DNA from: Clostridiales bacterium
GTDB taxonomy: Bacteria; Bacillota; Clostridia; Lachnospirales; Lachnospiraceae
Assembly (NCBI GenBank): GCA_012839295.1
Contig: DUNO01000041.1
Location: 1 to 64,000 of the forward strand
Direction of reading: 5' to 3'
DNA: 64,000 nt
The notes beneath the pieces are model-generated. The model ran no database searches and was not told where the DNA came from. It saw only the letters and a list, made by a program, of their open reading frames with translations. Made by a program: the position numbers and the translations under genes. Shown piece by piece: positions 1 to 64,000 of the stretch (positions are counted from its first letter, which is position 1; every line of letters begins with the position of its first letter).

Positions 1-53
1 ATTTCACGTAGTGCCTGTCTTTCAGGAGACTCGTCCCTTCTTCTTTTCGCCAT
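1..53 (-). CDS. N-terminal fragment of a probable transposase
   Basis: The window holds only the first 17 codons, reading MAKRRRDESPERQALRE. The ATG (51-53) is preceded on the minus strand by GGAGG (63-67) with nine bases between, so the start is well supported. The basic, Pro/Glu-containing opening is like IS256-family transposases, and the outward TTTACAC motifs agree, but 17 residues cannot prove the family. Whether the element is intact cannot be seen. A host gene cannot be excluded. Confidence 0.45.
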   Translation of the reverse strand, partial: MAKRRRDESPERQALRE

Positions 54-118
54 AAAATAAAACCTCCAAACTGAGTAATTTTATTTTACACCAGTTTGAA
101 GGTTTACACAAACTTTAG
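1..118 (-). mobile_element. Probable end of an IS256-type (mutator) insertion sequence
   Basis: The first ~118 bases look like the left end of an insertion sequence running out of the window. A short N-terminal coding stretch with a good ribosome site (51-67) is followed outward by two TTTACAC-containing motifs (near 86-92 and 103-109), the type of sequence found at IS256-family terminal repeats. The precise terminus and the target duplication cannot be fixed because the other end is outside the window. The assignment is from motif resemblance only. Confidence 0.45.
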
Positions 119-955
119 GATAGTCCCATGCTTTGTTCTTCCACCATCAATAAGATGTGACAATATTTTTGCATCTTCTGTGAAGTCTACTTGAACTTTA
201 TTATTTTTCACAGAAATAGTTCCTATCGTACCACATAATGCACATTCACATTTATTTGAATCAAAATCTAATCGCATGACATCGTTATGACATACAGGAC
301 AGTACCCTTGTGGACCAACATATTCTCTTTCTTCAGGTCTTTTTTGAATCATCGTAATTATATGCCGACCCATTTCCCGTAATCGTTCCATATGACACTC
401 ATTCGTAAGAATTCCGTCATTATAATCAAAATGGACCTTATCGACTATTTGAAGACCTAACGAAATAGAAGGAGTTGCTACCGAAGGATATGCCATATAA
501 GACCACTCACTGCCCCCATGCGTAATAAAAGCAACAGGTTTCGGAGTATACCATCGGTGATCTGTGGTAACTGCCATTCCCATTGATTTAGAGCGTTCAT
601 CAAGAAATTTTTTAAAGGTGATGTCATGAGATGGACCAAGTCTGTCACACATCATTCGATATTCACCAGGTACAGAGCATTCATACATCGGGGCAACAAA
701 TAATAAGCCATCTGCTTCAAGTATTTTACGATCAAGCCATGCCATATCGTCTTGAATGGGACATTCTCCAGCATGATTGGGATTAAACAATTTTGTAACA
801 CATTTCATGCATCCGATACAAGGCTTAATCTGAAGATATTTTAGATTTATTAGTTCAATCTCACAACCGTTCTCATAAGCTTCTTTTAGAACAACCCTCG
901 ACATCCTCGCGGATTCTCCATCTTCACGTCCAACAATAATTGATAATAATTTCAT
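104..955 (-). CDS. Flavodoxin-like NAD(P)H-dependent oxidoreductase with C-terminal zinc ribbon
   Basis: A 283-residue protein of the NADPH-dependent FMN reductase / flavodoxin-like family. The N-terminal half carries the expected strand-loop opening, a CIGCMKC cysteine motif near residue 47 and an APMYECSVPG segment typical of the flavin-binding fold. The C-terminus has two CxxC pairs (CPVC and CALC, about residues 222-244), a probable zinc ribbon. It likely reduces quinones, nitro- or azo-compounds, but the substrate is unknown. The ATG at 955 has no clear Shine-Dalgarno and an in-frame stop lies just upstream; a better ribosome site (about 991-1000) precedes a six-codon ORF (970-990). The last codons and stop coincide with the putative IS end. 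A MarR gene with a matching palindrome lies upstream. Confidence 0.75.
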   Translation of the reverse strand: MKLLSIIVGREDGESARMSRVVLKEAYENGCEIELINLKYLQIKPCIGCMKCVTKLFNPNHAGECPIQDDMAWLDRKILEADGLLFVAPMYECSVPGEYRMMCDRLGPSHDITFKKFLDERSKSMGMAVTTDHRWYTPKPVAFITHGGSEWSYMAYPSVATPSISLGLQIVDKVHFDYNDGILTNECHMERLREMGRHIITMIQKRPEEREYVGPQGYCPVCHNDVMRLDFDSNKCECALCGTIGTISVKNNKVQVDFTEDAKILSHLIDGGRTKHGTILKFV

Positions 956-1006
956 GTGTTCTTATGATTTCATATTAAATATGTAATCATATACTCCTTT
1001 CCAATA

Positions 1007-1057
1007 ATTTTTTTTACTATAATATCTTCTAGTAGAAGATATTATAGTAAAAAAAAT
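1007..1057. promoter_or_regulatory. 51-bp perfect palindrome, probable MarR operator
   Basis: Arms 1007-1031 and 1033-1057 are perfectly complementary around a central G. The core ATCTTCTA-G-TAGAAGAT recurs upstream of the adjacent marR-like gene at 1589-1611, so this is best read as the regulator's site controlling the flavodoxin-like gene. The outer arms (T8 and A8 runs) could also form an A/T-rich hairpin. Confidence 0.7.
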
Positions 1058-1141
1058 AATTTTAAATTACTTTAATTTTTTAAGAATAGTTGATTAATCT
1101 CAATTGAACTAATATATGTTACTTTTTGGAGGAGATAGCAA

Positions 1142-1570
1142 TTAATTAGGTCGCAAGTCAATTAACGCTAAAATGCGCTTTGTGATTCGGACATATTCCT
1201 CGGCATCCTTTTCGCCTAATGATTGTAATAACCATTCGGTTTCTTTTAGTATTTCATTGTAACCATTGTCAGCATATGCTCTTCCTTCTGGTGTGATTGA
1301 TACGGTAACGCGTCGATTGTCATTTGGATCTCCTTGACGTTTAATGTATCCTTTTTTTTCAAGACTCTTTAATGCGGATGAAGTTCTTCCTGTGCTTAAA
1401 CGAAGAGCGTTACTCAATTCACCAGAAGAAAAACTTTCATGATCTTTTTTCTTGTAGAGGTGAACTAAAATACCAATCTCCCCATGAGCAAGTGCACTTG
1501 GTTTAAACATCATTCGCTTATATGAAACGGATACATCGAGAAACTCCTTTGCCATTGCCGTATAATTCAT
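1142..1570 (-). CDS. MarR-family transcriptional regulator
   Basis: A 142-residue winged-helix protein. It shows the MarR pattern: helical N-terminus, a recognition-helix region (LSNALRLSTGRTSSALKSLE), the KKGYIKR / DPNDNRRVTVSITPEG wing, and a C-terminal dimerisation helix. The reading frame is open further upstream to 1690, but that part is A/T-rich and lacks family features; the ATG at 1568-1570 has AGGAGA upstream and begins MNYTAMAKEF, so it is chosen. It probably represses itself and the neighbouring flavodoxin-like gene, since the same palindromic core occurs before both. The ligand is unknown. Confidence 0.88.
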   Translation of the reverse strand: MNYTAMAKEFLDVSVSYKRMMFKPSALAHGEIGILVHLYKKKDHESFSSGELSNALRLSTGRTSSALKSLEKKGYIKRQGDPNDNRRVTVSITPEGRAYADNGYNEILKETEWLLQSLGEKDAEEYVRITKRILALIDLRPN

Positions 1571-1588
1571 ATATTGTCTCCTATGCAA

Positions 1589-1611
1589 ATTATCTTCTAC
1601 TAGAAGATAAT
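1589..1611. promoter_or_regulatory. Palindromic operator upstream of the MarR gene
   Basis: Arms ATTATCTTCTA (1589-1599) and TAGAAGATAAT (1601-1611) are perfectly complementary around a single C. The site lies 19 bases upstream of the start codon and shares its core with the palindrome at 1007-1057, which supports autoregulation. Confidence 0.7.
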
Positions 1612-1705
1612 AACACGAAGATGATAATATGTCAATAATAAAAATTAATAATAGTTTGATGATATTAATAATTGATAGTTTCGCTGGCAATTAAGCCCAC
1701 AAGCA

Positions 1706-1738
1706 AAACCCCCATGACGCCATTGTCATGGGGGTTTC
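1706..1738 (-). terminator. Hairpin, possible terminator
   Basis: AACCCCCATGAC and GTCATGGGGGTT form a GC-rich stem with a six-base loop. Read on the minus strand the stem is followed by TTTTGC, a weak T-tract. It sits upstream of the marR-like gene and may insulate it. Confidence 0.5.
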
Positions 1739-1804
1739 ACTAAAAAGGGGAGGATAAGTATTTAACTTCTCTTTGGTAATCATAATTGGAGGGGGAGTCC
1801 AATC

Positions 1805-1948
1805 ATGAAAGAGCATACGCATTTACATCCTTACTTAGGAACTTCTGTTCCTTCATTAGGATATTACTATTATGATACACTTTTACAAGATTTATACATA
1901 AAAGAAAAAATATTTCATAATGGAAATTCATACGGATCCATGTTATAA
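1805..1948 (+). CDS. Small hypothetical protein, 47 aa, His/Tyr-rich
   Basis: An ATG at 1805 lies seven bases after a strong GGAGGGGG ribosome site (about 1790-1797) and opens 47 codons to TAA at 1946-1948. The product starts MKEHTHLHPYLGTSVPSLGY and contains four consecutive tyrosines; three histidines lie in the first eight residues. There is no signal peptide or membrane segment. I do not recognise the family. The good ribosome site and lack of a competing gene support expression; small sporulation or metal-binding proteins can look like this, but that is speculation. Confidence 0.45.
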   Translation: MKEHTHLHPYLGTSVPSLGYYYYDTLLQDLYIKEKIFHNGNSYGSML

Positions 1949-2080
1949 TCGTACCGAAGGTGAACTTGGCTGATGACAAGGTCCACTGCGTATAGTTTAC
2001 CCAAAAAAGACTTGGTATAACACGGCAGTCAAAGAGGCAGTTTGCAGTGTAAACCAAAGGTACGAGGAAGGATGAAAACC

Positions 2081-2584
2081 ATGAGTTTATTACAGGAATG
2101 GAGAGACCATGCATATTCAAAGGAAATGAATGGTCGTGAAGGCCAGTTATTTTGGGCTACTTATTTTAACAAGGAAAAGGATATTTATAAGGTTCTCTTA
2201 GCAAATACAGATAAAGTATATGAAGGAAGTGTGGCTTCCCTTGCAGAGGAATTTGGTGTTGAGCTGAGTACTATGGTTGGTTTCCTGGATGGAATCAATG
2301 ACAGCTTGATAACTCCGAATCCTATTGAAGAGATGGATCAGGATACGAAGGTAAGCTTAGCCTTCGATAAAGAGAAATTATATTATAACATGGTTGGCGC
2401 AGATGCGGACTGGTTATATGACTTAGAGGAATGGGATGCCCTTTTGACTCCGGAGCGCAGAAAAGAATTATACCGTGAATCAAAGAATTCCGGAACCGTC
2501 GTAAAGGACAAAAAGATCGGCAGGAACGATCCATGTCCTTGTGGCAGCGGCAGGAAGTATAAGCATTGTTGCGGAAAAGCCTGA
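2081..2584 (+). CDS. SEC-C zinc-motif protein
   Basis: A 167-residue protein whose C-terminus carries a complete SEC-C motif ([19 protein letters not shown]), the zinc-binding tail found on SecA and on many small stand-alone proteins. The N-terminal ~140 residues are acidic and helical with no recognised domain. The start at 2081 ([10 protein letters not shown]) is preferred because AGGAAGG at 2064-2070 is about ten bases upstream; ATG 2072 is too close to it. A strong terminator follows. The molecular role is unknown; by family it may bind SecB, ribosomes or another zinc-tail partner. Confidence 0.8.
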
Positions 2585-2624
2585 TGATTTAGGGCATCAA
2601 TTTATCCACGGTGGAAAATAAAAC

Positions 2625-2684
2625 AGCTCCCCCTCAGCTACAGAAGTATGTTAATTCCGTAGCTGGGGAGGAGCTTTCTTATTA
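2625..2684 (+). terminator. Intrinsic terminator after the SEC-C gene
   Basis: A 17-bp stem (2625-2641 with 2659-2675; one mismatch, one wobble) ends in TTTCTTATT. Confidence 0.75.
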
Positions 2685-2752
2685 TTAATCACCGCTTAGT
2701 CTTTCAACCGGAATTCTCTGGCTGGAATTGATGATAGGGTTTGGTTAGACGC

Positions 2753-3094
2753 TTACTGTGGTTGGTCCTGCTTATATAACAGGTACTTTGCATATTCCTT
2801 GATTTCACGAACGTGATGGTCGGACAACTGTTTATACAGGTCAAAAAACTCTACAATTTCCTTATCCAACACCTCTCCGCCAACGGGAAGATAGGAATCT
2901 GTTACACCCAGCAGGTAGTCACAGGATACATCGAAGTATTTTGATAAGGCAATCAGCTTATCAAAGGAGGGCTCATTCCGTTCAGATTCATAATTAGATA
3001 TGGCCGTTGACTTAAGACCAAGAATATCCGCTAATTCGCTTTGCGTTAGCTTATGTTTTTGCCGTAGGTGCTTTAAGCGAGCATTGAATTTCAT
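2753..3094 (-). CDS. XRE-family (HTH_3) transcriptional regulator
   Basis: A 113-residue protein with a classic Cro/CI-type helix-turn-helix in residues 1-65: LRQKHKLTQSELADILGL then STAISNYESERNEPS and a hydrophobic LIALSKYFDVSCDYLLG tail. The remaining ~45 residues are helical and probably mediate dimerisation. The chosen ATG (3092-3094) has AAGGATGG upstream; the frame is open to 3232 but that part is A/T-rich and does not match the family. It is divergent from the histidine kinase gene and may control that promoter, which is inference from position. Confidence 0.85.
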   Translation of the reverse strand: MKFNARLKHLRQKHKLTQSELADILGLKSTAISNYESERNEPSFDKLIALSKYFDVSCDYLLGVTDSYLPVGGEVLDKEIVEFFDLYKQLSDHHVREIKEYAKYLLYKQDQPQ

Positions 3095-3220
3095 ATGTCG
3101 TCCATCCTTATATTTAAACTTATGATTCGTGAATATCTTACTAAAAATATTATATATTGAGGAAAATGGTAATGTCAATGAGTAAAAACATAGTTTTTTG
3201 TTGAAAGTTGTAGATAGCAT

Positions 3221-3249
3221 TTGACAAAACAAAGAAATGAAAATAAGAT
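3221..3249 (+). promoter_or_regulatory. SigA-type promoter for the sensor kinase operon
   Basis: TTGACA (3221-3226), a 17-base spacer and TAAGAT (3244-3249) match the vegetative consensus and precede the kinase gene by about 100 bases. Confidence 0.6.
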
Positions 3250-3357
3250 GTAATTAAGAAAAGGCCTGTACCTATAATCAGTTAAATTAAAAAAATTGTT
3301 ATGTGGGGCATGGCATTTTACTTAATTGCCATACATATGGCGGTTTATGAGGGTGGT

Positions 3358-4878
3358 ATGATACTTATTAGTAAATTCCTTCAAAAATTTGACTTAACAA
3401 TGAACCAAACCCGGGAAATGCTGATCTTTTTTAATGACAAGGGACATGTAACGGATTGCAATAAGCAGGCGTTAAAGGAATTAGGATACAGCAATGATAT
3501 TATAAATCTCCCAATTTATGAGATCTTTAAAAAGGCATTTTATTACGAGGACAAAATACTGAAATTAGATTCAAAATATAAAATCCGTCCGGAAGAGACA
3601 GTAGTATACCGGAAAAATCAGACCTGCTTTCCGGCAGAGCTAAAGGTTGTGGTTGGGGGGAAGGCGAACACATATCTTGGCCTTTGCATTGCGGTTAACA
3701 TTTCCGAGAAGAAAGAAATGGAAAGGGAAATCCGGCGGCTGGAGGAAGAGCTGATGAACCAGGGGCAGCTGCTGACGGATTTATTTGCAAATGTTACCCA
3801 TGAGCTCAGGACACCGATTAACGGAATCGTGGGCTTTAGCAACCATCTGTTAGAAACACAGTTAAAACCGGAGCAGCTGGAAGATTTAAAGATTATAAAA
3901 AAATGCTGTAACAATATGAATGCAATTATTGGGGAGATCCTGGATTTTTCAAAGCTAACGAATAATAAGCTGTCCCTGGAGCATCGGGATTTTAATTTCA
4001 GGGAATTTCTCCATCAGATTATTGAGGTGAATTCAGTCCAGCTGAGTGAAAAGGGTTTAAAGCTGATGGTGGACATCTCCAGTGATATCCCAGAGGTAGT
4101 CATAGGGGACGAACTGAGGCTGTCCCAGGTCCTCAATAACCTTATTTCAAATGCGATCAAATTTACCTCCGTAGGGCATATCGGACTGAAGGTGACAAAG
4201 GTCAGCCAGACCGGTAACGATATAGAGCTGTTTTTTATGGTGATTGATACGGGAATCGGCATCAGTGCCGAAGAGAAGGATAAGCTTTTTAAAAGCTTTT
4301 CCCAGGTGGACAGCTCGATTTCCAGGAGGTTTGGAGGAACCGGACTGGGATTATCGATCAGTAAGCGTCTCGTGGAAGCAATGAACGGGAAGATACAGGT
4401 GGAAAGTGAGAAGAATAAAGGAAGTATCTTTTCCTTTTCCGTACATTTAGGCCTGCCATCAGCCGGGGCGGGCAGATCCATGGCAATTGAATATAAGAAG
4501 AAACAGTTTGGTGCCGCAGCCTGGCCTAAAAATGACAGGGGTATTGATAAATCAAAGCAATCAGAATTTGACTATATACTTAAACGCCTGAAAGAGAGCC
4601 ATTCTGTGGATAAGGAGGAAACTGTTGTCCGGGAACCAATACAACAGATATTAAGAGAGCTGCCCGAGGTTGCTGAAAAACTGTCCATTTGCATAGCCAT
4701 GGAGAACTGGGAAATGGCTGAAGAGATGGTTTTCAATATGAAGCAAAGGATACCGGGGGAGCACGCAGCATTATCAAAGGAAGTGTTTCGGCTTTTACTT
4801 GCGGTAAGGAAGGAAGACCACGAGCAGTCCCTGGCATTGCTGCATCAGCTGAAGGAGAGTATTGGGAAGGAGGCATAA
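3358..4878 (+). CDS. PAS-containing sensor histidine kinase with unusual C-terminal extension
   Basis: A 506-residue cytoplasmic-looking kinase. From the chosen start: a PAS-like sensor (about residues 15-120), a short coiled coil rich in Glu/Lys, HisKA with phospho-acceptor His in NVTHELRTPINGIVGFS (about residue 148), then HATPase with the N-box DELRLSQVLNNLISNAIKF, G1 DTGIGIS and G2 GGTGLGLSISK. A further ~130 residues follow that resemble an Hpt helical bundle but have FNMKQ where the acceptor histidine would be. The frame is open from ATG 3301; ATG 3358 is favoured by GAGGGTGG just upstream, not decisively. The response regulator gene starts within two bases, so they are probably partners. 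Confidence 0.85.
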   Translation: MILISKFLQKFDLTMNQTREMLIFFNDKGHVTDCNKQALKELGYSNDIINLPIYEIFKKAFYYEDKILKLDSKYKIRPEETVVYRKNQTCFPAELKVVVGGKANTYLGLCIAVNISEKKEMEREIRRLEEELMNQGQLLTDLFANVTHELRTPINGIVGFSNHLLETQLKPEQLEDLKIIKKCCNNMNAIIGEILDFSKLTNNKLSLEHRDFNFREFLHQIIEVNSVQLSEKGLKLMVDISSDIPEVVIGDELRLSQVLNNLISNAIKFTSVGHIGLKVTKVSQTGNDIELFFMVIDTGIGISAEEKDKLFKSFSQVDSSISRRFGGTGLGLSISKRLVEAMNGKIQVESEKNKGSIFSFSVHLGLPSAGAGRSMAIEYKKKQFGAAAWPKNDRGIDKSKQSEFDYILKRLKESHSVDKEETVVREPIQQILRELPEVAEKLSICIAMENWEMAEEMVFNMKQRIPGEHAALSKEVFRLLLAVRKEDHEQSLALLHQLKESIGKEA

Positions 4879-4879
4879 T

Positions 4880-5947
4880 GTGTTGAAATCATCTTTTTTG
4901 CAACCAAACATATTGATTGTCGACGATGTTAATTTTGACCTGGTTATGCTTACGAATACCATACAAACGGCTGGGTACATTGCAAGACCCGTATCCAGTG
5001 CCAGACAGGCAGTGAATGCGATTGAGGTTTTAGTTCCTGATTTGATGGTTATGGATATTTCCATGCCGGAAATTGACGGCTATACCTTTTGCTCCATGCT
5101 AAAGAAAAGTGCAGCCACCAGGGATATCCCGGTTATATTTGTATCGGCACTGGAAAACCCCCAGGACCGGATTAAGGGGTTAAAGGTAGGGGCGGTAGAT
5201 TTTATCACAAAGCCCTTTGATCCGGAAGAGCTTGTCCTGCGTGTCGGACATCACCTTAAGATGTATAAAATCCAGCAGGAGCTGGAGCTATACAGTAAGA
5301 AGCTGAATAAAATTATTAATGAGCAGATCCGTAAATTATTTGACGAGCAGAAAAATATCATTCGTGCCATGGTCCAATTGGTTGCCAAGGAGCATGGGAA
5401 TATTTCAAAAACGATGGAGCTGGTAGGGAAGAACAGCCGCATCCTGGCATTAAGCCTGCAAATGTCACCAAAATATAAGGAGCAGGTTACGAACCGCTTT
5501 ATTGAAGCGATTGAATTGACCGCTCCCTTATACGATATCGGAAAGGTAATGTGCTGCCATAATTTTATCCTGGGCCAGGAGGCTTCCGGAGAGAATGTGG
5601 GAACGGCGGAGAAAGAGCATGTGGTTTTTGGTACGGAGCTCCTCGAGGATATTTATAAGCTGAATGGAAGCAATGAATTTTTAGGGATGGCCTTGGAGAT
5701 AGCAAAATATCATCGTGAGAACTGGGATGGCAGCGGATACCTGGGGCTGTCGGGAACAAATATCCCCTTCAGCGCAAGGATTGTGGCGGTGGTCCATATG
5801 TACACAACCCTAAACCGGGATGAGCCCGGGTGGGTGGGCAGCACCAGGGGGCAGAGGCTGGAGCTGGTGAATAAGGGGGCGGCAACCTTATATGATCCGG
5901 ACATTGTGGAGGTTTTAAATAAGGTGCACAGCCAGCTGCTGGTATAA
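4880..5947 (+). CDS. Response regulator with REC and degenerate HD-GYP domain
   Basis: 355 residues. The N-terminal receiver (1-125) has the DD pair, acceptor Asp in VMDISMPEIDG (about D59), a Ser in VSALE and Lys in TKPFDP. A coiled-coil linker leads to a fold with HD-GYP spacing, but the catalytic residues are changed: YD replaces HD in LYDIGKV, YH replaces HH in AKYHREN, GYL replaces GYP, and VVHMYTTL stands where VxDxYDAL is usual. It is therefore probably a non-catalytic cyclic-di-GMP sensor or protein-binding output. GTG at 4880 is taken as the start because AAGGAGG (4867-4873) is six bases upstream; TTG 4883 is possible. It lies directly downstream of the kinase. Confidence 0.82.
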   Translation: MLKSSFLQPNILIVDDVNFDLVMLTNTIQTAGYIARPVSSARQAVNAIEVLVPDLMVMDISMPEIDGYTFCSMLKKSAATRDIPVIFVSALENPQDRIKGLKVGAVDFITKPFDPEELVLRVGHHLKMYKIQQELELYSKKLNKIINEQIRKLFDEQKNIIRAMVQLVAKEHGNISKTMELVGKNSRILALSLQMSPKYKEQVTNRFIEAIELTAPLYDIGKVMCCHNFILGQEASGENVGTAEKEHVVFGTELLEDIYKLNGSNEFLGMALEIAKYHRENWDGSGYLGLSGTNIPFSARIVAVVHMYTTLNRDEPGWVGSTRGQRLELVNKGAATLYDPDIVEVLNKVHSQLLV

Positions 5948-6019
5948 CCTGTCTAAAAAGTGTGAATATATTAAGGGCAAGGATAATATACTTTTATATA
6001 AGTAAGCCGGAGGTGCCCT

Positions 6020-6394
6020 ATGGATAGAATAATACGTCAAAATACAAAGCCAGTGGTTATTATAAAGGCGCTGCTGATCTCTTATGTAATCACGGCATTA
6101 ATATTGGTTCTCCTTTCTTTTCTTATGTTAAAAATGGATTTGCCAAGCATAGTAATCAGTGCGGGAATCTATATAACGTATATCATCTCTATTTTCGTCG
6201 GAGGTTTTTTTACCGGAAGGAAGCTGGAACAAAAGAAGTTTATATGGGGACTTGTTTTAGGGGTTTGTTATTTTGTAATATTAATCCTGGTCTCCCTGGG
6301 GATGAACAGCGTGTCCCAATTGCCGCTGGGAAGCTACCTGACGGTATTTTTGGTATGCAGCATGAGCGGTATGCTGGGAGGAATGATCAGCTAG
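6020..6394 (+). CDS. TIGR04086-family membrane protein
   Basis: A 124-residue protein with four predicted transmembrane segments (about residues 12-35, 43-65, 73-93 and 101-122) and a positively charged GRKLEQKK loop between the second and third. This matches the small TIGR04086/YrzE family of Firmicutes, whose function is not established. The ATG is preceded by GGAGGTG at proper distance. It stands alone between the two-component genes and the rhamnose operon, with its own terminator. Confidence 0.75.
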   Translation: MDRIIRQNTKPVVIIKALLISYVITALILVLLSFLMLKMDLPSIVISAGIYITYIISIFVGGFFTGRKLEQKKFIWGLVLGVCYFVILILVSLGMNSVSQLPLGSYLTVFLVCSMSGMLGGMIS

Positions 6395-6408
6395 AATTTG
6401 ATGGAAGA

Positions 6409-6440
6409 GGGCTGCTGAGACAAATACGGCAGTCCTTTTT
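6409..6440 (+). terminator. Intrinsic terminator
   Basis: GGGCTGC (6409-6415) pairs with GCAGTCC (6429-6435, one G-U) and is followed by TTTTT. It ends the TIGR04086 transcript. Confidence 0.7.
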
Positions 6441-6483
6441 ATGCTGGTCAAAACCGCAGTCAATCCCACTCATGCAAAAAAGA

Positions 6484-6512
6484 TTGTATTTTATCATTGG
6501 ATTGATTATACT
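6484..6512 (+). promoter_or_regulatory. Promoter for the rml operon
   Basis: TTGTAT (6484-6489), a 17-base spacer and TATACT (6507-6512) lie about 160 bases upstream of rmlA. The rest of the 6441-6670 interval holds no convincing gene; open frames there lack ribosome sites and family features. Confidence 0.55.
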
Positions 6513-6670
6513 ATAGGAAGAATGTGCAGCAGGCAAAAGGTTGGGAGAAATAAAGTTAGGAAACAAAGGAGTGACCGGATCCATGCAGCACTTTCATGGC
6601 GATTTGCAGTAAAAGGGCAATGCCCGTAATGATGGGTATGGACATATTTATGAAAATGGAAGGGAAGTTT

Positions 6671-7540
6671 ATGAAGGGAATTGTTTTGGCGGGAGGACTT
6701 GGGACAAGGCTATACCCGGTGACCTTGGCGGTTTCGAAGCAGATTTTACCGGTGTATGATAAGCCAATGATTTATTATCCCATATCAGCCCTTATGCTGG
6801 CAGGGATCAGGGAAATATTAATTATATCTACTCCCCGTGATATTACCAGTTTCCAGGAGTTGTTCGGGGATGGCAGTAAGCTGGGATTGAGGATGGAATA
6901 TAAGATCCAAAGGGAACCGAAGGGCTTGGCGGAAGCATTTATTATCGGAGAGGAGTTTATTGGCAATGACCGTGTTGCTTTAGTCCTTGGCGATAATATT
7001 TTTTATGGCAGGGGCTTTAGCGGAATGCTGAAAAATGCTGTCGGAAGGGAGCATGGGGCAACGATCTTCGGGTATTATGTCAAGGATCCTACAGCCTATG
7101 GGGTAGTGGCCTTTGACCAGGAGGGTACGGTAACCTCAATTGAAGAAAAGCCAAAGGCGCCAAAATCAAACTACGCAGTTCCGGGATTATATTTTTATGA
7201 CAATGAAGTGATCAAAATAGCTAAAAGCATAGAGCCCTCCGCACGCGGGGAGCTGGAGATCACGGAGGTCAATAACCAGTATCTGAAAAGAGGGGCGTTA
7301 AAGGTTGAGCTCATGGGAAGGGGCATGGCATGGCTGGATACCGGAAACCATGATTCCCTCCTGGAGGCAGCTAATTATGTGGCTTCCATCCAGAAAAGAC
7401 AGGGCTTATATGTTTCCTGCCTTGAGGAGATTGCCTATAAACAGGGCTTTATTGATAAGGAACAGCTCTTAAGGCTGGCTGATTCCATGAAGACGACGGA
7501 TTATGGCAGATATTTATATGATATAGCGAATGGGCTATAG
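6671..7540 (+). CDS. rmlA: Glucose-1-phosphate thymidylyltransferase
   Basis: 289 residues, the usual length. RmlA joins dTTP and glucose-1-phosphate to give dTDP-glucose, the first step of dTDP-L-rhamnose synthesis in the cytoplasm. The N-terminus shows the nucleotidyltransferase signature [11 protein letters not shown] followed by [16 protein letters not shown], then LGDNIFYG with the metal-binding Asp, and the conserved [13 protein letters not shown] and [13 protein letters not shown] segments. The ATG at 6671 starts directly at MKGIVLAGG; the frame is open earlier but the extra residues do not belong to the family. The SD (GGAAGGGAAG) is moderate. First gene of the rmlACDB operon. Confidence 0.95.
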
Positions 7541-7703
7541 AAACGTTCGCCTGTAAGCAGATAGGGTCTGCTCATAAGCGTATAAAATCTGTTCACAAAT
7601 AAGCCCACAGGCGGAAAATTCTATGGATGTATAAAGTCCTATGGATGTGTAAAGTCCTATGGATGTATAAATCTGCCTACAGGCGCATTGGAGGTAATTC
7701 AGC
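7541..7703 (+). repeat. Structured intercistronic region with 18-nt tandem repeats
   Basis: Between rmlA and rmlC, three 18-base direct repeats run 7621-7638, 7639-7656 and 7657-7674 (unit CTATGGATGTATAAAGTC, with small changes in copies two and three). The block is flanked by a near-perfect inverted repeat, CGCCTGTAAGCAG (7549-7561 area) and CTGCCTACAGGCG (7673-7685 area), with another ACAGGCG at about 7607-7613. The RNA could fold into a long stem-loop. The rmlC ribosome site (GGAGG) begins a few bases after the repeat arm. Confidence 0.75.
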
Positions 7704-8279
7704 ATGGGTAATTTCACGTTTCACGAATGTGGAATTGATGGTCTATATATGATTGAATCTAAGGTATATGGTGATGAGCGTGGCTATTTCATGGAAACGT
7801 ATCATCAGGAGGATTTTAAAGCAGCTGGGTTAAGGGCTGAATTTGTCCAGGATAACCAAAGCTTATCCAGGAAAGGGGTATTGCGCGGGCTTCATTTCCA
7901 GAAGACGCATCCCCAGGGGAAATTAGTCCGGGTACTTGCGGGAAGTGTCTACGATGTTGCCGTGGACCTGCGGAAGGATTCACCCACCTACGGAAAGAGC
8001 GTTGGAGTTGTTCTTTCTGAGGAAAATAAGAGGATGTTCTATGTGCCGGAAGGCTTTGCCCATGGTTTTTTAGTGATGTCCGATATAGCGGTGTTCTCCT
8101 ATAAATGTACTGAGTTCTACCATCCTGAGGATGAAGGGGGCATTCTTTGGAATGATCCTGATTTGGGAATAGAATGGCCTCTGGATGAGGGCATTACCCC
8201 CCTGGTATCGGAAAAGGATGGGAAGCTGCCGACACTAAAGGAAAGCGGCTTTTTCTTTGAAGGCTACAGGATATCATAG
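7704..8279 (+). CDS. rmlC: dTDP-4-dehydrorhamnose 3,5-epimerase
   Basis: 191 residues, normal for RmlC. It epimerises dTDP-4-keto-6-deoxyglucose at C3 and C5. The cupin core is clear: DNQSLSRKGVLRGLHFQ with the catalytic His, PQGKLVRVLAGSVYDVAVDL, then YVPEGFAHGFLVMSD, and a Tyr in the FSYKCTEFYHPEDEGGI segment. The start ATG has GGAGGTAA nine bases upstream. It follows rmlA after an unusually structured 163-base gap and is followed by rmlD, consistent with a co-transcribed pathway. Confidence 0.95.
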   Translation: MGNFTFHECGIDGLYMIESKVYGDERGYFMETYHQEDFKAAGLRAEFVQDNQSLSRKGVLRGLHFQKTHPQGKLVRVLAGSVYDVAVDLRKDSPTYGKSVGVVLSEENKRMFYVPEGFAHGFLVMSDIAVFSYKCTEFYHPEDEGGILWNDPDLGIEWPLDEGITPLVSEKDGKLPTLKESGFFFEGYRIS

Positions 8280-8386
8280 TCAATCCTACCATGGGAGAAT
8301 AAAGCCTTTTAAGTATGAGGCGGATTTTCCGGGTGGGAAGGAATCCCTCCATGGGAGGATTAGCAAGAAAAGGATTGGAGAATTCT

Positions 8387-9253
8387 ATGCAGAAGGTGAT
8401 GATTACAGGTGCGTCAGGTCAATTGGGCCTGGCCTTATACCGTTTATTAAAGGATAATCCCGGTTACAGGCTGCTGCGGACCAATGCATTTGCAAATGAG
8501 GATAAAACCATACAGGAACTGGATATCACGGAGGAGGCAGCTGTAAATGAGTATGTCCGGCTGCATAAGCCAGATATCATTATTAATTGTGCGGCCATGA
8601 CTGCGGTGGACCTGTGTGAATCGGAGCAGGAGGAGGCTTACCGCAGCAATGCGCTGGGGCCGAAATACCTTGCCCTGGCTGCGGAGCAAATTGGGGCAAA
8701 GCTGATCCACGTATCGACGGATTATGTATATGATGGGCAGGGAAAGGAGCCTTACACCGAGGAGGCGGTTCCAAACCCTGTGAGTATCTATGGGAAGACA
8801 AAGCTGGCGGGAGATGAGTTTGTCCGGACCGGCTGTAAAAGGTATTTTATTTTAAGGACGGCATGGGTATACGGAGAGGGCAAGAACTTTGTAAAAACAA
8901 TGCTCCGTTTGGCCGAAAATAATTCTAAAATAAAGGTGGTTGCAGACCAATATGGCACGCCGACCAGCGCCCTGGAGCTGGCCCGCGTGATTGTGTTCCT
9001 GATGGGCACGGAGAGCTATGGGATTTACCATGCCACCTGCGAAGGCAGCACAAGCTGGTATGAATTTGCAAAGACAATCTTTGAAGAAGCAGGAAAGACA
9101 GTTGATCTGGAGGCAATTCCAACCTCGGAATATAAGACGGCCGCAAAGCGTCCCATGTACTCGGTACTGGATAATAAAGCATTGCGCGAAGGGCATGGTT
9201 ATGTGATGAAGGACTGGAAGGAAGCGTTTAAGGAATATATGAAGGAGCTTTAA
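8387..9253 (+). CDS. rmlD: dTDP-4-dehydrorhamnose reductase
   Basis: 288 residues. RmlD uses NAD(P)H to reduce dTDP-4-keto-rhamnose to dTDP-L-rhamnose. The short-chain dehydrogenase features are present: TGASGQLG nucleotide-binding loop at residues 6-13, NCAAMTAVDLCE, STDYVYDG, and the YGKTKLAGD catalytic Tyr-Lys. The ATG at 8387 (MQKVMITGASG) has GGATTGGAG upstream; the longer open frame from 8315 adds residues not found in the family. The 107-base gap after rmlC contains two similar CCATGGGAG stretches and no gene. Confidence 0.94.
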   Translation: MQKVMITGASGQLGLALYRLLKDNPGYRLLRTNAFANEDKTIQELDITEEAAVNEYVRLHKPDIIINCAAMTAVDLCESEQEEAYRSNALGPKYLALAAEQIGAKLIHVSTDYVYDGQGKEPYTEEAVPNPVSIYGKTKLAGDEFVRTGCKRYFILRTAWVYGEGKNFVKTMLRLAENNSKIKVVADQYGTPTSALELARVIVFLMGTESYGIYHATCEGSTSWYEFAKTIFEEAGKTVDLEAIPTSEYKTAAKRPMYSVLDNKALREGHGYVMKDWKEAFKEYMKEL

Positions 9254-9270
9254 GCAGGGGAGGAAATTTG

Positions 9271-10347
9271 ATGAAGACATATTTAGTTACAGGAGGAGCA
9301 GGTTTTATTGGTTCTAATTTCATTTTGTATCTTTTTAAGAAATACCAGGATGATATCAAGGTAATCAATCTGGATGCACTTACTTATGCTGGAAACCTTG
9401 AAAACCTGAAGGATGTGGAGCGCAGGGAAAATTATCAGTTCCTGAAAGTGGACATTTGTGACAAAGAAGCCTTAATCAAAATATTTGAGACCTATGATAT
9501 TGACAGGGTAATCCATTTTGCGGCGGAAAGTCATGTGGACCGCAGCATCCGCAACCCTGAGGTATTTGTAAATACGAACGTGCTGGGAACCCTGAACCTG
9601 GTAAATGCAGCCAAGCAGGCCTGGGAGACGGAGGACGGGTTTAAACCGGACAAAAGATATGTCCAGGTTTCTACTGATGAGGTATACGGATCCTTAGAGG
9701 ATGAGGAAGGGTATTTCTATGAAACCACCCCCCTTGATCCCCATAGCCCGTATTCTGCAAGCAAGGCTTCCGCTGATTTTGTTGTAAAATCCTATATTGA
9801 TACCTTCCATTTTCCTGCAAATATCACAAGATGCAGCAATAACTACGGACCCTACCAGTTCCCGGAGAAATTAATACCTTTAATGATCAATAATGCACTT
9901 AGCGGGAAGAAGCTTCCCGTATATGGCACAGGGAAAAATGTGAGGGACTGGCTGTACGTGGAGGATCATGCAAAGGCAATTGATATGGTGGCGGAGAAGG
10001 GGAAGCTGGGAGAGGTTTATAATGTGGGAGGACATAATGAAAAGAGAAATATAGAGATTGTCCAGACCATCATTGATACCTTACTGGAGATACTTCCTGC
10101 AGAGGATCCGAGAAGGGCGCAGGTCAGCCGGGATCTGATTACGTATGTGGAAGACAGGAAGGGGCATGATTTTAGATATGCCATCGCCCCGGATAAAATA
10201 AAGGAGCAGCTGGGCTGGAAGCCTGAGACTCCCTTTAGCAAAGGAATTAAATTGACCATTGAATGGTATTTAAAGCATATGGACTGGATGGAGCACATAA
10301 CAAAGGGTGATTACCAGAAATATTACAGTGAGATGTATCAGGTGTAA
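9271..10347 (+). CDS. rmlB: dTDP-glucose 4,6-dehydratase
   Basis: 358 residues, standard for RmlB. It converts dTDP-glucose to dTDP-4-keto-6-deoxyglucose with bound NAD. Visible motifs: GGAGFIGSNF at the N-terminus, LDALTYAGN, HFAAESHVDRSI, STDEVYG with the catalytic Thr-Asp-Glu, and YSASKASAD with the Tyr/Lys pair. The ATG at 9271 follows GGGGAGG; a TTG three bases earlier is in frame but unnecessary. Last gene of the rml operon, 17 bases after rmlD, and 24 bases before rlmB, so read-through into rlmB is possible. Confidence 0.95.
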   Translation: MKTYLVTGGAGFIGSNFILYLFKKYQDDIKVINLDALTYAGNLENLKDVERRENYQFLKVDICDKEALIKIFETYDIDRVIHFAAESHVDRSIRNPEVFVNTNVLGTLNLVNAAKQAWETEDGFKPDKRYVQVSTDEVYGSLEDEEGYFYETTPLDPHSPYSASKASADFVVKSYIDTFHFPANITRCSNNYGPYQFPEKLIPLMINNALSGKKLPVYGTGKNVRDWLYVEDHAKAIDMVAEKGKLGEVYNVGGHNEKRNIEIVQTIIDTLLEILPAEDPRRAQVSRDLITYVEDRKGHDFRYAIAPDKIKEQLGWKPETPFSKGIKLTIEWYLKHMDWMEHITKGDYQKYYSEMYQV

Positions 10348-10371
10348 GCTTAGGAAAGGCTTGGTGTTTGA

Positions 10372-11112
10372 ATGAGATATGAAGAATTTACAATAGAAGG
10401 ACGTAATGCGGTTATGGAGGCATTCCGGTCCGGGAAGACAATTGACCGCCTGTTCGTATTGGATGGATGCCAGGACGGACCGGTAAAATCCATCGTCAGG
10501 GAAGCGAAAAAGACAGACAGCATTGTAACCTATGTTAAGAAAGAGCGGCTGGACCAGATATCGGAGACGGGGAAGCATCAGGGAGTCATTGCATATGCAG
10601 CAGCCTATGAATACGCAGAGGTGGAGGATATCCTAAAAGCCGCCGAGGAAAAGGGGGAGCCCCCATTTATCATTCTGCTGGACAGCATTGAGGATCCCCA
10701 TAATTTAGGTGCGATCATCCGTACGGCCCATCAGGCCGGGGCACATGGGGTCATCATACCAAAGCGCAGGGCTGTGGGTCTTACGGCAACGGTAGCGAAG
10801 GTATCCGCTGGTGCACTTAATTATCTGCCGGTAGCCAAGGTTACAAACCTTGCTGTTACGATAGAAGAGCTGAAGGAAAAAGGTCTTTGGTTCGTATGTG
10901 CGGATATGGGCGGGGAGCTGATGTATCGGTTGAACCTGAAGGGGCCAATTGGGCTTGTGGTTGGAAGCGAGGGTGAGGGTGTCGGAAGGCTGATCAAGGA
11001 AAAATGTGATTTTACCGCCAAGATCCCCATGTTTGGCCAAATTGATTCTTTAAATGCTTCTGTAGCAATGGGTGTTATGGCATATGAAATCGTTCGTCAA
11101 AGAATAAGCTGA
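10372..11112 (+). CDS. rlmB: 23S rRNA 2'-O-methyltransferase, TrmH/SpoU family (RlmB-like)
   Basis: 246 residues. An N-terminal substrate-binding domain (EFTIEGRNAVMEAFRSGK) precedes a SPOUT catalytic domain with motif 1 LDSIEDPHNLGAIIRTA, motif 2 GLVVGSEGEGVGRLI and motif 3 IPMFGQIDSLNASVA, forming the knotted SAM site. By family it methylates G2251 in the 23S P-loop, although related enzymes act on other sites. An in-frame stop directly precedes the ATG, so 10372 is the first possible ATG start; AGGAAAGG is 13 bases upstream, rather distant. The rlmB-sigH order is common in clostridia. Confidence 0.9.
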   Translation: MRYEEFTIEGRNAVMEAFRSGKTIDRLFVLDGCQDGPVKSIVREAKKTDSIVTYVKKERLDQISETGKHQGVIAYAAAYEYAEVEDILKAAEEKGEPPFIILLDSIEDPHNLGAIIRTAHQAGAHGVIIPKRRAVGLTATVAKVSAGALNYLPVAKVTNLAVTIEELKEKGLWFVCADMGGELMYRLNLKGPIGLVVGSEGEGVGRLIKEKCDFTAKIPMFGQIDSLNASVAMGVMAYEIVRQRIS

Positions 11113-11136
11113 TTAGGTCTAGATAAGGAGTTTAGG

Positions 11137-11781
11137 GTGGAGGATGTAATGAAATCCGTAATCAAATATGAAGCTTTATCAGATGAGGAGATTGTGGGCA
11201 GGATTCATCAGGGAGAGCAGCCTGCCATCGATTATCTGATGGAAAAATATAAATATCTGGTGAGAAGTAAAGCGAAAGCTCTATTTCTCATCGGCGGGGA
11301 CAAAGATGACCTGATCCAGGAGGGAATGATCGGCCTTTACAAGGCGATCCGCGACTATCAGCCGGATAAGGACAGCTCCTTCTTTAATTTTGCGGATCTA
11401 TGTGTCTCCAGGCAGATATACAGTGCAATTAAGGCCTCCAACCGCAAAAAGAACATACCTTTAAACAACTATATCTCACTTTATACACCTGCCTACAGTG
11501 AGAATAGTGATGCCGAGGAGAAGGAAGAATTGGTTGACATAATTCACCAAAAAAATGTGTCAAATCCAGAAGAATTAGTTATTGACAAAGAGAACACGAG
11601 TATGATAGAATATGAACTTGTAAGGCGTCTGAGCGACCTAGAGAAGCAAGTCCTTAACCTGTATATGCAGGACTTAAAATATGTCCAGATTGCAGAGGTA
11701 CTCAACAAAGAACCGAAGACAATCGATAATGCACTGACAAGAATTAAGACAAAGCTCAACCAGGTACTCAAAGTGATATAA
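11137..11781 (+). CDS. sigH: RNA polymerase sigma factor SigH (sporulation/early stationary)
   Basis: 214 residues, typical for Spo0H. Region 2 is seen as YKYLVRSKAKALFLIGGDKDDLIQEG then GLYKAIRDYQP and FFNFADLCVSRQIYSAIK; region 4 as LSDLEKQVLNLYMQDLKYVQIAEVLNKEPKTIDNAL. SigH directs early sporulation and transition-state genes in clostridia. GTG at 11137 is six bases after AAGGAG; ATG 11149 also has a ribosome site (GTGGAGG), so the start may be four codons later. It follows rlmB by 24 bases and may share its transcript. Its presence supports a spore-former. Confidence 0.9.
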   Translation: MEDVMKSVIKYEALSDEEIVGRIHQGEQPAIDYLMEKYKYLVRSKAKALFLIGGDKDDLIQEGMIGLYKAIRDYQPDKDSSFFNFADLCVSRQIYSAIKASNRKKNIPLNNYISLYTPAYSENSDAEEKEELVDIIHQKNVSNPEELVIDKENTSMIEYELVRRLSDLEKQVLNLYMQDLKYVQIAEVLNKEPKTIDNALTRIKTKLNQVLKVI

Positions 11782-11882
11782 ACAATCAGACATCGCATCA
11801 GCGATAACGACATAGACCTTACCGCATAACAGATATCACTTGGTTGATATACAGACATGTATGTGCGCAACAACACATATTT

Positions 11883-11955
11883 GCTGCTGTAGCTCAGATG
11901 GTAGAGCACTTCATTGGTAATGAAGAGGTCAGCGGTTCAATTCCGCCCAGCAGCT
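11883..11955 (+). tRNA. tRNA-Thr (anticodon GGT)
   Basis: A complete cloverleaf: acceptor GCTGCTG/CAGCAGC, D-arm GCTC/GAGC, anticodon stem CTTCA/TGAAG around loop TTGGTAA giving anticodon GGT, T-arm GCGG TTCAATT CCGC with one A-C mismatch at its base. The discriminator is T and CCA is not encoded. TTTTTT follows directly. Confidence 0.95.
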
Positions 11956-12007
11956 TTTTTGAAATGGAATATCATCAGAGGATTTACGGTTTCTGATAAA
12001 ATTGGAA

Positions 12008-12031
12008 TGCACCCGTTGGGGTGCCTTTTTT
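12008..12031 (+). terminator. Intrinsic terminator after tRNA-Thr
   Basis: GCACCC GTTG GGGTGC followed by CTTTTTT forms a compact terminator. Confidence 0.8.
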
Positions 12032-12071
12032 GTTTCCAGGCTTCCTTGAGAAAACTTATCATTAGCAAAGC

Positions 12072-12132
12072 TTGATTTTTCAATAAGAGTATAATAATAT
12101 AGCAGTGATATATATCGCTGCTATATTATTAT
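12072..12132 (+). promoter_or_regulatory. Promoter overlapped by an 18-bp inverted repeat, TetR gene
   Basis: TTGATT (12072-12077), 17 bases, TAATAT (12095-12100) form a promoter. An inverted repeat (12091-12108 with 12115-12132, one mismatch, six-base loop) overlaps the -10 box, so it is likely an operator for autorepression. Confidence 0.6.
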
Positions 12133-12140
12133 TTACGACA

Positions 12141-12165
12141 GATGAATCCATCTTGCTGATTCATC
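12141..12165 (+). repeat. Second inverted repeat in the TetR leader
   Basis: GATGAATC (12141-12148) and GATTCATC (12158-12165) are perfect 8-bp arms around nine bases, between the promoter and the ribosome site. It could be a leader hairpin or a second regulatory site. Confidence 0.5.
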
Positions 12166-12199
12166 TTGTTATTATTACTGACAGGAGGTGTTCCAGGCT

Positions 12200-12811
12200 G
12201 TGGAGGAGCTTTTTACAAGGGAAAGGTTCTTAGAGGAAGGGAAAAAAGAGTTTTTAGAAAAGGGCTTTCAAGACACCTCTTTGCGCCAGCTTTGCAAGAA
12301 ATTGGGTCTAACCCTTGGTGCTTTTTATGGCTATTTTAAGGGTAAGGAGGCTTTGTTTGAGGCCATTGTTTCTGGACCTGCAGAGAAGGTACTCCGTTAT
12401 TATAAGGAAAGCCATGATAGCTACACGAAAAAAAATCCTAAGGAACAGTATGAGGGCATAGGAAATGAGCCGGCGGATGTTCTGATGGTAATGCTGGATT
12501 GTATGTATGAATACTATGATGAATTCAAATTGCTGTTTTGCTGTTCAGCAGGAACAAAATATGAACTCTACCTGGAGGAGTTCATCGCTGTTGAGGTGAT
12601 CGCTACCGGACAATTCCTGGATCTGATGAGGGAGAATGGGATCCTATCCGTAGAGATTGACGAGCAGCTTAGCCACAACCTGGCAAGCATGCTGTTTAAT
12701 GGTATGGTTGAGATATTTAAGCATGATATGACATACGAACATGCCAGGGAGTATGTGACCAAGCTTCGTTTGTTTTATACGGCCGGCTGGATGAAGCTGT
12801 TCGAGGGGTGA
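12200..12811 (+). CDS. TetR/AcrR-family transcriptional regulator
   Basis: 203 residues. The N-terminal DNA-binding domain is typical: FLEKGFQDTSLRQLCKKLGLTLGAFYGYFKGKEALFEAI (in two parts, residues 20-60), with the GAFYGYF recognition helix. The C-terminal ~140 residues are helical and would bind a ligand. GTG at 12200 is chosen because AGGAGGTG (12183-12190) is nine bases upstream; the frame opens at 12188 but that codon lies inside the ribosome site. It is followed by a palindrome and two ABC exporter genes, so it probably represses that operon in response to a transported compound. Confidence 0.88.
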   Translation: MEELFTRERFLEEGKKEFLEKGFQDTSLRQLCKKLGLTLGAFYGYFKGKEALFEAIVSGPAEKVLRYYKESHDSYTKKNPKEQYEGIGNEPADVLMVMLDCMYEYYDEFKLLFCCSAGTKYELYLEEFIAVEVIATGQFLDLMRENGILSVEIDEQLSHNLASMLFNGMVEIFKHDMTYEHAREYVTKLRLFYTAGWMKLFEG

Positions 12812-12821
12812 TTTTTTATGC

Positions 12822-12849
12822 TTATTGGTTAGTTAATACTAACCAATAA
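12822..12849. promoter_or_regulatory. 28-bp palindrome, probable TetR operator for the ABC exporter
   Basis: TTATTGGTTAGT (12822-12833) and ACTAACCAATAA (12838-12849) are perfect 12-bp arms around TAAT, between the regulator's stop and the first ABC gene. The position and symmetry fit a TetR-family dimer site. Confidence 0.7.
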
Positions 12850-12895
12850 AACAGGAATGCCCCAGCAATATTATTTAATCGGGAGGTTTAAGAGG

Positions 12896-14644
12896 ATGAG
12901 TAAGAAAAAAGGTACCCTGGACTGGCTGTTACTATGGTCAGCCCCTTATAGGAATACTTATATTTTATCGGTGCTATCCGCTATTGCAGGAGTTTTTTGC
13001 GGTATTGCACCATATTACGCAATTACTAAAATCATTATAGGGCTGCTCCAGGGAAATAAGGAGCCTCGCTATTATTTCCTTTGGATCTTGATATGCGCTG
13101 TCCTCTGGGTATTCAGATACCTGTTTCACGGGATATCTACATCCTTATCCCATCGGTCAACCTTTGCGGTTATCGCCGAGGTGCGGAAGCAGCTCACAGG
13201 AAAGCTGGTAAGGCTGCCAATGGGATATCTGATGGATACGCCCTCAGGAACTATAAAGAACATCATTGTAGAAAAGGTGGATAGTATAGAGACTACGCTG
13301 GCACATATCCTTCCTGAGATGACGGCAAATCTCCTTGGGCCGATCTGTATTATTGTTTATCTCTTTGTTGTTGATTGGAGGATGGCCTTGGTTTCGCTGA
13401 TCACGCTGCCTATCGGACTTTTCTGCTACGGGGGCATGATGAGGGGCTATGAGGTAAAATTCAAGCACTATGTGGATTCCAATAAGCACCTGAATGCAAC
13501 AGCCGTGGAGTATATTAATGGTATTGAAGTAATCAAGGCCTTTAACCAGAGTGCGGCTTCCTACCAGAAGTTCTCAGATGCGGCGAAGGAGGCTGCTAAT
13601 GCGGCAATTAACTGGATGAGGGGCACACAGTTTTATTTTGCGGCTGCAATGTCGGTATTTCCCGCAGTCTTAGTGGGTGTCCTGCCCCTTGGCTCCTATT
13701 TTTATATGAAGGGGAGTCTGACGGCGGAAACCTTCATCCTTACGATGATCCTGTCCCTTGGAATTATGACCCCTTTAATTACGGCCATGTCCTACTCGGA
13801 TGATTTGGGAAAAATAAGGACCGTCATAAACGATATTACCTCCATATTGCTGGAGGAGGATCTGATCCGCCCGGAAAAGCCTGTCCAATTGAAGGACTAT
13901 GATATTGAATTGAATAATTTATCCTTCGCCTATAAGTCCGAGGAGGTTTTAAAAAGCGTGAACCTGTCCATCCCGGGAAATTCGGTGACGGCTTTTGTCG
14001 GGCCCTCCGGAAGCGGAAAGTCAACCCTTGCCAAGCTGATCGCCTCTTTATGGGAGGTACCGGAAGGAACTCTGTTTATAGGAGGAAAAGACATCAGGAG
14101 CATCCCCCTGGAGCAGTTAAATTCCATGATTGCCTATGTATCCCAGGATAATTATCTGTTTAACGACACCGTCAGGAATAACATACGGATGGGGAATCTG
14201 TCCGCAACGGATAAAGAGGTAGAAGAGGCAGCGAAGAGAAGCGGATGCCATGAGTTTATCCTGCGGCTGGAAAAGGGGTATGAAACCATAGCAGGCGGAG
14301 CCGGAGGCCATTTATCGGGAGGGGAGAGGCAGCGGATCGCCATTGCAAGGGCTATGCTGAAAAATGCGCCCATTGTAATCCTGGACGAGGCTACGGCCTA
14401 CACGGATCCGGAAAATGAGGCTGTGATACAAAGCGCGGTGGCAAAGCTGGTACAGGGAAAGACCTTATTAGTTATCGCCCACAGGCTTTCTACAATCACA
14501 GATTCTGATAAAATTGTAGTTGTAAATCATGGAACAATTGAGGCAGAGGGTACCCATAGCCAATTGCTGGGTTCCTGCCGGTTGTACCGGGATATGTGGA
14601 ACGCGCATATGGAAGCAAAGGATTCCGGGGAGGTAGTGGCATGA
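12896..14644 (+). CDS. ABC transporter, fused permease/ATPase (exporter half 1)
   Basis: 582 residues: an N-terminal six-helix transmembrane domain (about 20-310) and a C-terminal nucleotide-binding domain. Motifs: Walker A GPSGSGKST, Q-loop in YVSQDNYLFND, signature LSGGERQR, Walker B IVILDEATA, and H-loop IAHRLST, all complete. The start MSKKKGTLDW is preceded by GGGAGG nine bases upstream; the longer frame from 12857 is unsupported. It overlaps the next ABC gene by four bases, so the two likely form a heterodimeric exporter of the multidrug/peptide type, under the upstream TetR regulator. Confidence 0.9.
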   Translation: MSKKKGTLDWLLLWSAPYRNTYILSVLSAIAGVFCGIAPYYAITKIIIGLLQGNKEPRYYFLWILICAVLWVFRYLFHGISTSLSHRSTFAVIAEVRKQLTGKLVRLPMGYLMDTPSGTIKNIIVEKVDSIETTLAHILPEMTANLLGPICIIVYLFVVDWRMALVSLITLPIGLFCYGGMMRGYEVKFKHYVDSNKHLNATAVEYINGIEVIKAFNQSAASYQKFSDAAKEAANAAINWMRGTQFYFAAAMSVFPAVLVGVLPLGSYFYMKGSLTAETFILTMILSLGIMTPLITAMSYSDDLGKIRTVINDITSILLEEDLIRPEKPVQLKDYDIELNNLSFAYKSEEVLKSVNLSIPGNSVTAFVGPSGSGKSTLAKLIASLWEVPEGTLFIGGKDIRSIPLEQLNSMIAYVSQDNYLFNDTVRNNIRMGNLSATDKEVEEAAKRSGCHEFILRLEKGYETIAGGAGGHLSGGERQRIAIARAMLKNAPIVILDEATAYTDPENEAVIQSAVAKLVQGKTLLVIAHRLSTITDSDKIVVVNHGTIEAEGTHSQLLGSCRLYRDMWNAHMEAKDSGEVVA

Positions 14645-16374
14645 TTAAGATATTTAAAAGGTTTTTTGATTTTTCAGGAAAGCAGAAAAAGCGTTTTTAC
14701 ATCTCACTGATTTTTTCGTTACTGCATTCTATTTTCGAGGCTATGCGGATTATGGCAATCGCAGTAGTATTGCAGGCAATCATTGCCGGTAATATGACAC
14801 CGTCTACCATATGGACCAGCCTTGCTATTATGGTGGTCAGCATTGCCGGCTGTGCCTTGACCAGAAACATCACTACCATGCAGCAGACCATTGCAGGGTA
14901 TACCATGTGCGCAGAGAAGCGTGTGGAAATCGGTGAAAGAATGAAGTATATGCCCATGGGATATTTTAATAACAACAATCTGGGCCATATTACCTCCATT
15001 ACCACCAATACCTGTGAAAACCTGCAGGATATTGCGACCCGTGTTATATTAATGTATCTGCAGGGGATGCTCACAACGGTAGTGATCTCCGTGCTGCTGC
15101 TATTCTTTGATATCAGGATTGGAATTACTGCCATTGCAGGGATCCTGGCATTTTTACTGATGAACCAACAGATGCAAAGGGTGTCCCTTAAGATTTCACC
15201 TAAGAAAATAATAGCTGATATTGCGCTGGTGGATGCGGTTTTGGAATATGTGCAGGGTATTACCGTTGTCAAATCCTACAACCTGGCAAAGCAGGCGAAT
15301 AAAAAGGTGGATTCCAGTATTGATGAAGCAAATAATATCTGCTATTCCCTGGAAAAGAGATTTATACCCTATATGTGCGGGCAAACGGTGCTGCTGAAAT
15401 TATTTGCGCTTCTTATGGTTACCCTGTCCGTCGTGTTCTGCCTGAATGGGAGCATGAGCCTGATTAACGCATTATTGATGGTAATATCCTCCTTTATTGT
15501 CTATGGGCAGCTAGAATCAGCCGGTATGTATTCGGCACTGCTCCGCGTCGTAGACCAGTCCGTGGACCGTATCGGGGAGATCTTTGAGACGCCGGTAATG
15601 GATACAAATGGAGCGAAAATACAGCCAAAGAGCCACGATATCCGGGCGGAGCATGTTACCTTCTCTTATGGAGACAGAAAAATCATTGATGACGTAAGCT
15701 TTACGATACCGGAAAAAACCACGACGGCTATTGTGGGACCCTCCGGCGGGGGAAAGACCACGATCTGCAGCCTGATTTCACGGTTCTGGGATGTGGATGG
15801 GGGCAGGATTACCATTGGGGGACGCGATGTAAAGGATTATACCTTGGATAGCCTTTTGGACAATATCAGTATGGTATTCCAAAATGTATACCTGTTCCAT
15901 GATACCATAGAGAACAATATCAAATTCGGAAGGCCTGAGGCTACCCATGAACAGGTGGTAGAGGCGGCAAAGAAGGCCTGTTGCCATGAATTTATTGAGA
16001 AGCTCCCGCAAGGGTACCAGACAGTAATCGGCGAGGCAGGCGCAACGATATCAGGAGGGGAAAAGCAAAGGATATCCATTGCCCGCGCCATATTAAAGGA
16101 CGCACCGGTTATTATTTTGGATGAAGCGACGGCAAATGTGGATCCGGAAAATGAAAAGCACCTGCAGGACGCCATTGCAGAGCTTACCAGGGACAAGACG
16201 ATTATTATGATAGCCCACCGCTTAAAAACTGTCCGGCATGCAGACCAGATTCTGGTGCTGTCCCAGGGTAGAATTATACAACGCGGTAATCATGAACAAT
16301 TAATAAAGGAAAAGGGAGTCTATGCTGACTTTGTAAATATGAGAAGCCGTTCCATTGGCTGGAAGTTAGGATAA
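14641..16374 (+). CDS. ABC transporter, fused permease/ATPase (exporter half 2)
   Basis: 577 residues with six transmembrane helices followed by an ATPase domain: Walker A GPSGGGKTT, Q-loop VFQNVYLFHD, signature ISGGEKQR, Walker B VIILDEATA, H-loop IAHRLKT. Both halves therefore keep consensus catalytic glutamates. The ATG overlaps the previous stop (ATGA), which implies translational coupling; GGGGAGG lies nearby. The longer frame from 14596 is inside the upstream gene and is not used. Substrate cannot be read from sequence; a drug, lipid or peptide is usual. Confidence 0.9.
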   Translation: MIKIFKRFFDFSGKQKKRFYISLIFSLLHSIFEAMRIMAIAVVLQAIIAGNMTPSTIWTSLAIMVVSIAGCALTRNITTMQQTIAGYTMCAEKRVEIGERMKYMPMGYFNNNNLGHITSITTNTCENLQDIATRVILMYLQGMLTTVVISVLLLFFDIRIGITAIAGILAFLLMNQQMQRVSLKISPKKIIADIALVDAVLEYVQGITVVKSYNLAKQANKKVDSSIDEANNICYSLEKRFIPYMCGQTVLLKLFALLMVTLSVVFCLNGSMSLINALLMVISSFIVYGQLESAGMYSALLRVVDQSVDRIGEIFETPVMDTNGAKIQPKSHDIRAEHVTFSYGDRKIIDDVSFTIPEKTTTAIVGPSGGGKTTICSLISRFWDVDGGRITIGGRDVKDYTLDSLLDNISMVFQNVYLFHDTIENNIKFGRPEATHEQVVEAAKKACCHEFIEKLPQGYQTVIGEAGATISGGEKQRISIARAILKDAPVIILDEATANVDPENEKHLQDAIAELTRDKTIIMIAHRLKTVRHADQILVLSQGRIIQRGNHEQLIKEKGVYADFVNMRSRSIGWKLG

Positions 16375-16441
16375 GTCCGCCGGAAGTCCGGGGCTGGGGC
16401 GGTGGGCCTCCCTAAAAGATGAAAGAATGCTGCAGAAATAT

Positions 16442-16488
16442 CTGAGCCGGTTCCAGGCGGTTAAGCTTTTCCGTGGAACCGGGCTCAG
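16442..16488. terminator. Stem-loop between convergent genes
   Basis: A 14-bp stem (16442-16455 with 16474-16488, one bulged G) lies between the exporter operon and the opposing regulator gene. It has no strong T-tract but is well placed as a shared terminator. Confidence 0.55.
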
Positions 16489-16532
16489 GTATTTAGCAGA
16501 TGTTGCACTGGTGTGCCGTAACCCTCAGGGCT

Positions 16533-16913
16533 TTACTTTGCACCGGATTCGATTTTACTAAAATAATTTTTCAGGCACTGATAGCTTTCATCGCTGATGA
16601 CATGCTCTATTTTACAGGCATCCTTCTCAGCTGTTTCCTTATTCACACCGGCGGCAATCAACAGTTTGGTAAGCGTCTGATGCCGGTCATACATTTGGGC
16701 AGCGATTTCGTAGCCCTGTGCTTCCAAGGAAATATATCCGTTTTCATCCACGTTAATGTATCCGTTTTCACGCAGCTTTTTCATAGCTACGCTGATACTG
16801 GGCTTCGTATAGCCTAATTCATTGACAATGTCGATGGAACGGACCAATCCGTTTTGTTGCTTTAAAATAAGTATCATTTCCAGGTAGTTCTCAGTGGATT
16901 CATTTATCTGCAC
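16533..16913 (-). CDS. DtxR/MntR-family metal-dependent regulator
   Basis: 126 residues, short form without an SH3 domain, as in MntR. The winged helix is clear: STENYLEMILILKQQ, SIDIVNELGYTKPSISVAMKKL, NGYISLEAQGYEIA, then RHQTLTKLLIAAGVNKETAEKDACKIEHVIS, which carries the His/Glu/Cys residues of the metal site. It should bind Mn or Fe and repress uptake genes. The start is GTG at 16913, with AGAGGTG six bases upstream. No metal transporter lies beside it. A short A/T inverted repeat is upstream. Confidence 0.85.
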   Translation of the reverse strand: MQINESTENYLEMILILKQQNGLVRSIDIVNELGYTKPSISVAMKKLRENGYINVDENGYISLEAQGYEIAAQMYDRHQTLTKLLIAAGVNKETAEKDACKIEHVISDESYQCLKNYFSKIESGAK

Positions 16914-17014
16914 ATAATCACCTCTTTCTTTAATTCTATCTTAGTTTACGTGATACTTCAATAATAATTATCAATAAGCAAAAAAATATAAAAAATAAAA
17001 TATGAATGTTTCTG

Positions 17015-17043
17015 TTGACAAATGGGCTGTTGCATAATATAAT
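17015..17043 (+). promoter_or_regulatory. Strong promoter for tRNA-Pro
   Basis: TTGACA (17015-17020), 17 bases and TATAAT (17038-17043) are full consensus. Confidence 0.8.
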
Positions 17044-17114
17044 AGCTATGCTGTTGAAACAAATCACGTTACTGTTTAGAGTGACAGGTGAGATACAGAG
17101 CAGGCAGCGAATAT

Positions 17115-17189
17115 CGAGGTGTGGCTCAGCTTGGCTAGAGCGCTACGTTAGGGACGTAGAGGCCGCAGGTTCAAATCCTGTCACCTCGA
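17115..17189 (+). tRNA. tRNA-Pro (anticodon AGG)
   Basis: Cloverleaf: acceptor CGAGGTG/CACCTCG, D-arm GCTC/GAGC, anticodon stem CTACG/CGTAG with loop TTAGGGA, T-arm GCAGG TTCAAAT CCTGT, discriminator A. C1-G72 and A73 fit proline identity. The anticodon AGG would carry A34, which is uncommon in bacteria. CCA is not encoded. Confidence 0.88.
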
Positions 17190-17262
17190 TTTTTTTATCC
17201 AAGGGCATGAATTCCCTTATAATTCATAGCTTACCACAATATGATATGGATATGGCAATATA

Positions 17263-17293
17263 CACGGTTGAAGAGATTTAACCGTGATTTTTT
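17263..17293 (+). terminator. Intrinsic terminator downstream of tRNA-Pro
   Basis: CACGGTT (17263-17269) and AACCGTG (17280-17286) form a perfect 7-bp stem followed by ATTTTTT. Confidence 0.75.
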
Positions 17294-17315
17294 AATTTCT
17301 GAAGGAGGTGGGAAT

Positions 17316-18188
17316 ATGATTTTGTCGGCTTCCAGAAGGACGGACATCCCAAGCTATTATTCTGAATGGTTCATGAACCGCCTAAAGGAAGGATATGTAT
17401 TGACCAGAAATCCGATGAACTATCATCAGATCCGCAGAATCGAATTAAACCCCGTAAATATTGAATGTATCGTACTTTGGTCCAAGGATCCCCTGAATAT
17501 GATGAAATACCTGCCAGAAATAGATGGTATGGGATATAAATATTATTTTCAATTTACCCTGACCCCTTATGGAAGGGAGATTGAAAGGTATATCAGGGAT
17601 AAGGAGGAGCTTGTGGATACCTTTCAGAAGCTTTCTGGCATGATCGGGAAGGACCGGGTAGTGTGGCGGTACGATCCGGTTATATTAAATGACCAGCTCA
17701 CCGTCCAATATCATGCGGAGCAGTTTGAACGTCTGTGCCGCCAGTTGCAGGGATATACCGGAACCTGCAATATCAGCTTCTGTGACATCTACAAAAAATT
17801 AAGTAAAGAGGCTAAGGAGCATGTAATCTGGCCGATTTCCGGGCAGCAGATGGATCAGGTGGCAGAAATACTCGTAGCAATTGCAGGAAACTATAATATA
17901 GAGCTAAGGGCTTGCTGTGAAAAGAAGGATCTGGCTAACGCAGGTATCGGGCCGGCTGCCTGTATTGACCGGGAGCTTATAGAGAAAATATGCGGGCATC
18001 CGGTTCAGGCTAAGGCGGATAAGAGCCAGAGGGAGGGCTGCAGCTGCATCCAAAGTACGGATCTTGGCGTTTATAATACCTGCCGGCATGGATGTATCTA
18101 TTGCTATGCCAGCCATAGTGATAAATCCATAAAGCAGAATTGCCTCCGCCACAACCCTCAGGCACCGATCTTAATAGGCGAGGAGTAA
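17316..18188 (+). CDS. DUF1848 family protein (possible iron-sulfur protein)
   Basis: 290 residues starting MILSASRRTDIPSYYSEWF, the hallmark of DUF1848. It contains VLWSKDPLNMM, FQFTLTPYGREIE, VVWRYDPVI and a C-terminal cysteine cluster GVYNTCRHGCIYCYA with the CxxxCxxC spacing of radical-SAM proteins, here unusually at the C-terminus. A second group of Cys lies just before (EGCSCIQ). The function is not established. The ATG at 17316 follows GGAGGTGGG; the longer open frame is not used. It follows tRNA-Pro but is separated by a terminator. Confidence 0.82.
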   Translation: MILSASRRTDIPSYYSEWFMNRLKEGYVLTRNPMNYHQIRRIELNPVNIECIVLWSKDPLNMMKYLPEIDGMGYKYYFQFTLTPYGREIERYIRDKEELVDTFQKLSGMIGKDRVVWRYDPVILNDQLTVQYHAEQFERLCRQLQGYTGTCNISFCDIYKKLSKEAKEHVIWPISGQQMDQVAEILVAIAGNYNIELRACCEKKDLANAGIGPAACIDRELIEKICGHPVQAKADKSQREGCSCIQSTDLGVYNTCRHGCIYCYASHSDKSIKQNCLRHNPQAPILIGEE

Positions 18189-18206
18189 GTCCGGTGGAAA
18201 AAAATA

Positions 18207-18236
18207 TTGACAAAGGGCCGGGTGCTAGAGTATAGT
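18207..18236 (+). promoter_or_regulatory. Promoter of the metNIQ leader transcript
   Basis: TTGACA (18207-18212), 18 bases, TATAGT (18231-18236). The predicted start near 18243 gives a leader of about 400 bases before metN. I see no S-box signature in it. Confidence 0.6.
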
Positions 18237-18339
18237 GTGAAATACAGAGTATTTCATATCCGACACCCCGTGGCCTGACGGCCAAATGTCCGTTATTATA
18301 GAAAACAAACGGGGATAGGAATTACGGAAGGAAACAATT

Positions 18340-18456
18340 ATGGGAACATCATTCAAAGCAATGTATAATAATATGTGTGGTATGTGCAGCATGCCTAAGT
18401 TCCATATTTACATGATAAGTGAATGTGATGTTTTCATGATGCACAAGGAGAGGTAA
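18340..18456 (+). CDS. Methionine-rich leader peptide, 38 aa, candidate attenuator of metNIQ
   Basis: ATG at 18340 is seven bases after GGAAGGA (18326-18332). The 38-residue product has eight methionines, including a Met-Met pair at 33-34, and three cysteines; it begins MGTSFKAMYNNMCGMCSMP. That is about 21 percent Met. It ends three bases before the close of a GGAGAG segment that can pair with two alternative CTCTCC segments downstream, and an intrinsic terminator follows before metN. The layout is that of a peptide whose translation senses charged tRNA-Met. This is an inference; no homologue is known to me. Confidence 0.6.
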   Translation: MGTSFKAMYNNMCGMCSMPKFHIYMISECDVFMMHKER

Positions 18457-18524
18457 TCCTTACTCTCCCTTTGAATGATGGAATATGGTGCAGGAAGCTT
18501 ATCAAGGCTCTCCTGCTTTTTTTT
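18446..18524 (+). terminator. Candidate attenuator: alternative hairpins and terminator before metN
   Basis: The terminator is GCAGGAAGC (18490-18498) with GCT and TCCTGC (18507-18516, one bulge), followed by eight T. Upstream, GGAGAG (18447-18452, the end of the leader ORF) can pair with CTCTCC at 18463-18468; its extended form AGGAGAG (18446-18452) can instead pair with CTCTCCT at 18508-18514 in the terminator's 3' arm. The pairings are mutually exclusive. Transcription would end about 120 bases before metN unless the terminator is disrupted. Confidence 0.65.
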
Positions 18525-18645
18525 CGGATTAGCTTTAGGGAAGGCGATAATAAAACATGCAATAATAGAAAATGTAACAGGAAAGGCTGTAATGTTAGAG
18601 CATGTAATAATAGAAATAAACACAGGATCTGAACGGAGGTAAAAC

Positions 18646-19662
18646 ATGGGGAATGGATATCCGATTGTCCAGCTTGTAGGGCTGGGCAAGGTGTTTCAAG
18701 GTAAGAACAATGTAGTAAAAGCCCTCGACAATATTAACCTAACGATTAACCAGGGGGAGATATTCGGAATTATCGGGCTCAGTGGTGCCGGTAAAAGTAC
18801 CCTGGTACGCTGTATTAATTTTTTGGAAAAGCCAACCTCGGGGTCGGTGATTTTTGACGGTGCGGATTTGGGAGCCCTTTCTGAGAGGGATTTGTTAAGG
18901 GCGAGGCAGTCCATGGGGATGATCTTCCAGCAGTTTAACCTGTTGATGCAAAGGAATGCCCTCCAAAATATCTGCTTCCCCCTGGAAATCGCAGGTATCC
19001 CAAAGAAGGAGGCAAGGCAACGGGCGATGGAGCTTTTGGAGGTGGTTGGCCTGGTGGATAAAGCGAAGGCTTATCCGGCCCAGCTGTCCGGCGGACAGAA
19101 GCAGCGAGTTGCAATTGCCAGGGCATTGGCGACGAATCCTAAGGTGCTGCTCTGTGATGAGGCCACCAGTGCACTCGATCCGACGACAACCCGTTCCATC
19201 CTCAACCTGCTTCGGGAGATTAACCAGAAGCTTGGTATCACAGTGATTGTCATTACCCATGAAATGAGCGTTATTGAAGAAATCTGCCACCGTGTTGCAA
19301 TCATTGACCAAAGCCATATCGCGGAGCTGGGAGAGGTAGAGGAGGTCTTTGTAAGGCCAAAATCCAAGATAGCAAAGCAGCTGGTATTTTCCGGTGAGTC
19401 CCATATAGATGTCTTTGAAGGAGAATATAAATGCCGCATTATCTTTGATGGAAGAACCTCCTTCGAGCCTGTGATTGCCAATATGGTCCTGGAGTGCAAA
19501 ACTCCGGTTAACATCCTGTTTGCAGACACCAAGGATATTGACGGGAAGGCATTTGGCCAGATGGTAATCCAGCTTCCAAACGATGAAACAGGAAGAAAGC
19601 GTATTATGAACTATCTTAATGTCAATGGGATAACCTATGAGGAGGTGAAGGGCGATGCTTAG
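18646..19662 (+). CDS. metN: Methionine ABC transporter, ATP-binding protein
   Basis: 338 residues. Walker A GLSGAGKST, Q-loop FQQFNLL, signature LSGGQKQR, Walker B VLLCDEATSALD, H-loop VITHEM, then a C-terminal NIL domain (about 260-338) that binds methionine and mediates trans-inhibition in MetN proteins. It energises MetNIQ import of L-/D-methionine. The ATG follows GGAGGTAAAAC. It overlaps metI by eight bases. The leader upstream carries a Met-rich ORF and terminator. Confidence 0.94.
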   Translation: MGNGYPIVQLVGLGKVFQGKNNVVKALDNINLTINQGEIFGIIGLSGAGKSTLVRCINFLEKPTSGSVIFDGADLGALSERDLLRARQSMGMIFQQFNLLMQRNALQNICFPLEIAGIPKKEARQRAMELLEVVGLVDKAKAYPAQLSGGQKQRVAIARALATNPKVLLCDEATSALDPTTTRSILNLLREINQKLGITVIVITHEMSVIEEICHRVAIIDQSHIAELGEVEEVFVRPKSKIAKQLVFSGESHIDVFEGEYKCRIIFDGRTSFEPVIANMVLECKTPVNILFADTKDIDGKAFGQMVIQLPNDETGRKRIMNYLNVNGITYEEVKGDA

Positions 19663-20314
19663 TGGAGCTGTAATTAAGATGCTGGGGACTGGAATTTTAG
19701 AATCCCTATATATGATTTTTGTCTCATCACTGATCGCTTATGTGATCGGGCTGCCCTTAGGCGTACTGCTGGTCGTAACGGATAAGGAGGGCATTGCACC
19801 GTTTCCGGCCTTGAATAAGGCCTTAGGCGCTATCGTGAATTTTGTCAGGTCTGTCCCATTTATTATCCTGCTGATTGCGGTCATGCCGTTTACCAGATGG
19901 CTCATTGGTACGACCCTGGGGCCTTCTGCGGTAATACCGCCCCTGATCATTGGATCGGCCCCCTACATTGCCAGGCTGGTGGAGTCATCCCTTAAGGAAG
20001 TGGATAAAGGTGTAATTGAAGCAGCCCAAAGCATGGGTGCAAGCCCGATGAATATCATTTTAAAGGTGCTGATTCCTGAGGCGATGCCCTCACTGATTAT
20101 CGGGGCAGCAATTGCAGTTACGACGATTTTAAGCTATTCTGCCATGGCAGGCATCGTCGGCGGAGGCGGACTGGGTGACATCGCGATCCGTTACGGGTAT
20201 TACCGGTATCAGACCGGAATCATGTTTGTCACAGTCATTATATTGGTTTTAATTGTACAGCTAATCCAGGAGGTAGGTGAACGCTGGATGAGGCGTGCAG
20301 ATAAACGTTTATAA
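19655..20314 (+). CDS. metI: Methionine ABC transporter, permease
   Basis: 219 residues with five predicted membrane helices. The binding-protein-dependent permease EAA loop is visible as EAAQSMGASPMNIILKVLIPEAMPS (seen in two parts, residues 124-148). It begins inside the 3' end of metN and is followed 37 bases later by metQ, so the three form one operon. Confidence 0.93.
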   Translation: MLSGAVIKMLGTGILESLYMIFVSSLIAYVIGLPLGVLLVVTDKEGIAPFPALNKALGAIVNFVRSVPFIILLIAVMPFTRWLIGTTLGPSAVIPPLIIGSAPYIARLVESSLKEVDKGVIEAAQSMGASPMNIILKVLIPEAMPSLIIGAAIAVTTILSYSAMAGIVGGGGLGDIAIRYGYYRYQTGIMFVTVIILVLIVQLIQEVGERWMRRADKRL

Positions 20315-20351
20315 AAAGCGAGCCATAAATGGCGGGAAAAGGAGGAGCATT

Positions 20352-21164
20352 ATGAAGAAAATTATTGCAGTATTATTAGTATTAGCCTTAGCCGTGGCAA
20401 CGTTTACCGGCTGCGGGACGAAGAATCAGGGGGATAAGAAAATTGTGGTAGGAGCCAGTGCAACCCCCCATGCGGAAATTCTGGAGCAGGCAAGGCCGGT
20501 TCTGGAGGCGGAGGGCTATGAGCTCGAAATCATCGTTTACCAGGATTATGTACAGCCAAACCTGGCGCTGGACAGCGGTGACCTGGATGCAAACTATTTC
20601 CAGCATAAGCCATACCTGGACCAGTTTAATGAGGAAAATAAGACGGATTTAGTGTCCGCCGGTGTCATCCACTATGAGCCCTATGGGGTTTATCCTGGAA
20701 AGACGGCCTCCTTTGATGCCCTTACGGAAGGTGCACAGATCGCGGTGCCAAATGATGCCTCCAATGAGGCAAGGGCACTTCTCTTACTGGAAGCGAACGG
20801 ACTGATTAAGCTCAGGGAGGATGCGGGCCTGAGCGCAACAAAGAATGACATTGTGGAAAATCCCTTGAAGCTTGAAATAATCGAAATTGAAGCTGCCCAG
20901 CTGGCGCGCTCTTTGCAGGACGTTAACATGGCCGTTATCAATGGAAATTATGCAATCCAGGCCGGATTAAATGTAGCGAAGGATGCGATAGCCTTTGAGG
21001 GCAAGGACTCTGAGGCAGCCGAAACCTACGGCAACATCATTGCTGTTAAAGCTGGCAATGAAACAAGGAAGGACATCAAGGCTCTTTTGGCAGCCCTCCA
21101 AAGTGATGCTGTCAAAAAATATATTGAGGACACATATGACAGTGCCGTGGTACCTAAATTCTAA
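20352..21164 (+). CDS. metQ: Methionine-binding lipoprotein
   Basis: 270 residues. A lipoprotein signal (KKIIAVLLVLALAVATFTGC) ends in the lipobox Cys at residue 20. The mature part is NlpA/MetQ: KIVVGASATPHAEILEQARP, YVQPNLALDSGDLDANYFQH, GVYPGKTASF, ALLLLEANGLIKLR. It captures methionine outside the membrane and delivers it to MetNI. ATG 20352 has GGAGGAG seven bases upstream; the longer frame from 20295 lacks a signal sequence at its N-terminus. Confidence 0.94.
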   Translation: MKKIIAVLLVLALAVATFTGCGTKNQGDKKIVVGASATPHAEILEQARPVLEAEGYELEIIVYQDYVQPNLALDSGDLDANYFQHKPYLDQFNEENKTDLVSAGVIHYEPYGVYPGKTASFDALTEGAQIAVPNDASNEARALLLLEANGLIKLREDAGLSATKNDIVENPLKLEIIEIEAAQLARSLQDVNMAVINGNYAIQAGLNVAKDAIAFEGKDSEAAETYGNIIAVKAGNETRKDIKALLAALQSDAVKKYIEDTYDSAVVPKF

Positions 21165-21227
21165 GTACCGGCTTATTTAAGCAGGGGTACAAAAGATATT
21201 CTTTAAGCAAGAAATGAAGGAGGGAAG

Positions 21228-21260
21228 GGGTAGGTTTCCAGTAGGAAAACCTGCCCTTTT
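21228..21260 (+). terminator. Terminator of metNIQ
   Basis: A GC-containing stem (21228-21239 with 21244-21256, one bulged A) is followed by TTTT. Confidence 0.7.
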
Positions 21261-21389
21261 CACCATAAAAAAGGCAATGTTGGCTGTGTTTTCCTTGTAA
21301 TTAAAGGAAGAGTAAGGTTGCAAGGAATGTCGGATAATGGTACTATAGAATAGGGGAAACTATTACGGAATACTTGCGGGGGCAGCTAT

Positions 21390-22502
21390 ATGAAGAAGCT
21401 TTTCTTTTATAAACGTATTTACTTAATAATACTGATTCCTATTTCCATAGCCCTGACCTTAGTGGCAAGGAATAATCTTTATTTTGCAGAAAACATCTAT
21501 GCCAAGCACATATATAAAGGGATTTCACAGCCCATATCAACAATATTTGGACTGGTGCCCTTCTCTGTTGCGGAGGTTATCATCTTTGTATTTCCTGTTG
21601 CATGCCTGATTTGGGTTATAGCCTTTATCATAAGGCTGGTCCGGTTCCGGGAAAAGCGTAAGCAGATATTTTTAAAGGGTCTGTTAAATATTCTCTGCCT
21701 TGTAAGTGTTATCCTGTTTTTATACACAATGCTTGCCGGGATCAATTATTACCGTGCCACCTTTAGCACCTACTCGAACCTGGAGATCAGGGAATCGCCG
21801 GAGGATGAGCTGTACGCACTGACAAAGAGCCTTGCCCTGCAGGCAAATGAATTTCGTGACAAGACTACGGCCAGGGATGGGGAGGGAGTATTCCAGCTGT
21901 CCTTAAGCTACTATGAAACGGCAGCCCTGGCAAACGAAGCCTTTACCAGCCTTTCCAAGGAATATCCCATTCTGGGCGGCTCCTACGCCCCGCCTAAGCC
22001 GGTAATGCTGTCAAGGCTGATGTCCTATGCTGAGATTACAGGTATTTTCTTCCCCTTTACGACGGAAGCAAATGTGAATGTTGATATACCTGATTATAAC
22101 ATACCGGTCACAATGCTGCATGAGCTGGCACATCTCCGGGGCTTTATGCGGGAGGATGAAGCCAACTTTATCGCATATCTTGCAGGTATGGAATCAGGGA
22201 ATGCGGACTTAAATTATAGCAGCACGATGCTTGCTTTAGTGATAGCGGGCAATGCATTGTATGAACAAAATCCGGATCTGTATTTTTCCGTCAGGGAGCT
22301 TTACTCTGAGGGGGTCATAAGGGATATCAGGGCAAATTCGACCTATTGGCAGCAGTATGATGATACGGCAGTCAGCACAATCTCTAACCATATCAACGAT
22401 ACCTACCTAAAGGCGAATGCCCAGGAGGATGGAGTCAAAAGCTACGGCCGCATGCTGGATCTGCTCTTGGCTAAATTCAGGAAGGACCATTCAGAGAATT
22501 AA
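21390..22502 (+). CDS. DUF3810 membrane protein with HExxH motif
   Basis: 370 residues. The N-terminal ~115 residues contain three hydrophobic segments (about 12-28, 58-82, 96-118). The external or cytosolic domain carries HELAHLRGF (about residue 246) followed by REDEANFIAYLA, i.e. HExxH plus a downstream Glu, the pattern of gluzincin-type metallopeptidases. Members are annotated DUF3810; substrate is unknown. The ribosome site (GGGGGCAG) is modest. It stands as a single gene with a strong terminator after it. Confidence 0.82.
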   Translation: MKKLFFYKRIYLIILIPISIALTLVARNNLYFAENIYAKHIYKGISQPISTIFGLVPFSVAEVIIFVFPVACLIWVIAFIIRLVRFREKRKQIFLKGLLNILCLVSVILFLYTMLAGINYYRATFSTYSNLEIRESPEDELYALTKSLALQANEFRDKTTARDGEGVFQLSLSYYETAALANEAFTSLSKEYPILGGSYAPPKPVMLSRLMSYAEITGIFFPFTTEANVNVDIPDYNIPVTMLHELAHLRGFMREDEANFIAYLAGMESGNADLNYSSTMLALVIAGNALYEQNPDLYFSVRELYSEGVIRDIRANSTYWQQYDDTAVSTISNHINDTYLKANAQEDGVKSYGRMLDLLLAKFRKDHSEN

Positions 22503-22586
22503 GGGATGTATGGAAAATGCTTAAAATATAGAAAATTCTTATAATGCAAAATGCTGGAATTTAATAGAAATAAAGTGACAAAACAG

Positions 22587-22633
22587 GAAGAAACATAGGC
22601 CATATAGCAGGAGTGGCCTATGTTTCTTCTTTT
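22587..22633 (+). terminator. Strong intrinsic terminator
   Basis: A perfect 16-bp stem (22587-22602 with 22614-22629) followed by TTTT ends the DUF3810 gene. Confidence 0.85.
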
Positions 22634-22740
22634 GCCATAATGAAAAATGTCATTAACTGTTTTTCAGGGTATAAAACGGCCTAAATAGTGTAGCTATGAG
22701 ACAATTTTACTGCATGCGGTTTTCATTTTGTACTTTTAAG

Positions 22741-22769
22741 TTGACACGAACTGTGGTATTATATAGAAT
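22741..22769 (+). promoter_or_regulatory. Promoter for glnS
   Basis: TTGACA (22741-22746), 17 bases, TAGAAT (22764-22769). About 105 bases of leader follow; no T-box elements are visible. Confidence 0.6.
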
Positions 22770-22874
22770 ATCTATTTATTATAAGGAAATAATTAGTTTA
22801 TTATCGTAAATATGGGTAAAATAACAAGCGGCTAGCTTGATCCCTTCACAGAATAAATGACCAGGAGGAACTTC

Positions 22875-24572
22875 ATGGAAAACAAAGAAATGAACGAAGT
22901 CAGGGAACTGGAAGCAACAGAAAAGGTTTCCAAAAATTTTATTGAAATGATTATCGATAAGGATCTGGAAGAGGGTAAGGTAAAATCCATTGTTACCAGA
23001 TTCCCCCCGGAGCCGAATGGATATCTTCATATCGGGCATGCAAAGTCAATCCTTTTAAATTACGGGTTGGCCAAGAAATACGGCGGTAAGTTCAATCTTC
23101 GCTTTGATGATACGAACCCAACCAAGGAAAAGACGGAATTTGTTGATTCCATCATCGAAGACGTAAAATGGGTCGGCGGAGATTTTGAAGACCGTTTATT
23201 TTTTGCGTCTGATTACTTTGACCAAATGTATGAAGCCGCAGTAAAATTGATTAAGAAGGGGAAAGCCTTTGTCTGCGAGCTTACGGCTGAGGAGATCCGG
23301 GAATACCGCGGCACCTTAACGGAGCCGGGAAAGAACAGCCCCTACCGTGACAGGAGCATTGAAGAGAACCTTAAGCTATTTGAAGAGATGAAGGAGGGTA
23401 TCTATCCGGACGGCTCCAAGGTGCTCCGCGCCAAGATAGATATGGCATCTCCTAATATCAATATGCGTGACCCGGTAATTTACCGGGTGGCAAGGATCCA
23501 CCACCATAATACGGGGGATAAATGGTGTATTTATCCGATGTATGACTTCGCACATCCGATTGAGGATGCAATTGAAGGCATCACCCATTCCATCTGTACC
23601 CTGGAATTTGAGGACCACCGCCCGTTATATGACTGGGTGGTGAAGGAATTGGAATATGAGCAGCCCCCGAAGCAGATTGAATTTGCAAAGCTGTATCTGA
23701 CCAATGTTATCACCGGAAAAAGATACATCAAAAGATTGGTGGAGGAAGGCATTGTTGACGGCTGGGATGATCCCAGGCTGGTATCCATCAGTGCGCTCCG
23801 AAGAAGGGGCTTTACACCGGAGGCAATCCAGATGTTTATGGAGCTGTGCGGCGTGTCCAAGAGCCAGAGCTCCGTAGATTATGCGATGCTTGAATACTGC
23901 ATCCGTGAGGATCTGAAGCTGAAGAGGCCGCGTATCATGGCAGTCCTTGATCCGGTAAAATTAGTAATCACGAATTATCCCGAAGACCAGGTTGAATATC
24001 TGGAAGCACCCAACAATCAGGAAAATCCGGCCATGGGAACTAGGACGGTACCCTTTGGCAGGGAGCTTTATATTGAACGGGAAGACTTTATGGCCTGCCC
24101 TCCCAAGAAATATTTCCGTCTGTTCCCCGGCAACGAAGTGAGATTAATGAATGCTTATTTCGTAAAATGCGATTCTTACATTATAGATGAAAATGGCAGG
24201 GTTACGGAAGTACATTGTACCTATGACCCGGAGACAAAGGGCGGGAACAGCAACGACGGACGCAAGGTGAAGGGAACCATCCATTGGGTAGCGGCAAAAA
24301 CTGCCCTCAAGGTAGAAACGCGTTTATATGAAAACATTGTGGATGAAGCGAAGGGTGTCTATAATGAGGATGGAAGCCTGAACCTAAATCCGAATTCCAT
24401 TACGGTATTAAAGGAATGCTATGTGGAACCAAGCATAGCAGGTGCCCAGGCGCCGGACAGCTTCCAGTTTTTAAGGCAGGGCTTTTTCTGTCTGGACATG
24501 AAGGATTCCACTCCCGAGAAACCGGTATTTAACCGGATTGTTTCCCTAAAGAGTTCATATAAGCCGCAATAG
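22875..24572 (+). CDS. glnS: Glutaminyl-tRNA synthetase
   Basis: 565 residues, class I synthetase. The HIGH box is in [16 protein letters not shown] (about residue 55), the KMSKS-type loop is VSKSQSS (about 330), and the C-terminal anticodon-binding beta-barrels follow. The family distinguishes GlnRS from GluRS by length, the NGYLHIGH context and the [16 protein letters not shown] segment seen here. It charges tRNA-Gln directly, so this organism need not depend only on transamidation. ATG 22875 has AGGAGG six bases upstream. A DUF2225 gene follows after 57 bases. Confidence 0.94.
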
Positions 24573-24629
24573 TGTTACAGCAAAAGATAAGCAAAGGTAA
24601 GAAATAAACAAAGGAATGGAGGATTCATC

Positions 24630-25475
24630 TTGTCTAACTTATTTTCAGGATTAGAGGCATTTGGCCTTGGCAATTTGTCTGACATGGACGTGTATGAAGC
24701 AAAAGAAAAAGAAACGGCAAAAGGTGCCGTCCAGGCCGAAAAGGATGCTTTTTCAGAAGAAGATGCAATATTTGAGAAAACCTTTAACTGTCCTGTATGT
24801 GACAGTGAATTTAAAACAAAGACCGTAAAATCCGGTAAAGTAAAGCTGCAGGGTCTGGATACGGATTTAAGGCCTATATACCAGGGCATGGATCCGTTGA
24901 AATATGACGCGGTTGTTTGTCCAAACTGTGGATTTGCCGCCCTGAACCGTTTTTTCAAATACGTAACCTCAGCACAGGCAACCTTAATCAAAAACAATAT
25001 TTCTTCATCCTTCAAGGGCTTGAAGGAATCAGGCAATGTGTTCAGCTACGATGATGCTATTGCAAGGCATAAGCTTGCACTGGTAAATTCTATTGTCAAA
25101 AAGGCAAAGACCTCGGAAAAAGCCTATACGTGCCTGAAAACGGCATGGGTAATCAGGGGCAAGGCGGAGAGCCTTCCGAAGGAGCTGCCGGATTATAAGC
25201 AGCAGATAGAGGCCTTTGGGAAAGAAGAGCTGGAATTTTTGTCAAAGGCATATGACGGCTTTGATGAAGCCTTCAGCAAGGAAGCCTTTCCTATGTGCGG
25301 CATGGATGAAATAACAATCACCCTGCTTATGGCAGAATTAGCACGCAGGACAGGGAAGTATGATGAATCCAGCCGTTGGATCTCCAGGGTCCTGATTTCC
25401 AGGAATGCCAACGAACGTATTAAAGAAAAGGCCAGGGATATCAAGGAATTACTCCGTGAAAACCAGAACAATTAA
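24630..25475 (+). CDS. DUF2225 family protein
   Basis: 281 residues starting at TTG, with GGAGG nine bases upstream. Two CxxC pairs (CPVC near residue 54 and CPNC near 89) form a probable zinc site, surrounded by the DUF2225 hallmark EKTFNCPVCDSEFKTKTV and YDAVVCPNCGFAA. The C-terminal ~150 residues are helical with TPR-like spacing (ALVNSIVKKAKTSEKAYTCL, ELARRTGKYDESSRWISRV). Function unknown; related proteins are co-inherited with sporulation and cell-envelope genes in clostridia. It is 17 bases upstream of a DUF6062 gene, probably co-transcribed. Confidence 0.82.
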   Translation: MSNLFSGLEAFGLGNLSDMDVYEAKEKETAKGAVQAEKDAFSEEDAIFEKTFNCPVCDSEFKTKTVKSGKVKLQGLDTDLRPIYQGMDPLKYDAVVCPNCGFAALNRFFKYVTSAQATLIKNNISSSFKGLKESGNVFSYDDAIARHKLALVNSIVKKAKTSEKAYTCLKTAWVIRGKAESLPKELPDYKQQIEAFGKEELEFLSKAYDGFDEAFSKEAFPMCGMDEITITLLMAELARRTGKYDESSRWISRVLISRNANERIKEKARDIKELLRENQNN

Positions 25476-25492
25476 TAAAGGCAGGGCTTAGC

Positions 25493-26209
25493 TTGAAAGA
25501 AAAGATATATACAATTCCAGTGAAGGAGGCCTTTGAGGCTGACTGTGAATGTCCCATCTGTATGATGTATAAGGAGCTTGAAGAAAATGCAATAGAGTTT
25601 ACTATGGGTCCAAGCTATATGGATGACGACATAAGGGAAGCCACCTCCAGCCTTGGATTTTGTGAAAAGCATTTAGGCCAGTTGTACCAAAACCAGAACC
25701 GCTTGGGGCTGGCTTTGATTTTGGAAAGCCATATGGACAAGCTTATGAAGGAAATTGAAAAGCGTACAAGCGGAGGCATTAAATATTCCTCTCCTGCCCT
25801 GTTTAAAAGGAAAGCGGAGGTACCGCAGGTTGTCAGCTACCTGGACGGAGTGGAGGCTACCTGCTTTGTCTGTGATAAGATTGACAGATCCTATCAAAGG
25901 TATATCGCAACCATATTCCATTTATATCACACGGATGGGGCTTTTCGGGAGAAATTCAGCAATACCAAGGGCTTTTGTACAGGTCATTATAGGAAATTGT
26001 TTTCAGCGGCGGCCGGACATCTGTCAGGGGAAGAGCTGAACCGTTTTCTTACCGAATTAAACCGGGTATACCTTGAGAACATGAAGCGCGTCAGGGATGA
26101 TTTGGAATGGTTTATTAACAAATTTGATTACCGCTATGCGGATGAACCCTGGAAGAACGCTAAGGATGCTTTGCCGAGGGCGATGCAAAAGACAAACAGC
26201 ATCATATGA
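25493..26209 (+). CDS. DUF6062 family protein, duplicated cysteine modules
   Basis: 238 residues, TTG start after AAGGCAGGG. Two parallel modules are visible: ECPICMMYKELEE with GFCEKHLGQLY, and TCFVCDKIDRSYQRY with GFCTGHYRKLF, i.e. CxxC plus FCxxH in each half. This looks like an internal duplication that would bind two zinc ions or other metal centres. Known to me only as DUF6062 of clostridia. Its position right after the DUF2225 CxxC protein suggests a shared, undescribed role. Confidence 0.78.
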   Translation: MKEKIYTIPVKEAFEADCECPICMMYKELEENAIEFTMGPSYMDDDIREATSSLGFCEKHLGQLYQNQNRLGLALILESHMDKLMKEIEKRTSGGIKYSSPALFKRKAEVPQVVSYLDGVEATCFVCDKIDRSYQRYIATIFHLYHTDGAFREKFSNTKGFCTGHYRKLFSAAAGHLSGEELNRFLTELNRVYLENMKRVRDDLEWFINKFDYRYADEPWKNAKDALPRAMQKTNSII

Positions 26210-26245
26210 CTCGGGCGTCAGTGGGCAGGATTTAGGTTATGAGGC

Positions 26246-26277
26246 GAATGCAAGTGCATATAGATGCACTCGCATTC
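26246..26277 (+). repeat. Stem-loop after the DUF6062 gene
   Basis: GAATGCAAGTGCAT and ATGCACTCGCATTC form a 14-bp stem with one mismatch around ATAG. No T-tract follows, so it may stabilise the 3' end or pause polymerase. Confidence 0.55.
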
Positions 26278-26370
26278 ACCGCGCTAGTTATAGAAAGACT
26301 TTTGTCGGGAGAAGCATCATATAGGTGGTATATAATTCCCGTCGCGGAATATACTAGATTTGGAGCTTGG

Positions 26371-26401
26371 AAAGTTATTACCTGGATGGTAATAACTTTT
26401 T
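26371..26401. terminator. Intrinsic terminator before groESL
   Basis: A perfect 12-bp stem, AAAGTTATTACC / GGTAATAACTTT, with loop TGGAT and following TT. It separates the DUF genes from the heat-shock operon. Confidence 0.7.
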
Positions 26402-26558
26402 GCATTATGCAGTTGTCCGCTGGTTCAAAAATTATGGTTATATTAATAAAAACCATGATGATTTTAATGAAAAAAGAGAAAAAATGAGAAAAAGAGAGTA
26501 ATCGGGAGATTGGATTAAAAAACAATAAATTTCCGCTGGAATAGTAGAAGAAATAAGG

Positions 26559-26587
26559 TTGCAATCTAAAAGCAAATTTACTAATAT
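26559..26587 (+). promoter_or_regulatory. Promoter of groESL
   Basis: TTGCAA (26559-26564), 17 bases, TAATAT (26582-26587), immediately upstream of the CIRCE element. Confidence 0.7.
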
Positions 26588-26599
26588 ATAAATCAGTGA

Positions 26600-26626
26600 T
26601 TAGCACTCAATCCAATGGAGTGCTAA
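26600..26626 (+). promoter_or_regulatory. CIRCE element (HrcA operator)
   Basis: TTAGCACTC-N9-GAGTGCTAA, a perfect match to the CIRCE consensus, placed from about +6 of the groESL transcript. HrcA bound here represses the operon until heat shock. Confidence 0.97.
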
Positions 26627-26662
26627 TAATCCAGAACAACAATATTGAAGGAGGAATATGAA

Positions 26663-28593
<1,931 letters not shown>

Positions 28594-28661
28594 TACTGAT
28601 TTAGGTTGTGGAGTTCCTACCTGGGTTATGTGATGAAAATTATAAGATAGTGAATAACTAG

Positions 28662-28710
28662 AAAAGGATGCTGGAATGGTAGCGGTGGCTATGGTTCCAG
28701 CATCCTTTTT
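28662..28710. terminator. Bidirectional terminator between groEL and the amidase gene
   Basis: AAAAGGATGCTGGAA (28662-28675 region) and TTCCAGCATCCTTTTT (28695-28710) form a long perfect stem with T-tracts in both directions, serving two convergent genes. Confidence 0.88.
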
Positions 28711-28730
28711 GGTGATGAGCGTGCTAGTAT

Positions 28731-29513
28731 TTATTTCTCTAAAAAATATGCATCAATCCCATCGCAGATCCCTTTGGCTAATTTCGTCTGGTATGCGGCG
28801 GTCTTCATAAGCTTATCTTCTTTTATGTTGGTCATGTAGCCCATCTCGATGATGGTGACGGGGATGGTGCTCCAGTTGATCCCGCTCATGTCGTCTCTGG
28901 CTATGGCGCCACGGTTTTTGGCTTTGGTGCTTTTGCACAGAGAATCGACGATGTTTTTGGAGAGGCTATAGCTGCTTTTGCTTAACTCTGGGACATAGGG
29001 GTTTTTCTTGGAGGGGTAGAGGGTGCTTGCCCCGCTGACCGAAGAATTGGTAGATCCGTCGGCATGGATACGGATAAAGATGTCCGCACCGCTTTTATTG
29101 GCGATTTCTGCCCTCTCCTTGTTGCTTAAATTAACATTATGCTTTTCCCGGATCATGACTACCTCGTAGCCACGGTTAATCAGCTCCTTTTTTACCTTTT
29201 TGGCTACGGCCAGGGTCAATTTGTATTCTGGGACCTTGGTATAGACGCCCTGTGTGCCGGAACTGACCTTGGCTTTATAGACTGTCGCCCCAGGACCTAT
29301 GGGCTCCGTCTTGTAGTTGCCCTTTAGCTGATGGCCTGCATCAATTGCTACAATCTTCTTATCCTTGCCCTTGGCAGCAGTGCTGGCGGCATGTACGGTA
29401 TTCCCCAGCTCCCCGGCCGGAAGCAGGGATATTATCAGCAGGATGCATAGGAATGCTGAAATCTTATGTAGGTATGGTTTCAAAGAATCACCTGTCCTTT
29501 CCTTCTTTACCAT
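28731..29513 (-). CDS. N-acetylmuramoyl-L-alanine amidase (Amidase_3), secreted
   Basis: 260 residues. A signal peptide (about residues 15-42, ending VHAA) leads to the zinc amidase domain: IVAIDAGHQ with the first His, PEYKLTLAVAKKV with the Glu, FIRIHADGS with the second His, and VTIIEMGYMTN with the catalytic Glu. It cleaves the lactyl-Ala bond of peptidoglycan. The ATG at 29513 has a weak ribosome site; a TTG at 29483 after an AGGTGA would give a neater signal peptide and may be the true start. Convergent with groEL. Confidence 0.88.
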   Translation of the reverse strand: MVKKERTGDSLKPYLHKISAFLCILLIISLLPAGELGNTVHAASTAAKGKDKKIVAIDAGHQLKGNYKTEPIGPGATVYKAKVSSGTQGVYTKVPEYKLTLAVAKKVKKELINRGYEVVMIREKHNVNLSNKERAEIANKSGADIFIRIHADGSTNSSVSGASTLYPSKKNPYVPELSKSSYSLSKNIVDSLCKSTKAKNRGAIARDDMSGINWSTIPVTIIEMGYMTNIKEDKLMKTAAYQTKLAKGICDGIDAYFLEK

Positions 29514-29570
29514 AAGTTATATAAAAAGAGATTGTCAATTAGATGGCAGGGCTGAAAGAAAGGAGAATTA

Positions 29571-30689
29571 TTATCTATGCAAAGCTTCCACCAGGGCAAT
29601 CAGGGTGAGTGCCTGTCCGTAGGCCATGGGTTTAATTTGGATTCCTTTATAGTGGTTGGCATCCATGCCCATGGCAGTACCTGCCGACACCTTCTGGACA
29701 GTACCGTCATCTGCTATGCTTTGCACCAGGCCAGAAAGTGCTCTCTCGGCCATAGGCTGGTAGGAGGTGTCCAGATAGCCATGCTTTATGGCATTTAGGA
29801 TGCCAGCTGTAATGGCGGCCGATCCTGAGGCTTCCTCGTATGAGGTATCGTCATCTAAAACAGTAGTCCATAGGCCGGAATCGCGTTGTAACTGTCCAAG
29901 AGAACCAATCTGGGTTTTGAAGGTACTCAGAATATATTCTTTCAGGCTTTCGGGCATTTCGTTGTTGGCTAATATCAATTCAATTGAACTTAATGTAAAC
30001 CATGAATTACCTCTGCACCAGAAAATCCCTCCAAAGTTATCCTTTCGGTCAAAGCTCCATCCATGATAGAATAAGCCGGTATGCCTGTCACATAGATATT
30101 TTATATGAAGAAGAGTTTGATATTCTGCAGTTTGCTGCCATACCCTATTATGATACCTGGCAGCCATTTTATATAGAAAGAGGACAGTCATAAAAACAGT
30201 ATCCAGCCATAGCTGGGAGTTATTCAGGATAACGGCGTTCCTGTCACCGATCCCGGTAGTGACATGCTGGAATCCGTTTTCGAATGTCTTAGGCAATCCG
30301 TTAACAAGCCAATCCGCCTGACTGATACAGAGGGCTTCATACTTCTCCATTTCCGGCATTTTATCTAAAATACTTATTAGTGTAAGATAGGGGGCGGTGG
30401 TGTTGATATTTCTTGAAGGTAGTCCGGTTTCCAAATTTCTTCGGAACCACTCTGTAAAGAAATCCATATACCGGTCATCACCATAATATTCCTGGAGCTT
30501 ATAGATACCATATAAACCTACGCCTTGGGGCCAGTCCCATTCCTCGATCCCGAAATCCCTGCTGCAGTTACCTGTTTTTAATATTTCTTCCAATGATTGC
30601 AGCTTATCATTTTCATAGTCGGCTCCTCCTAAATGAAGCAGCTTGTCAATCACTAAATTAATTTTTGGAAGTAGAAATTCATTTGTCAT
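29571..30689 (-). CDS. GH88/GH105 unsaturated glycuronyl hydrolase
   Basis: 372 residues, the YteR/YesR family. Such enzymes release unsaturated uronic residues from oligosaccharides made by lyases, e.g. from rhamnogalacturonan. The (alpha/alpha)6 barrel signatures are visible: EEWDWPQGVGLYGIYKLQEY, NSQLWLDTVFMTVLFL with the putative catalytic Asp, GIFWCRGNSWFTLSS and EEASGSAAITAGILNAI. No signal peptide, so it acts in the cytoplasm on imported substrate. ATG 30689 has AGGAGG upstream; the open frame to 30722 overlaps the regulator gene end. It is two bases downstream of the regulator gene and likely co-transcribed. Confidence 0.87.
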   Translation of the reverse strand: MTNEFLLPKINLVIDKLLHLGGADYENDKLQSLEEILKTGNCSRDFGIEEWDWPQGVGLYGIYKLQEYYGDDRYMDFFTEWFRRNLETGLPSRNINTTAPYLTLISILDKMPEMEKYEALCISQADWLVNGLPKTFENGFQHVTTGIGDRNAVILNNSQLWLDTVFMTVLFLYKMAARYHNRVWQQTAEYQTLLHIKYLCDRHTGLFYHGWSFDRKDNFGGIFWCRGNSWFTLSSIELILANNEMPESLKEYILSTFKTQIGSLGQLQRDSGLWTTVLDDDTSYEEASGSAAITAGILNAIKHGYLDTSYQPMAERALSGLVQSIADDGTVQKVSAGTAMGMDANHYKGIQIKPMAYGQALTLIALVEALHR

Positions 30690-30691
30690 GT

Positions 30692-32230
30692 TTATTCCTC
30701 CTGGATGGATTTTATATAGCAACTGGGAGACATTCCAGTTTCTTTTTTAAATATGTGGCTAAAATATTGGGGGTTATTTCCGCATCCGACCAACTCGGCA
30801 ATCATTTTGATTTTATCAACGCTATTATACTGTTTTAATAATAACTTGCTGCGCTTGATCCTCTGGTGGGTAAGATAACCCGAAAACTTATCACCTGTTT
30901 CACTTAAAAATTTCTTGCTGAGATAATCAACATTCATATACAAATAATTTTCAGCAATCCATTTTAAGGATAAATTCGGATCTTCAAGATGCTCCGCTAC
31001 AATTTTTTTTACCTGCTCGCTCAATTTCAGTGCGGTCGAATTACTTAAATGTTCTTCAATTATTTCTTCTAAATGCCTGCTTAAGGCTTTCGACAATTTC
31101 CTGCAATTTGTTATTTGGTTTAACTGGTATAATTTATCCGAGGCTGACATCATTGTAGCGGGTGTATAAAATGCTGCTAACTGCATGATGGAAGAAGAAA
31201 CAATCTGTTTTAATAAATTTAAGTCTGTAATTGGCTCCACCAGCTGCTTAAAATAGCTTAATGCATTTCTGACGGTTCCGGGATCCGGGCTTTTTAGCTG
31301 CAAAATACACTGGTCAAATTCCTGCAGGATATTTTTAAAATTACAGATATGAATAAAATTATTTCCGTCAACGGAATAGTAAACCATTTCATATCTCTTG
31401 ATTTTAGCAAGAACTGTATTGAGCAGCAGCTCTAAATTATTAAACTCTTTGCGTTCATACTGAAAAGAAACCGTGTGGTTTTGGGGACAAAGACCGTTCA
31501 TAAAATTGTCAAGGTCTGCCGTATCCATACCGGGGGATTTATAGAAAAATAGTAAGGTATTATTTACATAAATAATATTAAATACAGTTCCAGAGTATTG
31601 GGAGCGGTGGAAGGCCATGATTTTATTGGTGACTGCGGATAGCGACCGTTGTTCTACAAAGTACAAAAAGCATAATTCATATGGTTCGCTGTAAAAATCC
31701 AGATAAATATGGTAAGGGTCATAGATGTTGGAAAAATCAAAGGCATGAAGGGAGGCCTTATCGACAAAAATCCCCGCACTAATAATCGTTAGGATAATAT
31801 TGCTTTCAAAATAACGGATCAGGGTATTGTCAGGAGTACCCTGCCTGGAACTTCTTTTTTTGACAAGACTGTTGACCGTATCCTGCAAGCATTCCATAAT
31901 CTGAAGCTCATTACAGGGTTTCAACAGATAGTTCTTAACGCCATAACGCATCGCTTCCTGGGCATACTTAAATTCATCATATCCGGACAGAATAATAAAT
32001 TCGGTGTCCTGATTAATCCTTTTAATACGGTCTATCAGCTCAAGGCCGGTAAGGCCGGGCATTTTGATATCTGTTAAAACTATATCAGGATATTCATCCA
32101 GAATAATATTATAAGCCTCGATACCATTCGAGGCGGTACCGATAAGTTGGATGTCCAGGGAAGCTAAGTCAATTATGGAGGAAATAGTTTCCCGTATTAT
32201 TTTTTCATCATCAGCAATCAATAATTTCAT
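30692..32230 (-). CDS. AraC-type two-component response regulator (YesN-like)
   Basis: 512 residues. Receiver domain at residues 1-120: IADDEK acidic pair, acceptor Asp in LTDIKMPGLTG (about D54), Lys in YLLKPCNE. A ~280-residue middle region has no recognised fold. The C-terminal ~100 residues form an AraC HTH pair: LSLKWIAENYLYMNVDYLSKK and MIAELVGCGNNPQYFSHIFK then ETGMSP. It overlaps the kinase gene by four bases (ATGA), so they are coupled. Expected to activate the carbohydrate genes nearby, including the divergent ABC operon. Confidence 0.92.
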   Translation of the reverse strand: MKLLIADDEKIIRETISSIIDLASLDIQLIGTASNGIEAYNIILDEYPDIVLTDIKMPGLTGLELIDRIKRINQDTEFIILSGYDEFKYAQEAMRYGVKNYLLKPCNELQIMECLQDTVNSLVKKRSSRQGTPDNTLIRYFESNIILTIISAGIFVDKASLHAFDFSNIYDPYHIYLDFYSEPYELCFLYFVEQRSLSAVTNKIMAFHRSQYSGTVFNIIYVNNTLLFFYKSPGMDTADLDNFMNGLCPQNHTVSFQYERKEFNNLELLLNTVLAKIKRYEMVYYSVDGNNFIHICNFKNILQEFDQCILQLKSPDPGTVRNALSYFKQLVEPITDLNLLKQIVSSSIMQLAAFYTPATMMSASDKLYQLNQITNCRKLSKALSRHLEEIIEEHLSNSTALKLSEQVKKIVAEHLEDPNLSLKWIAENYLYMNVDYLSKKFLSETGDKFSGYLTHQRIKRSKLLLKQYNSVDKIKMIAELVGCGNNPQYFSHIFKKETGMSPSCYIKSIQEE

Positions 32231-34041
32231 GAGCGGTGGTTCTCCTTATAGGGAATTTGGATCTGGGCAACCGCATGATCTTCATCCGGGTTGAAAAATT
32301 GCAGCCCATATCCTTCTCCATAGCTTAATTGGATCCGTTTTTGGATATTTAATATTCCAATCCCATTGCCACGGGGTGTAATCTGGTGGTTTTCTAATTT
32401 CAGCAGCAGGTCATCTTCAAACTGGGAGCCATTATTTTTGATTTGGATAATCGCTAAAGCATTGTCAGCATAAGCGGTTATTTCAATCAGGCAGGTTTCG
32501 GTGATTACTTCCATTGCATAATTGACAGCGTTTTCAACCAAGGGCTGAAGGGAAAGCCGCGGTAATAATAAGGTATTCAGGCGGGCATCAATGGAAGTAT
32601 GAAAACAGATACGGTCATCAAAACGGATTCGGATAATATCCATATAATTTTTAACAATAGAAATTTCCTGTTCCAGAGTTGAAGATATATTATTTTCCTT
32701 CTGACTTAACGTGGTTCTCAGCAGGGAGCCCAGGGATTCAATCATAATAGAAATGTCCTTCTCTCCCAGTGCTTTTGCCCTCCAATTAATCGATTCCAGG
32801 GTATTGTATAGAAAATGTGGATTCACCTGGTTTTCCAGGGCCTTTATTTTAGCATCCCGGTATAGGATCTCCTGGAAGAAGAATTTTTCCACCAGTTCCT
32901 GGTGCTGTGTTGCCATAAGGTCAAAATTTCTATGTAATTCCCCAATTTCATCCTTTCGTTCCGAGTAGTCATAAGAGGTATCCTTCACAAAGGTTTTGCT
33001 TTTTCCGAAGGCTTCCATTTTATTTGCCAGTCTGCTGAAATGAACAGTAATCGAATTAATCATGGCCTTCGCGATCAGAAAAATAAGAAGGACTGCGGCC
33101 ATATTAATGCAGATGGCAGAAAAAAACGTTAAAAATTGTGTGTTGTATATATTCTGATATGATACGAGACAGATGAAATCCCAGGTGAAATCAGGAATTG
33201 TTTCATGTACATAGAAATATTGCCTGTTATTTAGCCGGAGGATACCATAGTTACGGTCCACCCTTTGGTATGCCTGGGAGACTATATTGTCATCAAGTGC
33301 TTTGGAGTGATAGATCTCCCCGCTATCATTTGCAATAATAAATTGTGCCGGTTCTGAAAACATAGTTGTATCCATGGCAGTATTAACGACAGCATCCAAA
33401 TCGATATTCACTACGATGGTACCTATTTTATTTAATGCCATCTTTTCTGCCTTGCGGATATCTCTGACCAGGAACAGGCCATATTCATTGCAGTAAGCAT
33501 CCGACCAGACAGGATACCCTGATTTTTCAGAGGCCTCCAGCAATAGCCCGTTGTGGATCTGCTCCGGGGTTTTCTTACTGAGTGCAATATTACTGTAAGA
33601 AATATAAGAATCATTATACAAATTAATGTATCTGATGTTGTTTGATTTATAGTTGGTGTAATATTCCGGAACGAGAAAAGAGAGTGTCCGGAAGGCAGCG
33701 CTCCTTTTGCTGTTGTCCACATGCTCTGCGGCAATAGTCAGATTGGTCTGTATTCTGCTGTCGGCAATGATGATGTCTGTCATTTCTTCAATATTATGTA
33801 ATTTCTCAGATATGGATTTTGTTCCTGTCAATAATGTATTTGAGATTGCTTCATATAGGAGCTTGCTGTTGGAACGGGTAATAACACTTAATGCGATAAT
33901 ACTGGCGGAAAAGTTTACACATAAAATAACTAGGACCATAGTGATTATTTTCTGGTAAAGGGAAGCATTCACATAAACGGATCTGATTTTTCTATAGGAC
34001 TGAAAGAATAAATTTTTATCATTTTTATGTTTATGGGACAT
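32227..34041 (-). CDS. Sensor histidine kinase (YesM-like)
   Basis: 604 residues. One membrane helix near the N-terminus (about 35-60), a ~230-residue extracellular Cache-like sensor, a second helix (about 300-320), HAMP, then His_kinase with NPHFLYNTLESINW (acceptor His about residue 408) and HATPase with LQPLVENAVNYAM and GNGIGILNIQKRI. This is the type that senses external sugars, often with a binding protein. AGGAGGTAA precedes the ATG. It is divergent from the ABC substrate-binding gene across a ~195-base interval. Confidence 0.92.
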   Translation of the reverse strand: MSHKHKNDKNLFFQSYRKIRSVYVNASLYQKIITMVLVILCVNFSASIIALSVITRSNSKLLYEAISNTLLTGTKSISEKLHNIEEMTDIIIADSRIQTNLTIAAEHVDNSKRSAAFRTLSFLVPEYYTNYKSNNIRYINLYNDSYISYSNIALSKKTPEQIHNGLLLEASEKSGYPVWSDAYCNEYGLFLVRDIRKAEKMALNKIGTIVVNIDLDAVVNTAMDTTMFSEPAQFIIANDSGEIYHSKALDDNIVSQAYQRVDRNYGILRLNNRQYFYVHETIPDFTWDFICLVSYQNIYNTQFLTFFSAICINMAAVLLIFLIAKAMINSITVHFSRLANKMEAFGKSKTFVKDTSYDYSERKDEIGELHRNFDLMATQHQELVEKFFFQEILYRDAKIKALENQVNPHFLYNTLESINWRAKALGEKDISIMIESLGSLLRTTLSQKENNISSTLEQEISIVKNYMDIIRIRFDDRICFHTSIDARLNTLLLPRLSLQPLVENAVNYAMEVITETCLIEITAYADNALAIIQIKNNGSQFEDDLLLKLENHQITPRGNGIGILNIQKRIQLSYGEGYGLQFFNPDEDHAVAQIQIPYKENHRS

Positions 34042-34115
34042 AGATTACCTCCTGGAGCAATTACCTGACCTTTTAAATCTATTATAAATTTTAGAAAAAT
34101 ATATGCAAGAGGCCT

Positions 34116-34157
34116 GAGGCTATTTATCGGTTTTTTTAATTTAAGCCTCGGTTTTTT
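34116..34157 (+). terminator. Weak hairpin with T-tract in the divergent interval
   Basis: GAGGCT (34116-34121) pairs with AGCCTC (34144-34149), followed by GGTTTTTT. It lies upstream of the binding-protein gene and may attenuate or block stray transcription. A TATAAT (near 34187) follows; no good -35 at normal spacing was found. Confidence 0.4.
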
Positions 34158-34236
34158 GTGTATACTTGTACAATTTCAGAAGATATAATGTGGGTATCTG
34201 GTGAAGTAACACAAAAATTTCAAGGAGGATTAAGAA

Positions 34237-35619
34237 ATGGGAAAGAGAATCATCTCCCTCTCGTTAGCAGTATTTTTAACTGTCATGCTACTGGCAGGCT
34301 GCGCGAATAAGGGAACATCTACTACTTCAGATACTGGAGCAGGAAGTAAAACAGAAACAAAAACGGAAACTAAAACGGAAGTAACCAGCAGCGCTGACCA
34401 GACAAATGCGGCGGACAATGCAGGGTTAACGGTCTCATGGTGGGGGAATCAGACAAGAAATGAGAGGACACAGCAGGTATTGGACCTATATACCCAGAAT
34501 AACCCTGGGGTAACCTTTGACGGACAGTTTGCGGAATGGGCTGATTACTGGAATAAATTATCCACCGCATCAGCAGGGCACACTCTTCCTGATGTTGTCC
34601 AAATGGACTACAAATACCTTGAGCAATATGTAAGCAATAATCTGCTCGTTGATTTAATACCCTATATTGACAACGGAACATTGGATGTAACTGGAATTGA
34701 TGAAAATATTTTAAATTCCGGCAAAGTAAATGGCGGGCTTTATGCCATTCCAATCGGGGTGAATGCTCCTGCTTTAATGTACAATAAGACCTTACTTGAC
34801 CAGAATGGTATTACCGTGAAGGATAATCTGTCGCTGGATGAATTTATGGCCTTATGCAAGGAAATCTATGAAAAGACAGGATATAAGACAGGTGCCGCAT
34901 ACGGAGATGGTGATATATTCATTGAATATACCATGAGGTCCTTAGGATCCATTCTTTATGAAAAAGGAAAGCTTGGAGCCACGCAGGAACAGCTGCAGAA
35001 GTTTTTTGAGGTCTATGAAAAAGGAATTTCAGAAGGCTGGATGTGTGATCCAAGCATCTATACGGAAAGAACGATCGGAACCCCGGAACAGATGCCGTTA
35101 GTTTATGGTTCCAGCCCCGCAACAATGAGCTGGTGCGCATTCTCTTATTCCAACGCATTGGCGTCGTTACAGAATGCTGCTCCAGAGGGTACAGAAATTG
35201 CAATGACGACATGGCCGGCTGACGACCAGAAGGCTGCGAATTATCTGAAGCCTGGTATGTTTTTTTCGGTGACAGTTGACAGTAAAAACCCGGAAGCTGC
35301 GGCAAAATTCATCAGTTACTGGACAAATGATGTGGATGCCAACAAGATCTTAAAGGGAGAAAGAGGTGTTCCGGCATCCGCAAAGGTAGCGGAAGCAATT
35401 AAGGATCAGATGGATCAAAACCAATTAAAGGCTGTCGCTTATATCAATAATGTTGTAACTCCGACCAGTTCAGTAATTAATCCTCCAGCCCCGGAAGGTT
35501 CCGCAGAGGTTTCCAAGCTGGTAGACCAGCTGGTTGAGATGGTATGCTATAAGCAAATAACAGCAGAGGACGCAGCGGCACAATTATTTCAGAAGGGCAA
35601 TGAAATGCTGGCCGACTAA
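34237..35619 (+). CDS. Carbohydrate ABC transporter, substrate-binding lipoprotein
   Basis: 460 residues. Lipoprotein signal with LLAGC (Cys about residue 22), then a Thr/Ser/Glu/Lys linker with repeated TETK, then a family-1 solute-binding domain: LTVSWWGNQTRNERTQQVLDL, PGVTFDGQFAEWADYW, HTLPDVVQMDY, YAIPIGVNAPALMYNK. It captures an oligosaccharide for the two permeases downstream. ATG follows AAGGAGG. No ATPase gene is present in the cluster, so a shared MsmX-type ATPase elsewhere is presumed. Confidence 0.92.
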   Translation: MGKRIISLSLAVFLTVMLLAGCANKGTSTTSDTGAGSKTETKTETKTEVTSSADQTNAADNAGLTVSWWGNQTRNERTQQVLDLYTQNNPGVTFDGQFAEWADYWNKLSTASAGHTLPDVVQMDYKYLEQYVSNNLLVDLIPYIDNGTLDVTGIDENILNSGKVNGGLYAIPIGVNAPALMYNKTLLDQNGITVKDNLSLDEFMALCKEIYEKTGYKTGAAYGDGDIFIEYTMRSLGSILYEKGKLGATQEQLQKFFEVYEKGISEGWMCDPSIYTERTIGTPEQMPLVYGSSPATMSWCAFSYSNALASLQNAAPEGTEIAMTTWPADDQKAANYLKPGMFFSVTVDSKNPEAAAKFISYWTNDVDANKILKGERGVPASAKVAEAIKDQMDQNQLKAVAYINNVVTPTSSVINPPAPEGSAEVSKLVDQLVEMVCYKQITAEDAAAQLFQKGNEMLAD

Positions 35620-35637
35620 TTGATAAGCACAATGATT

Positions 35638-35727
35638 CGAGTGTCAGAAGTCAATTGATATGGATCCGGATGAATCAGTATTCGAATATCTTTATCGCTG
35701 TAGTATTCAGGAGACTTTTGGCACTCG
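35638..35727 (+). repeat. Long-range intercistronic stem between binding-protein and permease genes
   Basis: CGAGTGTCAGAAGTC (35638-35652) pairs fully, with two G-U wobbles, with GACTTTTGGCACTCG (35713-35727). It sits in the 139-base gap. Such stems often protect the upstream mRNA or reduce downstream expression, giving more binding protein than permease. Confidence 0.6.
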
Positions 35728-35758
35728 GATTACACTATATGAAGGAAGAAGATAGTTA

Positions 35759-36664
35759 ATGAGAAATAATAAATTTAATCTAATTCATTTTTTAAATAGG
35801 GAAAGCATAGCAGGCCTGGTATTTTCACTGCCGTTTATTATAGGCTTCTTTATGTTTTTGCTTGTACCGATGGGGATTTCGCTCTACTACTCCTTTTGTG
35901 ATTATAATATTCTCTCACCGCCGGTTTTTGCCGGACTTAAGAATTATATCAAGATGTTCCAGGACGAAACCTTTTATAAAACCATAGGAGTGACCTTATA
36001 CTTCGCACTTGTTTCGGTTCCGCTGCGGTTGGTATTTGCCCTAATCGTTGCTTTAATACTTTTCAAAACAACAAAAGCAACGGGATTATACCGGGCCGCC
36101 TATTATCTTCCATCCATTATTGGCGGTTCCGTAGCGGTATCCATCCTCTGGAAAAGGATGTTTGCTATAGATGGTGTCATTAATAAGTTGTTGGGTGCCA
36201 TGGGTCTGCCATCAGAGTTTTCATGGCTGGGAGATACACGTACGGCAATTTGGACATTAATCATTCTAGCCGTATGGCAGTTCGGATCCTCCATGCTGAT
36301 TTTCCTATCATCCTTAAAACAGATTCCATCAACTCTTTATGAAGCATCAACCGTGGATGGGGCAGGTAAAGTAAAGCAGTTTTTTCATATTACGCTGCCG
36401 CTGTTAACCCCGACTATTTTTTTTAACCTGGTTATGCAGATGATTAATGGATTTTTAGCCTTTACCCAATGCTATATTATTACCCAGGGGAAACCGATGA
36501 ATTCAACCTTATTTTATACGGTATACATGTACCAGCAGTCTTTTGAATATTCCAATACAGGCTACGGCGCTGCCCTTGCCTGGGTCATGCTGGGGATTGT
36601 CGGTCTGATGACACTGTTGATCTTTGGAACAAAGAAATTCTGGGTATATGAAGGGGGAGTATAG
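35759..36664 (+). CDS. Carbohydrate ABC transporter, permease 1
   Basis: 301 residues with six predicted membrane helices. The EAA loop appears as LYEASTVDGAGKVKQFFHITLPLL (residues about 190-215). It matches the UgpA/LacF/YtcP-type sugar permeases. An AAGGAAG lies about ten bases before the ATG. It ends one base before the next permease's GTG start. Confidence 0.93.
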   Translation: MRNNKFNLIHFLNRESIAGLVFSLPFIIGFFMFLLVPMGISLYYSFCDYNILSPPVFAGLKNYIKMFQDETFYKTIGVTLYFALVSVPLRLVFALIVALILFKTTKATGLYRAAYYLPSIIGGSVAVSILWKRMFAIDGVINKLLGAMGLPSEFSWLGDTRTAIWTLIILAVWQFGSSMLIFLSSLKQIPSTLYEASTVDGAGKVKQFFHITLPLLTPTIFFNLVMQMINGFLAFTQCYIITQGKPMNSTLFYTVYMYQQSFEYSNTGYGAALAWVMLGIVGLMTLLIFGTKKFWVYEGGV

Positions 36665-36665
36665 C

Positions 36666-37511
36666 GTGAAAGGAAGAAAAATGGCAGGCCGTATTATTTA
36701 CCATGTGATTGTCTGCGGAATCGGGCTTATTATGATTTATCCGTTACTTTGGATGGTTATGAGTTCCCTAAAGGATACAAAGACAATTTTTACGACGGCA
36801 AATCAACTGATACCGGAGCAAATCACCTTTCAAAATTATATCAATGGATGGAGGGGCTTTGGTAAGGTGACCTTTGGAACCTTTTTTATGAATTCTTTAT
36901 TTATTTCCATTATTGCAACCATTGGGACAGTCATTTCTTCAGCTCTTGTAGCATACGGAATGGCAAGGTTCAAGTTTAAGGGCCGCAAATTCTTGTTTGT
37001 GTCCATGCTGGCTACTATGATGCTGCCGGCACAGGTATTGATGATACCGCAGTATTTATGGTATCAGAAGCTTGGCTGGGTAGGATCTTATTTACCGCTG
37101 ATTGTACCATATTATTTTGCGGTTCAGGGATTTTTTGTCTATTTGATAATGAATTTCATCAATGGGCTTCCCGTCGAGCTGGACGAAGCTGCCAAGATTG
37201 ACGGATGCTCTTATTATAGGATTTTCACTAAAATAATCATGCCGCTAATTGCACCGGCCATGATTACAGGCGGTATTTTCTCTTTTATGTGGAGATGGGA
37301 TGACTTTCTTTCCGCCTTACTCTATGTTAACGAATCAATGAGGTATCCGGTCAGCCTTGCTTTGAAGCTGTTTAGTGATCCGGGATCCTCTTCCGATTAT
37401 GGGGCAATGTTTGCCATGGCATCACTTTCTGTGCTGCCTGCTGTGTTGATTTTTATATTCTTACAGAAATATCTTGTAGAAGGGATTTCTACCTCAGGAT
37501 TGAAAGGATGA
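36666..37511 (+). CDS. Carbohydrate ABC transporter, permease 2
   Basis: 281 residues, six predicted helices, EAA loop LDEAAKIDGCSYYRIFTKIIMPL (about residues 180-205), ending in VEGISTSGLKG, the family's usual C-terminus. The start is GTG 36666 with GGGGGAG upstream inside the previous gene's end; the frame is open earlier (36624) within that gene. Forms the membrane channel with permease 1. Confidence 0.93.
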   Translation: MKGRKMAGRIIYHVIVCGIGLIMIYPLLWMVMSSLKDTKTIFTTANQLIPEQITFQNYINGWRGFGKVTFGTFFMNSLFISIIATIGTVISSALVAYGMARFKFKGRKFLFVSMLATMMLPAQVLMIPQYLWYQKLGWVGSYLPLIVPYYFAVQGFFVYLIMNFINGLPVELDEAAKIDGCSYYRIFTKIIMPLIAPAMITGGIFSFMWRWDDFLSALLYVNESMRYPVSLALKLFSDPGSSSDYGAMFAMASLSVLPAVLIFIFLQKYLVEGISTSGLKG

Positions 37512-37525
37512 AATAGGAGATTGGT

Positions 37526-38347
37526 ATGCTGGTAGCAGCGAGAACACATGATTATGGGAAACAACCGGTGGATAGGCTTGCGGGCTTATTGAAATCCGAG
37601 GGGATTGAGGCGGCTCAGCTTGTACTGCCAAAAGCATTTTTAGAAATAAATTCTTATGGTGAAGTTACACCGGAATTAATAGAGAGAATCCGCTGGAATT
37701 TTGAAAAGGAAGGAATCAGGATCCATATTTTGGGCTGTTATATGGATTTGGGAAATCCGGAGGAAGAGGTACGCAGTGCAGCGGTTGAAACCTTCAAAAA
37801 ATGCCTGGAATGGAATAAGATCCTGGGGGCATCTATTGTGGGGACGGAGACGGCACATCTGCGGTTAGGTTTTGCAGAGAAGAAAATCTGGTATCCCTAT
37901 ATGATGGATAGTATTGCCCGGCTTGTGGAAGAAGCAGAGCGTCTCAATGTTGATATGGCTATTGAGCCGGTATACTGCCATCCCCTGGGGGATCTGGAAA
38001 CGGCAGCAGAGGTTTTTGAAAAAATAAACAGCGTTCATTTGAAAATGATCTTTGACCCTGCAAATATACTGGAATTTCCGGGAATCGACCAGGAGGCATA
38101 CTGGAAAGAATGGCTGAAGCTGCTCGGAGATAAGATAGAGGCTATCCATATGAAGGATTTCGTAGAAGGCCCAAAGAAAGAATACTGCCCGGTTTGTCTT
38201 GGGGAAGGCGTAATCCGTTATCGGGAGATTATACAATGGATGAATAGAAATAAACCGGATATTGTGGTTGTAAGGGAAGAGTTAAATCCAAAAACTGCAC
38301 AAAGGGACATTAAATATATGAAAGAGCTGTGGAAAAGATATCCTTGA
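37526..38347 (+). CDS. Sugar phosphate isomerase/epimerase-family protein
   Basis: 273 residues, xylose-isomerase-like TIM barrel. Metal and active-site features: VGTETAHLR, MAIEPVYCHPLGD with the Glu, MIFDPANILEF with the Asp, AIHMKDF with the His, and VVVREELN with the last Glu. It should isomerise or epimerise a keto-sugar or a sugar acid. The ATG follows AGGAGATTGGT, 14 bases after permease 2. The ADH gene follows, so the pair may process the imported sugar. Confidence 0.85.
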   Translation: MLVAARTHDYGKQPVDRLAGLLKSEGIEAAQLVLPKAFLEINSYGEVTPELIERIRWNFEKEGIRIHILGCYMDLGNPEEEVRSAAVETFKKCLEWNKILGASIVGTETAHLRLGFAEKKIWYPYMMDSIARLVEEAERLNVDMAIEPVYCHPLGDLETAAEVFEKINSVHLKMIFDPANILEFPGIDQEAYWKEWLKLLGDKIEAIHMKDFVEGPKKEYCPVCLGEGVIRYREIIQWMNRNKPDIVVVREELNPKTAQRDIKYMKELWKRYP

Positions 38348-38402
38348 TGCGAAAACAGAGTAAAGGAGATTTAATGCCAAAAAGCGAAAAAGGAGAATTG
38401 TT

Positions 38403-39464
38403 ATGTCAGAGATGATGAAGGCGCTTGTTTCTTATGCACCGTATGATTATAGGTATGAGGATTATCCGAAGCCGGAGGCTGGACCGGGGGAGATTGTCCT
38501 AAAGGTAAAGGGCTGTGGTATTTGTGCGGGCGATGTGAAGGCGTATCATGGAGGTATCCGCATTTGGGGCACATCAGAGGAAAGCAGATACATAGAGGCT
38601 CCCTGTATTGGAGGACATGAGTTTTATGGGGAAGTTGTGGAATTGGGGGAAGGTGCGGGGGACTATAGCATAGGAGATTTGCTGGTATCGGAGCAGATTG
38701 TTCCCTGCAATGAGTGTGAATTCTGCAAAAGGGGCATTTACTGGATGTGTACACGTTCGGCCGTGTTTGGGTTTAAGCAGTATGCTAATGGTGGTTTTTC
38801 GCAGTACGTTAAGCTGGGGAAAAATTGTATCAACCATAAGGTGCCGGGAGAATTTACCGCGGAGCAGGCCGTTTTAATTGAGCCTATTGCCTGTGGCATG
38901 CATGCGGTGGAAAAGGCGATGATACAGCATAGTGATGTTGTGGTAATCGCAGGACTTGGAGCAATCGGCACTTCCATGGTTAATATTGCAGCCCTCCACC
39001 TTCCAAAGTTGATTATTGGTATCGACATACTTGAAAGTCGCTTGGAAATGGGAAAGAAATACGGTGCAGATGCGGTGCTGAACGGGACAAAATGCAATGT
39101 TGCAGAAGAAATACGCAAGCTGACCGGAGGCCTTGGCTGTGACGTTTATATTGAGGCATCGGGAAGCCCCCGCAGCGTCACACAAGGGATGGATTCCCTG
39201 AAAAACTGCGGCAGATACGTCCAGATGGGAGTTTTTGCGGAAGAAGTAACGGCAGACTGGAATATCATTGGAGATGGAAAGGAATTAAATATTATAGGAT
39301 CACACTTATCGGGCCTGACCTATGAATCTGTGATCCATGGGATCAAAAACGGAGCAATCAAAACGGAGGGATTGATTTCCCATAAGTTCCCGCTGGAGGA
39401 CTGGGCAGCAGGGTTCAAAGAGGCTGAATCCCGGAATTCAATGAAAATTATGCTTGTACCATAA
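38403..39464 (+). CDS. Zinc-dependent polyol/threitol-type dehydrogenase
   Basis: 353 residues, medium-chain dehydrogenase. Catalytic zinc ligands are in GCGICAGDV (Cys), GGHEFYG (His-Glu) and LIEPIACGMHAV (Glu); a structural zinc site is CNECEFCKRGIYWMC. The NAD loop is GLGAIG with an acidic GIDILES. The CGICAGDVKAYHGG opening and ADWNIIGDGKELNIIGSHL segment resemble erythritol/threitol dehydrogenases. Substrate is inferred only. A 13-codon ORF with its own AAGGAG (38374-38415) overlaps the start out of frame and could couple translation. Confidence 0.88.
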   Translation: MSEMMKALVSYAPYDYRYEDYPKPEAGPGEIVLKVKGCGICAGDVKAYHGGIRIWGTSEESRYIEAPCIGGHEFYGEVVELGEGAGDYSIGDLLVSEQIVPCNECEFCKRGIYWMCTRSAVFGFKQYANGGFSQYVKLGKNCINHKVPGEFTAEQAVLIEPIACGMHAVEKAMIQHSDVVVIAGLGAIGTSMVNIAALHLPKLIIGIDILESRLEMGKKYGADAVLNGTKCNVAEEIRKLTGGLGCDVYIEASGSPRSVTQGMDSLKNCGRYVQMGVFAEEVTADWNIIGDGKELNIIGSHLSGLTYESVIHGIKNGAIKTEGLISHKFPLEDWAAGFKEAESRNSMKIMLVP

Positions 39465-39483
39465 TAGAAAACGAAAGTGCTGG

Positions 39484-39558
39484 AATCCCAGGCTTACCAT
39501 ATTCTTGTTCCCAACCCATGACAAGCGGGACATAGAATCAGGTAAGCCTGGGATTTTA
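39484..39558 (+). terminator. Terminator of the carbohydrate operon
   Basis: A perfect 15-bp stem (39484-39498 with 39541-39555) with a 42-base loop that has its own small stem, followed by TTATT. Confidence 0.8.
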
Positions 39559-39603
39559 TTGAAGCTGTCACACGTGGAAACTAAGGTTATATGAAATAAA
39601 GGA

Positions 39604-39632
39604 TTGACAGCCAGCCAGGAATCAGCTATCAT
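39604..39632 (+). promoter_or_regulatory. Promoter for the TPP riboswitch-thiT transcript
   Basis: TTGACA (39604-39609), 17 bases, TATCAT (39627-39632). Confidence 0.7.
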
Positions 39633-39691
39633 AGGCATGCAAAGAAAATTATATATGACAGGTGAACAGCTTGCTGATTCATCTCATACTA

Positions 39692-39794
39692 TGCTAGGGG
39701 AGCCGAGGCTGAGAGGTGTGGAACTTTCACACTGACCCTTACTACTTGATCCGGGTAATACCGGCGGAAGGAAGCAATCAAGTGGCCCCTCCTA
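39692..39794 (+). promoter_or_regulatory. TPP riboswitch (THI element)
   Basis: The conserved parts are plain: GGGGAGCC then GGCTGAGAGGTG, GACCCTTACTACTTGATC, CGGGTAATACCGGCGGAAGGAAG, closing with GGCCCCT. The thiT ribosome site AAGGAGG (39804-39810) can be sequestered by CCTCCT (39788-39793), which overlaps the 3' strand of P1. Thiamine pyrophosphate should control thiT, most likely at translation; the precise switch logic needs folding. Confidence 0.96.
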
Positions 39795-39818
39795 TGCAAT
39801 GAAAAGGAGGATTTTTTT

Positions 39819-40502
39819 ATGTTTCAAAAAGTATTTGATTTTTTAGTGGCAACTGTGGACGAGGGTGGTGACATCAGCTATTACCCTACGGCGGCGGGCA
39901 ATATTGCCTTAGTTGTTGTAATTATTCTGCTCTTTGTTGCCATGCTGGCGATCACTGGCACAAGGAATAAGAAGCTGAATGCAAAGCAGCTGGCGTTTTC
40001 TGCGGTAGCTATAACGCTTGCTGTAGTGACATCCTTGTATACCATCGTTCAATTACCTTTTGGTGGATCGATTACCTTGTTCCGGATGTTCTTTATCTGC
40101 CTGATCGGATACCTCTATGGTCCCAAGGTAGGCTTCCTTACCGGCGTGGCATATGGATTTCTGGATTTAATGCTGGAACCCTATGTAGTGCATCCGGTGC
40201 AATTGCTTCTTGATTATCCGATCGCCTTTGGATGCCTGGGTCTGTCCGGCCTATTTGCCAAGTCAAAGCTTGGTTTGGTGAAAGGCTATGCCTTTGGTGT
40301 ATTTGGAAGATATCTGTGCCATGTGCTTTCCGGATTGATTTTCTTCTCCGTATATGCAGGTTCACAGAATCCGGTTGTTTATTCAGTAGCTTATAACGCA
40401 ACCTACATCCTCCCGGAAGCCGTCCTCACTGTTGTCATCCTTTTAATTCCGGCAGTTCAGAAAGGATTAAATGAAGTAAAGAGAATGACTGTGGAGAGCT
40501 AA
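39819..40502 (+). CDS. thiT: Energy-coupled thiamine transporter ThiT (ECF S component)
   Basis: 227 residues, six or so membrane helices. It has the S-component features SITLFRMFFICLIGYLYGPK, GVAYGFLDLMLEPYVVHPVQ and LLDYPIAFGCLGLSG that line the thiamine pocket in ThiT. It imports thiamine together with the shared ECF module (EcfA/A'/T), which is not in this window. The ATG is eight bases after AAGGAGG, directly beneath the TPP riboswitch, which confirms the substrate. Confidence 0.95.
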   Translation: MFQKVFDFLVATVDEGGDISYYPTAAGNIALVVVIILLFVAMLAITGTRNKKLNAKQLAFSAVAITLAVVTSLYTIVQLPFGGSITLFRMFFICLIGYLYGPKVGFLTGVAYGFLDLMLEPYVVHPVQLLLDYPIAFGCLGLSGLFAKSKLGLVKGYAFGVFGRYLCHVLSGLIFFSVYAGSQNPVVYSVAYNATYILPEAVLTVVILLIPAVQKGLNEVKRMTVES

Positions 40503-40524
40503 GCATAAGATATGTAATAAACAC

Positions 40525-41445
40525 TTGAAGCAGGATTCTACCTTGAAATCAAAATTATGCTTTGGCATGGCCATTTTCATATGCATCATGAGTGCAGTCA
40601 TTATTACTCACAGAGTTGAACACAAAGCCTCCCAGCCCTCCGGTGCACAGCCGGTGGAAGCGTCCTGGAAGAAATATAAAAATATAGAAGAGCTTGTGCT
40701 TGCGGAGAATGAGCAGGCCAGAAAAGCGGGAGACAGCAGCCAGACGGCGGCAGATAAAATGCCGGATTATACAAAAATGTTCCCGGACCTATATACGGAA
40801 TATGTAATGCCAAAGGCAGTCGATAAAGAGAAGAAGATTGCCTATCTGACCTTTGATGACGGTCCCAGCGACAATACTTACCGGGTCTTGGATATCCTGC
40901 AGGAATATGATGCGACGGCAACCTTTTTCCTGATCGGAAGCGAGATTGACAGGAAGCATGAAGGATGCCTGATCCGGATGGCAAATGAGGGGCATACGAT
41001 CGGCATACATACCTATTCCCATGTATGTAATGAGATTTACTGTTCCATTGAACGGTACCTGGATGATTTTAATCTGGTGTATGACAGGATCTATGATGTT
41101 ACAGGCAAGAGGGTGAATATTTACCGCTTTCCCTGGGGAAGCAATAACCGCTACAGCAAGAACATCAAGGATGCCCTGATTGAAGAGATGGAGCGCAGGG
41201 GCTTTACCTGCTATGACTGGACAGTAGATTCCAAGGACTCTAATGGAAAGCCCTCCGCATACACAATCCTGCGCAATATCAAAAAGGATATCAAGCGCCA
41301 GAACCAGCCCATCATCCTACTGCACGACTCCGGCGCCAATGGTTTAATGGTAAGGCTGCTCCCCGACATCATAAAAATGCTCCGCCAGATGGGATATGAA
41401 TTTGATACCCTGGATCACCGGGAGCCATATCAATTCCCCTGGTAA
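40525..41445 (+). CDS. Polysaccharide deacetylase (NodB domain), membrane-anchored
   Basis: 306 residues. An N-terminal hydrophobic anchor (about residues 12-28) is followed by a linker and the NodB domain: YLTFDDGPSDNT (metal Asp pair), TFFLIGSEID, GHTIGIHTYSHV (metal His pair), YRFPWGSNNR and PIILLHDSG (catalytic His). It probably de-N-acetylates peptidoglycan or another beta-1,4-GlcNAc polymer. The start is uncertain: TTG 40525 has little ribosome site; TTG 40543, after GCAGGA, is six codons shorter. It is not obviously tied to thiT, although it follows by 22 bases. Confidence 0.88.
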   Translation: MKQDSTLKSKLCFGMAIFICIMSAVIITHRVEHKASQPSGAQPVEASWKKYKNIEELVLAENEQARKAGDSSQTAADKMPDYTKMFPDLYTEYVMPKAVDKEKKIAYLTFDDGPSDNTYRVLDILQEYDATATFFLIGSEIDRKHEGCLIRMANEGHTIGIHTYSHVCNEIYCSIERYLDDFNLVYDRIYDVTGKRVNIYRFPWGSNNRYSKNIKDALIEEMERRGFTCYDWTVDSKDSNGKPSAYTILRNIKKDIKRQNQPIILLHDSGANGLMVRLLPDIIKMLRQMGYEFDTLDHREPYQFPW

Positions 41446-41536
41446 GATATACCGGCCGTTTTGTATGACAGAAGCGTACCTTTATGTACGATTATGCATA
41501 CAGAACGGCTGGCGTGTCTTTCCAGGGGAATTATCA

Positions 41537-42826
41537 TTAACCCTCCGCGATCCTGGATACGGCGACATAAATCGCAGAAATCTTATACCAGGTAGCCAGA
41601 TCCACAATTCCATTGGCCGGCAGGTCAAAGGTCTGCTGGAAGGCCCTCACTGCATCAGCAGTCTGTTGGTTATATTGTCCATTCACGGCAACCTTCGGTA
41701 TGGCAGTATAGGTATCAGAGATACGGTTTAACTGTTCCTGTATCATCCGTACATTTTGGCCGGAAGAACCGGTGGTTAAATTCGTACCGGGCCAGGAGAC
41801 GGGAACGCCGGATACCTCCGTTGCAGAATTAATAAAGATGGAGCTGCCATAAAAATGGCGCAGGATCTCAATGGGCGTACGCCCCTGGTCCCCGAGGGTC
41901 TTGGAGCCCCATTGAGTCATCCAGTTGGGGCACTGGACCTTATTTCCATCACAATATTGGGTTAGGATGGGCTGCTTTACATTGGGCCGTGACAGGTAAT
42001 TAGTAAAAATCTGATCCACGATGAGGCCTATATTGTCATAGATGTTCCGCCCGGGGATCCATTTATGGTCGAAGGCCGTAGAGGAGGTAATCGTAAAATT
42101 AAAGCCCTGGTTGCGGTACCATTCCGTAAATACCCGGTTCAGGGTAAAGGACAGGATGGCCAGCACATTGGCAGTAATGGTTGATTCCGGCCAGGTTGCA
42201 TAGATTTCACTGGAAGCGACATTTTTAATATAATCCCGGAAACGGATATAATGGTTTATTGCTGACGTATCCGTCGGGGGACCATCGTGGACAATGACAA
42301 ATTCGGGGATGACCACTTGGTTAAGTACTATTTCACCGGATTCCGAGGTATCCTTGACCTCAGCCTCCGCAATCTTGGGAGGATAATCCCCATATAAGGT
42401 ATGGGGAGGGATTACGAAGAGGGAGCCTTGTACATCCGGCTTTTCAGCTTCTAAGGTGGCTTCCTGGATAGCAGTGGTATCCGGGAAGATCTCAACATTT
42501 TGGACGGTGACAGGCAGGTAATTGTCCGCATTTACCTGGATCATATATTCAGAATACGGCTGCTGGGCAGTCGGCTCCTGGCTGTAATCCGGTGGAGGGG
42601 CGGCAAGCTCTACCTCTTCTGTAATACCCGCTTCATTTGTTGTCAGCTGCTCCATGACAGCCTCCGGTACTGAGGGGGAGCTGACGGTGACGGTTGCATT
42701 GGCCACCGGTGCCAGCCCTGCGGTAGTAAGCCGTACCTTTAGCCTGCCTAAGGACTGGGTTTCCATTTGGGCAGGATAAAGCCGTATGGGGCTGTTTAGC
42801 GGGAAATGTTTATATGGAATGCTCAT
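41537..42826 (-). CDS. sleC: Spore cortex-lytic enzyme, SleC-like (copy 2)
   Basis: 429 residues. An N-terminal pre/pro region (about 1-165), then a SpoIID-type lytic transglycosylase core (DYIKNVASSEIYATWPE with the catalytic Glu, TQYCDGNKVQCPNWMTQWGS, GRTPIEILRHFYG), then a PG_binding_1 domain (SGQNVRMIQEQLNRI ... AVRAFQQTFDLPANG). This matches SleC of Clostridium perfringens and C. difficile, the zymogen processed at germination by Csp proteases; the mature start would lie near IVLNQVVIPEFV. No signal peptide, as for SleC. Second gene of a tandem pair, 26 bases after its paralogue. Confidence 0.87.
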   Translation of the reverse strand: MSIPYKHFPLNSPIRLYPAQMETQSLGRLKVRLTTAGLAPVANATVTVSSPSVPEAVMEQLTTNEAGITEEVELAAPPPDYSQEPTAQQPYSEYMIQVNADNYLPVTVQNVEIFPDTTAIQEATLEAEKPDVQGSLFVIPPHTLYGDYPPKIAEAEVKDTSESGEIVLNQVVIPEFVIVHDGPPTDTSAINHYIRFRDYIKNVASSEIYATWPESTITANVLAILSFTLNRVFTEWYRNQGFNFTITSSTAFDHKWIPGRNIYDNIGLIVDQIFTNYLSRPNVKQPILTQYCDGNKVQCPNWMTQWGSKTLGDQGRTPIEILRHFYGSSIFINSATEVSGVPVSWPGTNLTTGSSGQNVRMIQEQLNRISDTYTAIPKVAVNGQYNQQTADAVRAFQQTFDLPANGIVDLATWYKISAIYVAVSRIAEG

Positions 42827-42852
42827 AGTGTATTACCTCATTTCCTTATATT

Positions 42853-44160
42853 CTACAATTCTGCGATACGTGTAACTGCAACATAAAGCTGGGATATCTT
42901 ATACCAGGTGGCCAAATCCACGATTCCTGTTACGGGCAGGTCAAATATCTGCTGGAAAGCCCTGACGGCGGCAGCAGTCTCCAGGCCATAGATGCCGTCC
43001 ACGGCAATAGTAGGGATGACGCTATATACCTGTGCAATGCGGTTTAATTGTGTCTGGATCGTCCGTACATTATCTCCTGTGGCTCCGATGTTTAAATTAT
43101 AGCCAGGCCAGGATCTTGGGACGCCGGACACCTGGACCGCCGTATTAATATACATCTCCCGGCCATAAAAATGGCGGAGAATCTGGATAGCGCTATAGCC
43201 CTGGGTTCCCAGATCCTTAGAGCCCCATTGGGTCATCCAGTTGGGGCACTGTACCCTGTTGCCGTCACAATACTGGGTCAGGATGGGCTGCTGCACATTG
43301 GGAAATGATAAGTAATTTACAAAAATAGAGTCAACGACTAATCCAATATTAGTGAAAATATTGCGTCCCCGTATCCATTTGTGGTCATAAGCTGTTGAAG
43401 AGGTAATGGTAAAATCATAGCCCTGGTTACGGTACCACTCCGTATAGACCCGGTTCAGGGTAAAGGAGAGTATGGCGTAAACATTTGCATAAATAGTCTG
43501 TTCCGGCCAGGTCGCATAAATTTCGCTGGAGGCCACATTTTTAATGTAGTCACGGAAAAGCACCCAGTAATTCGAGGCGGAGGAATCCGATGGGGGTCCG
43601 TCGTGGACGATTACATATTCAGGAATGACAACGCGGGATAGTACAATTTCCCCGGTTTCCGAGGGCGGTTTAATCTCATCTTCCGGAATTTTTGGCGGAT
43701 AGTCACCGTATAAGGTATGCGGGCCGATGACAAAAAGCTCCCCTTGCTCCCTTCCGGAGCTCTCCGGCTGGGGCAGGAGGGATATATTCTGCTCGGCGGG
43801 GGCGTCGGGAAGGATCTGGACTCCGGAAACTACTGCCCCGTCATAGCCATCAGCTGCTATGGTGAGATTGTATTCCGAGTAAGGCTGCTGCATGGAGGGG
43901 GCCTGGCTATAGTCGAAGGGGGGAGCAGGAAGCTCAATTTCCGGTGTTAAGCCGGATTCATCTGTCCTGAGCTGCTCATAGGTAACGCTTGGATCGCTGG
44001 GAAGGGCTATGGATATGGTTGCATTCTCAATCGGGACTTCACCGGGAGCCGTGCAGCGGACCTGCAGCCGTCCAAGAGACTGGGTTTCCATTTGCGCCGG
44101 ATATATTTTGGCCCGATTTTCAACTTCAGAATTATTTCCAATTGAATTAAGATGATCCAT
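42853..44160 (-). CDS. sleC: Spore cortex-lytic enzyme, SleC-like (copy 1)
   Basis: 435 residues with the same layout as the downstream copy: pro-region, SpoIID-type core (DYIKNVASSEIYATWPEQ, TQYCDGNRVQCPNWMTQWGS, YSAIQILRHFYG) and PG-binding domain (GDNVRTIQTQLNRI, AVRAFQQIFDLPVTG). The two copies differ most in the N-terminal pro-region and agree closely in the catalytic core, so they arose by tandem duplication. ATG 44160 has AGGTTATTCC upstream. Both are probably made in the mother cell or forespore late in sporulation; no Csp protease gene is in the window. Confidence 0.87.
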   Translation of the reverse strand: MDHLNSIGNNSEVENRAKIYPAQMETQSLGRLQVRCTAPGEVPIENATISIALPSDPSVTYEQLRTDESGLTPEIELPAPPFDYSQAPSMQQPYSEYNLTIAADGYDGAVVSGVQILPDAPAEQNISLLPQPESSGREQGELFVIGPHTLYGDYPPKIPEDEIKPPSETGEIVLSRVVIPEYVIVHDGPPSDSSASNYWVLFRDYIKNVASSEIYATWPEQTIYANVYAILSFTLNRVYTEWYRNQGYDFTITSSTAYDHKWIRGRNIFTNIGLVVDSIFVNYLSFPNVQQPILTQYCDGNRVQCPNWMTQWGSKDLGTQGYSAIQILRHFYGREMYINTAVQVSGVPRSWPGYNLNIGATGDNVRTIQTQLNRIAQVYSVIPTIAVDGIYGLETAAAVRAFQQIFDLPVTGIVDLATWYKISQLYVAVTRIAEL

Positions 44161-44270
44161 GGAATAACCTCATTAAAATATTCTATTATTAGCTTATGTA
44201 ATCCTTTCCTGGGATGTGAACGAAATAATTCTTTATTTATAACAAAACATAAATAATTTTGCAAAACCTC

Positions 44271-44299
44271 TTGTATTTTGGAAAACCATGTGTTACAAT
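44271..44299 (+). promoter_or_regulatory. Promoter upstream of carA
   Basis: TTGTAT (44271-44276), 17 bases, TACAAT (44294-44299). The ~215-base leader to carA has a T9 run near 44421-44430 after a weak CCAG/CTGG hairpin; I see no clear PyrR-binding loop or riboswitch in it. Confidence 0.5.
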
Positions 44300-44515
44300 C
44301 ATAAAAATGCATAAGAAAAATGAATTTTTATGCAGTATATATTAATAAATAATCGTGTTGAAAGAGAAGAATTGGATGGCGTACAGTGACGTATATCCCC
44401 AGTATAGGCTGGCAGTATTCTTTTTTTTTGCAAAAATATGGGGTGTGGCTGATGGATTTTCAGGTATGCCCTGGTCACAAGCCGTGAACAATGTAGCGGC
44501 AGAATGGAGGATTTG

Positions 44516-45598
44516 ATGAAAGCGTTCTTAATTCTTGAGGATGGTAACGTCTTTACAGGCGAAAGCATCGGGGCACAGAAGGAGGTCATCAGCGAGATCG
44601 TATTTAATACCGGTATGACGGGTTACCTCGAAGTACTTACTGATCCTTCTTACGCGGGGCAAAGCGTGGTAATGACTTATCCTTTGATCGGCAATTACGG
44701 GGTTTGCTACGAGGACATGGAATCGGACAGGCCGTGGGCGGATGCATTTATCGTAAGGGAATTATCAAGAATACCAAGCAACTTCCGCAATCAGGAAAGT
44801 ATCCAGAGCTTCCTGGAGAGAAATGGTATACCGGGTATTTCGGGAATTGATACAAGGGCTTTAGTAAAGATTCTTAGGAATAAGGGAACCATGAACGGGA
44901 TGGTTACGACAGATGCGGATTATAAGCTGGAAGAGGTTCTCGCAAAGGTTCGTGAATATAAAGTGACAAAGGTTATTGCAAAAACAACCAGAAAAGAAAT
45001 AAAGGTAGTACCGGCAGTGGGTGAGACAAAATATAAAGTAGCTATGATGGACTATGGCTTAAAGAATAATATTGTCGGCTGCCTGGCAAAGAGGGGCTGT
45101 GAGGTAACCATTTATCCGGGCTTTACGGAGGCGGAAGAGGTGTTAAAAAGTAATCCTGACGGTATCATGCTGTCGAACGGCCCAGGGGATCCGAAGGAAT
45201 GTGGGGAGATTATCGCACAGGTTAAGAAGCTGTTTGACAGCAAGGTTCCTATCTTTGCAATCTGTCTTGGGCATCAGCTCCTGGCCCTGGCAAACGGCGG
45301 GGATACGGAGAAGATGAAATACGGCCACCGCGGAGCCAACCATCCGGTAAAGGACTTAAAATCGGGAAGGGTTTACATCTCCACCCAGAACCATGGATAT
45401 ATGGTTAAGGCGGAAAGCATCCGCCCCGATTTGGCAGAAGTAAGCTTTATCAATGTAAATGACAAGACGGTGGAAGGCCTGCATTACCTCGGTAAGAACG
45501 TATTTTCCGTACAGTTCCATCCGGAAGCCTGGGCGGGGCCTTTGGACAGTGAGTTCCTTTTTGATGAATTCATTAACATGATGGAGGTGCAGAGATAA
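44516..45598 (+). CDS. carA: Carbamoyl-phosphate synthase, small (glutaminase) subunit
   Basis: 360 residues. The N-terminal domain begins KAFLILEDGNVFTGESIGA; the class I glutamine amidotransferase domain has GIMLSNGPGDPKE, the nucleophile Cys in FAICLGHQLLAL (about C250), and the His-Glu pair in VQFHPEA. It supplies ammonia to CarB for carbamoyl phosphate, used in pyrimidine and arginine synthesis. ATG 44516 follows TGGAGG; the earlier ATG 44504 is inside that ribosome site. The stop overlaps the carB start (TAATG). Confidence 0.96.
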   Translation: MKAFLILEDGNVFTGESIGAQKEVISEIVFNTGMTGYLEVLTDPSYAGQSVVMTYPLIGNYGVCYEDMESDRPWADAFIVRELSRIPSNFRNQESIQSFLERNGIPGISGIDTRALVKILRNKGTMNGMVTTDADYKLEEVLAKVREYKVTKVIAKTTRKEIKVVPAVGETKYKVAMMDYGLKNNIVGCLAKRGCEVTIYPGFTEAEEVLKSNPDGIMLSNGPGDPKECGEIIAQVKKLFDSKVPIFAICLGHQLLALANGGDTEKMKYGHRGANHPVKDLKSGRVYISTQNHGYMVKAESIRPDLAEVSFINVNDKTVEGLHYLGKNVFSVQFHPEAWAGPLDSEFLFDEFINMMEVQR

Positions 45599-48500
45599 TG
45601 CCTAGAATAAAAGACATAGAAAAAGTATTGGTAATCGGTTCAGGCCCCATCGTAATCGGTCAGGCAGCGGAATTTGATTATGCAGGAACCCAGGCCTGCC
45701 GTTCGTTAAAGGAGGAAGGGGTTACAGTGGTCCTTGTTAACTCCAATCCGGCAACGATTATGACAGATAAGGAAATAGCGGACATTGTATATATTGAGCC
45801 TTTGACACCGGATTTTGTGAAAAGGATCATCCTAAAAGAAAAACCGGACAGCGTGTTGCCTACCTTAGGAGGACAGGCTGCCTTAAATATTGCTATGGAG
45901 CTGGAGGAATCAGGTTTTCTGGGGGAGAATGACGTAAGGCTCATCGGGACAACCTCCCTGACAATTAAGAAAGCGGAAGACCGTCTTGAATTCAAGACTA
46001 CCATGGAGAAGATTGGCGAGCCCTGTGCACCAAGTACGGTAGTAACCACGGTGGAGGATGCGGTTGCCTTTGCGGACAGCATCAATTATCCGGTGGTTGT
46101 CCGCCCTGCCTATACCTTAGGCGGCAGCGGGGGAGGTATCGCCAAAACCCGGGAGGAGCTGGAGGAGATCTGCTCTAACGGCCTTCGTCTCAGCCGTGTG
46201 GGGCAATGCCTGATTGAGCGTTGTATCGCAGGCTGGAAGGAGATTGAATATGAGGTTATGCGTGACAGCGCAGGCAACTGTATCACCGTATGTAACATGG
46301 AAAATATTGATCCGGTAGGTGTACATACAGGGGATAGTATTGTAGTGGCGCCTTCCCAGACCCTCGGAGACAGGGAGCACCAGATGCTCCGAAGCTCAGC
46401 GCTGAATATTATTACGGAATTGGGGATTACTGGAGGCTGCAATGTGCAATATGCGCTGCACCCGGATACCTTCGAGTATTGTGTCATCGAGGTTAACCCC
46501 CGCGTCAGCCGTTCTTCCGCCCTTGCTTCCAAAGCAACAGGGTATCCCATTGCCAAGGTTGCCGCAAAGATTGCCCTTGGCTATAACCTGGACGAAATCC
46601 AGAATGCGGTTACCAAAAAGACCTATGCGAGCTTTGAGCCGACGCTGGACTACTGTGTAGTTAAGATTCCCAGATTACCTTTTGATAAGTTCATAACGGC
46701 AAAACGTTCCCTGACCACTCAGATGAAGGCAACCGGAGAGGTCATGGCAATCAGCACGAGCTTTGAGGCTGCATTAATGAAGGCTCTCCGTTCCCTGGAG
46801 CAGAATGTCAACAGCCTGCGTACGGGTCATTATACCGGGATGCGGACGGAAGAAGTGGTGGAGGAATTAAATAAGGTAGATGACAGACGTATCTTCGTGA
46901 TTGCTGAAGCAATCCGCAGGGGAGTCACCTATGAAAAGATCCACAGCATTACAAAGATTGACCTATGGTTCATCGATAAGATTGCATGCCTGGTGGAGGT
47001 GGAGAAGGAGCTTGAAGCTAACCCCCTGACCGTAGGGCTGCTGGAAAAAGCGAAGCTGCTTGGCTACCCTGACCGGGTGATTTCAGGCCTTACAGGGAAA
47101 GCGGAGGCTGAGATTAAGGCCATGCGTAAGGAAAACGGCATTGTAGCGGCCTATAAGATGGTTGACACCTGCGCGGCAGAGTTTGACGCAGCAACACCTT
47201 ACTATTATTCAACCTTCGGCAGCTATAATGAGGTGGAACAGACCGGCGGCAGGAAGAAAATCATGGTGCTTGGTTCCGGCCCGATCCGTATCGGCCAGGG
47301 TATCGAGTTTGATTATTGCTCCGTACACAGCGTATGGGCATTATCGAAGGCCGGCTGCGAGACCATTATCGTCAACAACAATCCGGAGACCGTGAGCACG
47401 GACTTTGATATTGCGGATAAGCTTTATTTTGAGCCCCTGACGCCGGAGGATGTGGAGAGTATCGTAGATATTGAGAAACCGGACGGTGCGGTAGTGCAGT
47501 TTGGCGGACAGACTGCAATCAAATTGACGGAGGCCTTGTTAAAAATGGGGGTTCCGATCCTTGGTACCTCGGCGGCAGACGTGGACGCAGCAGAGGATAG
47601 GGAGCTGTTTGACAAGATTCTGGAGCAATGCGGTATCCCGAGGCCGGCAGGCAAGACCGTATTTACAACGGAGGAGGCATTGAAGGCGGCAGGTGAGCTT
47701 GGTTATCCTGTACTGGTTCGCCCTTCCTACGTACTTGGCGGCCAGGGCATGCAGATAGCAATTAATGACGAGGATATTGTAGAGTTCATGAAGATCATCA
47801 ACATGACCGTACAGGAGCATCCGATCCTGGTGGATAAATATCTGATGGGGATGGAAGTCGAGGTGGATGCAGTTTGTGACGGCGAGGATATCCTGATCCC
47901 CGGTATCATGGAGCATATTGAAAGGGCCGGTATCCATTCCGGTGACAGCATCTCCGTATATCCAGCCCAGAGCATCAGCGAAAAGGTAAAGGACCAGATC
48001 GTAGACTATACCAAAAAGCTGGCAGGCTCCCTGCATGTGATAGGCTTAATCAACATACAATTTATCGTATACGAGGAGCAGGTATATGTAATCGAGGTTA
48101 ATCCCCGTTCCAGCCGTACGGTGCCGTATATCAGCAAGGTAACAGCATTACCCATCGTTGATATTGCCACCAAGGTAATCCTTGGAGATACCATCAGCTC
48201 CTTAGGCTATACTCCTGGCTTATGGCCGGAATCACAGTATATCGCAATCAAGATGCCGGTCTTCTCCTTTGAGAAGCTGCGCGGGGCGGAGACCAGCCTG
48301 GGGCCGGAGATGAAATCCACCGGCGAATGCCTCGGTATCGCAAAGACTTACCACGAGGCCTTATATAAATCCTTCCTGGGTGCAGGCATTAACCTTCCAA
48401 AGCATAAGAAGATGATCATGACGGTGAACCAGGCAGACAGGGAGGAAGCAGTGGGACTTGGCAGAAGATTGGTTGCCCTTGGCTACCAGATATTTGCCAC

Positions 48501-48792
48501 CAGGGGGACTGCGGAGGCATTGAACTCGAATGGGGTACCTGCTACGGTAATCAATAAGATAGAACAGGGCAGCCCGAACATCATTGACTTAATCCTAAGC
48601 CATGAGATTGATATGGTAATTAACACTCCTACCCAGGGCAGGGATAAGACAAGGGACGGTTTCCTGATCCGCCGCACCTCCATTGAGACAGGTGTTACCT
48701 GCTTCACTGCAATTGATACGGCAGCGGCGTTATTGACCAGCATGGAAAATGATAATAGCGATATCACATTAATAGATGTAGCCCAGATTTAA
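45598..48792 (+). CDS. carB: Carbamoyl-phosphate synthase, large subunit
   Basis: 1064 residues, full length. Two homologous ATP-grasp halves are seen, each with its own GSGPIVIGQAAEFDY / GSGPIRIGQGIEFDY opening and GGSGGGIA / GGQGMQIA loop; the C-terminal MGS-like allosteric domain (about 930-1064) contains IFATRGTAEALNSNGV and TPTQGRDKTRDGFLIRR. It makes carbamoyl phosphate from bicarbonate, ammonia from CarA and two ATP. Translationally coupled to carA. Confidence 0.97.
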   Translation: MPRIKDIEKVLVIGSGPIVIGQAAEFDYAGTQACRSLKEEGVTVVLVNSNPATIMTDKEIADIVYIEPLTPDFVKRIILKEKPDSVLPTLGGQAALNIAMELEESGFLGENDVRLIGTTSLTIKKAEDRLEFKTTMEKIGEPCAPSTVVTTVEDAVAFADSINYPVVVRPAYTLGGSGGGIAKTREELEEICSNGLRLSRVGQCLIERCIAGWKEIEYEVMRDSAGNCITVCNMENIDPVGVHTGDSIVVAPSQTLGDREHQMLRSSALNIITELGITGGCNVQYALHPDTFEYCVIEVNPRVSRSSALASKATGYPIAKVAAKIALGYNLDEIQNAVTKKTYASFEPTLDYCVVKIPRLPFDKFITAKRSLTTQMKATGEVMAISTSFEAALMKALRSLEQNVNSLRTGHYTGMRTEEVVEELNKVDDRRIFVIAEAIRRGVTYEKIHSITKIDLWFIDKIACLVEVEKELEANPLTVGLLEKAKLLGYPDRVISGLTGKAEAEIKAMRKENGIVAAYKMVDTCAAEFDAATPYYYSTFGSYNEVEQTGGRKKIMVLGSGPIRIGQGIEFDYCSVHSVWALSKAGCETIIVNNNPETVSTDFDIADKLYFEPLTPEDVESIVDIEKPDGAVVQFGGQTAIKLTEALLKMGVPILGTSAADVDAAEDRELFDKILEQCGIPRPAGKTVFTTEEALKAAGELGYPVLVRPSYVLGGQGMQIAINDEDIVEFMKIINMTVQEHPILVDKYLMGMEVEVDAVCDGEDILIPGIMEHIERAGIHSGDSISVYPAQSISEKVKDQIVDYTKKLAGSLHVIGLINIQFIVYEEQVYVIEVNPRSSRTVPYISKVTALPIVDIATKVILGDTISSLGYTPGLWPESQYIAIKMPVFSFEKLRGAETSLGPEMKSTGECLGIAKTYHEALYKSFLGAGINLPKHKKMIMTVNQADREEAVGLGRRLVALGYQIFATRGTAEALNSNGVPATVINKIEQGSPNIIDLILSHEIDMVINTPTQGRDKTRDGFLIRRTSIETGVTCFTAIDTAAALLTSMENDNSDITLIDVAQI

Positions 48793-48890
48793 GAAAAGGA
48801 TGCTTACACGTGAAGCATGTGGCGGAATATTGAGGCTAAGGCCATGGGATAATTGATGCGGAACAGATAATATAGAATAAACAATGTAAT

Positions 48891-48935
48891 AAGAGGACAG
48901 GGAGAAACATGGAAAAGGTTTCTCCCTGTCCTCTT
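48891..48935 (+). terminator. Stem-loop after carB
   Basis: A perfect 18-bp stem (48891-48908 with 48918-48935) with loop ATGGAAAAG. No T-tract follows; it may still end or stabilise the carAB mRNA and lies between convergent genes. Confidence 0.65.
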
Positions 48936-48976
48936 GCGCGTGCCCGGTGGCACATGCTCTGACAAGGTGTGCTTCA

Positions 48977-49345
48977 TTATCTTACAGGAAGGATTTCAAG
49001 CCAATATCCGTCCGGATCACTGATAAAATAGATGCCCATTGCCGGGTTCTCAAAGCAGATGCAGTTCATCTCCTTATGCTTTTTGTAGGCAGCGTCATAA
49101 TCATCCGCTACAAAGGCCAAATGAAATTCGTTGTCCCCAAGGTTATAAGGGCGGTCCCAATCCCGGAGCCAGGTTAACTCCAGTAAATGGCCGGAGCTGC
49201 CATCCCCCAGGTAAACAATGATGAACTCGCCGGAGTCAGGTGCGATACGTTTGGATTCCTTTAAGCCCAAAGCCTCCTCATAGAACTTCATAGATTTCTC
49301 TAAATCATAAACATTAATATTATTGTGGACAAATTTAAAATTCAT
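48977..49345 (-). CDS. Glyoxalase I / VOC-superfamily protein
   Basis: 122 residues with the paired beta-alpha-beta-beta-beta fold. Metal ligands typical of glyoxalase I are at the expected places: FVHNNINVYD (His), LLELTWL (Glu), EFHLAFVADD (His) and YWLEIL (Glu). It may detoxify methylglyoxal as a lactoylglutathione lyase-like enzyme, although a low-GC anaerobe may use another thiol. An AAGGATATT lies before the ATG. Confidence 0.85.
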   Translation of the reverse strand: MNFKFVHNNINVYDLEKSMKFYEEALGLKESKRIAPDSGEFIIVYLGDGSSGHLLELTWLRDWDRPYNLGDNEFHLAFVADDYDAAYKKHKEMNCICFENPAMGIYFISDPDGYWLEILPVR

Positions 49346-49572
49346 AATTAATAATATCCTTTCTTAGCTTATCCCAAAATTTCTTTCCTGTCATTCTTAT
49401 GATAGGCTGAAAATAGAAAAAAATCAAATATAAAATTAATGATTCGCCGACCAGAAAAAGATTTTAAAAAATTTTTAAAAAATCTCAAAAAAAATGAAAC
49501 CTTTTGGATTAGTTTTTCGTCTAATCTATTGGGTTCCATTTTATAGCCCTGGTTCATATCATAGTTACTGCG

Positions 49573-50460
49573 CTAGTTACTGCGAACAATTTCTATGGAA
49601 TTGGATTGGGGTTTAGATGAATCATACTGCTTCTTTAGCTCTGATAGATTAAAATTGTCATCCAAATAACGGTTTAAGCTGTTTACGAGGGACGAGGATG
49701 AGCTGGGATCATATTTCACATTGAAGAATTGATCTAATGCAGCGTCTAATTCATCCTGGGCAATAAGGTCTAATTCAGGATGCTCAGCAAAGTATGATTC
49801 CAATAATGATGCATTATCAGAAGAAGTAACAATAACCGTACAGCGGGAATATTTCTGGGAACCATCGCTGTCGATAGCATCAATGACCGCAAATAAGTAA
49901 GTAAGACCCAATTGCCTGCCGGTAACGCGTCCGCCGGAGCTGACGGAGGCAATGTTGTAATTATAGCTGGAGAAGCGTGCAACCTCTACGGTATTCGTAG
50001 GCTTTAAGATTACATTTAAGAAATCCGACTTATCCAAACCGATTACAATTCTGGATCTTGTTAGCCTGACACTGAAAGCCGGGGGTCCGACGGTAACATC
50101 ACAGGTTAGTGGGATCGTGGAAGAACCGGATTTAATTGTTACGGTAACGGTGGTGCTGCCGATTTTGTTGGCAGTGATGACACCATCATCACTTACGGAT
50201 GCAATATCTGCATCGCCGGACTTATACTTATAAGTAACTTTTGCGTTTTCATTTACGTTATATACTTTTAGAGCAAAGGTTTTTCCCTTTACGATGGAAA
50301 CGCTTTTTAGATTCAGCCTATAATCCTCACCCTTCTCATTGTTTGTAGTCGCTGCAGCCTGAACCGATACCGTGTTCCAGCTAGAAAATGGTATCAGCAG
50401 GGATAGGAAAAGGAATAAGCCAAGGGATAAAAAGCATTTCCTGAAAAATTTACTTTTCAT
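49573..50460 (-). CDS. Secreted protein with bacterial Ig-like (Big_2) domains
   Basis: 295 residues. Signal peptide of about 35 residues (KCFLSLGLFLFLSLLIPFSS ending VQAA). Two Ig-like modules follow: LNLKSVSIVKGKTFALKV ... VITANKIGSTTVTVTIKSG (about 45-125) and FSVRLTRSRIVIGLDKSD ... GRVTGRQLGLTYLFAVID. The last ~85 residues are polar and low in complexity (DPSSSSSLVNS). No sortase motif or membrane anchor is seen, so attachment is unclear. A 12-base duplication spans the stop codon. Role on the surface is unknown. Confidence 0.8.
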   Translation of the reverse strand: MKSKFFRKCFLSLGLFLFLSLLIPFSSWNTVSVQAAATTNNEKGEDYRLNLKSVSIVKGKTFALKVYNVNENAKVTYKYKSGDADIASVSDDGVITANKIGSTTVTVTIKSGSSTIPLTCDVTVGPPAFSVRLTRSRIVIGLDKSDFLNVILKPTNTVEVARFSSYNYNIASVSSGGRVTGRQLGLTYLFAVIDAIDSDGSQKYSRCTVIVTSSDNASLLESYFAEHPELDLIAQDELDAALDQFFNVKYDPSSSSSLVNSLNRYLDDNFNLSELKKQYDSSKPQSNSIEIVRSN

Positions 50461-50744
50461 GGCATAACCTCCAGGTTATGGAAATTCAGGAAATCCATTA
50501 ACACATTTTATTTTTCTATCTATAAAATAGCATGTGTTTTTGTCAGAACAATGTCATTATAGAAATAAAATGGGATTATTTTTAGATAATATTTGGGAAA
50601 AATACACAGTAATATGATGGAAATTTTGTGCGGAACATAGGAAAAATAAGGGCTATGGGCAATAAGGGCAGGCTGGGACATGAAGAGCTATTTTGGCGAA
50701 TTTGTGTCATTTTTGTGTCTTTTGGAAATTGAAAGTTTTTCTAC

Positions 50745-50774
50745 TTGTTTTTAGAGGAAGGCATAAGATATAAT
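50745..50774 (+). promoter_or_regulatory. Promoter for the OmpR-type two-component operon
   Basis: TTGTTT (50745-50750), 18 bases, TATAAT (50769-50774). The interval 50461-50744 holds no gene that I can support. Confidence 0.6.
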
Positions 50775-50818
50775 AATAGGAAGAATGACTTGCTACGCGC
50801 AAAGGATAAAAGAGGAAA

Positions 50819-50873
50819 GTGTGAATAGTCCCGCAAAAAGATATGCGGGTCTTTCGAAGTTCTAAGTTCACAC
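50819..50873 (+). repeat. Nested 5' leader stem
   Basis: GTGTGAA (50819-50825) pairs with TTCACAC (50867-50873), enclosing CCCGCA (50830-50835) paired with TGCGGG (50844-50849). It ends 16 bases before the regulator's start codon and could affect its translation. Confidence 0.6.
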
Positions 50874-50889
50874 ATGGAAGAAGGGAGAC

Positions 50890-51591
50890 ATGATAATGCA
50901 GCATATATTAATCGCTGATGACAATCGTGACATAACGGATATTTTATCGACTTATTCAAGAATGGAAGGCTTTGAACCTGTTGTAGCAGGAGATGGTGAG
51001 GAGGCGATCAAGCTTTTTAACCAATTTAATCCGGAGGTGGTATTGCTGGATGTAATGATGCCGAAGGAAGACGGATATGAGGTTTGCAGAAAGATCAGGA
51101 GCAAATCAAATGTGCCGGTTATATTGATTACCGCCAGGGGAGAGGATTTTGACAAGATCATGGGACTTGATATTGGGGCAGACGATTACATAGTCAAACC
51201 CTTCAGTCCAAGGGAGGTCATGGCAAGGGTCAGGGCAGTTCTTAGGAGGATGACCAAGTCTTCCAAGGAAGAGGTTTCGGGCAACGTCCTATCCATATCT
51301 AATCTGGAGATTAACCTGGATGAATATACATTACATATTGGGGGGAACAAGGTATCCTTAACAAAGAAAGAGATTGAAACTATGTGGACCTTGGCTACCA
51401 ATCCAAATAAGGTATTTACAAGAGATAACTTACTGGACAGCTTATGGGGCTTTGACTATTTTGGGGACAGCAGGACAGTGGATTCCCATATCAAGCGGCT
51501 GCGCTCAAAGCTGGACACAAATCCTCACCCTGCCTGGAACATTAAGACAATATGGGGTGTCGGATATAAATTCGAAGTTGAAGAAAAGTAG
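50890..51591 (+). CDS. OmpR/PhoB-family response regulator
   Basis: 233 residues. Receiver: ILIADDNRD acidic pair, acceptor Asp in LLDVMMPKEDGYE (about D54), TARGED Thr and DYIVKPFSP Lys. The C-terminal winged helix has SLTKKEIETMWTLATNPNKV, RDNLLDSLWGFDYFGDSRTVD and HIKRLRSKLD then GVGYKFE. It is nine bases upstream of the kinase gene. The start may be ATG 50890 or 50896; the AAGGGAG is nearer the ideal distance for the second. Confidence 0.93.
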   Translation: MIMQHILIADDNRDITDILSTYSRMEGFEPVVAGDGEEAIKLFNQFNPEVVLLDVMMPKEDGYEVCRKIRSKSNVPVILITARGEDFDKIMGLDIGADDYIVKPFSPREVMARVRAVLRRMTKSSKEEVSGNVLSISNLEINLDEYTLHIGGNKVSLTKKEIETMWTLATNPNKVFTRDNLLDSLWGFDYFGDSRTVDSHIKRLRSKLDTNPHPAWNIKTIWGVGYKFEVEEK

Positions 51592-51599
51592 GGGATAAA

Positions 51600-53081
51600 G
51601 TGGCGAAAAAAGAGAAAACCCGTGTCTATAACCGGTTGTTCTTTAAACTTTATCTCAATTACGCAGTTATGCTGCTTATCACTGCGGTATTGATTAGTTT
51701 AATCTTCATCTGGTCATTTACAATTGTTACGACAAATAATATTCTTAAGGAGCTCCGGGAACAGGCGCGGGATATTAGTGATACCACAAGAGAAACGGTC
51801 ATTAATGGAAGGACGGACCAGTACGTAGAATTCTTGCAGCGTTTGGAGAAAATCAATAATTGGGATATCTGGGTCATCTCGAATCCAGAGGCTGAGATAC
51901 CTCTGGATTTTAATATGGAATACGGCGCTACCTATGGGGACTTTGAAGGGACGCCGGAGCTGTCCGGTTACCTGGAATTATTACATAGTGCCTTTGCAGG
52001 AGAGGTGAATTCTGAAAAGAAATACGACGAGCTATATGAGGAACAGACGATTACTGTCGCTTGTCCGGTCTATGGTGACGGCAGCGAAGTAGTTGGGGCT
52101 GTTCTGGTAAAGCAGCTGGTGGAGGAACAGCAGCAGATTGTTTCCAGCAGCCTTTCTGCCATTTTGTTAAGCAGTGCGGCGGCACTTGGTATTTCCTTTA
52201 TCATTGTCATCCTGTTTACTACAGGCCTGTCCGTTCCCATATCCAGGATGCGTGCTACGGCGCTGGAGCTGGCAGCAGGTAATTACCACAGTAAGACAGG
52301 GATTAAGCGGGATGATGAGATCGGCGACCTGGCCACCACGGTGGACATTCTTTCGGATAAGCTGTTAGAAAATGATATCGAGCGCAGGAAGCTGGATCAA
52401 ATGAGGTTTGATTTCTTTGCAAACGTATCCCATGAGCTGCGTACGCCGATTACCGTTATCCGTGCCTATACGGAGACCTTGGCGGACGGCGTGGTCCAGG
52501 ATGTGGACAGGATAGAACAGTATTACAACCGTATGCTTTCGGAATGCAAATCCATGGAACGCTTGATTGGAGACCTGCTCACCCTTTCAAAAATGCAAAA
52601 TCCTGATTTTACAATAGAGAAGGAGCCGGTTAACTTAACCCAGGTCTTTGATGACATCATAAGAAGTGCCGGAGCCATTGCTGAAAAGAAAAACATTTCC
52701 ATCGAAGTGACAAAAGAGGCTCCGCTCATGATGGTTCTTGGTGATTATGACCGCCTCAGGCAGATGTTCATGGTAATTTTAGATAATGCCATTAAATTTT
52801 CGAAGGAAAACCAAACAGTCCACATAAATTTATCAATCACGGACAAAATAAGAGTGTCCATTGAGGATCAGGGAATCGGTATTGAACCGTCGGATATTAA
52901 TTATATTTTTGAGAAATTCTACAAATCAAACCTGCGGCAGAATTCCAGCGGCACCGGGCTGGGACTCGCGATTGCCAGGCAGATTGCCGTAAAGCATGAC
53001 GGTAGTATAGAGGTGGAATCGGCTCCCGGAGAGGGAACCAAGTTCATCTTTACCTTCCCACAGTGTCATATTGAAGTATAA
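51600..53081 (+). CDS. Sensor histidine kinase (HAMP, HisKA, HATPase)
   Basis: 493 residues. Two membrane helices (about 19-42 and 183-208) frame an extracellular domain of ~140 residues; HAMP follows (ISRMRATALELAAGNYHSK), then HisKA with FFANVSHELRTPITVIRAY (His about 278) and HATPase with DYDRLRQMFMVILDNAIKF, DQGIGI and GTGLGLAI. GTG start with AGGGGAT upstream. Works with the OmpR-type regulator; the stimulus is unknown, envelope stress is typical for this architecture. Confidence 0.92.
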   Translation: MAKKEKTRVYNRLFFKLYLNYAVMLLITAVLISLIFIWSFTIVTTNNILKELREQARDISDTTRETVINGRTDQYVEFLQRLEKINNWDIWVISNPEAEIPLDFNMEYGATYGDFEGTPELSGYLELLHSAFAGEVNSEKKYDELYEEQTITVACPVYGDGSEVVGAVLVKQLVEEQQQIVSSSLSAILLSSAAALGISFIIVILFTTGLSVPISRMRATALELAAGNYHSKTGIKRDDEIGDLATTVDILSDKLLENDIERRKLDQMRFDFFANVSHELRTPITVIRAYTETLADGVVQDVDRIEQYYNRMLSECKSMERLIGDLLTLSKMQNPDFTIEKEPVNLTQVFDDIIRSAGAIAEKKNISIEVTKEAPLMMVLGDYDRLRQMFMVILDNAIKFSKENQTVHINLSITDKIRVSIEDQGIGIEPSDINYIFEKFYKSNLRQNSSGTGLGLAIARQIAVKHDGSIEVESAPGEGTKFIFTFPQCHIEV

Positions 53082-53176
53082 GGAATTACCTTATTAATTA
53101 ATGGAATAATTGGTGGCAGGGGACAAGCTGATGGTAAGGCAGCCTACTATTACCAGACGGATTAACGATAAAAAAC

Positions 53177-53205
53177 TTGAAAAATAGAGGATAATAGGGT
53201 ATAAT
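53177..53205 (+). promoter_or_regulatory. Promoter of the 6S RNA gene
   Basis: TTGAAA (53177-53182), 17 bases, TATAAT (53200-53205). The predicted start is A53212. Confidence 0.75.
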
Positions 53206-53211
53206 AAAACT

Positions 53212-53398
53212 ACAGAAAAATTCCTGGGATGTTCGATACTCCTGTTATTTTGAACCTACATCATTTAAAAAGGGATTCCTATATTCTTAAGTGGATGTCA
53301 GGCCATCGTTTGCAGTGGAAGGCAGAAGCTTATGTGCGGTTACCCACCTAGCTTGGGCTAGGAGTCAAAATACAGGAAACGGCATATCCGGGTATTAT
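53212..53398 (+). ncRNA. ssrS: Probable 6S RNA
   Basis: About 187 bases between a consensus promoter and a strong terminator, with no credible coding frame. The ends form a closing stem (AATTCCTGGGATGTTC, 53219-53234, with GGCATATCCGGGTATT, 53381-53396). The interior has long imperfect helices and segments I associate with clostridial 6S RNA (TTTGAACCTACATC, TACCCACCTAGC / GCTAGGAGTCAAAA). 6S RNA mimics an open promoter and sequesters SigA-RNA polymerase in stationary phase. A covariance-model search was not possible. Confidence 0.72.
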
Positions 53399-53408
53399 AC
53401 GAATGAGG

Positions 53409-53436
53409 AAAGCGGCTTTATGGCCGCTTTTTTTTT
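53409..53436 (+). terminator. Terminator of the 6S RNA gene
   Basis: AAAGCGGC (53409-53416) pairs with GCCGCTTT (53423-53430), followed by an unbroken T-tract to 53436. Confidence 0.88.
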
Positions 53437-53645
53437 ACGTTATGATAAGTGGAGCAGCCTGCTGGCCACCTGATTCGTCTTGTTTGAACAAAAATATGGC
53501 TGTAATATAAATTGGTTTGTTTATATTTGTTATGAATATTTGCCGTTGAAATATAGCTTTAGGCGTTCAGCACAAAAAATACATACTAGTTGTGCGTTTG
53601 ACATGGTGAATTCTAATAAGCAAGTGATTATAATATTAAATGTTA

Positions 53646-53659
53646 TACATGCGCATGTA
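53646..53659. promoter_or_regulatory. 14-bp palindrome upstream of the GntP-type permease
   Basis: TACATGCGCATGTA is a perfect palindrome 29 bases before the start codon. It is a candidate operator, perhaps for the PucR/CdaR regulator at the other end of the cluster. The rest of 53441-53688 holds no gene. Confidence 0.4.
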
Positions 53660-53688
53660 AGATTAATACAAAAGGATAGGAGGAAAAG

Positions 53689-54999
53689 ATGTTTACAAGT
53701 ATTGGAGTGTCAGCAGCATTATTAGTGATTGGGATTGTAGTTTTTGTATTGCTATGTTACAAAGGTGTGCATACAGGCATTGCAGCATTAATTGGTGCCT
53801 GTATTGTCGGCATAAGTACACCTGATGGTTTATTAAGCAGTATTTTTACCACTTTTGCAGGTGGAGTAGGAACCTTCGTAGTTCAAATGTTTTTTGTGTT
53901 TACTGCAGCAGGATTATTGGGATATGTTATGCAGGAAACAGGAGCAAGTGAGTCAATCGGTAAAAAAATGACGTCACTGCTGGGAGTGGACAGGGCACCG
54001 TATATTTTAGCCATTACTACGACGATCCTTTTAATTGCAGGGATAGGAACCTATGTGTTTATTGTGGTGGTGCTTTCCGTATCATTAATGTCAGCAGCAA
54101 ATTTACCGAGAAGAATTGGATTAATTTCCTGTATTGGTATTGCACCGGCAATTAGCTTTTGCTTACCATTGCCTAATGTGCCAAACTCATTACCGACAGC
54201 CTTCCTTAAAACCTCAACATTTTCAGCACCGGTATTAAGTATTTGCACCGGTATCGTAGGTATCGTCCTATTCTTTCTGTATTTACATTATACAGTGAAG
54301 AAGGCCAGGAAGAACGGGGAAGGATATGATGGTCCTGAGGTGGCTAAGGCAGAAGAGGCTAAGGACTTACCCCCGTTTTCAACCTCTATGGCAGCTATTC
54401 TTGTGGTAGTCATTCTGGCATTAGTATTCCAAAACGTCTTTAAAATTGAGCCTACCTGGTCAACTGCGCTGGCACAGTTCTCAGGAGCAGTGTTTGTAAT
54501 CCTTACGAACATAAAACGCTGTAAAAATATAGGCTTTGTAAAAATATTCTCGCAAGGCTCAACCGGAATGTGGCCGTTTTTATTATTAGCAGGCTGTGTC
54601 ATGGGATTTGGCCTTGTTACACAACAGACAGCATCCTTTGATTGGCTAATCCAGAAGATTTTCTCGGTTCAATTGAATCCGTACATAACAGCATGTATCT
54701 CGGTAGCCTTCGTTGCCGGACTATGTGCAGATGGTATTTCGGCCATGATGATGTGGCTGGGCATGTTTGGCGCGCAGTACGCAGCTATGCCGGATGTCAA
54801 TCCCCATGCCTTGCACCGGCTGCTCGTATGTACGACACAAACCTTTGACTCCTTGCCACATTCCCAGTCCACGGCGGTCTCGCTATCGATTTTCGGGTTG
54901 ACGCACAAGGAAGCTTATGGAGGTGTATTTGTTACAACAGTAATCATTCCCACCATATTTAGCTTATTTGCCCTTGCGGGTTGTATTATATTCTATTAA
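53689..54999 (+). CDS. GntP-family permease
   Basis: 436 residues, about 12 membrane helices. The sequence resembles the gluconate/organic-acid GntP family: GIAALIGACIVGISTPDGL, GTFVVQMFFVFTAAGLLGYVMQETGAS, FCLPLPNVPNSLPTAFL and the conserved THKEAYGGVFVTTVIIP end. It is probably an H+ symporter for a sugar acid or hydroxy-acid. ATG follows AGGAGG. It opens a cluster of five same-strand genes ending in a PucR/CdaR regulator, of the type that often controls sugar-acid use, which supports but does not prove the substrate. Confidence 0.82.
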   Translation: MFTSIGVSAALLVIGIVVFVLLCYKGVHTGIAALIGACIVGISTPDGLLSSIFTTFAGGVGTFVVQMFFVFTAAGLLGYVMQETGASESIGKKMTSLLGVDRAPYILAITTTILLIAGIGTYVFIVVVLSVSLMSAANLPRRIGLISCIGIAPAISFCLPLPNVPNSLPTAFLKTSTFSAPVLSICTGIVGIVLFFLYLHYTVKKARKNGEGYDGPEVAKAEEAKDLPPFSTSMAAILVVVILALVFQNVFKIEPTWSTALAQFSGAVFVILTNIKRCKNIGFVKIFSQGSTGMWPFLLLAGCVMGFGLVTQQTASFDWLIQKIFSVQLNPYITACISVAFVAGLCADGISAMMMWLGMFGAQYAAMPDVNPHALHRLLVCTTQTFDSLPHSQSTAVSLSIFGLTHKEAYGGVFVTTVIIPTIFSLFALAGCIIFY

Positions 55000-55036
55000 A
55001 ATCATTTTTTCGTAGGGAAAGGTCAGGACCTGTCGG

Positions 55037-56101
55037 ATGAAGCAAAAGCGTTCTCTGTTACCATTTTATATTATCATTATACCTGTTGCGGCACTTGCAG
55101 TGTTACTGAACTCGGGCATTTTACAGCAGCATGTAAAAGCAGTGTCAATTGGTGAGGATTATTATACTTGTGCAGCTTACAATTACTATTATTATAACCA
55201 GTATAATGATTTCATTGATGAAAATAGCGGGAAGCTGGAAGAATTGGGATTTGATATAAAGCTTTCTGAGGAAAAGCAGCAATATAATGATGAAATAACC
55301 TGGCAAGAATATTTCAGCACCTTAGCAGAGCAAAAAATGCTGGAGGTAACTGCGCTGAACCTATTGGCTGAGGAGAAGAATTATGCCTTTAAGCCGGAGG
55401 AGCTTAAGCTTAAGGATGAAAAGATGAGTATCATAAAGGCCAAAATGCTAGAAGAAGGCTTTGGCAGTCTGCATAATTATTTGATCTCTTATTACAACAA
55501 TGGAATGACGGAGGAAATATTTGAAGAACAGCTGATGAATGAAATAAAGGCGGATGCGTATAAAGCTGCTTTACGAGAGAAAGTTGAACTGACCCAACCT
55601 GAAATTGACGAATATATAAGGAACCACCCGGAGCTGCAGAGGATATGTGAAGTACGCATCATTGGACTATATCCTGCAAAGGACCGGTTTTCTGGGGACA
55701 CCCAAGACCAACAGTGGGAAGATTTATCAGAAAAAATGTCGAAGCTGATTCAAAGATATCTGGCGACGGATCATTCGGAGGAAGCCTTTGCAGACCTGGC
55801 TATCAGGTATAGCGACATGGAAGAAACAGCTGCCTGCGGTGGTCTGTACCAGGTTGACATGGCTTCAGAAGAAGCGGTTACCAGCTGGTGCTTTGAGGAA
55901 GGGCGGAAAAAGGGGGACATAGGGCAGGTAAAGACTTTGACGGGAGAGTATTTACTATATTTTCTGGATGGGGATGGAGCGATTGCCGGGGACAAGGCAG
56001 AAGGGATTTTAAGGGAAACAAAAGCGGATCTCCTGGCATCAGCTTTCATGGACCAATACCTGATAAAGAAAAATGGTTTTGGAATGAAGCTAAGTAGGTA
56101 A
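55037..56101 (+). CDS. Membrane-anchored SurA/PrsA-like peptidyl-prolyl isomerase domain protein
   Basis: 354 residues. An N-terminal membrane anchor (about residues 9-28) precedes a helical SurA_N-like region (about 60-190) and a parvulin-like domain (ICEVRIIGLYPAKDR, EEAFADLAIRYSDMEETAACGG, GDIGQVKTLTGEYLLYFL). Such proteins fold exported proteins. It lacks a lipobox, unlike PrsA. The ribosome site is weak (AGGTCAGGA, some distance away). Located 37 bases after the permease and 12 before the hydrolase-fold gene. Confidence 0.72.
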   Translation: MKQKRSLLPFYIIIIPVAALAVLLNSGILQQHVKAVSIGEDYYTCAAYNYYYYNQYNDFIDENSGKLEELGFDIKLSEEKQQYNDEITWQEYFSTLAEQKMLEVTALNLLAEEKNYAFKPEELKLKDEKMSIIKAKMLEEGFGSLHNYLISYYNNGMTEEIFEEQLMNEIKADAYKAALREKVELTQPEIDEYIRNHPELQRICEVRIIGLYPAKDRFSGDTQDQQWEDLSEKMSKLIQRYLATDHSEEAFADLAIRYSDMEETAACGGLYQVDMASEEAVTSWCFEEGRKKGDIGQVKTLTGEYLLYFLDGDGAIAGDKAEGILRETKADLLASAFMDQYLIKKNGFGMKLSR

Positions 56102-56113
56102 TGGAGGCTGGCG

Positions 56114-57085
56114 ATGAATAAGAAACAGAATCTGTACTTTTTAGGATTTATACTGATGGCCGTTGTAATGTTTCTCGGATTTTGGGGTGTGCGGATTTCC
56201 CAGGACTATTATAGTGCCTTCGTTACTGCTAGAGGTAACAAAAGTGAGGCTGTTGAACAGATTCAGGGATTCGGATATCCGAGTGATGAAATCCAGTATT
56301 TAAGGCCATGGCTGGAAAAGGTGGATTCCTTTCGTAACAGCAGCCTACAGGATACAATCGTTATAAAAGCATCCGACGGAGCAGGCTTAAGCGCTTATTA
56401 TTATGACATGGGGTCGGATACAACAGTTCTCGTATTACATAATTTTAATTCAGACGGCAATGGTGATTTTTACTTTGCGCCTTATTATGCCGAAAAAGGG
56501 TTCAATGTTTTATTTACGGAGTCCAGAGGATTTGGAAATAGTGGAGGAAGTTATATCGGATATGGATTTTTTGAGAAAAATGATTTAAAGGACTGGATCC
56601 AGTGTTTGATAGAGCGAAATGGCCAAAATCATAAGATTATAATTCACGGTGAAGGCATGGGAGCTGCTGCAGCAATTATGGCCTCCGGTGAGGGGCTAAG
56701 TGGGAATGTAAAGTTTATTGTGGCGGAAAGCGTATATGCCAGCCTGGATGGCCTGGCAAAATATCTACTGAAGGAATCCTTTGGACTGCCTCCATTTCCC
56801 GTAAAGAATATGATAGATGACAAAATGAAGAAAAATGCAGGCTACACCTGCAAGGATGTGAATGTGATTACCTATGCAAAGAAAGGATCCATACCGGCTC
56901 TTTTTATCAGCGGCAGTGCAGATACGGTTGTGCCCCAGGAAATGAGTGAACAGGTATATGATGCATATGCAGGTGAGAAGGAGTATCTTTTGGTAGAGGG
57001 TGCCGGGCATGGAGCCATAGTGCCCTACGGAGAAGAATTATGTACAGAGCTGATGGATCATTATATCCAATATTACCTGCAGTGA
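56114..57085 (+). CDS. Membrane-anchored alpha/beta-hydrolase fold protein lacking the nucleophile serine
   Basis: 323 residues. One N-terminal helix (about residues 8-27) then an alpha/beta hydrolase domain: VLVLHNFNSDGNGDF, VLFTESRGFGNSGGSYIGYG, IIIHGEGMGAAAAIM, ALFISGSADTVVPQEM (acid) and VEGAGHGAIVPYG (His). The nucleophile elbow GxSxG is here GEGMG: the Ser is Gly181 (codon GGC, 56654-56656), a single-base change from AGC. The acid and histidine are kept. It may be inactive, a binding protein, or a recent mutant. Confidence 0.8.
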   Translation: MNKKQNLYFLGFILMAVVMFLGFWGVRISQDYYSAFVTARGNKSEAVEQIQGFGYPSDEIQYLRPWLEKVDSFRNSSLQDTIVIKASDGAGLSAYYYDMGSDTTVLVLHNFNSDGNGDFYFAPYYAEKGFNVLFTESRGFGNSGGSYIGYGFFEKNDLKDWIQCLIERNGQNHKIIIHGEGMGAAAAIMASGEGLSGNVKFIVAESVYASLDGLAKYLLKESFGLPPFPVKNMIDDKMKKNAGYTCKDVNVITYAKKGSIPALFISGSADTVVPQEMSEQVYDAYAGEKEYLLVEGAGHGAIVPYGEELCTELMDHYIQYYLQ

Positions 57086-57173
57086 GGCGCCGCCATTTAA
57101 TCTGCGGTTGGAGGCAGGAGTCCTTTTGCCGGATATGACAAATAATCAAGATATTAACGGAGGAAGTGAGCAT

Positions 57174-58214
57174 ATGAAAGTAGCCGTGTATGAGGGTGTC
57201 AGGTCAATAAGATTTGAGGATAGGCCAAAACCGCAAGCCGGGGCTGGAGAAGTAGTGGTACAGGTAAAATACTGTGGAATTTGCGGAACGGATATTCATG
57301 CGTATATGCATGAGGGGATCTTATTTCCTGAAACTGTTCCCGGACATGAAACGGTTGGAATTATTGAAGAGATAGGCAGCGGCGTTGAAGGCTTTAACAT
57401 AGGGGACCGTGTTGCGGTAGGGGCTCCCGGATCTTGCCCGGAGCAATGCTATTATTGCAGGACGGGCAGGCCTAATTTATGTGTCAATGGCTTTGGGCGT
57501 ACTTTGGGAATCGGTCCCGGAACACAGGGAGCCTTTGCAGAGTATGTCCTGGCAAAATATCCGAACCGCCAGCTAGTCAGGATTCCTGATAATGTGCGGC
57601 TTGAGGATGCAGTTTTATTTGATATCTTTTCAACTGCTTACCATGGATATAGGAGATCCAATTTTAAGGCCGGAAATAATGTGATAGTCATAGGCGCCGG
57701 TGCCATTGGATTATCGGTGATACAAATATTAAAGCTGTCAGGTGCAAAAAACATTGTTGCCTTAGATAAATCCGAAAGCAAGAGGAGGCTTGCCATAGAA
57801 CACGGTGCCGACCTGGCGCTGGATCCGGGTGCTGAGCCAAAGCTAAAGGATAACATAAAAAAGCTGTTCAATGGCCTGGGCGCAGATATTGTATACGAGT
57901 GTGCCGGCAATCCTGCCACGGTTGGAATAGCAGTAGATTTATGCAGGGCGGGCGGTGAAGTGATTTTAATCGGAACCAATCCGGAACCGCTGGCGACGAT
58001 TAATGAGATCCAGATCGGATTATTTGAACTGGATTTAAAGGGCTCCTTTGCTTATGATGATAATGAATTAGGCACCGTATTGGATTTCATGTCAAAGGGT
58101 TTCATAAAAACCGATGGAATGGTTAATAAGATGCTTAAATTAGAAGAGGTAAAGACAGCATTAGAAGAATTGTCTGAAACAACGGAACCGGTTAGGTATG
58201 TAATAAGCTTTTAA
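57174..58214 (+). CDS. Zinc-dependent medium-chain dehydrogenase
   Basis: 346 residues. Catalytic zinc: CGICGTDIHAY (Cys) and PGHETVG (His-Glu). A structural-type cluster CPEQCYYCRTGRPNLC and NAD loop GAGAIGLSVIQILK follow, with acidic ALDKSES. The closest recognisable group is L-threonine/sorbitol/2-desacetyl-bacteriochlorophyllide-type dehydrogenases of unassigned specificity. ATG 57174 has GGAGGAAG upstream. It sits between the hydrolase-fold gene and a DUF8021-like gene, 32 bases before it. Confidence 0.85.
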   Translation: MKVAVYEGVRSIRFEDRPKPQAGAGEVVVQVKYCGICGTDIHAYMHEGILFPETVPGHETVGIIEEIGSGVEGFNIGDRVAVGAPGSCPEQCYYCRTGRPNLCVNGFGRTLGIGPGTQGAFAEYVLAKYPNRQLVRIPDNVRLEDAVLFDIFSTAYHGYRRSNFKAGNNVIVIGAGAIGLSVIQILKLSGAKNIVALDKSESKRRLAIEHGADLALDPGAEPKLKDNIKKLFNGLGADIVYECAGNPATVGIAVDLCRAGGEVILIGTNPEPLATINEIQIGLFELDLKGSFAYDDNELGTVLDFMSKGFIKTDGMVNKMLKLEEVKTALEELSETTEPVRYVISF

Positions 58215-58246
58215 CAGTAAACAAACTAATTTTGGAGGTTTTTTTA

Positions 58247-59161
58247 ATGAAAAAATATGTAGATATATTGTTTAAATCAATGATAGAGCATGATCCTTCC
58301 ATTCTGCCGTTGGCGGGCACCTATGCAGCGACAGAGAATTCACAGGCAGCTGCATTAGCAAATATGAATTGCTGGAGGACGGTAACAGGCCTTAATTGTA
58401 TTGGACAGCTTTATGCCGATCAGGTTGAAGGTCAGATTTTTGTTACGGCAAATCTTGACGAAAGTGGCAGCCCGACGATCTTTTTTGGAAGGCTAAAAAT
58501 TGAAAATGAGCTGATCTCAGAGCTGGAATTAAATATTATCCGCTCACGCGCTGATTCTGGATTTGTATACCTCCCGGATGAGATGGACAAATTGCCGCGT
58601 GGCTGGACCTCTGAGATACCGGAAGGTGGAAAAGCTACAAGGGCAGAGCTGCTGGAGCTGGGAAAGGCAATCTTTGATGAAAGCGGACCTGTTCAGTATG
58701 AGCCTTCTGAGGACTGTATTTTGATGGAGATTGGCGGCATTGTTTATGAAGACCCGGACTATTTACAGACGCTATCCAATTCGGGGGAGGAAGCGCAGGG
58801 ATCAAAGGAGCTGGTTACAATTCCGGGAGGCTTATGGCCCGGCAGGCCACAGGATCCGAATGCGCGTGTTATCCTTGTGGATGAAGAAAATGGTGTTGTG
58901 ATCAGTGTCGGTGTCGTCCAGGGCTATGTATGCCCCTATGTTGTTGAAAAAGAAAATGGTTCCTGCTTTGTTCCGGCTTGTATGATTGAAAAGCATAGGA
59001 AAACCCTTGATCCAGAGATGTTTACTGGTAAAAGTGTAATTAAGGAGATGCCGGCCTGTGCCTCTACGGTAGAGATGGTCAGGTTCCATTCCGGGAAAAT
59101 CCAGGGAATGCATCGTTATATTCATCTTCAGGGGCCCGGCGCCACATCCCCATGGTCATAA
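58247..59161 (+). CDS. DUF8021-like (NTF2/SnoaL-type) protein
   Basis: 304 residues, soluble. The N-terminal half matches the pattern of fungal and bacterial DUF8021 proteins: MIEHDPSILPLAGTYAATEN, MNCWRTVTGL, IENELISELELNIIRSRAD, in an NTF2-like fold. The C-terminal half repeats a similar pattern (NGVVISVGVVQGYVC, SVIKEMPACASTVEMVRFHS), i.e. two modules. The start is ATG 58247, eight bases after GGAGG. Enzyme function is not known; neighbours suggest a catabolic step. Terminator follows. Confidence 0.6.
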   Translation: MKKYVDILFKSMIEHDPSILPLAGTYAATENSQAAALANMNCWRTVTGLNCIGQLYADQVEGQIFVTANLDESGSPTIFFGRLKIENELISELELNIIRSRADSGFVYLPDEMDKLPRGWTSEIPEGGKATRAELLELGKAIFDESGPVQYEPSEDCILMEIGGIVYEDPDYLQTLSNSGEEAQGSKELVTIPGGLWPGRPQDPNARVILVDEENGVVISVGVVQGYVCPYVVEKENGSCFVPACMIEKHRKTLDPEMFTGKSVIKEMPACASTVEMVRFHSGKIQGMHRYIHLQGPGATSPWS

Positions 59162-59196
59162 GCAATTGATGAACGCAAGTTTTTTGTTTTAAATAT

Positions 59197-59240
59197 AGGC
59201 TGCTGCGTCCTTGGAGATATGGGGAGGCAGCAGCCTTGTT
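59197..59240 (+). terminator. Terminator of the permease-dehydrogenase cluster
   Basis: AGGCTGCTGC (59197-59206) pairs perfectly with GCAGCAGCCT (59227-59236), followed by TGTTC. Confidence 0.75.
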
Positions 59241-59288
59241 CATTTATGGTATGCATTCAGGGGGATGCAGTCAGCTTTCGCTGGCGTC

Positions 59289-59318
59289 TTGCTTGATTAT
59301 GTATATATATGTTATAAT
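59289..59318 (+). promoter_or_regulatory. Promoter of the PucR/CdaR regulator gene
   Basis: TTGCTT (59289-59294), 18 bases, TATAAT (59313-59318). Confidence 0.6.
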
Positions 59319-59377
59319 ATATATGTTTTTGGGTACAGTCAATTTTGCATTATTTAATAAAATGTATGGAGAAATCT

Positions 59378-60616
59378 ATGAATGATATCAAGAGCAAACA
59401 ATTTTCTTTGTTAAGTCAAATTTCAAAAGCGACTTCTCTGCAGCAAATAGTTGACCTGGCTTATGAAGCCCTAGGGAATCCATTTTTTATTAACGACCGT
59501 GCGCATGTTATCTTAGCCCATACCAAGGTGGTTTACATTGACGATCCTCATTGGCTGCATGATATAGCGACGGGAGGAAAAGTACGAAAGCCCATCCTCC
59601 ATCAGAAGCGTGAGATGGATTTTGTTTATTTAGGCTCTGTTAAGGATAGCAAGCCTGTTATTGTAACGGACTCAGACTTACCCTTTCCAAGAATCATTAA
59701 AGCCCTTGTTGTACGTGGAGTCCATGTAGGGAATTTGGTGATGACTACATATTTTAAGCCGATTCAGGAGAATGATATTGAAGTGATTGATATTATTTCT
59801 TCTTTTGTAGCGAATCATTTGAGAAATGAGCATTATTTCCTCTCGGATAATGAGCATGCAAAGGACAATTATTTTTTGCGTTTATTGAATGGTGAAAAAT
59901 CAACGCCGGAATCGCTTATGGAGCATGCTAAGCTGTTAAACTGGTCGAAAAAGCAAGAAAATTATGTTATTGCAATGTGCTCCCTGGACACGGAGCTTGA
60001 TGAAACCCAAAATTTAAAAATGGTATTAGACGACTTTAATAGCTTGCCAAACTGCCATTCCTTATTTTACCATGACCGTATCATTTGTATTTTAAGCTCT
60101 GATTATGAAATAAATACTTGGGAAACTGAGGTCGCGAACCTCCATGCCCTTATCATAAAATGGAACCTGGTTGCGGGAGTGAGCCAGGGCTTCCAAAGCT
60201 TACAGGAACTGCGGAAGCATTATCTGCAAGCGGATAAAATGATTGACATCTCCACTGTTCTTAAGAAGGGAATCAGATTCTATGTCTATGATGAATATGC
60301 AGTTTATCATTTGATGAGTATAGTGCCTTCAGGAACAAATCTAAAAGAGTTCTGCCATGAAAAAATTCTTGCATTAGAGGCATATGATATCGCACACAAC
60401 ACCGTATTAGTTCCGACCCTTCATGTTTATCTTGAAAATCTAAAAAGTGTAAATAAAACTGCTGAATTAATGTTCATCCACAGAAATACAGTAAGCTATC
60501 GAATAAATAAATGTATGGAGCTGATGAATACTCAGATGGAAGATGGGACAGAAATTTTCTCCTTTATCTTTTCACTAAGAATCATGGAGTATTATAATAA
60601 ATTAAATATAATTTAA
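59378..60616 (+). CDS. PucR/CdaR-family transcriptional regulator
   Basis: 412 residues. The N-terminal half has a GAF-like sensing region (FFINDRAHVILAHTKVVYID, KPVIVTDSDLPFPRIIKAL). The C-terminal ~70 residues carry the PucR helix-turn-helix: LLVPTLHVYLENLKSVNKTA, AELMFIHRNTVSYRINKCMEL. CdaR/PucR proteins control sugar-diacid or purine use. It is downstream of the GntP-type cluster with its own promoter, and may regulate it. ATG 59378 is favoured because GGAG is seven bases upstream; ATG 59366 and 59345 are also in frame. Confidence 0.83.
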   Translation: MNDIKSKQFSLLSQISKATSLQQIVDLAYEALGNPFFINDRAHVILAHTKVVYIDDPHWLHDIATGGKVRKPILHQKREMDFVYLGSVKDSKPVIVTDSDLPFPRIIKALVVRGVHVGNLVMTTYFKPIQENDIEVIDIISSFVANHLRNEHYFLSDNEHAKDNYFLRLLNGEKSTPESLMEHAKLLNWSKKQENYVIAMCSLDTELDETQNLKMVLDDFNSLPNCHSLFYHDRIICILSSDYEINTWETEVANLHALIIKWNLVAGVSQGFQSLQELRKHYLQADKMIDISTVLKKGIRFYVYDEYAVYHLMSIVPSGTNLKEFCHEKILALEAYDIAHNTVLVPTLHVYLENLKSVNKTAELMFIHRNTVSYRINKCMELMNTQMEDGTEIFSFIFSLRIMEYYNKLNII

Positions 60617-60723
60617 ATATTGGGGATCGTAGGGTTTATTCAGCTATAGTTCTGACATCGAAGGGTTTTCTGAGGGGAAAGGCTTATAGTATAGAATGAT
60701 TTCAAAATAATTCCGCTGTCATT

Positions 60724-60746
60724 ATGCCTTTTTGTGGGCATTTTTT
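60724..60746 (+). terminator. Terminator after the PucR-type gene
   Basis: ATGCC (60724-60728) and GGCAT (60737-60741) with a following T6. Confidence 0.6.
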
Positions 60747-60800
60747 ATTTTAGTAAAGATAATCATACCTCTGTGCAGAATTTGGATTTCTTAATTAAAG

Positions 60801-60836
60801 AAAGAACAGTATGGAAAATGTACCCTGTTCTTTTTT
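60801..60836 (+). terminator. Second terminator, before the nadE promoter
   Basis: AAAGAACAG (60801-60809) pairs with CTGTTCTTT (60825-60833) followed by TTT. It isolates nadE from upstream transcription. Confidence 0.7.
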
Positions 60837-60838
60837 AC

Positions 60839-60867
60839 TTGTCTTTTATTCTACAAATATCTATAAT
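60839..60867 (+). promoter_or_regulatory. nadE promoter
   Basis: TTGTCT (60839-60844), 17 bases, TATAAT (60862-60867). The start of transcription would be near 60874, ten bases before the first repeat. Confidence 0.7.
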
Positions 60868-60883
60868 GTAAATATATACTTTA

Positions 60884-61013
60884 GGAGGCAAGTCTTCCTA
60901 AAAGCAGGAGGAGAAACCTCCAAAAATTATTGGAGGCAAAGCCTCCTAAAATAACAGGAGGCCAAAGCCTCCTAAAATAACAGGAGGCCAAAGCCTCCTA
61001 AAATAACAGGAGG
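60884..61013 (+). repeat. Tandem SD/anti-SD hairpin array in the nadE leader
   Basis: Six units with a 23-26 base period: 60884-60906, 60907-60931, 60932-60956, 60957-60982, 60983-61008 and a partial unit from 61009. Each opens with GGAGG(C) and five carry a complementary CCTCC/GCCTCC after a 3-4 base loop, joined by TAAAATAACA-type spacers. Similarity rises toward the gene: units 4 and 5 are identical. The GGAGG of the last unit (61009-61013) is the ribosome site of nadE. Confidence 0.9.
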
Positions 61014-61020
61014 CTTGGAA

Positions 61021-62946
61021 ATGAGGCATGGATTTTTGAGGGTTGCTGCCGCAACTCCGGTAATCAGGGTTGCTGATTGTGAATATAACGCAGGAAGGAT
61101 TATAGAATTAATTGATAAAACAGAGGCAGATGGGAACAAGCTGGTGGTATTCCCGGAATTATGTGTCACAGGCTACACCTGTGGTGACCTGTTCCTGCAG
61201 GATACCCTGTTAAAGGGTGCAATCGACGCAGTAAAGAAAATAGTGGATCATACCAAGGGAAAGGAAATTGTTGCTGTTGCAGGGTTTCCCTATATCGTAA
61301 GAGGAAAATTATATAATACAGCGGCTGTCATATGCAATGGACAAGTATTGGGCTTGATCCCGAAGATGAGTATCCCAAACTATACGGAATTTTATGAGGC
61401 AAGGCATTTTACCGCAGGGCTACAGGAGCCTTTCCTGATCAGCTTTCTGGGAAGGGAGGTATATTTTGGGTCACAGCTTTTGTTCCAGTGTACCAATATT
61501 CCTGACTATATCCTTGGGGTTGAGATCTGTGAGGATCTGTGGATTCCTAAATCACCCAGTATCGAGCACTGTATTGCCGGAGCCACTGTTATCGCGAACC
61601 TTTCCGCCAGCGATGAGCTTACGGGTAAGGATGCCTACCGCCGGGAGCTGGTGAAGGGCCAGTCGGCAAGGCTTGTCTGCGGATATGTTTACAGTGATGC
61701 AGGAGAGGGTGAATCAACAACGGACCTGGTTTTTGGCGGGCATAACCTGATTGCTGAGAATGGGATACTGTTGGCAGAAGCGGATACCTTTGTAAACGGG
61801 ATTATTTCCAGTGAAATAGATTTGGGTAAGCTAAAAAGCGAGCGCCGCAGGATGCATACCTACCTTGGGCAAAGCACGGCATCCTACCAGGTGGTATCCT
61901 TTACCCTGGGAGACGGGGAGGGAGAATTGCCCGAGACCATGCTGACACGCTTTATTGATCCGGCTCCCTTTGTTCCCTCCGTGAAAGCGGAACGGGATAA
62001 ACGCTGCCGTGATATTATTAATATCCAGGCCATGGGCTTAAAGACAAGGCTTTCCCATACGGGAATTAAAAATGTGGTTGTCGGAATATCGGGAGGCCTG
62101 GATTCCACCCTTGCATTGCTGGTAACGGTGAAAGCCTTTGAAATGCTGGGACATGATAAGAAGGGAATCCGTGCAGTCACCATGCCCTGCTTTGGTACAA
62201 CGGACAGGACCTATAATAATGCAATTTTAATGGCAGAAAGCCTTGGGGTAACGCTTATGGAGGTGCCCATAAAGGAAGCGGTGGAGCTGCATTTTAGGGA
62301 TATCGGCCATGATAAGAATATCCACGACCTGACCTTTGAGAACAGCCAGGCGAGGGAGCGTACCCAGGTGCTGATGGATATTGCAGGTAAATACGACGGA
62401 TTTGTAGTCGGTACCGGGGATATGTCGGAATTGGCTTTAGGGTGGGCTACCTATAACGGTGACCATATGTCCATGTATGGGGTGAATGCCTCCGTTCCGA
62501 AGACGCTGGTCCGCTACCTGGTATCTTATTTTGCCGATACAACAGGGGACCAGAAGCTTAAGGAGGTGCTGATGGATGTCCTTGATACTCCTGTAAGCCC
62601 GGAGCTTCTGCCGCCGAAGGATGGAGAGATTGCGCAGAAAACCGAGGATATCGTGGGACCCTATGAGCTCCATGATTTCTTCCTATATTATGTCCTGCGC
62701 TTTGGTTTTGAACCGTCAAAGGTATACCGGTTGGCTAAGCAAGCCTTTGGGGGCAGCTATGGGGAAGAGGAAATCTTAAAATGGTTAAAGACCTTTTACC
62801 GGAGATTCTTTACCCAGCAGTTTAAACGCTCCTGCCTGCCGGACGGGCCCAAGGTGGGCAGTGTATCTGTTTCACCGAGAGGGGATCTTAGGATGCCCAG
62901 TGACGCTTCAGCTGCGCTATGGATGAAGGAACTTGACCAGCTATAA
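61021..62946 (+). CDS. nadE: Glutamine-dependent NAD+ synthetase
   Basis: 641 residues, two-domain form. The N-terminal nitrilase (CN_hydrolase) glutaminase has the Glu-Lys-Cys triad in VVFPELCVTGYTCGDLF, LIPKMSIPNYTEFYEAR and GVEICEDLWIP (Cys about 170). The C-terminal synthetase has the P-loop GISGGLDSTLALLV and GTGDMSELALGW. It converts nicotinate adenine dinucleotide to NAD using ATP and glutamine. ATG 61021 is seven bases after GGAGG 61009-61013, which belongs to the last leader repeat. Confidence 0.95.
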   Translation: MRHGFLRVAAATPVIRVADCEYNAGRIIELIDKTEADGNKLVVFPELCVTGYTCGDLFLQDTLLKGAIDAVKKIVDHTKGKEIVAVAGFPYIVRGKLYNTAAVICNGQVLGLIPKMSIPNYTEFYEARHFTAGLQEPFLISFLGREVYFGSQLLFQCTNIPDYILGVEICEDLWIPKSPSIEHCIAGATVIANLSASDELTGKDAYRRELVKGQSARLVCGYVYSDAGEGESTTDLVFGGHNLIAENGILLAEADTFVNGIISSEIDLGKLKSERRRMHTYLGQSTASYQVVSFTLGDGEGELPETMLTRFIDPAPFVPSVKAERDKRCRDIINIQAMGLKTRLSHTGIKNVVVGISGGLDSTLALLVTVKAFEMLGHDKKGIRAVTMPCFGTTDRTYNNAILMAESLGVTLMEVPIKEAVELHFRDIGHDKNIHDLTFENSQARERTQVLMDIAGKYDGFVVGTGDMSELALGWATYNGDHMSMYGVNASVPKTLVRYLVSYFADTTGDQKLKEVLMDVLDTPVSPELLPPKDGEIAQKTEDIVGPYELHDFFLYYVLRFGFEPSKVYRLAKQAFGGSYGEEEILKWLKTFYRRFFTQQFKRSCLPDGPKVGSVSVSPRGDLRMPSDASAALWMKELDQL

Positions 62947-62974
62947 GCTATAAAGGATAACGAAAGGAGATGCT

Positions 62975-63856
62975 ATGGCACTAAAGATTGTTACAGATTC
63001 TGCATCAGATACCCCGAAATGGGTGACCCGGAGGTTTGGGCTGCATGTAATTCCGACACCGGTAGTAATCGATGAGAAGGATTATTTTGATGGCCAGACA
63101 CTTATGCCGGAGGAGTTTTATAAAATCCTCAGCAGTGGGGTGAATATAAAGACCTACCATATTAACGCCCATATGTTTTACAATCATTTTAAACCCTATG
63201 CGGAGCGTGGGGATGAGGTGATTTATATCTGCTTTTCCACAGGGATTGCAGGTACCTTTAATGCGGCTAATATTGCAAAAACGGAATTGCTGGAGCAGTA
63301 CCCGGATTTTGAGCTTACGATTATTGATTCGAAATGTGCCTCCCTGGGCTTTGGCCTTGCTACTTATTATGCATTGCTCATGCAGGAAAAGGGGGCATCA
63401 AAAGAGGATATCATAGAGGGGATCCGGTGGCATTGTGAGCATATGGAGATGGTATTTACGGTCAATACCCTGGAATACCTCTTTAAAGGAGGACGTCTTA
63501 GCAGGACCTCTGCCATAGCCGGAGGGCTTCTGGATATCAAACCCATCATCCAGGTGAATGATGAGGGGGCGTTGGAATCTATTGAAAAAGTCAGGGGAAG
63601 GAATAAGGCATTAAAGAGATTGGTCGAGCTGCTGGGCGAGCGTGGAGGCGGCCTGTCACAGCAGAGGATCGCCATAGCCCATGGGGATGATGCGAGAACC
63701 ATGGAGCTGGTGAAGGAACAGATAACCTCCGCTTACGGCGAGGTTAAATTTATCGATAATTATGTGGGATGTGCCATTGGAGCCCATACGGGACCGGGCA
63801 TTATTGGTGTCATATTTTTAAATGAAGTCTCACCGTACCGGGAGTATTTTGAATAG
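62975..63856 (+). CDS. DegV-family fatty-acid-binding protein
   Basis: 293 residues, typical length. DegV features: KIVTDSASDTPKWV opening, PTPVVIDEKDYFDGQTLMPEEFY, CFSTGIAGTFNAANIA with the Ser/Thr that contacts the carboxylate, TLEYLFKGGRLSRTSA and IKPIIQVNDEGAL. DegV (FakB-type) proteins hold fatty acids for kinase FakA in lipid uptake; no FakA gene is here. AAAGGAG precedes the ATG. It follows nadE by 28 bases and is probably co-transcribed. Confidence 0.9.
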   Translation: MALKIVTDSASDTPKWVTRRFGLHVIPTPVVIDEKDYFDGQTLMPEEFYKILSSGVNIKTYHINAHMFYNHFKPYAERGDEVIYICFSTGIAGTFNAANIAKTELLEQYPDFELTIIDSKCASLGFGLATYYALLMQEKGASKEDIIEGIRWHCEHMEMVFTVNTLEYLFKGGRLSRTSAIAGGLLDIKPIIQVNDEGALESIEKVRGRNKALKRLVELLGERGGGLSQQRIAIAHGDDARTMELVKEQITSAYGEVKFIDNYVGCAIGAHTGPGIIGVIFLNEVSPYREYFE

Positions 63857-63867
63857 CTTAAAAAGAA

Positions 63868-63952
63868 AATGCTGTAAGGCTTTCCAAAGCCAATTATAAT
63901 CGGCTTTAAACCAGCCATAATTGACTTAGAATAAGAAAAGCGTTACAGCATT
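63868..63952. terminator. Long-range stem between convergent genes
   Basis: AATGCTGTAA (63868-63877) pairs with TTACAGCATT (63943-63952), enclosing another A/T-rich imperfect stem. It lies between degV and a minus-strand gene tail and is a probable shared terminator. Confidence 0.55.
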
Positions 63953-63967
63953 CTGTGCTATGTATTA

Positions 63968-64000
63968 TTACTTGGCTACTGTGGCTTTCTCCAGGGTGGT
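63968..64000 (-). CDS. C-terminal fragment of a minus-strand gene (partial)
   Basis: On the minus strand the last 33 bases read TTLEKATVAK and stop (TAA, 63968-63970). The frame continues beyond the window. Convergent position after degV and the shared stem support a real gene end, but ten residues do not identify the protein. Confidence 0.4.
   Translation of the reverse strand, partial: TTLEKATVAK

Follow-up and report, generated by a model that had tools for sequence, protein, structure and literature searches.

A Met- and Cys-codon leader peptide and a probable transcription attenuator ahead of metNIQ in a Lachnospiraceae bacterium

The metNIQ operon of a Lachnospiraceae bacterium is very probably under a ribosome-mediated transcription attenuator that would sense charged tRNA-Met and, probably, charged tRNA-Cys. 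The operon lies in a 64,000-nucleotide stretch of DNA (contig DUNO01000041.1, positions 1 to 64,000; hereafter the window). A sequence-only reading of this stretch had placed a promoter, a ribosome site, a 38-codon ORF with eight Met and a terminator upstream of metN, all of which are where it put them, and had proposed a ribosome-stalling attenuator that depends on Met codons. That proposal is supported: comparison among relatives shows conservation of the enriched codons, their frame, the promoter, the terminator, the linkage to metN and the complementarity of the antiterminator arms, and an antiterminator is predicted in two sequence types. The features of the locus are as follows.

18207-18236, + strand: promoter TTGACA-18-TATAGT, with 11 of 12 consensus bases (pattern scan).
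18326-18332, + strand: ribosome-binding site GGAAGGA of the leader ORF (sequence; an SD-like motif also precedes the leader ORFs of relatives).
18340-18456, + strand: leader ORF of 38 codons, MGTSFKAMYNNMCGMCSMPKFHIYMISECDVFMMHKER, with 8 Met (M33 and M34 adjacent) and 3 Cys.
18361-18393, + strand: conserved run of Met and Cys codons from M8 to M18, the putative sensing codons (alignment and stall model).
18340-18350, + strand: 5' arm of the candidate helix H1, covering the leader start codon and paired with 18427-18437.
18427-18437, + strand: 3' arm of H1, with bases shared with the 5' side of the antiterminator.
18403-18427, + strand: local hairpin S1, CATATTTAC (18403-18411) with GTGAATGTG (18419-18427), GATAA in the loop (folding and comparison).
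18414-18420, + strand: predicted antiterminator closing arm GATAAGT (folding and comparison).
18414-18503, + strand: predicted antiterminator hairpin, closing helix 18414-18420 : 18497-18503, GATAAGT:GCTTATC (folding and comparison).
18447-18468, + strand: predicted antiterminator tip, GGAGAG : CTCTCC (folding).
18490-18524, + strand: intrinsic terminator, hairpin 18490-18516 and eight T at 18517-18524 (folding).
18646-19662, + strand: metN, ABC ATPase with NIL domain (domain search).
19655-20314, + strand: metI, permease, NF008049 above cut-off (NCBIfam search).
20352-21164, + strand: metQ, NlpA/MetQ lipoprotein, its ATG at 20352 inside a longer mechanical ORF, 20295-21164 (domain search).

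Models of Met transporters are the best matches of MetN and MetQ, yet both proteins score below the curated cut-offs, and the substrate specificity of metNIQ is therefore assigned from the family. The neighbors of the operon are a DUF1848 gene (17241-18188) and a DUF3810 gene (21390-22502). Among the genus leaders, a TTGACA-17/18-TATANT promoter was found upstream of 22 of the 23 leader ORFs examined. In the window, the stretch from the -10 box to the leader ORF contains a dispersed repeat of about 63 bases (18232-18305), and some 20 further partial copies are present in the same genome, some of them head to tail (e.g., on contigs C6, C12 and C72). Because the distance from promoter to ORF is about 50 bases greater than in the nearest relative, G029, the repeat looks inserted in the 5' UTR. 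Elsewhere in the window, Rfam places a TPP riboswitch (39686-39789) and a 6S RNA (53218-53398) above the gathering score.

When 34 genomes of the window's genus were searched at the DNA level, the leader itself, and not merely metN, was recovered in relatives; 20 of the first loci found had metN with the leader region either upstream or lost at a contig end. A covariance model built from 18 genus leaders matches 27 of the 34 genomes at E < 1e-9, 18 of which are the model builders and nine of which are new. Close MetN orthologues (at least 75% identity) were found by a MetN search in 28 genus genomes. Positions compared by eye put the leader directly upstream of metN in all 27 of the genomes that could be tested, the 28th (G016) being untestable with metN at base 12 of its contig. 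No leader was found at three distant MetN copies of 48-53% identity (G013, G009 and a second copy in G023) or in the four genus genomes without a MetN match. Named records with the element include Mobilitalea sibirica and Herbinix, both members of the Lachnospiraceae.

Several other matches were set aside. The genus model gave two weak matches in the family (G241 and G294, E about 0.01), both away from the metN loci of the family; four matches from a collection scan (L069, L073, L083 and L085) come from unrelated taxa and were judged to be chance by taxonomy alone; and a fifth, L074, was dismissed when no leader was found there. The record SHOH01000183.1 (L075), titled Anaerolineaceae bacterium MAG4, has a genus-type leader. 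It is the same size (4018) as contig C167 of G008, a genome of the window's genus, and its title or binning looks doubtful.

Met genes of Firmicutes are usually controlled by S-box or T-box RNAs. A scan for them, suggested in the sequence-only reading, found neither the S-box (RF00162) nor the T-box (RF00230) nor any other Rfam family in the window leader at gathering thresholds; relaxing the limit to E = 10 brought up just two matches, both to eukaryotic families and far below their cut-offs. A single S-box, ahead of metK, was found in the window genome, along with 13 T-boxes that score above cut-off. Therefore, both standard RNAs are in use in this bacterium, yet not for metNIQ.

MetN orthologues are present in 214 of 397 family genomes, and the best 88 metN loci outside the genus were taken as the sister-genus set. 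To count as a strict leader, an ORF had to be 15-60 codons long, follow an SD motif and have a Met share of 15% or more, with no fewer than five Met codons after the start. Such a leader is present in 25 of these best 88 loci, compared with none of 88 on the reverse strand; each of 20 shuffles likewise gave none. When the count was made stricter, Met came first among all amino acids (21 loci), and Arg was next (7). A terminator precedes metN in all 25 of the loci with a leader, and one was found within 400 bases in 26 of the 63 loci that have no Met-rich leader under the strict test. Met enrichment and a terminator in homologous metN leaders had been named beforehand as a test of the attenuator, and both are present in the genus and in these 25 sister loci. 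Examples of sister leaders are those that begin MNQQTTMQMNMCMMNDMCMMMCRMLMC and MFAANTMNNCMMMAMCGMMMVMCRMFWC. One locus, L105, has a Clostridiales-1 RNA (RF01699, 121.6 bits) at 1258-1429, between its Met-rich leader and metN and on the metN strand.

At the Rfam gathering score, a T-box on the metN strand lies directly upstream of metN in two of the 88 sister loci (L099 and L109), and no S-box was found in any of the 88. A search below the cut-off covered 11 genomes among the best 28 sister loci without a strict leader. With places compared by eye, it put a T-box ahead of metN in three of them, namely G098 and G147, which hold the L099 and L109 loci, and G403, whose T-box scores 87 bits against a cut-off of 93. 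Judged by these matches, a T-box is present in place of the leader at metN in a few relatives. In other families of the class, one of 40 high-scoring metN loci (one partial row, G581, being passed over) has a strict leader, L201, and three of the 40 pass a loose test, including L211, which has a T-box; a T-box was found ahead of metN in three of the 20 loci searched with Rfam. Eight of the 128 loci in the two sets have fewer than 600 bases upstream. The Met/Cys-rich leader of L201 begins MRTNVSAYLNMNASDMCLSDMYMCMCMSMP, and two loci of the same family, L205 and L206, have T-boxes at this place.

The Met richness of the window leader ORF is not chance; the Met share of the long ORFs in the window is 2.6%, and the probability of at least seven Met in 37 residues is 4.6e-5. 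The peptide core in the genus is MRTSxxxMCxNMCGMCSMP, with MRTSxxxMCNMxxMCGMCxMCxMP in a second group and MRTSFAVMCNTMCSMxMCCM in a third. The sequence-only reading had missed that Cys codons are conserved as well (MCGMC). As far as the sequences tell, metNIQ has the leader ORF rich in cognate codons that marks an attenuator.

The Cys codons raise the possibility that the leader senses mainly cysteine, with Met secondary, and that metNIQ is a general sulfur amino-acid importer or Met a source of Cys. In agreement with this, Cys makes up 12.8% of the residues of genus-type leaders and 10.2% of those of sister-type leaders, and the available text on the Streptomyces metL leader also has a CMCRRMC motif (PMC8079986). 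However, in two alignments of eight leaders each, every core Met column is invariant, while Tyr, Gly, Leu, Phe or Arg can take the place of Cys in the Cys columns, and some sister leaders have two Cys versus 11 Met. We consider it unlikely that cysteine is the main signal, and a leader that reads Met and probably also Cys codons is the reading followed here.

Beyond the MP of the core the peptides of relatives diverge, and the total length of the leader ranges from 19 to 46 residues. The stop codon comes before or within GATAGNTGA in 12 of 22 genus leaders; seven, including that of the window, continue in the window frame, and three end elsewhere. By this comparison, the second half of the window leader ORF is no fixed peptide, and the adjacent pair M33-M34 is outside the conserved core. 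Since the leader ends of relatives differ in this way, the near-invariant downstream block GATARRTGAATGTGRTGTTTTC must be conserved as RNA. This block is almost invariant across the genus, beyond what antiterminator pairing needs, as it might be if it were the aptamer of a so far undescribed riboswitch that binds Met, SAM or a different sulfur compound and the ORF were incidental. However, the ATG triplets of the core are distributed 119:2:1 between the leader frame and the other two frames in genus leaders, while the Cys codons TGC and TGT are used 48:47. (We preferred this count to a test of the length from start to core, which is in frame by construction.) In addition, the sister genera share the Met-rich leader design on other RNA sequences, and there is, as indicated above, no Rfam match. 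A riboswitch at this position is, in our opinion, quite improbable, and what follows treats the region as part of the attenuator.

The terminator was not reported by a pattern scan, whose rule forbids bulges, and the evidence for it is folding. An intrinsic terminator was matched between the leader ORF and the first gene in 24 of 25 genus loci. RNAalifold, applied to the genus leader in full, recovered the terminator together with a few weak pairs in the leader, and targeted tests were then used. Fragments that begin at GATA and stop where the terminator 5' arm ends fold as one long hairpin in the genus loci. The helix that closes it occurs as GATAAG(T):(G)CTTATC, GATAGG:CTTATC, GATAG:CTATC, GATAG:CTGTC and GACGG:CTGTC, i.e., with matched changes on both sides. 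Its predicted probability is at least 0.88 in 23 of 24 genus loci, and the mean over all 24 is 0.94 versus 0.67 with shuffled interiors. The exception, L052 (0.03), is one in which we believe the script took a wrong register. Since the predicted antiterminator occupies the top of the terminator stem and the loop (18497-18503), the two would exclude each other, as complementarity and folding suggest for an attenuator.

The sequence-only reading had seen a different switch, in which AGGAGAG (18446-18452) pairs either with CTCTCC (18463-18468) or with CTCTCCT (18508-18514) in the terminator 3' arm. All three elements are present. However, CTCTCC is in the terminator 3' arm of only two of 14 pattern-matched genus terminators, including that of the window, and pairing with that arm is not conserved and does not hold up as the switch. 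The first pairing exists, not as the switch itself but as the predicted tip of the antiterminator 18414-18503, and this resolves the concern in that reading that such a pairing would not by itself block the terminator.

The sister-type leaders appear to reach the same end with other sequences. In 11 leaders aligned downstream, an arm TGTATGGATTGTGATT is complementary over 16 pairs to GGTCGCAAGTCTGTGCA in the terminator 5' arm and loop, with 90.9% of 175 cells paired versus 22-48% when slid. It shows one two-sided change, and column shuffles are not exceeded, so that chance is not rejected for this pairing. The terminator of these leaders has six compensated pairs, and at most one of 500 shuffles equals it on any measure. 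A sister-type RNA model matches 19 of the 397 family genomes, 11 of them model builders, and all 19 matches are just upstream of metN.

Folded to equilibrium without a ribosome, positions 18391-18522 give S1 plus the terminator at -39.0 kcal/mol versus -30.4 kcal/mol with the closing helix forced; thus, the antiterminator would have to win kinetically. When up to 28 extra upstream bases are included, S1 and other local hairpins compete, and only some loci keep the closing helix in their fold of lowest energy; in the window, it is absent from that fold until the transcript reaches 18506. One S1 pair changes among A-U, G-U and G-C in relatives, and S1 is likely to protect the antiterminator arm. 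H1 is paired in 96.5% of 171 cells, compared with 31-70% when slid. It is largely invariant, with two two-sided cells, and shuffles are not exceeded, so its role is one that we infer. The bases of the H1 3' arm are also in the 5' side of the antiterminator, and therefore the two compete. By analogy with the classical 1:2 pairing, S1 and H1 would hold back the antiterminator arm when no ribosome is stalled.

Ribosome position was modeled with a simple footprint of 16 bases ahead of the P site, and the probability of the closing helix was the readout. In the window, the predicted values are 0.31 at M8, 0.00 at M12, 0.10 at M15 and 0.98 at M18, so only M18 works well in this model; the value is 0 at M25, M33, M34 and the stop, and the adjacent pair M33-M34 is probably not the sensor. 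For 22 genus-type leaders, the last core Met gives at least 0.75 in 16 and less than 0.5 in six, and the 116 core Met positions together average 0.54. With the ribosome at the stop, the modeled helix is 0 in 21 of the 22, L039 (0.99) being the other. The 13 sister-type leaders average 0.79 on stalling, and seven of them have 0 at the stop. In the remaining six, as in L039, the stop precedes the antiterminator arm by 11-15 bases and the modeled ribosome leaves the arm uncovered, and in these six the model does not separate the stall and stop states.

These predictions suggest the following scheme. When Met is plentiful, the leading ribosome would reach the leader stop and cover or disrupt the 5' side of the antiterminator; the terminator at 18490-18524 would then form, and metNIQ would be off. 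Under a shortage of Met (or Cys), the ribosome would stall in the MCGMCSM run, best at M18, where it would hinder S1, while the same or a queued ribosome would hinder H1. The freed GATAAGT...TTTTCAT could then pair with the region up to GCTTATC and remove the top of the terminator stem, and with the terminator lost, transcription would continue into metNIQ. H1 covers the leader start codon, so translation of the leader may be gated, and one could imagine that attenuation works mainly through translation or Rho and not through the intrinsic terminator. However, the intrinsic terminator and its T run are conserved in both the genus and the sister leaders, and such a mechanism is very improbable. 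Hardly credible is a functional small Met/Cys-rich protein, for example, a metal-binding one, that merely happens to precede metN: it would have in its favor the MCGMC-type motif and the conserved ribosome site, but the C-terminal half varies in frame and length as described, Cys positions are replaced in several relatives (L057 keeps one Cys) and a terminator follows every one of the 25 sister leaders.

The his, trp, thr and leu attenuators of Proteobacteria have a run of cognate codons, a terminator, a mutually exclusive antiterminator and a protector pairing that forms without stalling. The attenuator proposed for the window shares the codon run, the terminator, the excluding antiterminator and, presumably, the protector pairing. 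It differs in having Met and Cys codons, in an antiterminator that would pair with the terminator top and in one candidate protector helix that includes the leader start codon.

The sequence-only reading had called the element possibly undescribed. This stands for the lineage, in that none of the titles and abstracts listed by full-text literature searching, with subscription journals mostly outside its reach, describes a Met leader peptide for Lachnospiraceae, but not for bacteria at large, because predictions of Met leaders upstream of met-transport genes exist for Streptomyces (PMC8079986) and Campylobacter (PMC11955535), as the available parts of both papers state. In Streptomyces lividans TK24, a metL leader peptide ahead of metNIQ was proposed to act in an attenuator (PMC8079986, portions available). 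Like the window leader, it is a short ORF that contains Met and Cys codons, ends in ...CMCRRMCAF and precedes the genes of this importer; unlike it, the transcript is leaderless and a typical Rho-independent terminator is missing, according to the same portions, which describe no functional test of the leader, and no relation between the metL peptide given there and the Lachnospiraceae leaders is visible by eye. In Campylobacter jejuni, which belongs to another phylum, the accessible sections of PMC11955535 propose the Met leader peptides MetL, with a start-site signal in Ribo-seq data, and CJsORF19 (MMYQMR), which is far shorter than the window leader and precedes the gene for a D-Met transport binding protein; those sections mention no antiterminator. 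Firmicutes hisS and hisZ have leader-peptide attenuators in place of T-boxes, and these differ from that of the window in having His codons and aminoacyl-tRNA synthetase genes (PMC2965389, as far as its available text goes). Leaders with Cys codons have been described elsewhere (excerpts of PMC1262725 and PMC8632094).

For the Lachnospiraceae as a whole, we suggest only tentatively that there is a family of leader attenuators that reads Met and Cys codons as one sulfur-starvation signal, that has several RNA switch sequences (GATAAG:CTTATC, TGTATGG:CTGTGCA and others) and that has apparently traded places with T-boxes at this operon; the start-codon helix would itself gate translation of the leader in the window's genus.

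In conclusion, these results suggest that some members of a large Firmicute family sense the Met supply for import by ribosome stalling and not by the S-box or T-box that one would usually expect at such genes, while the window genome keeps an S-box for metK. They add two worked-out sequence types, without a match in the Rfam release searched, and they provide what appears to be a clear case in which related genomes have one RNA control in place of another at a single operon. They also offer a prediction, namely that Met and Cys would be sensed together.
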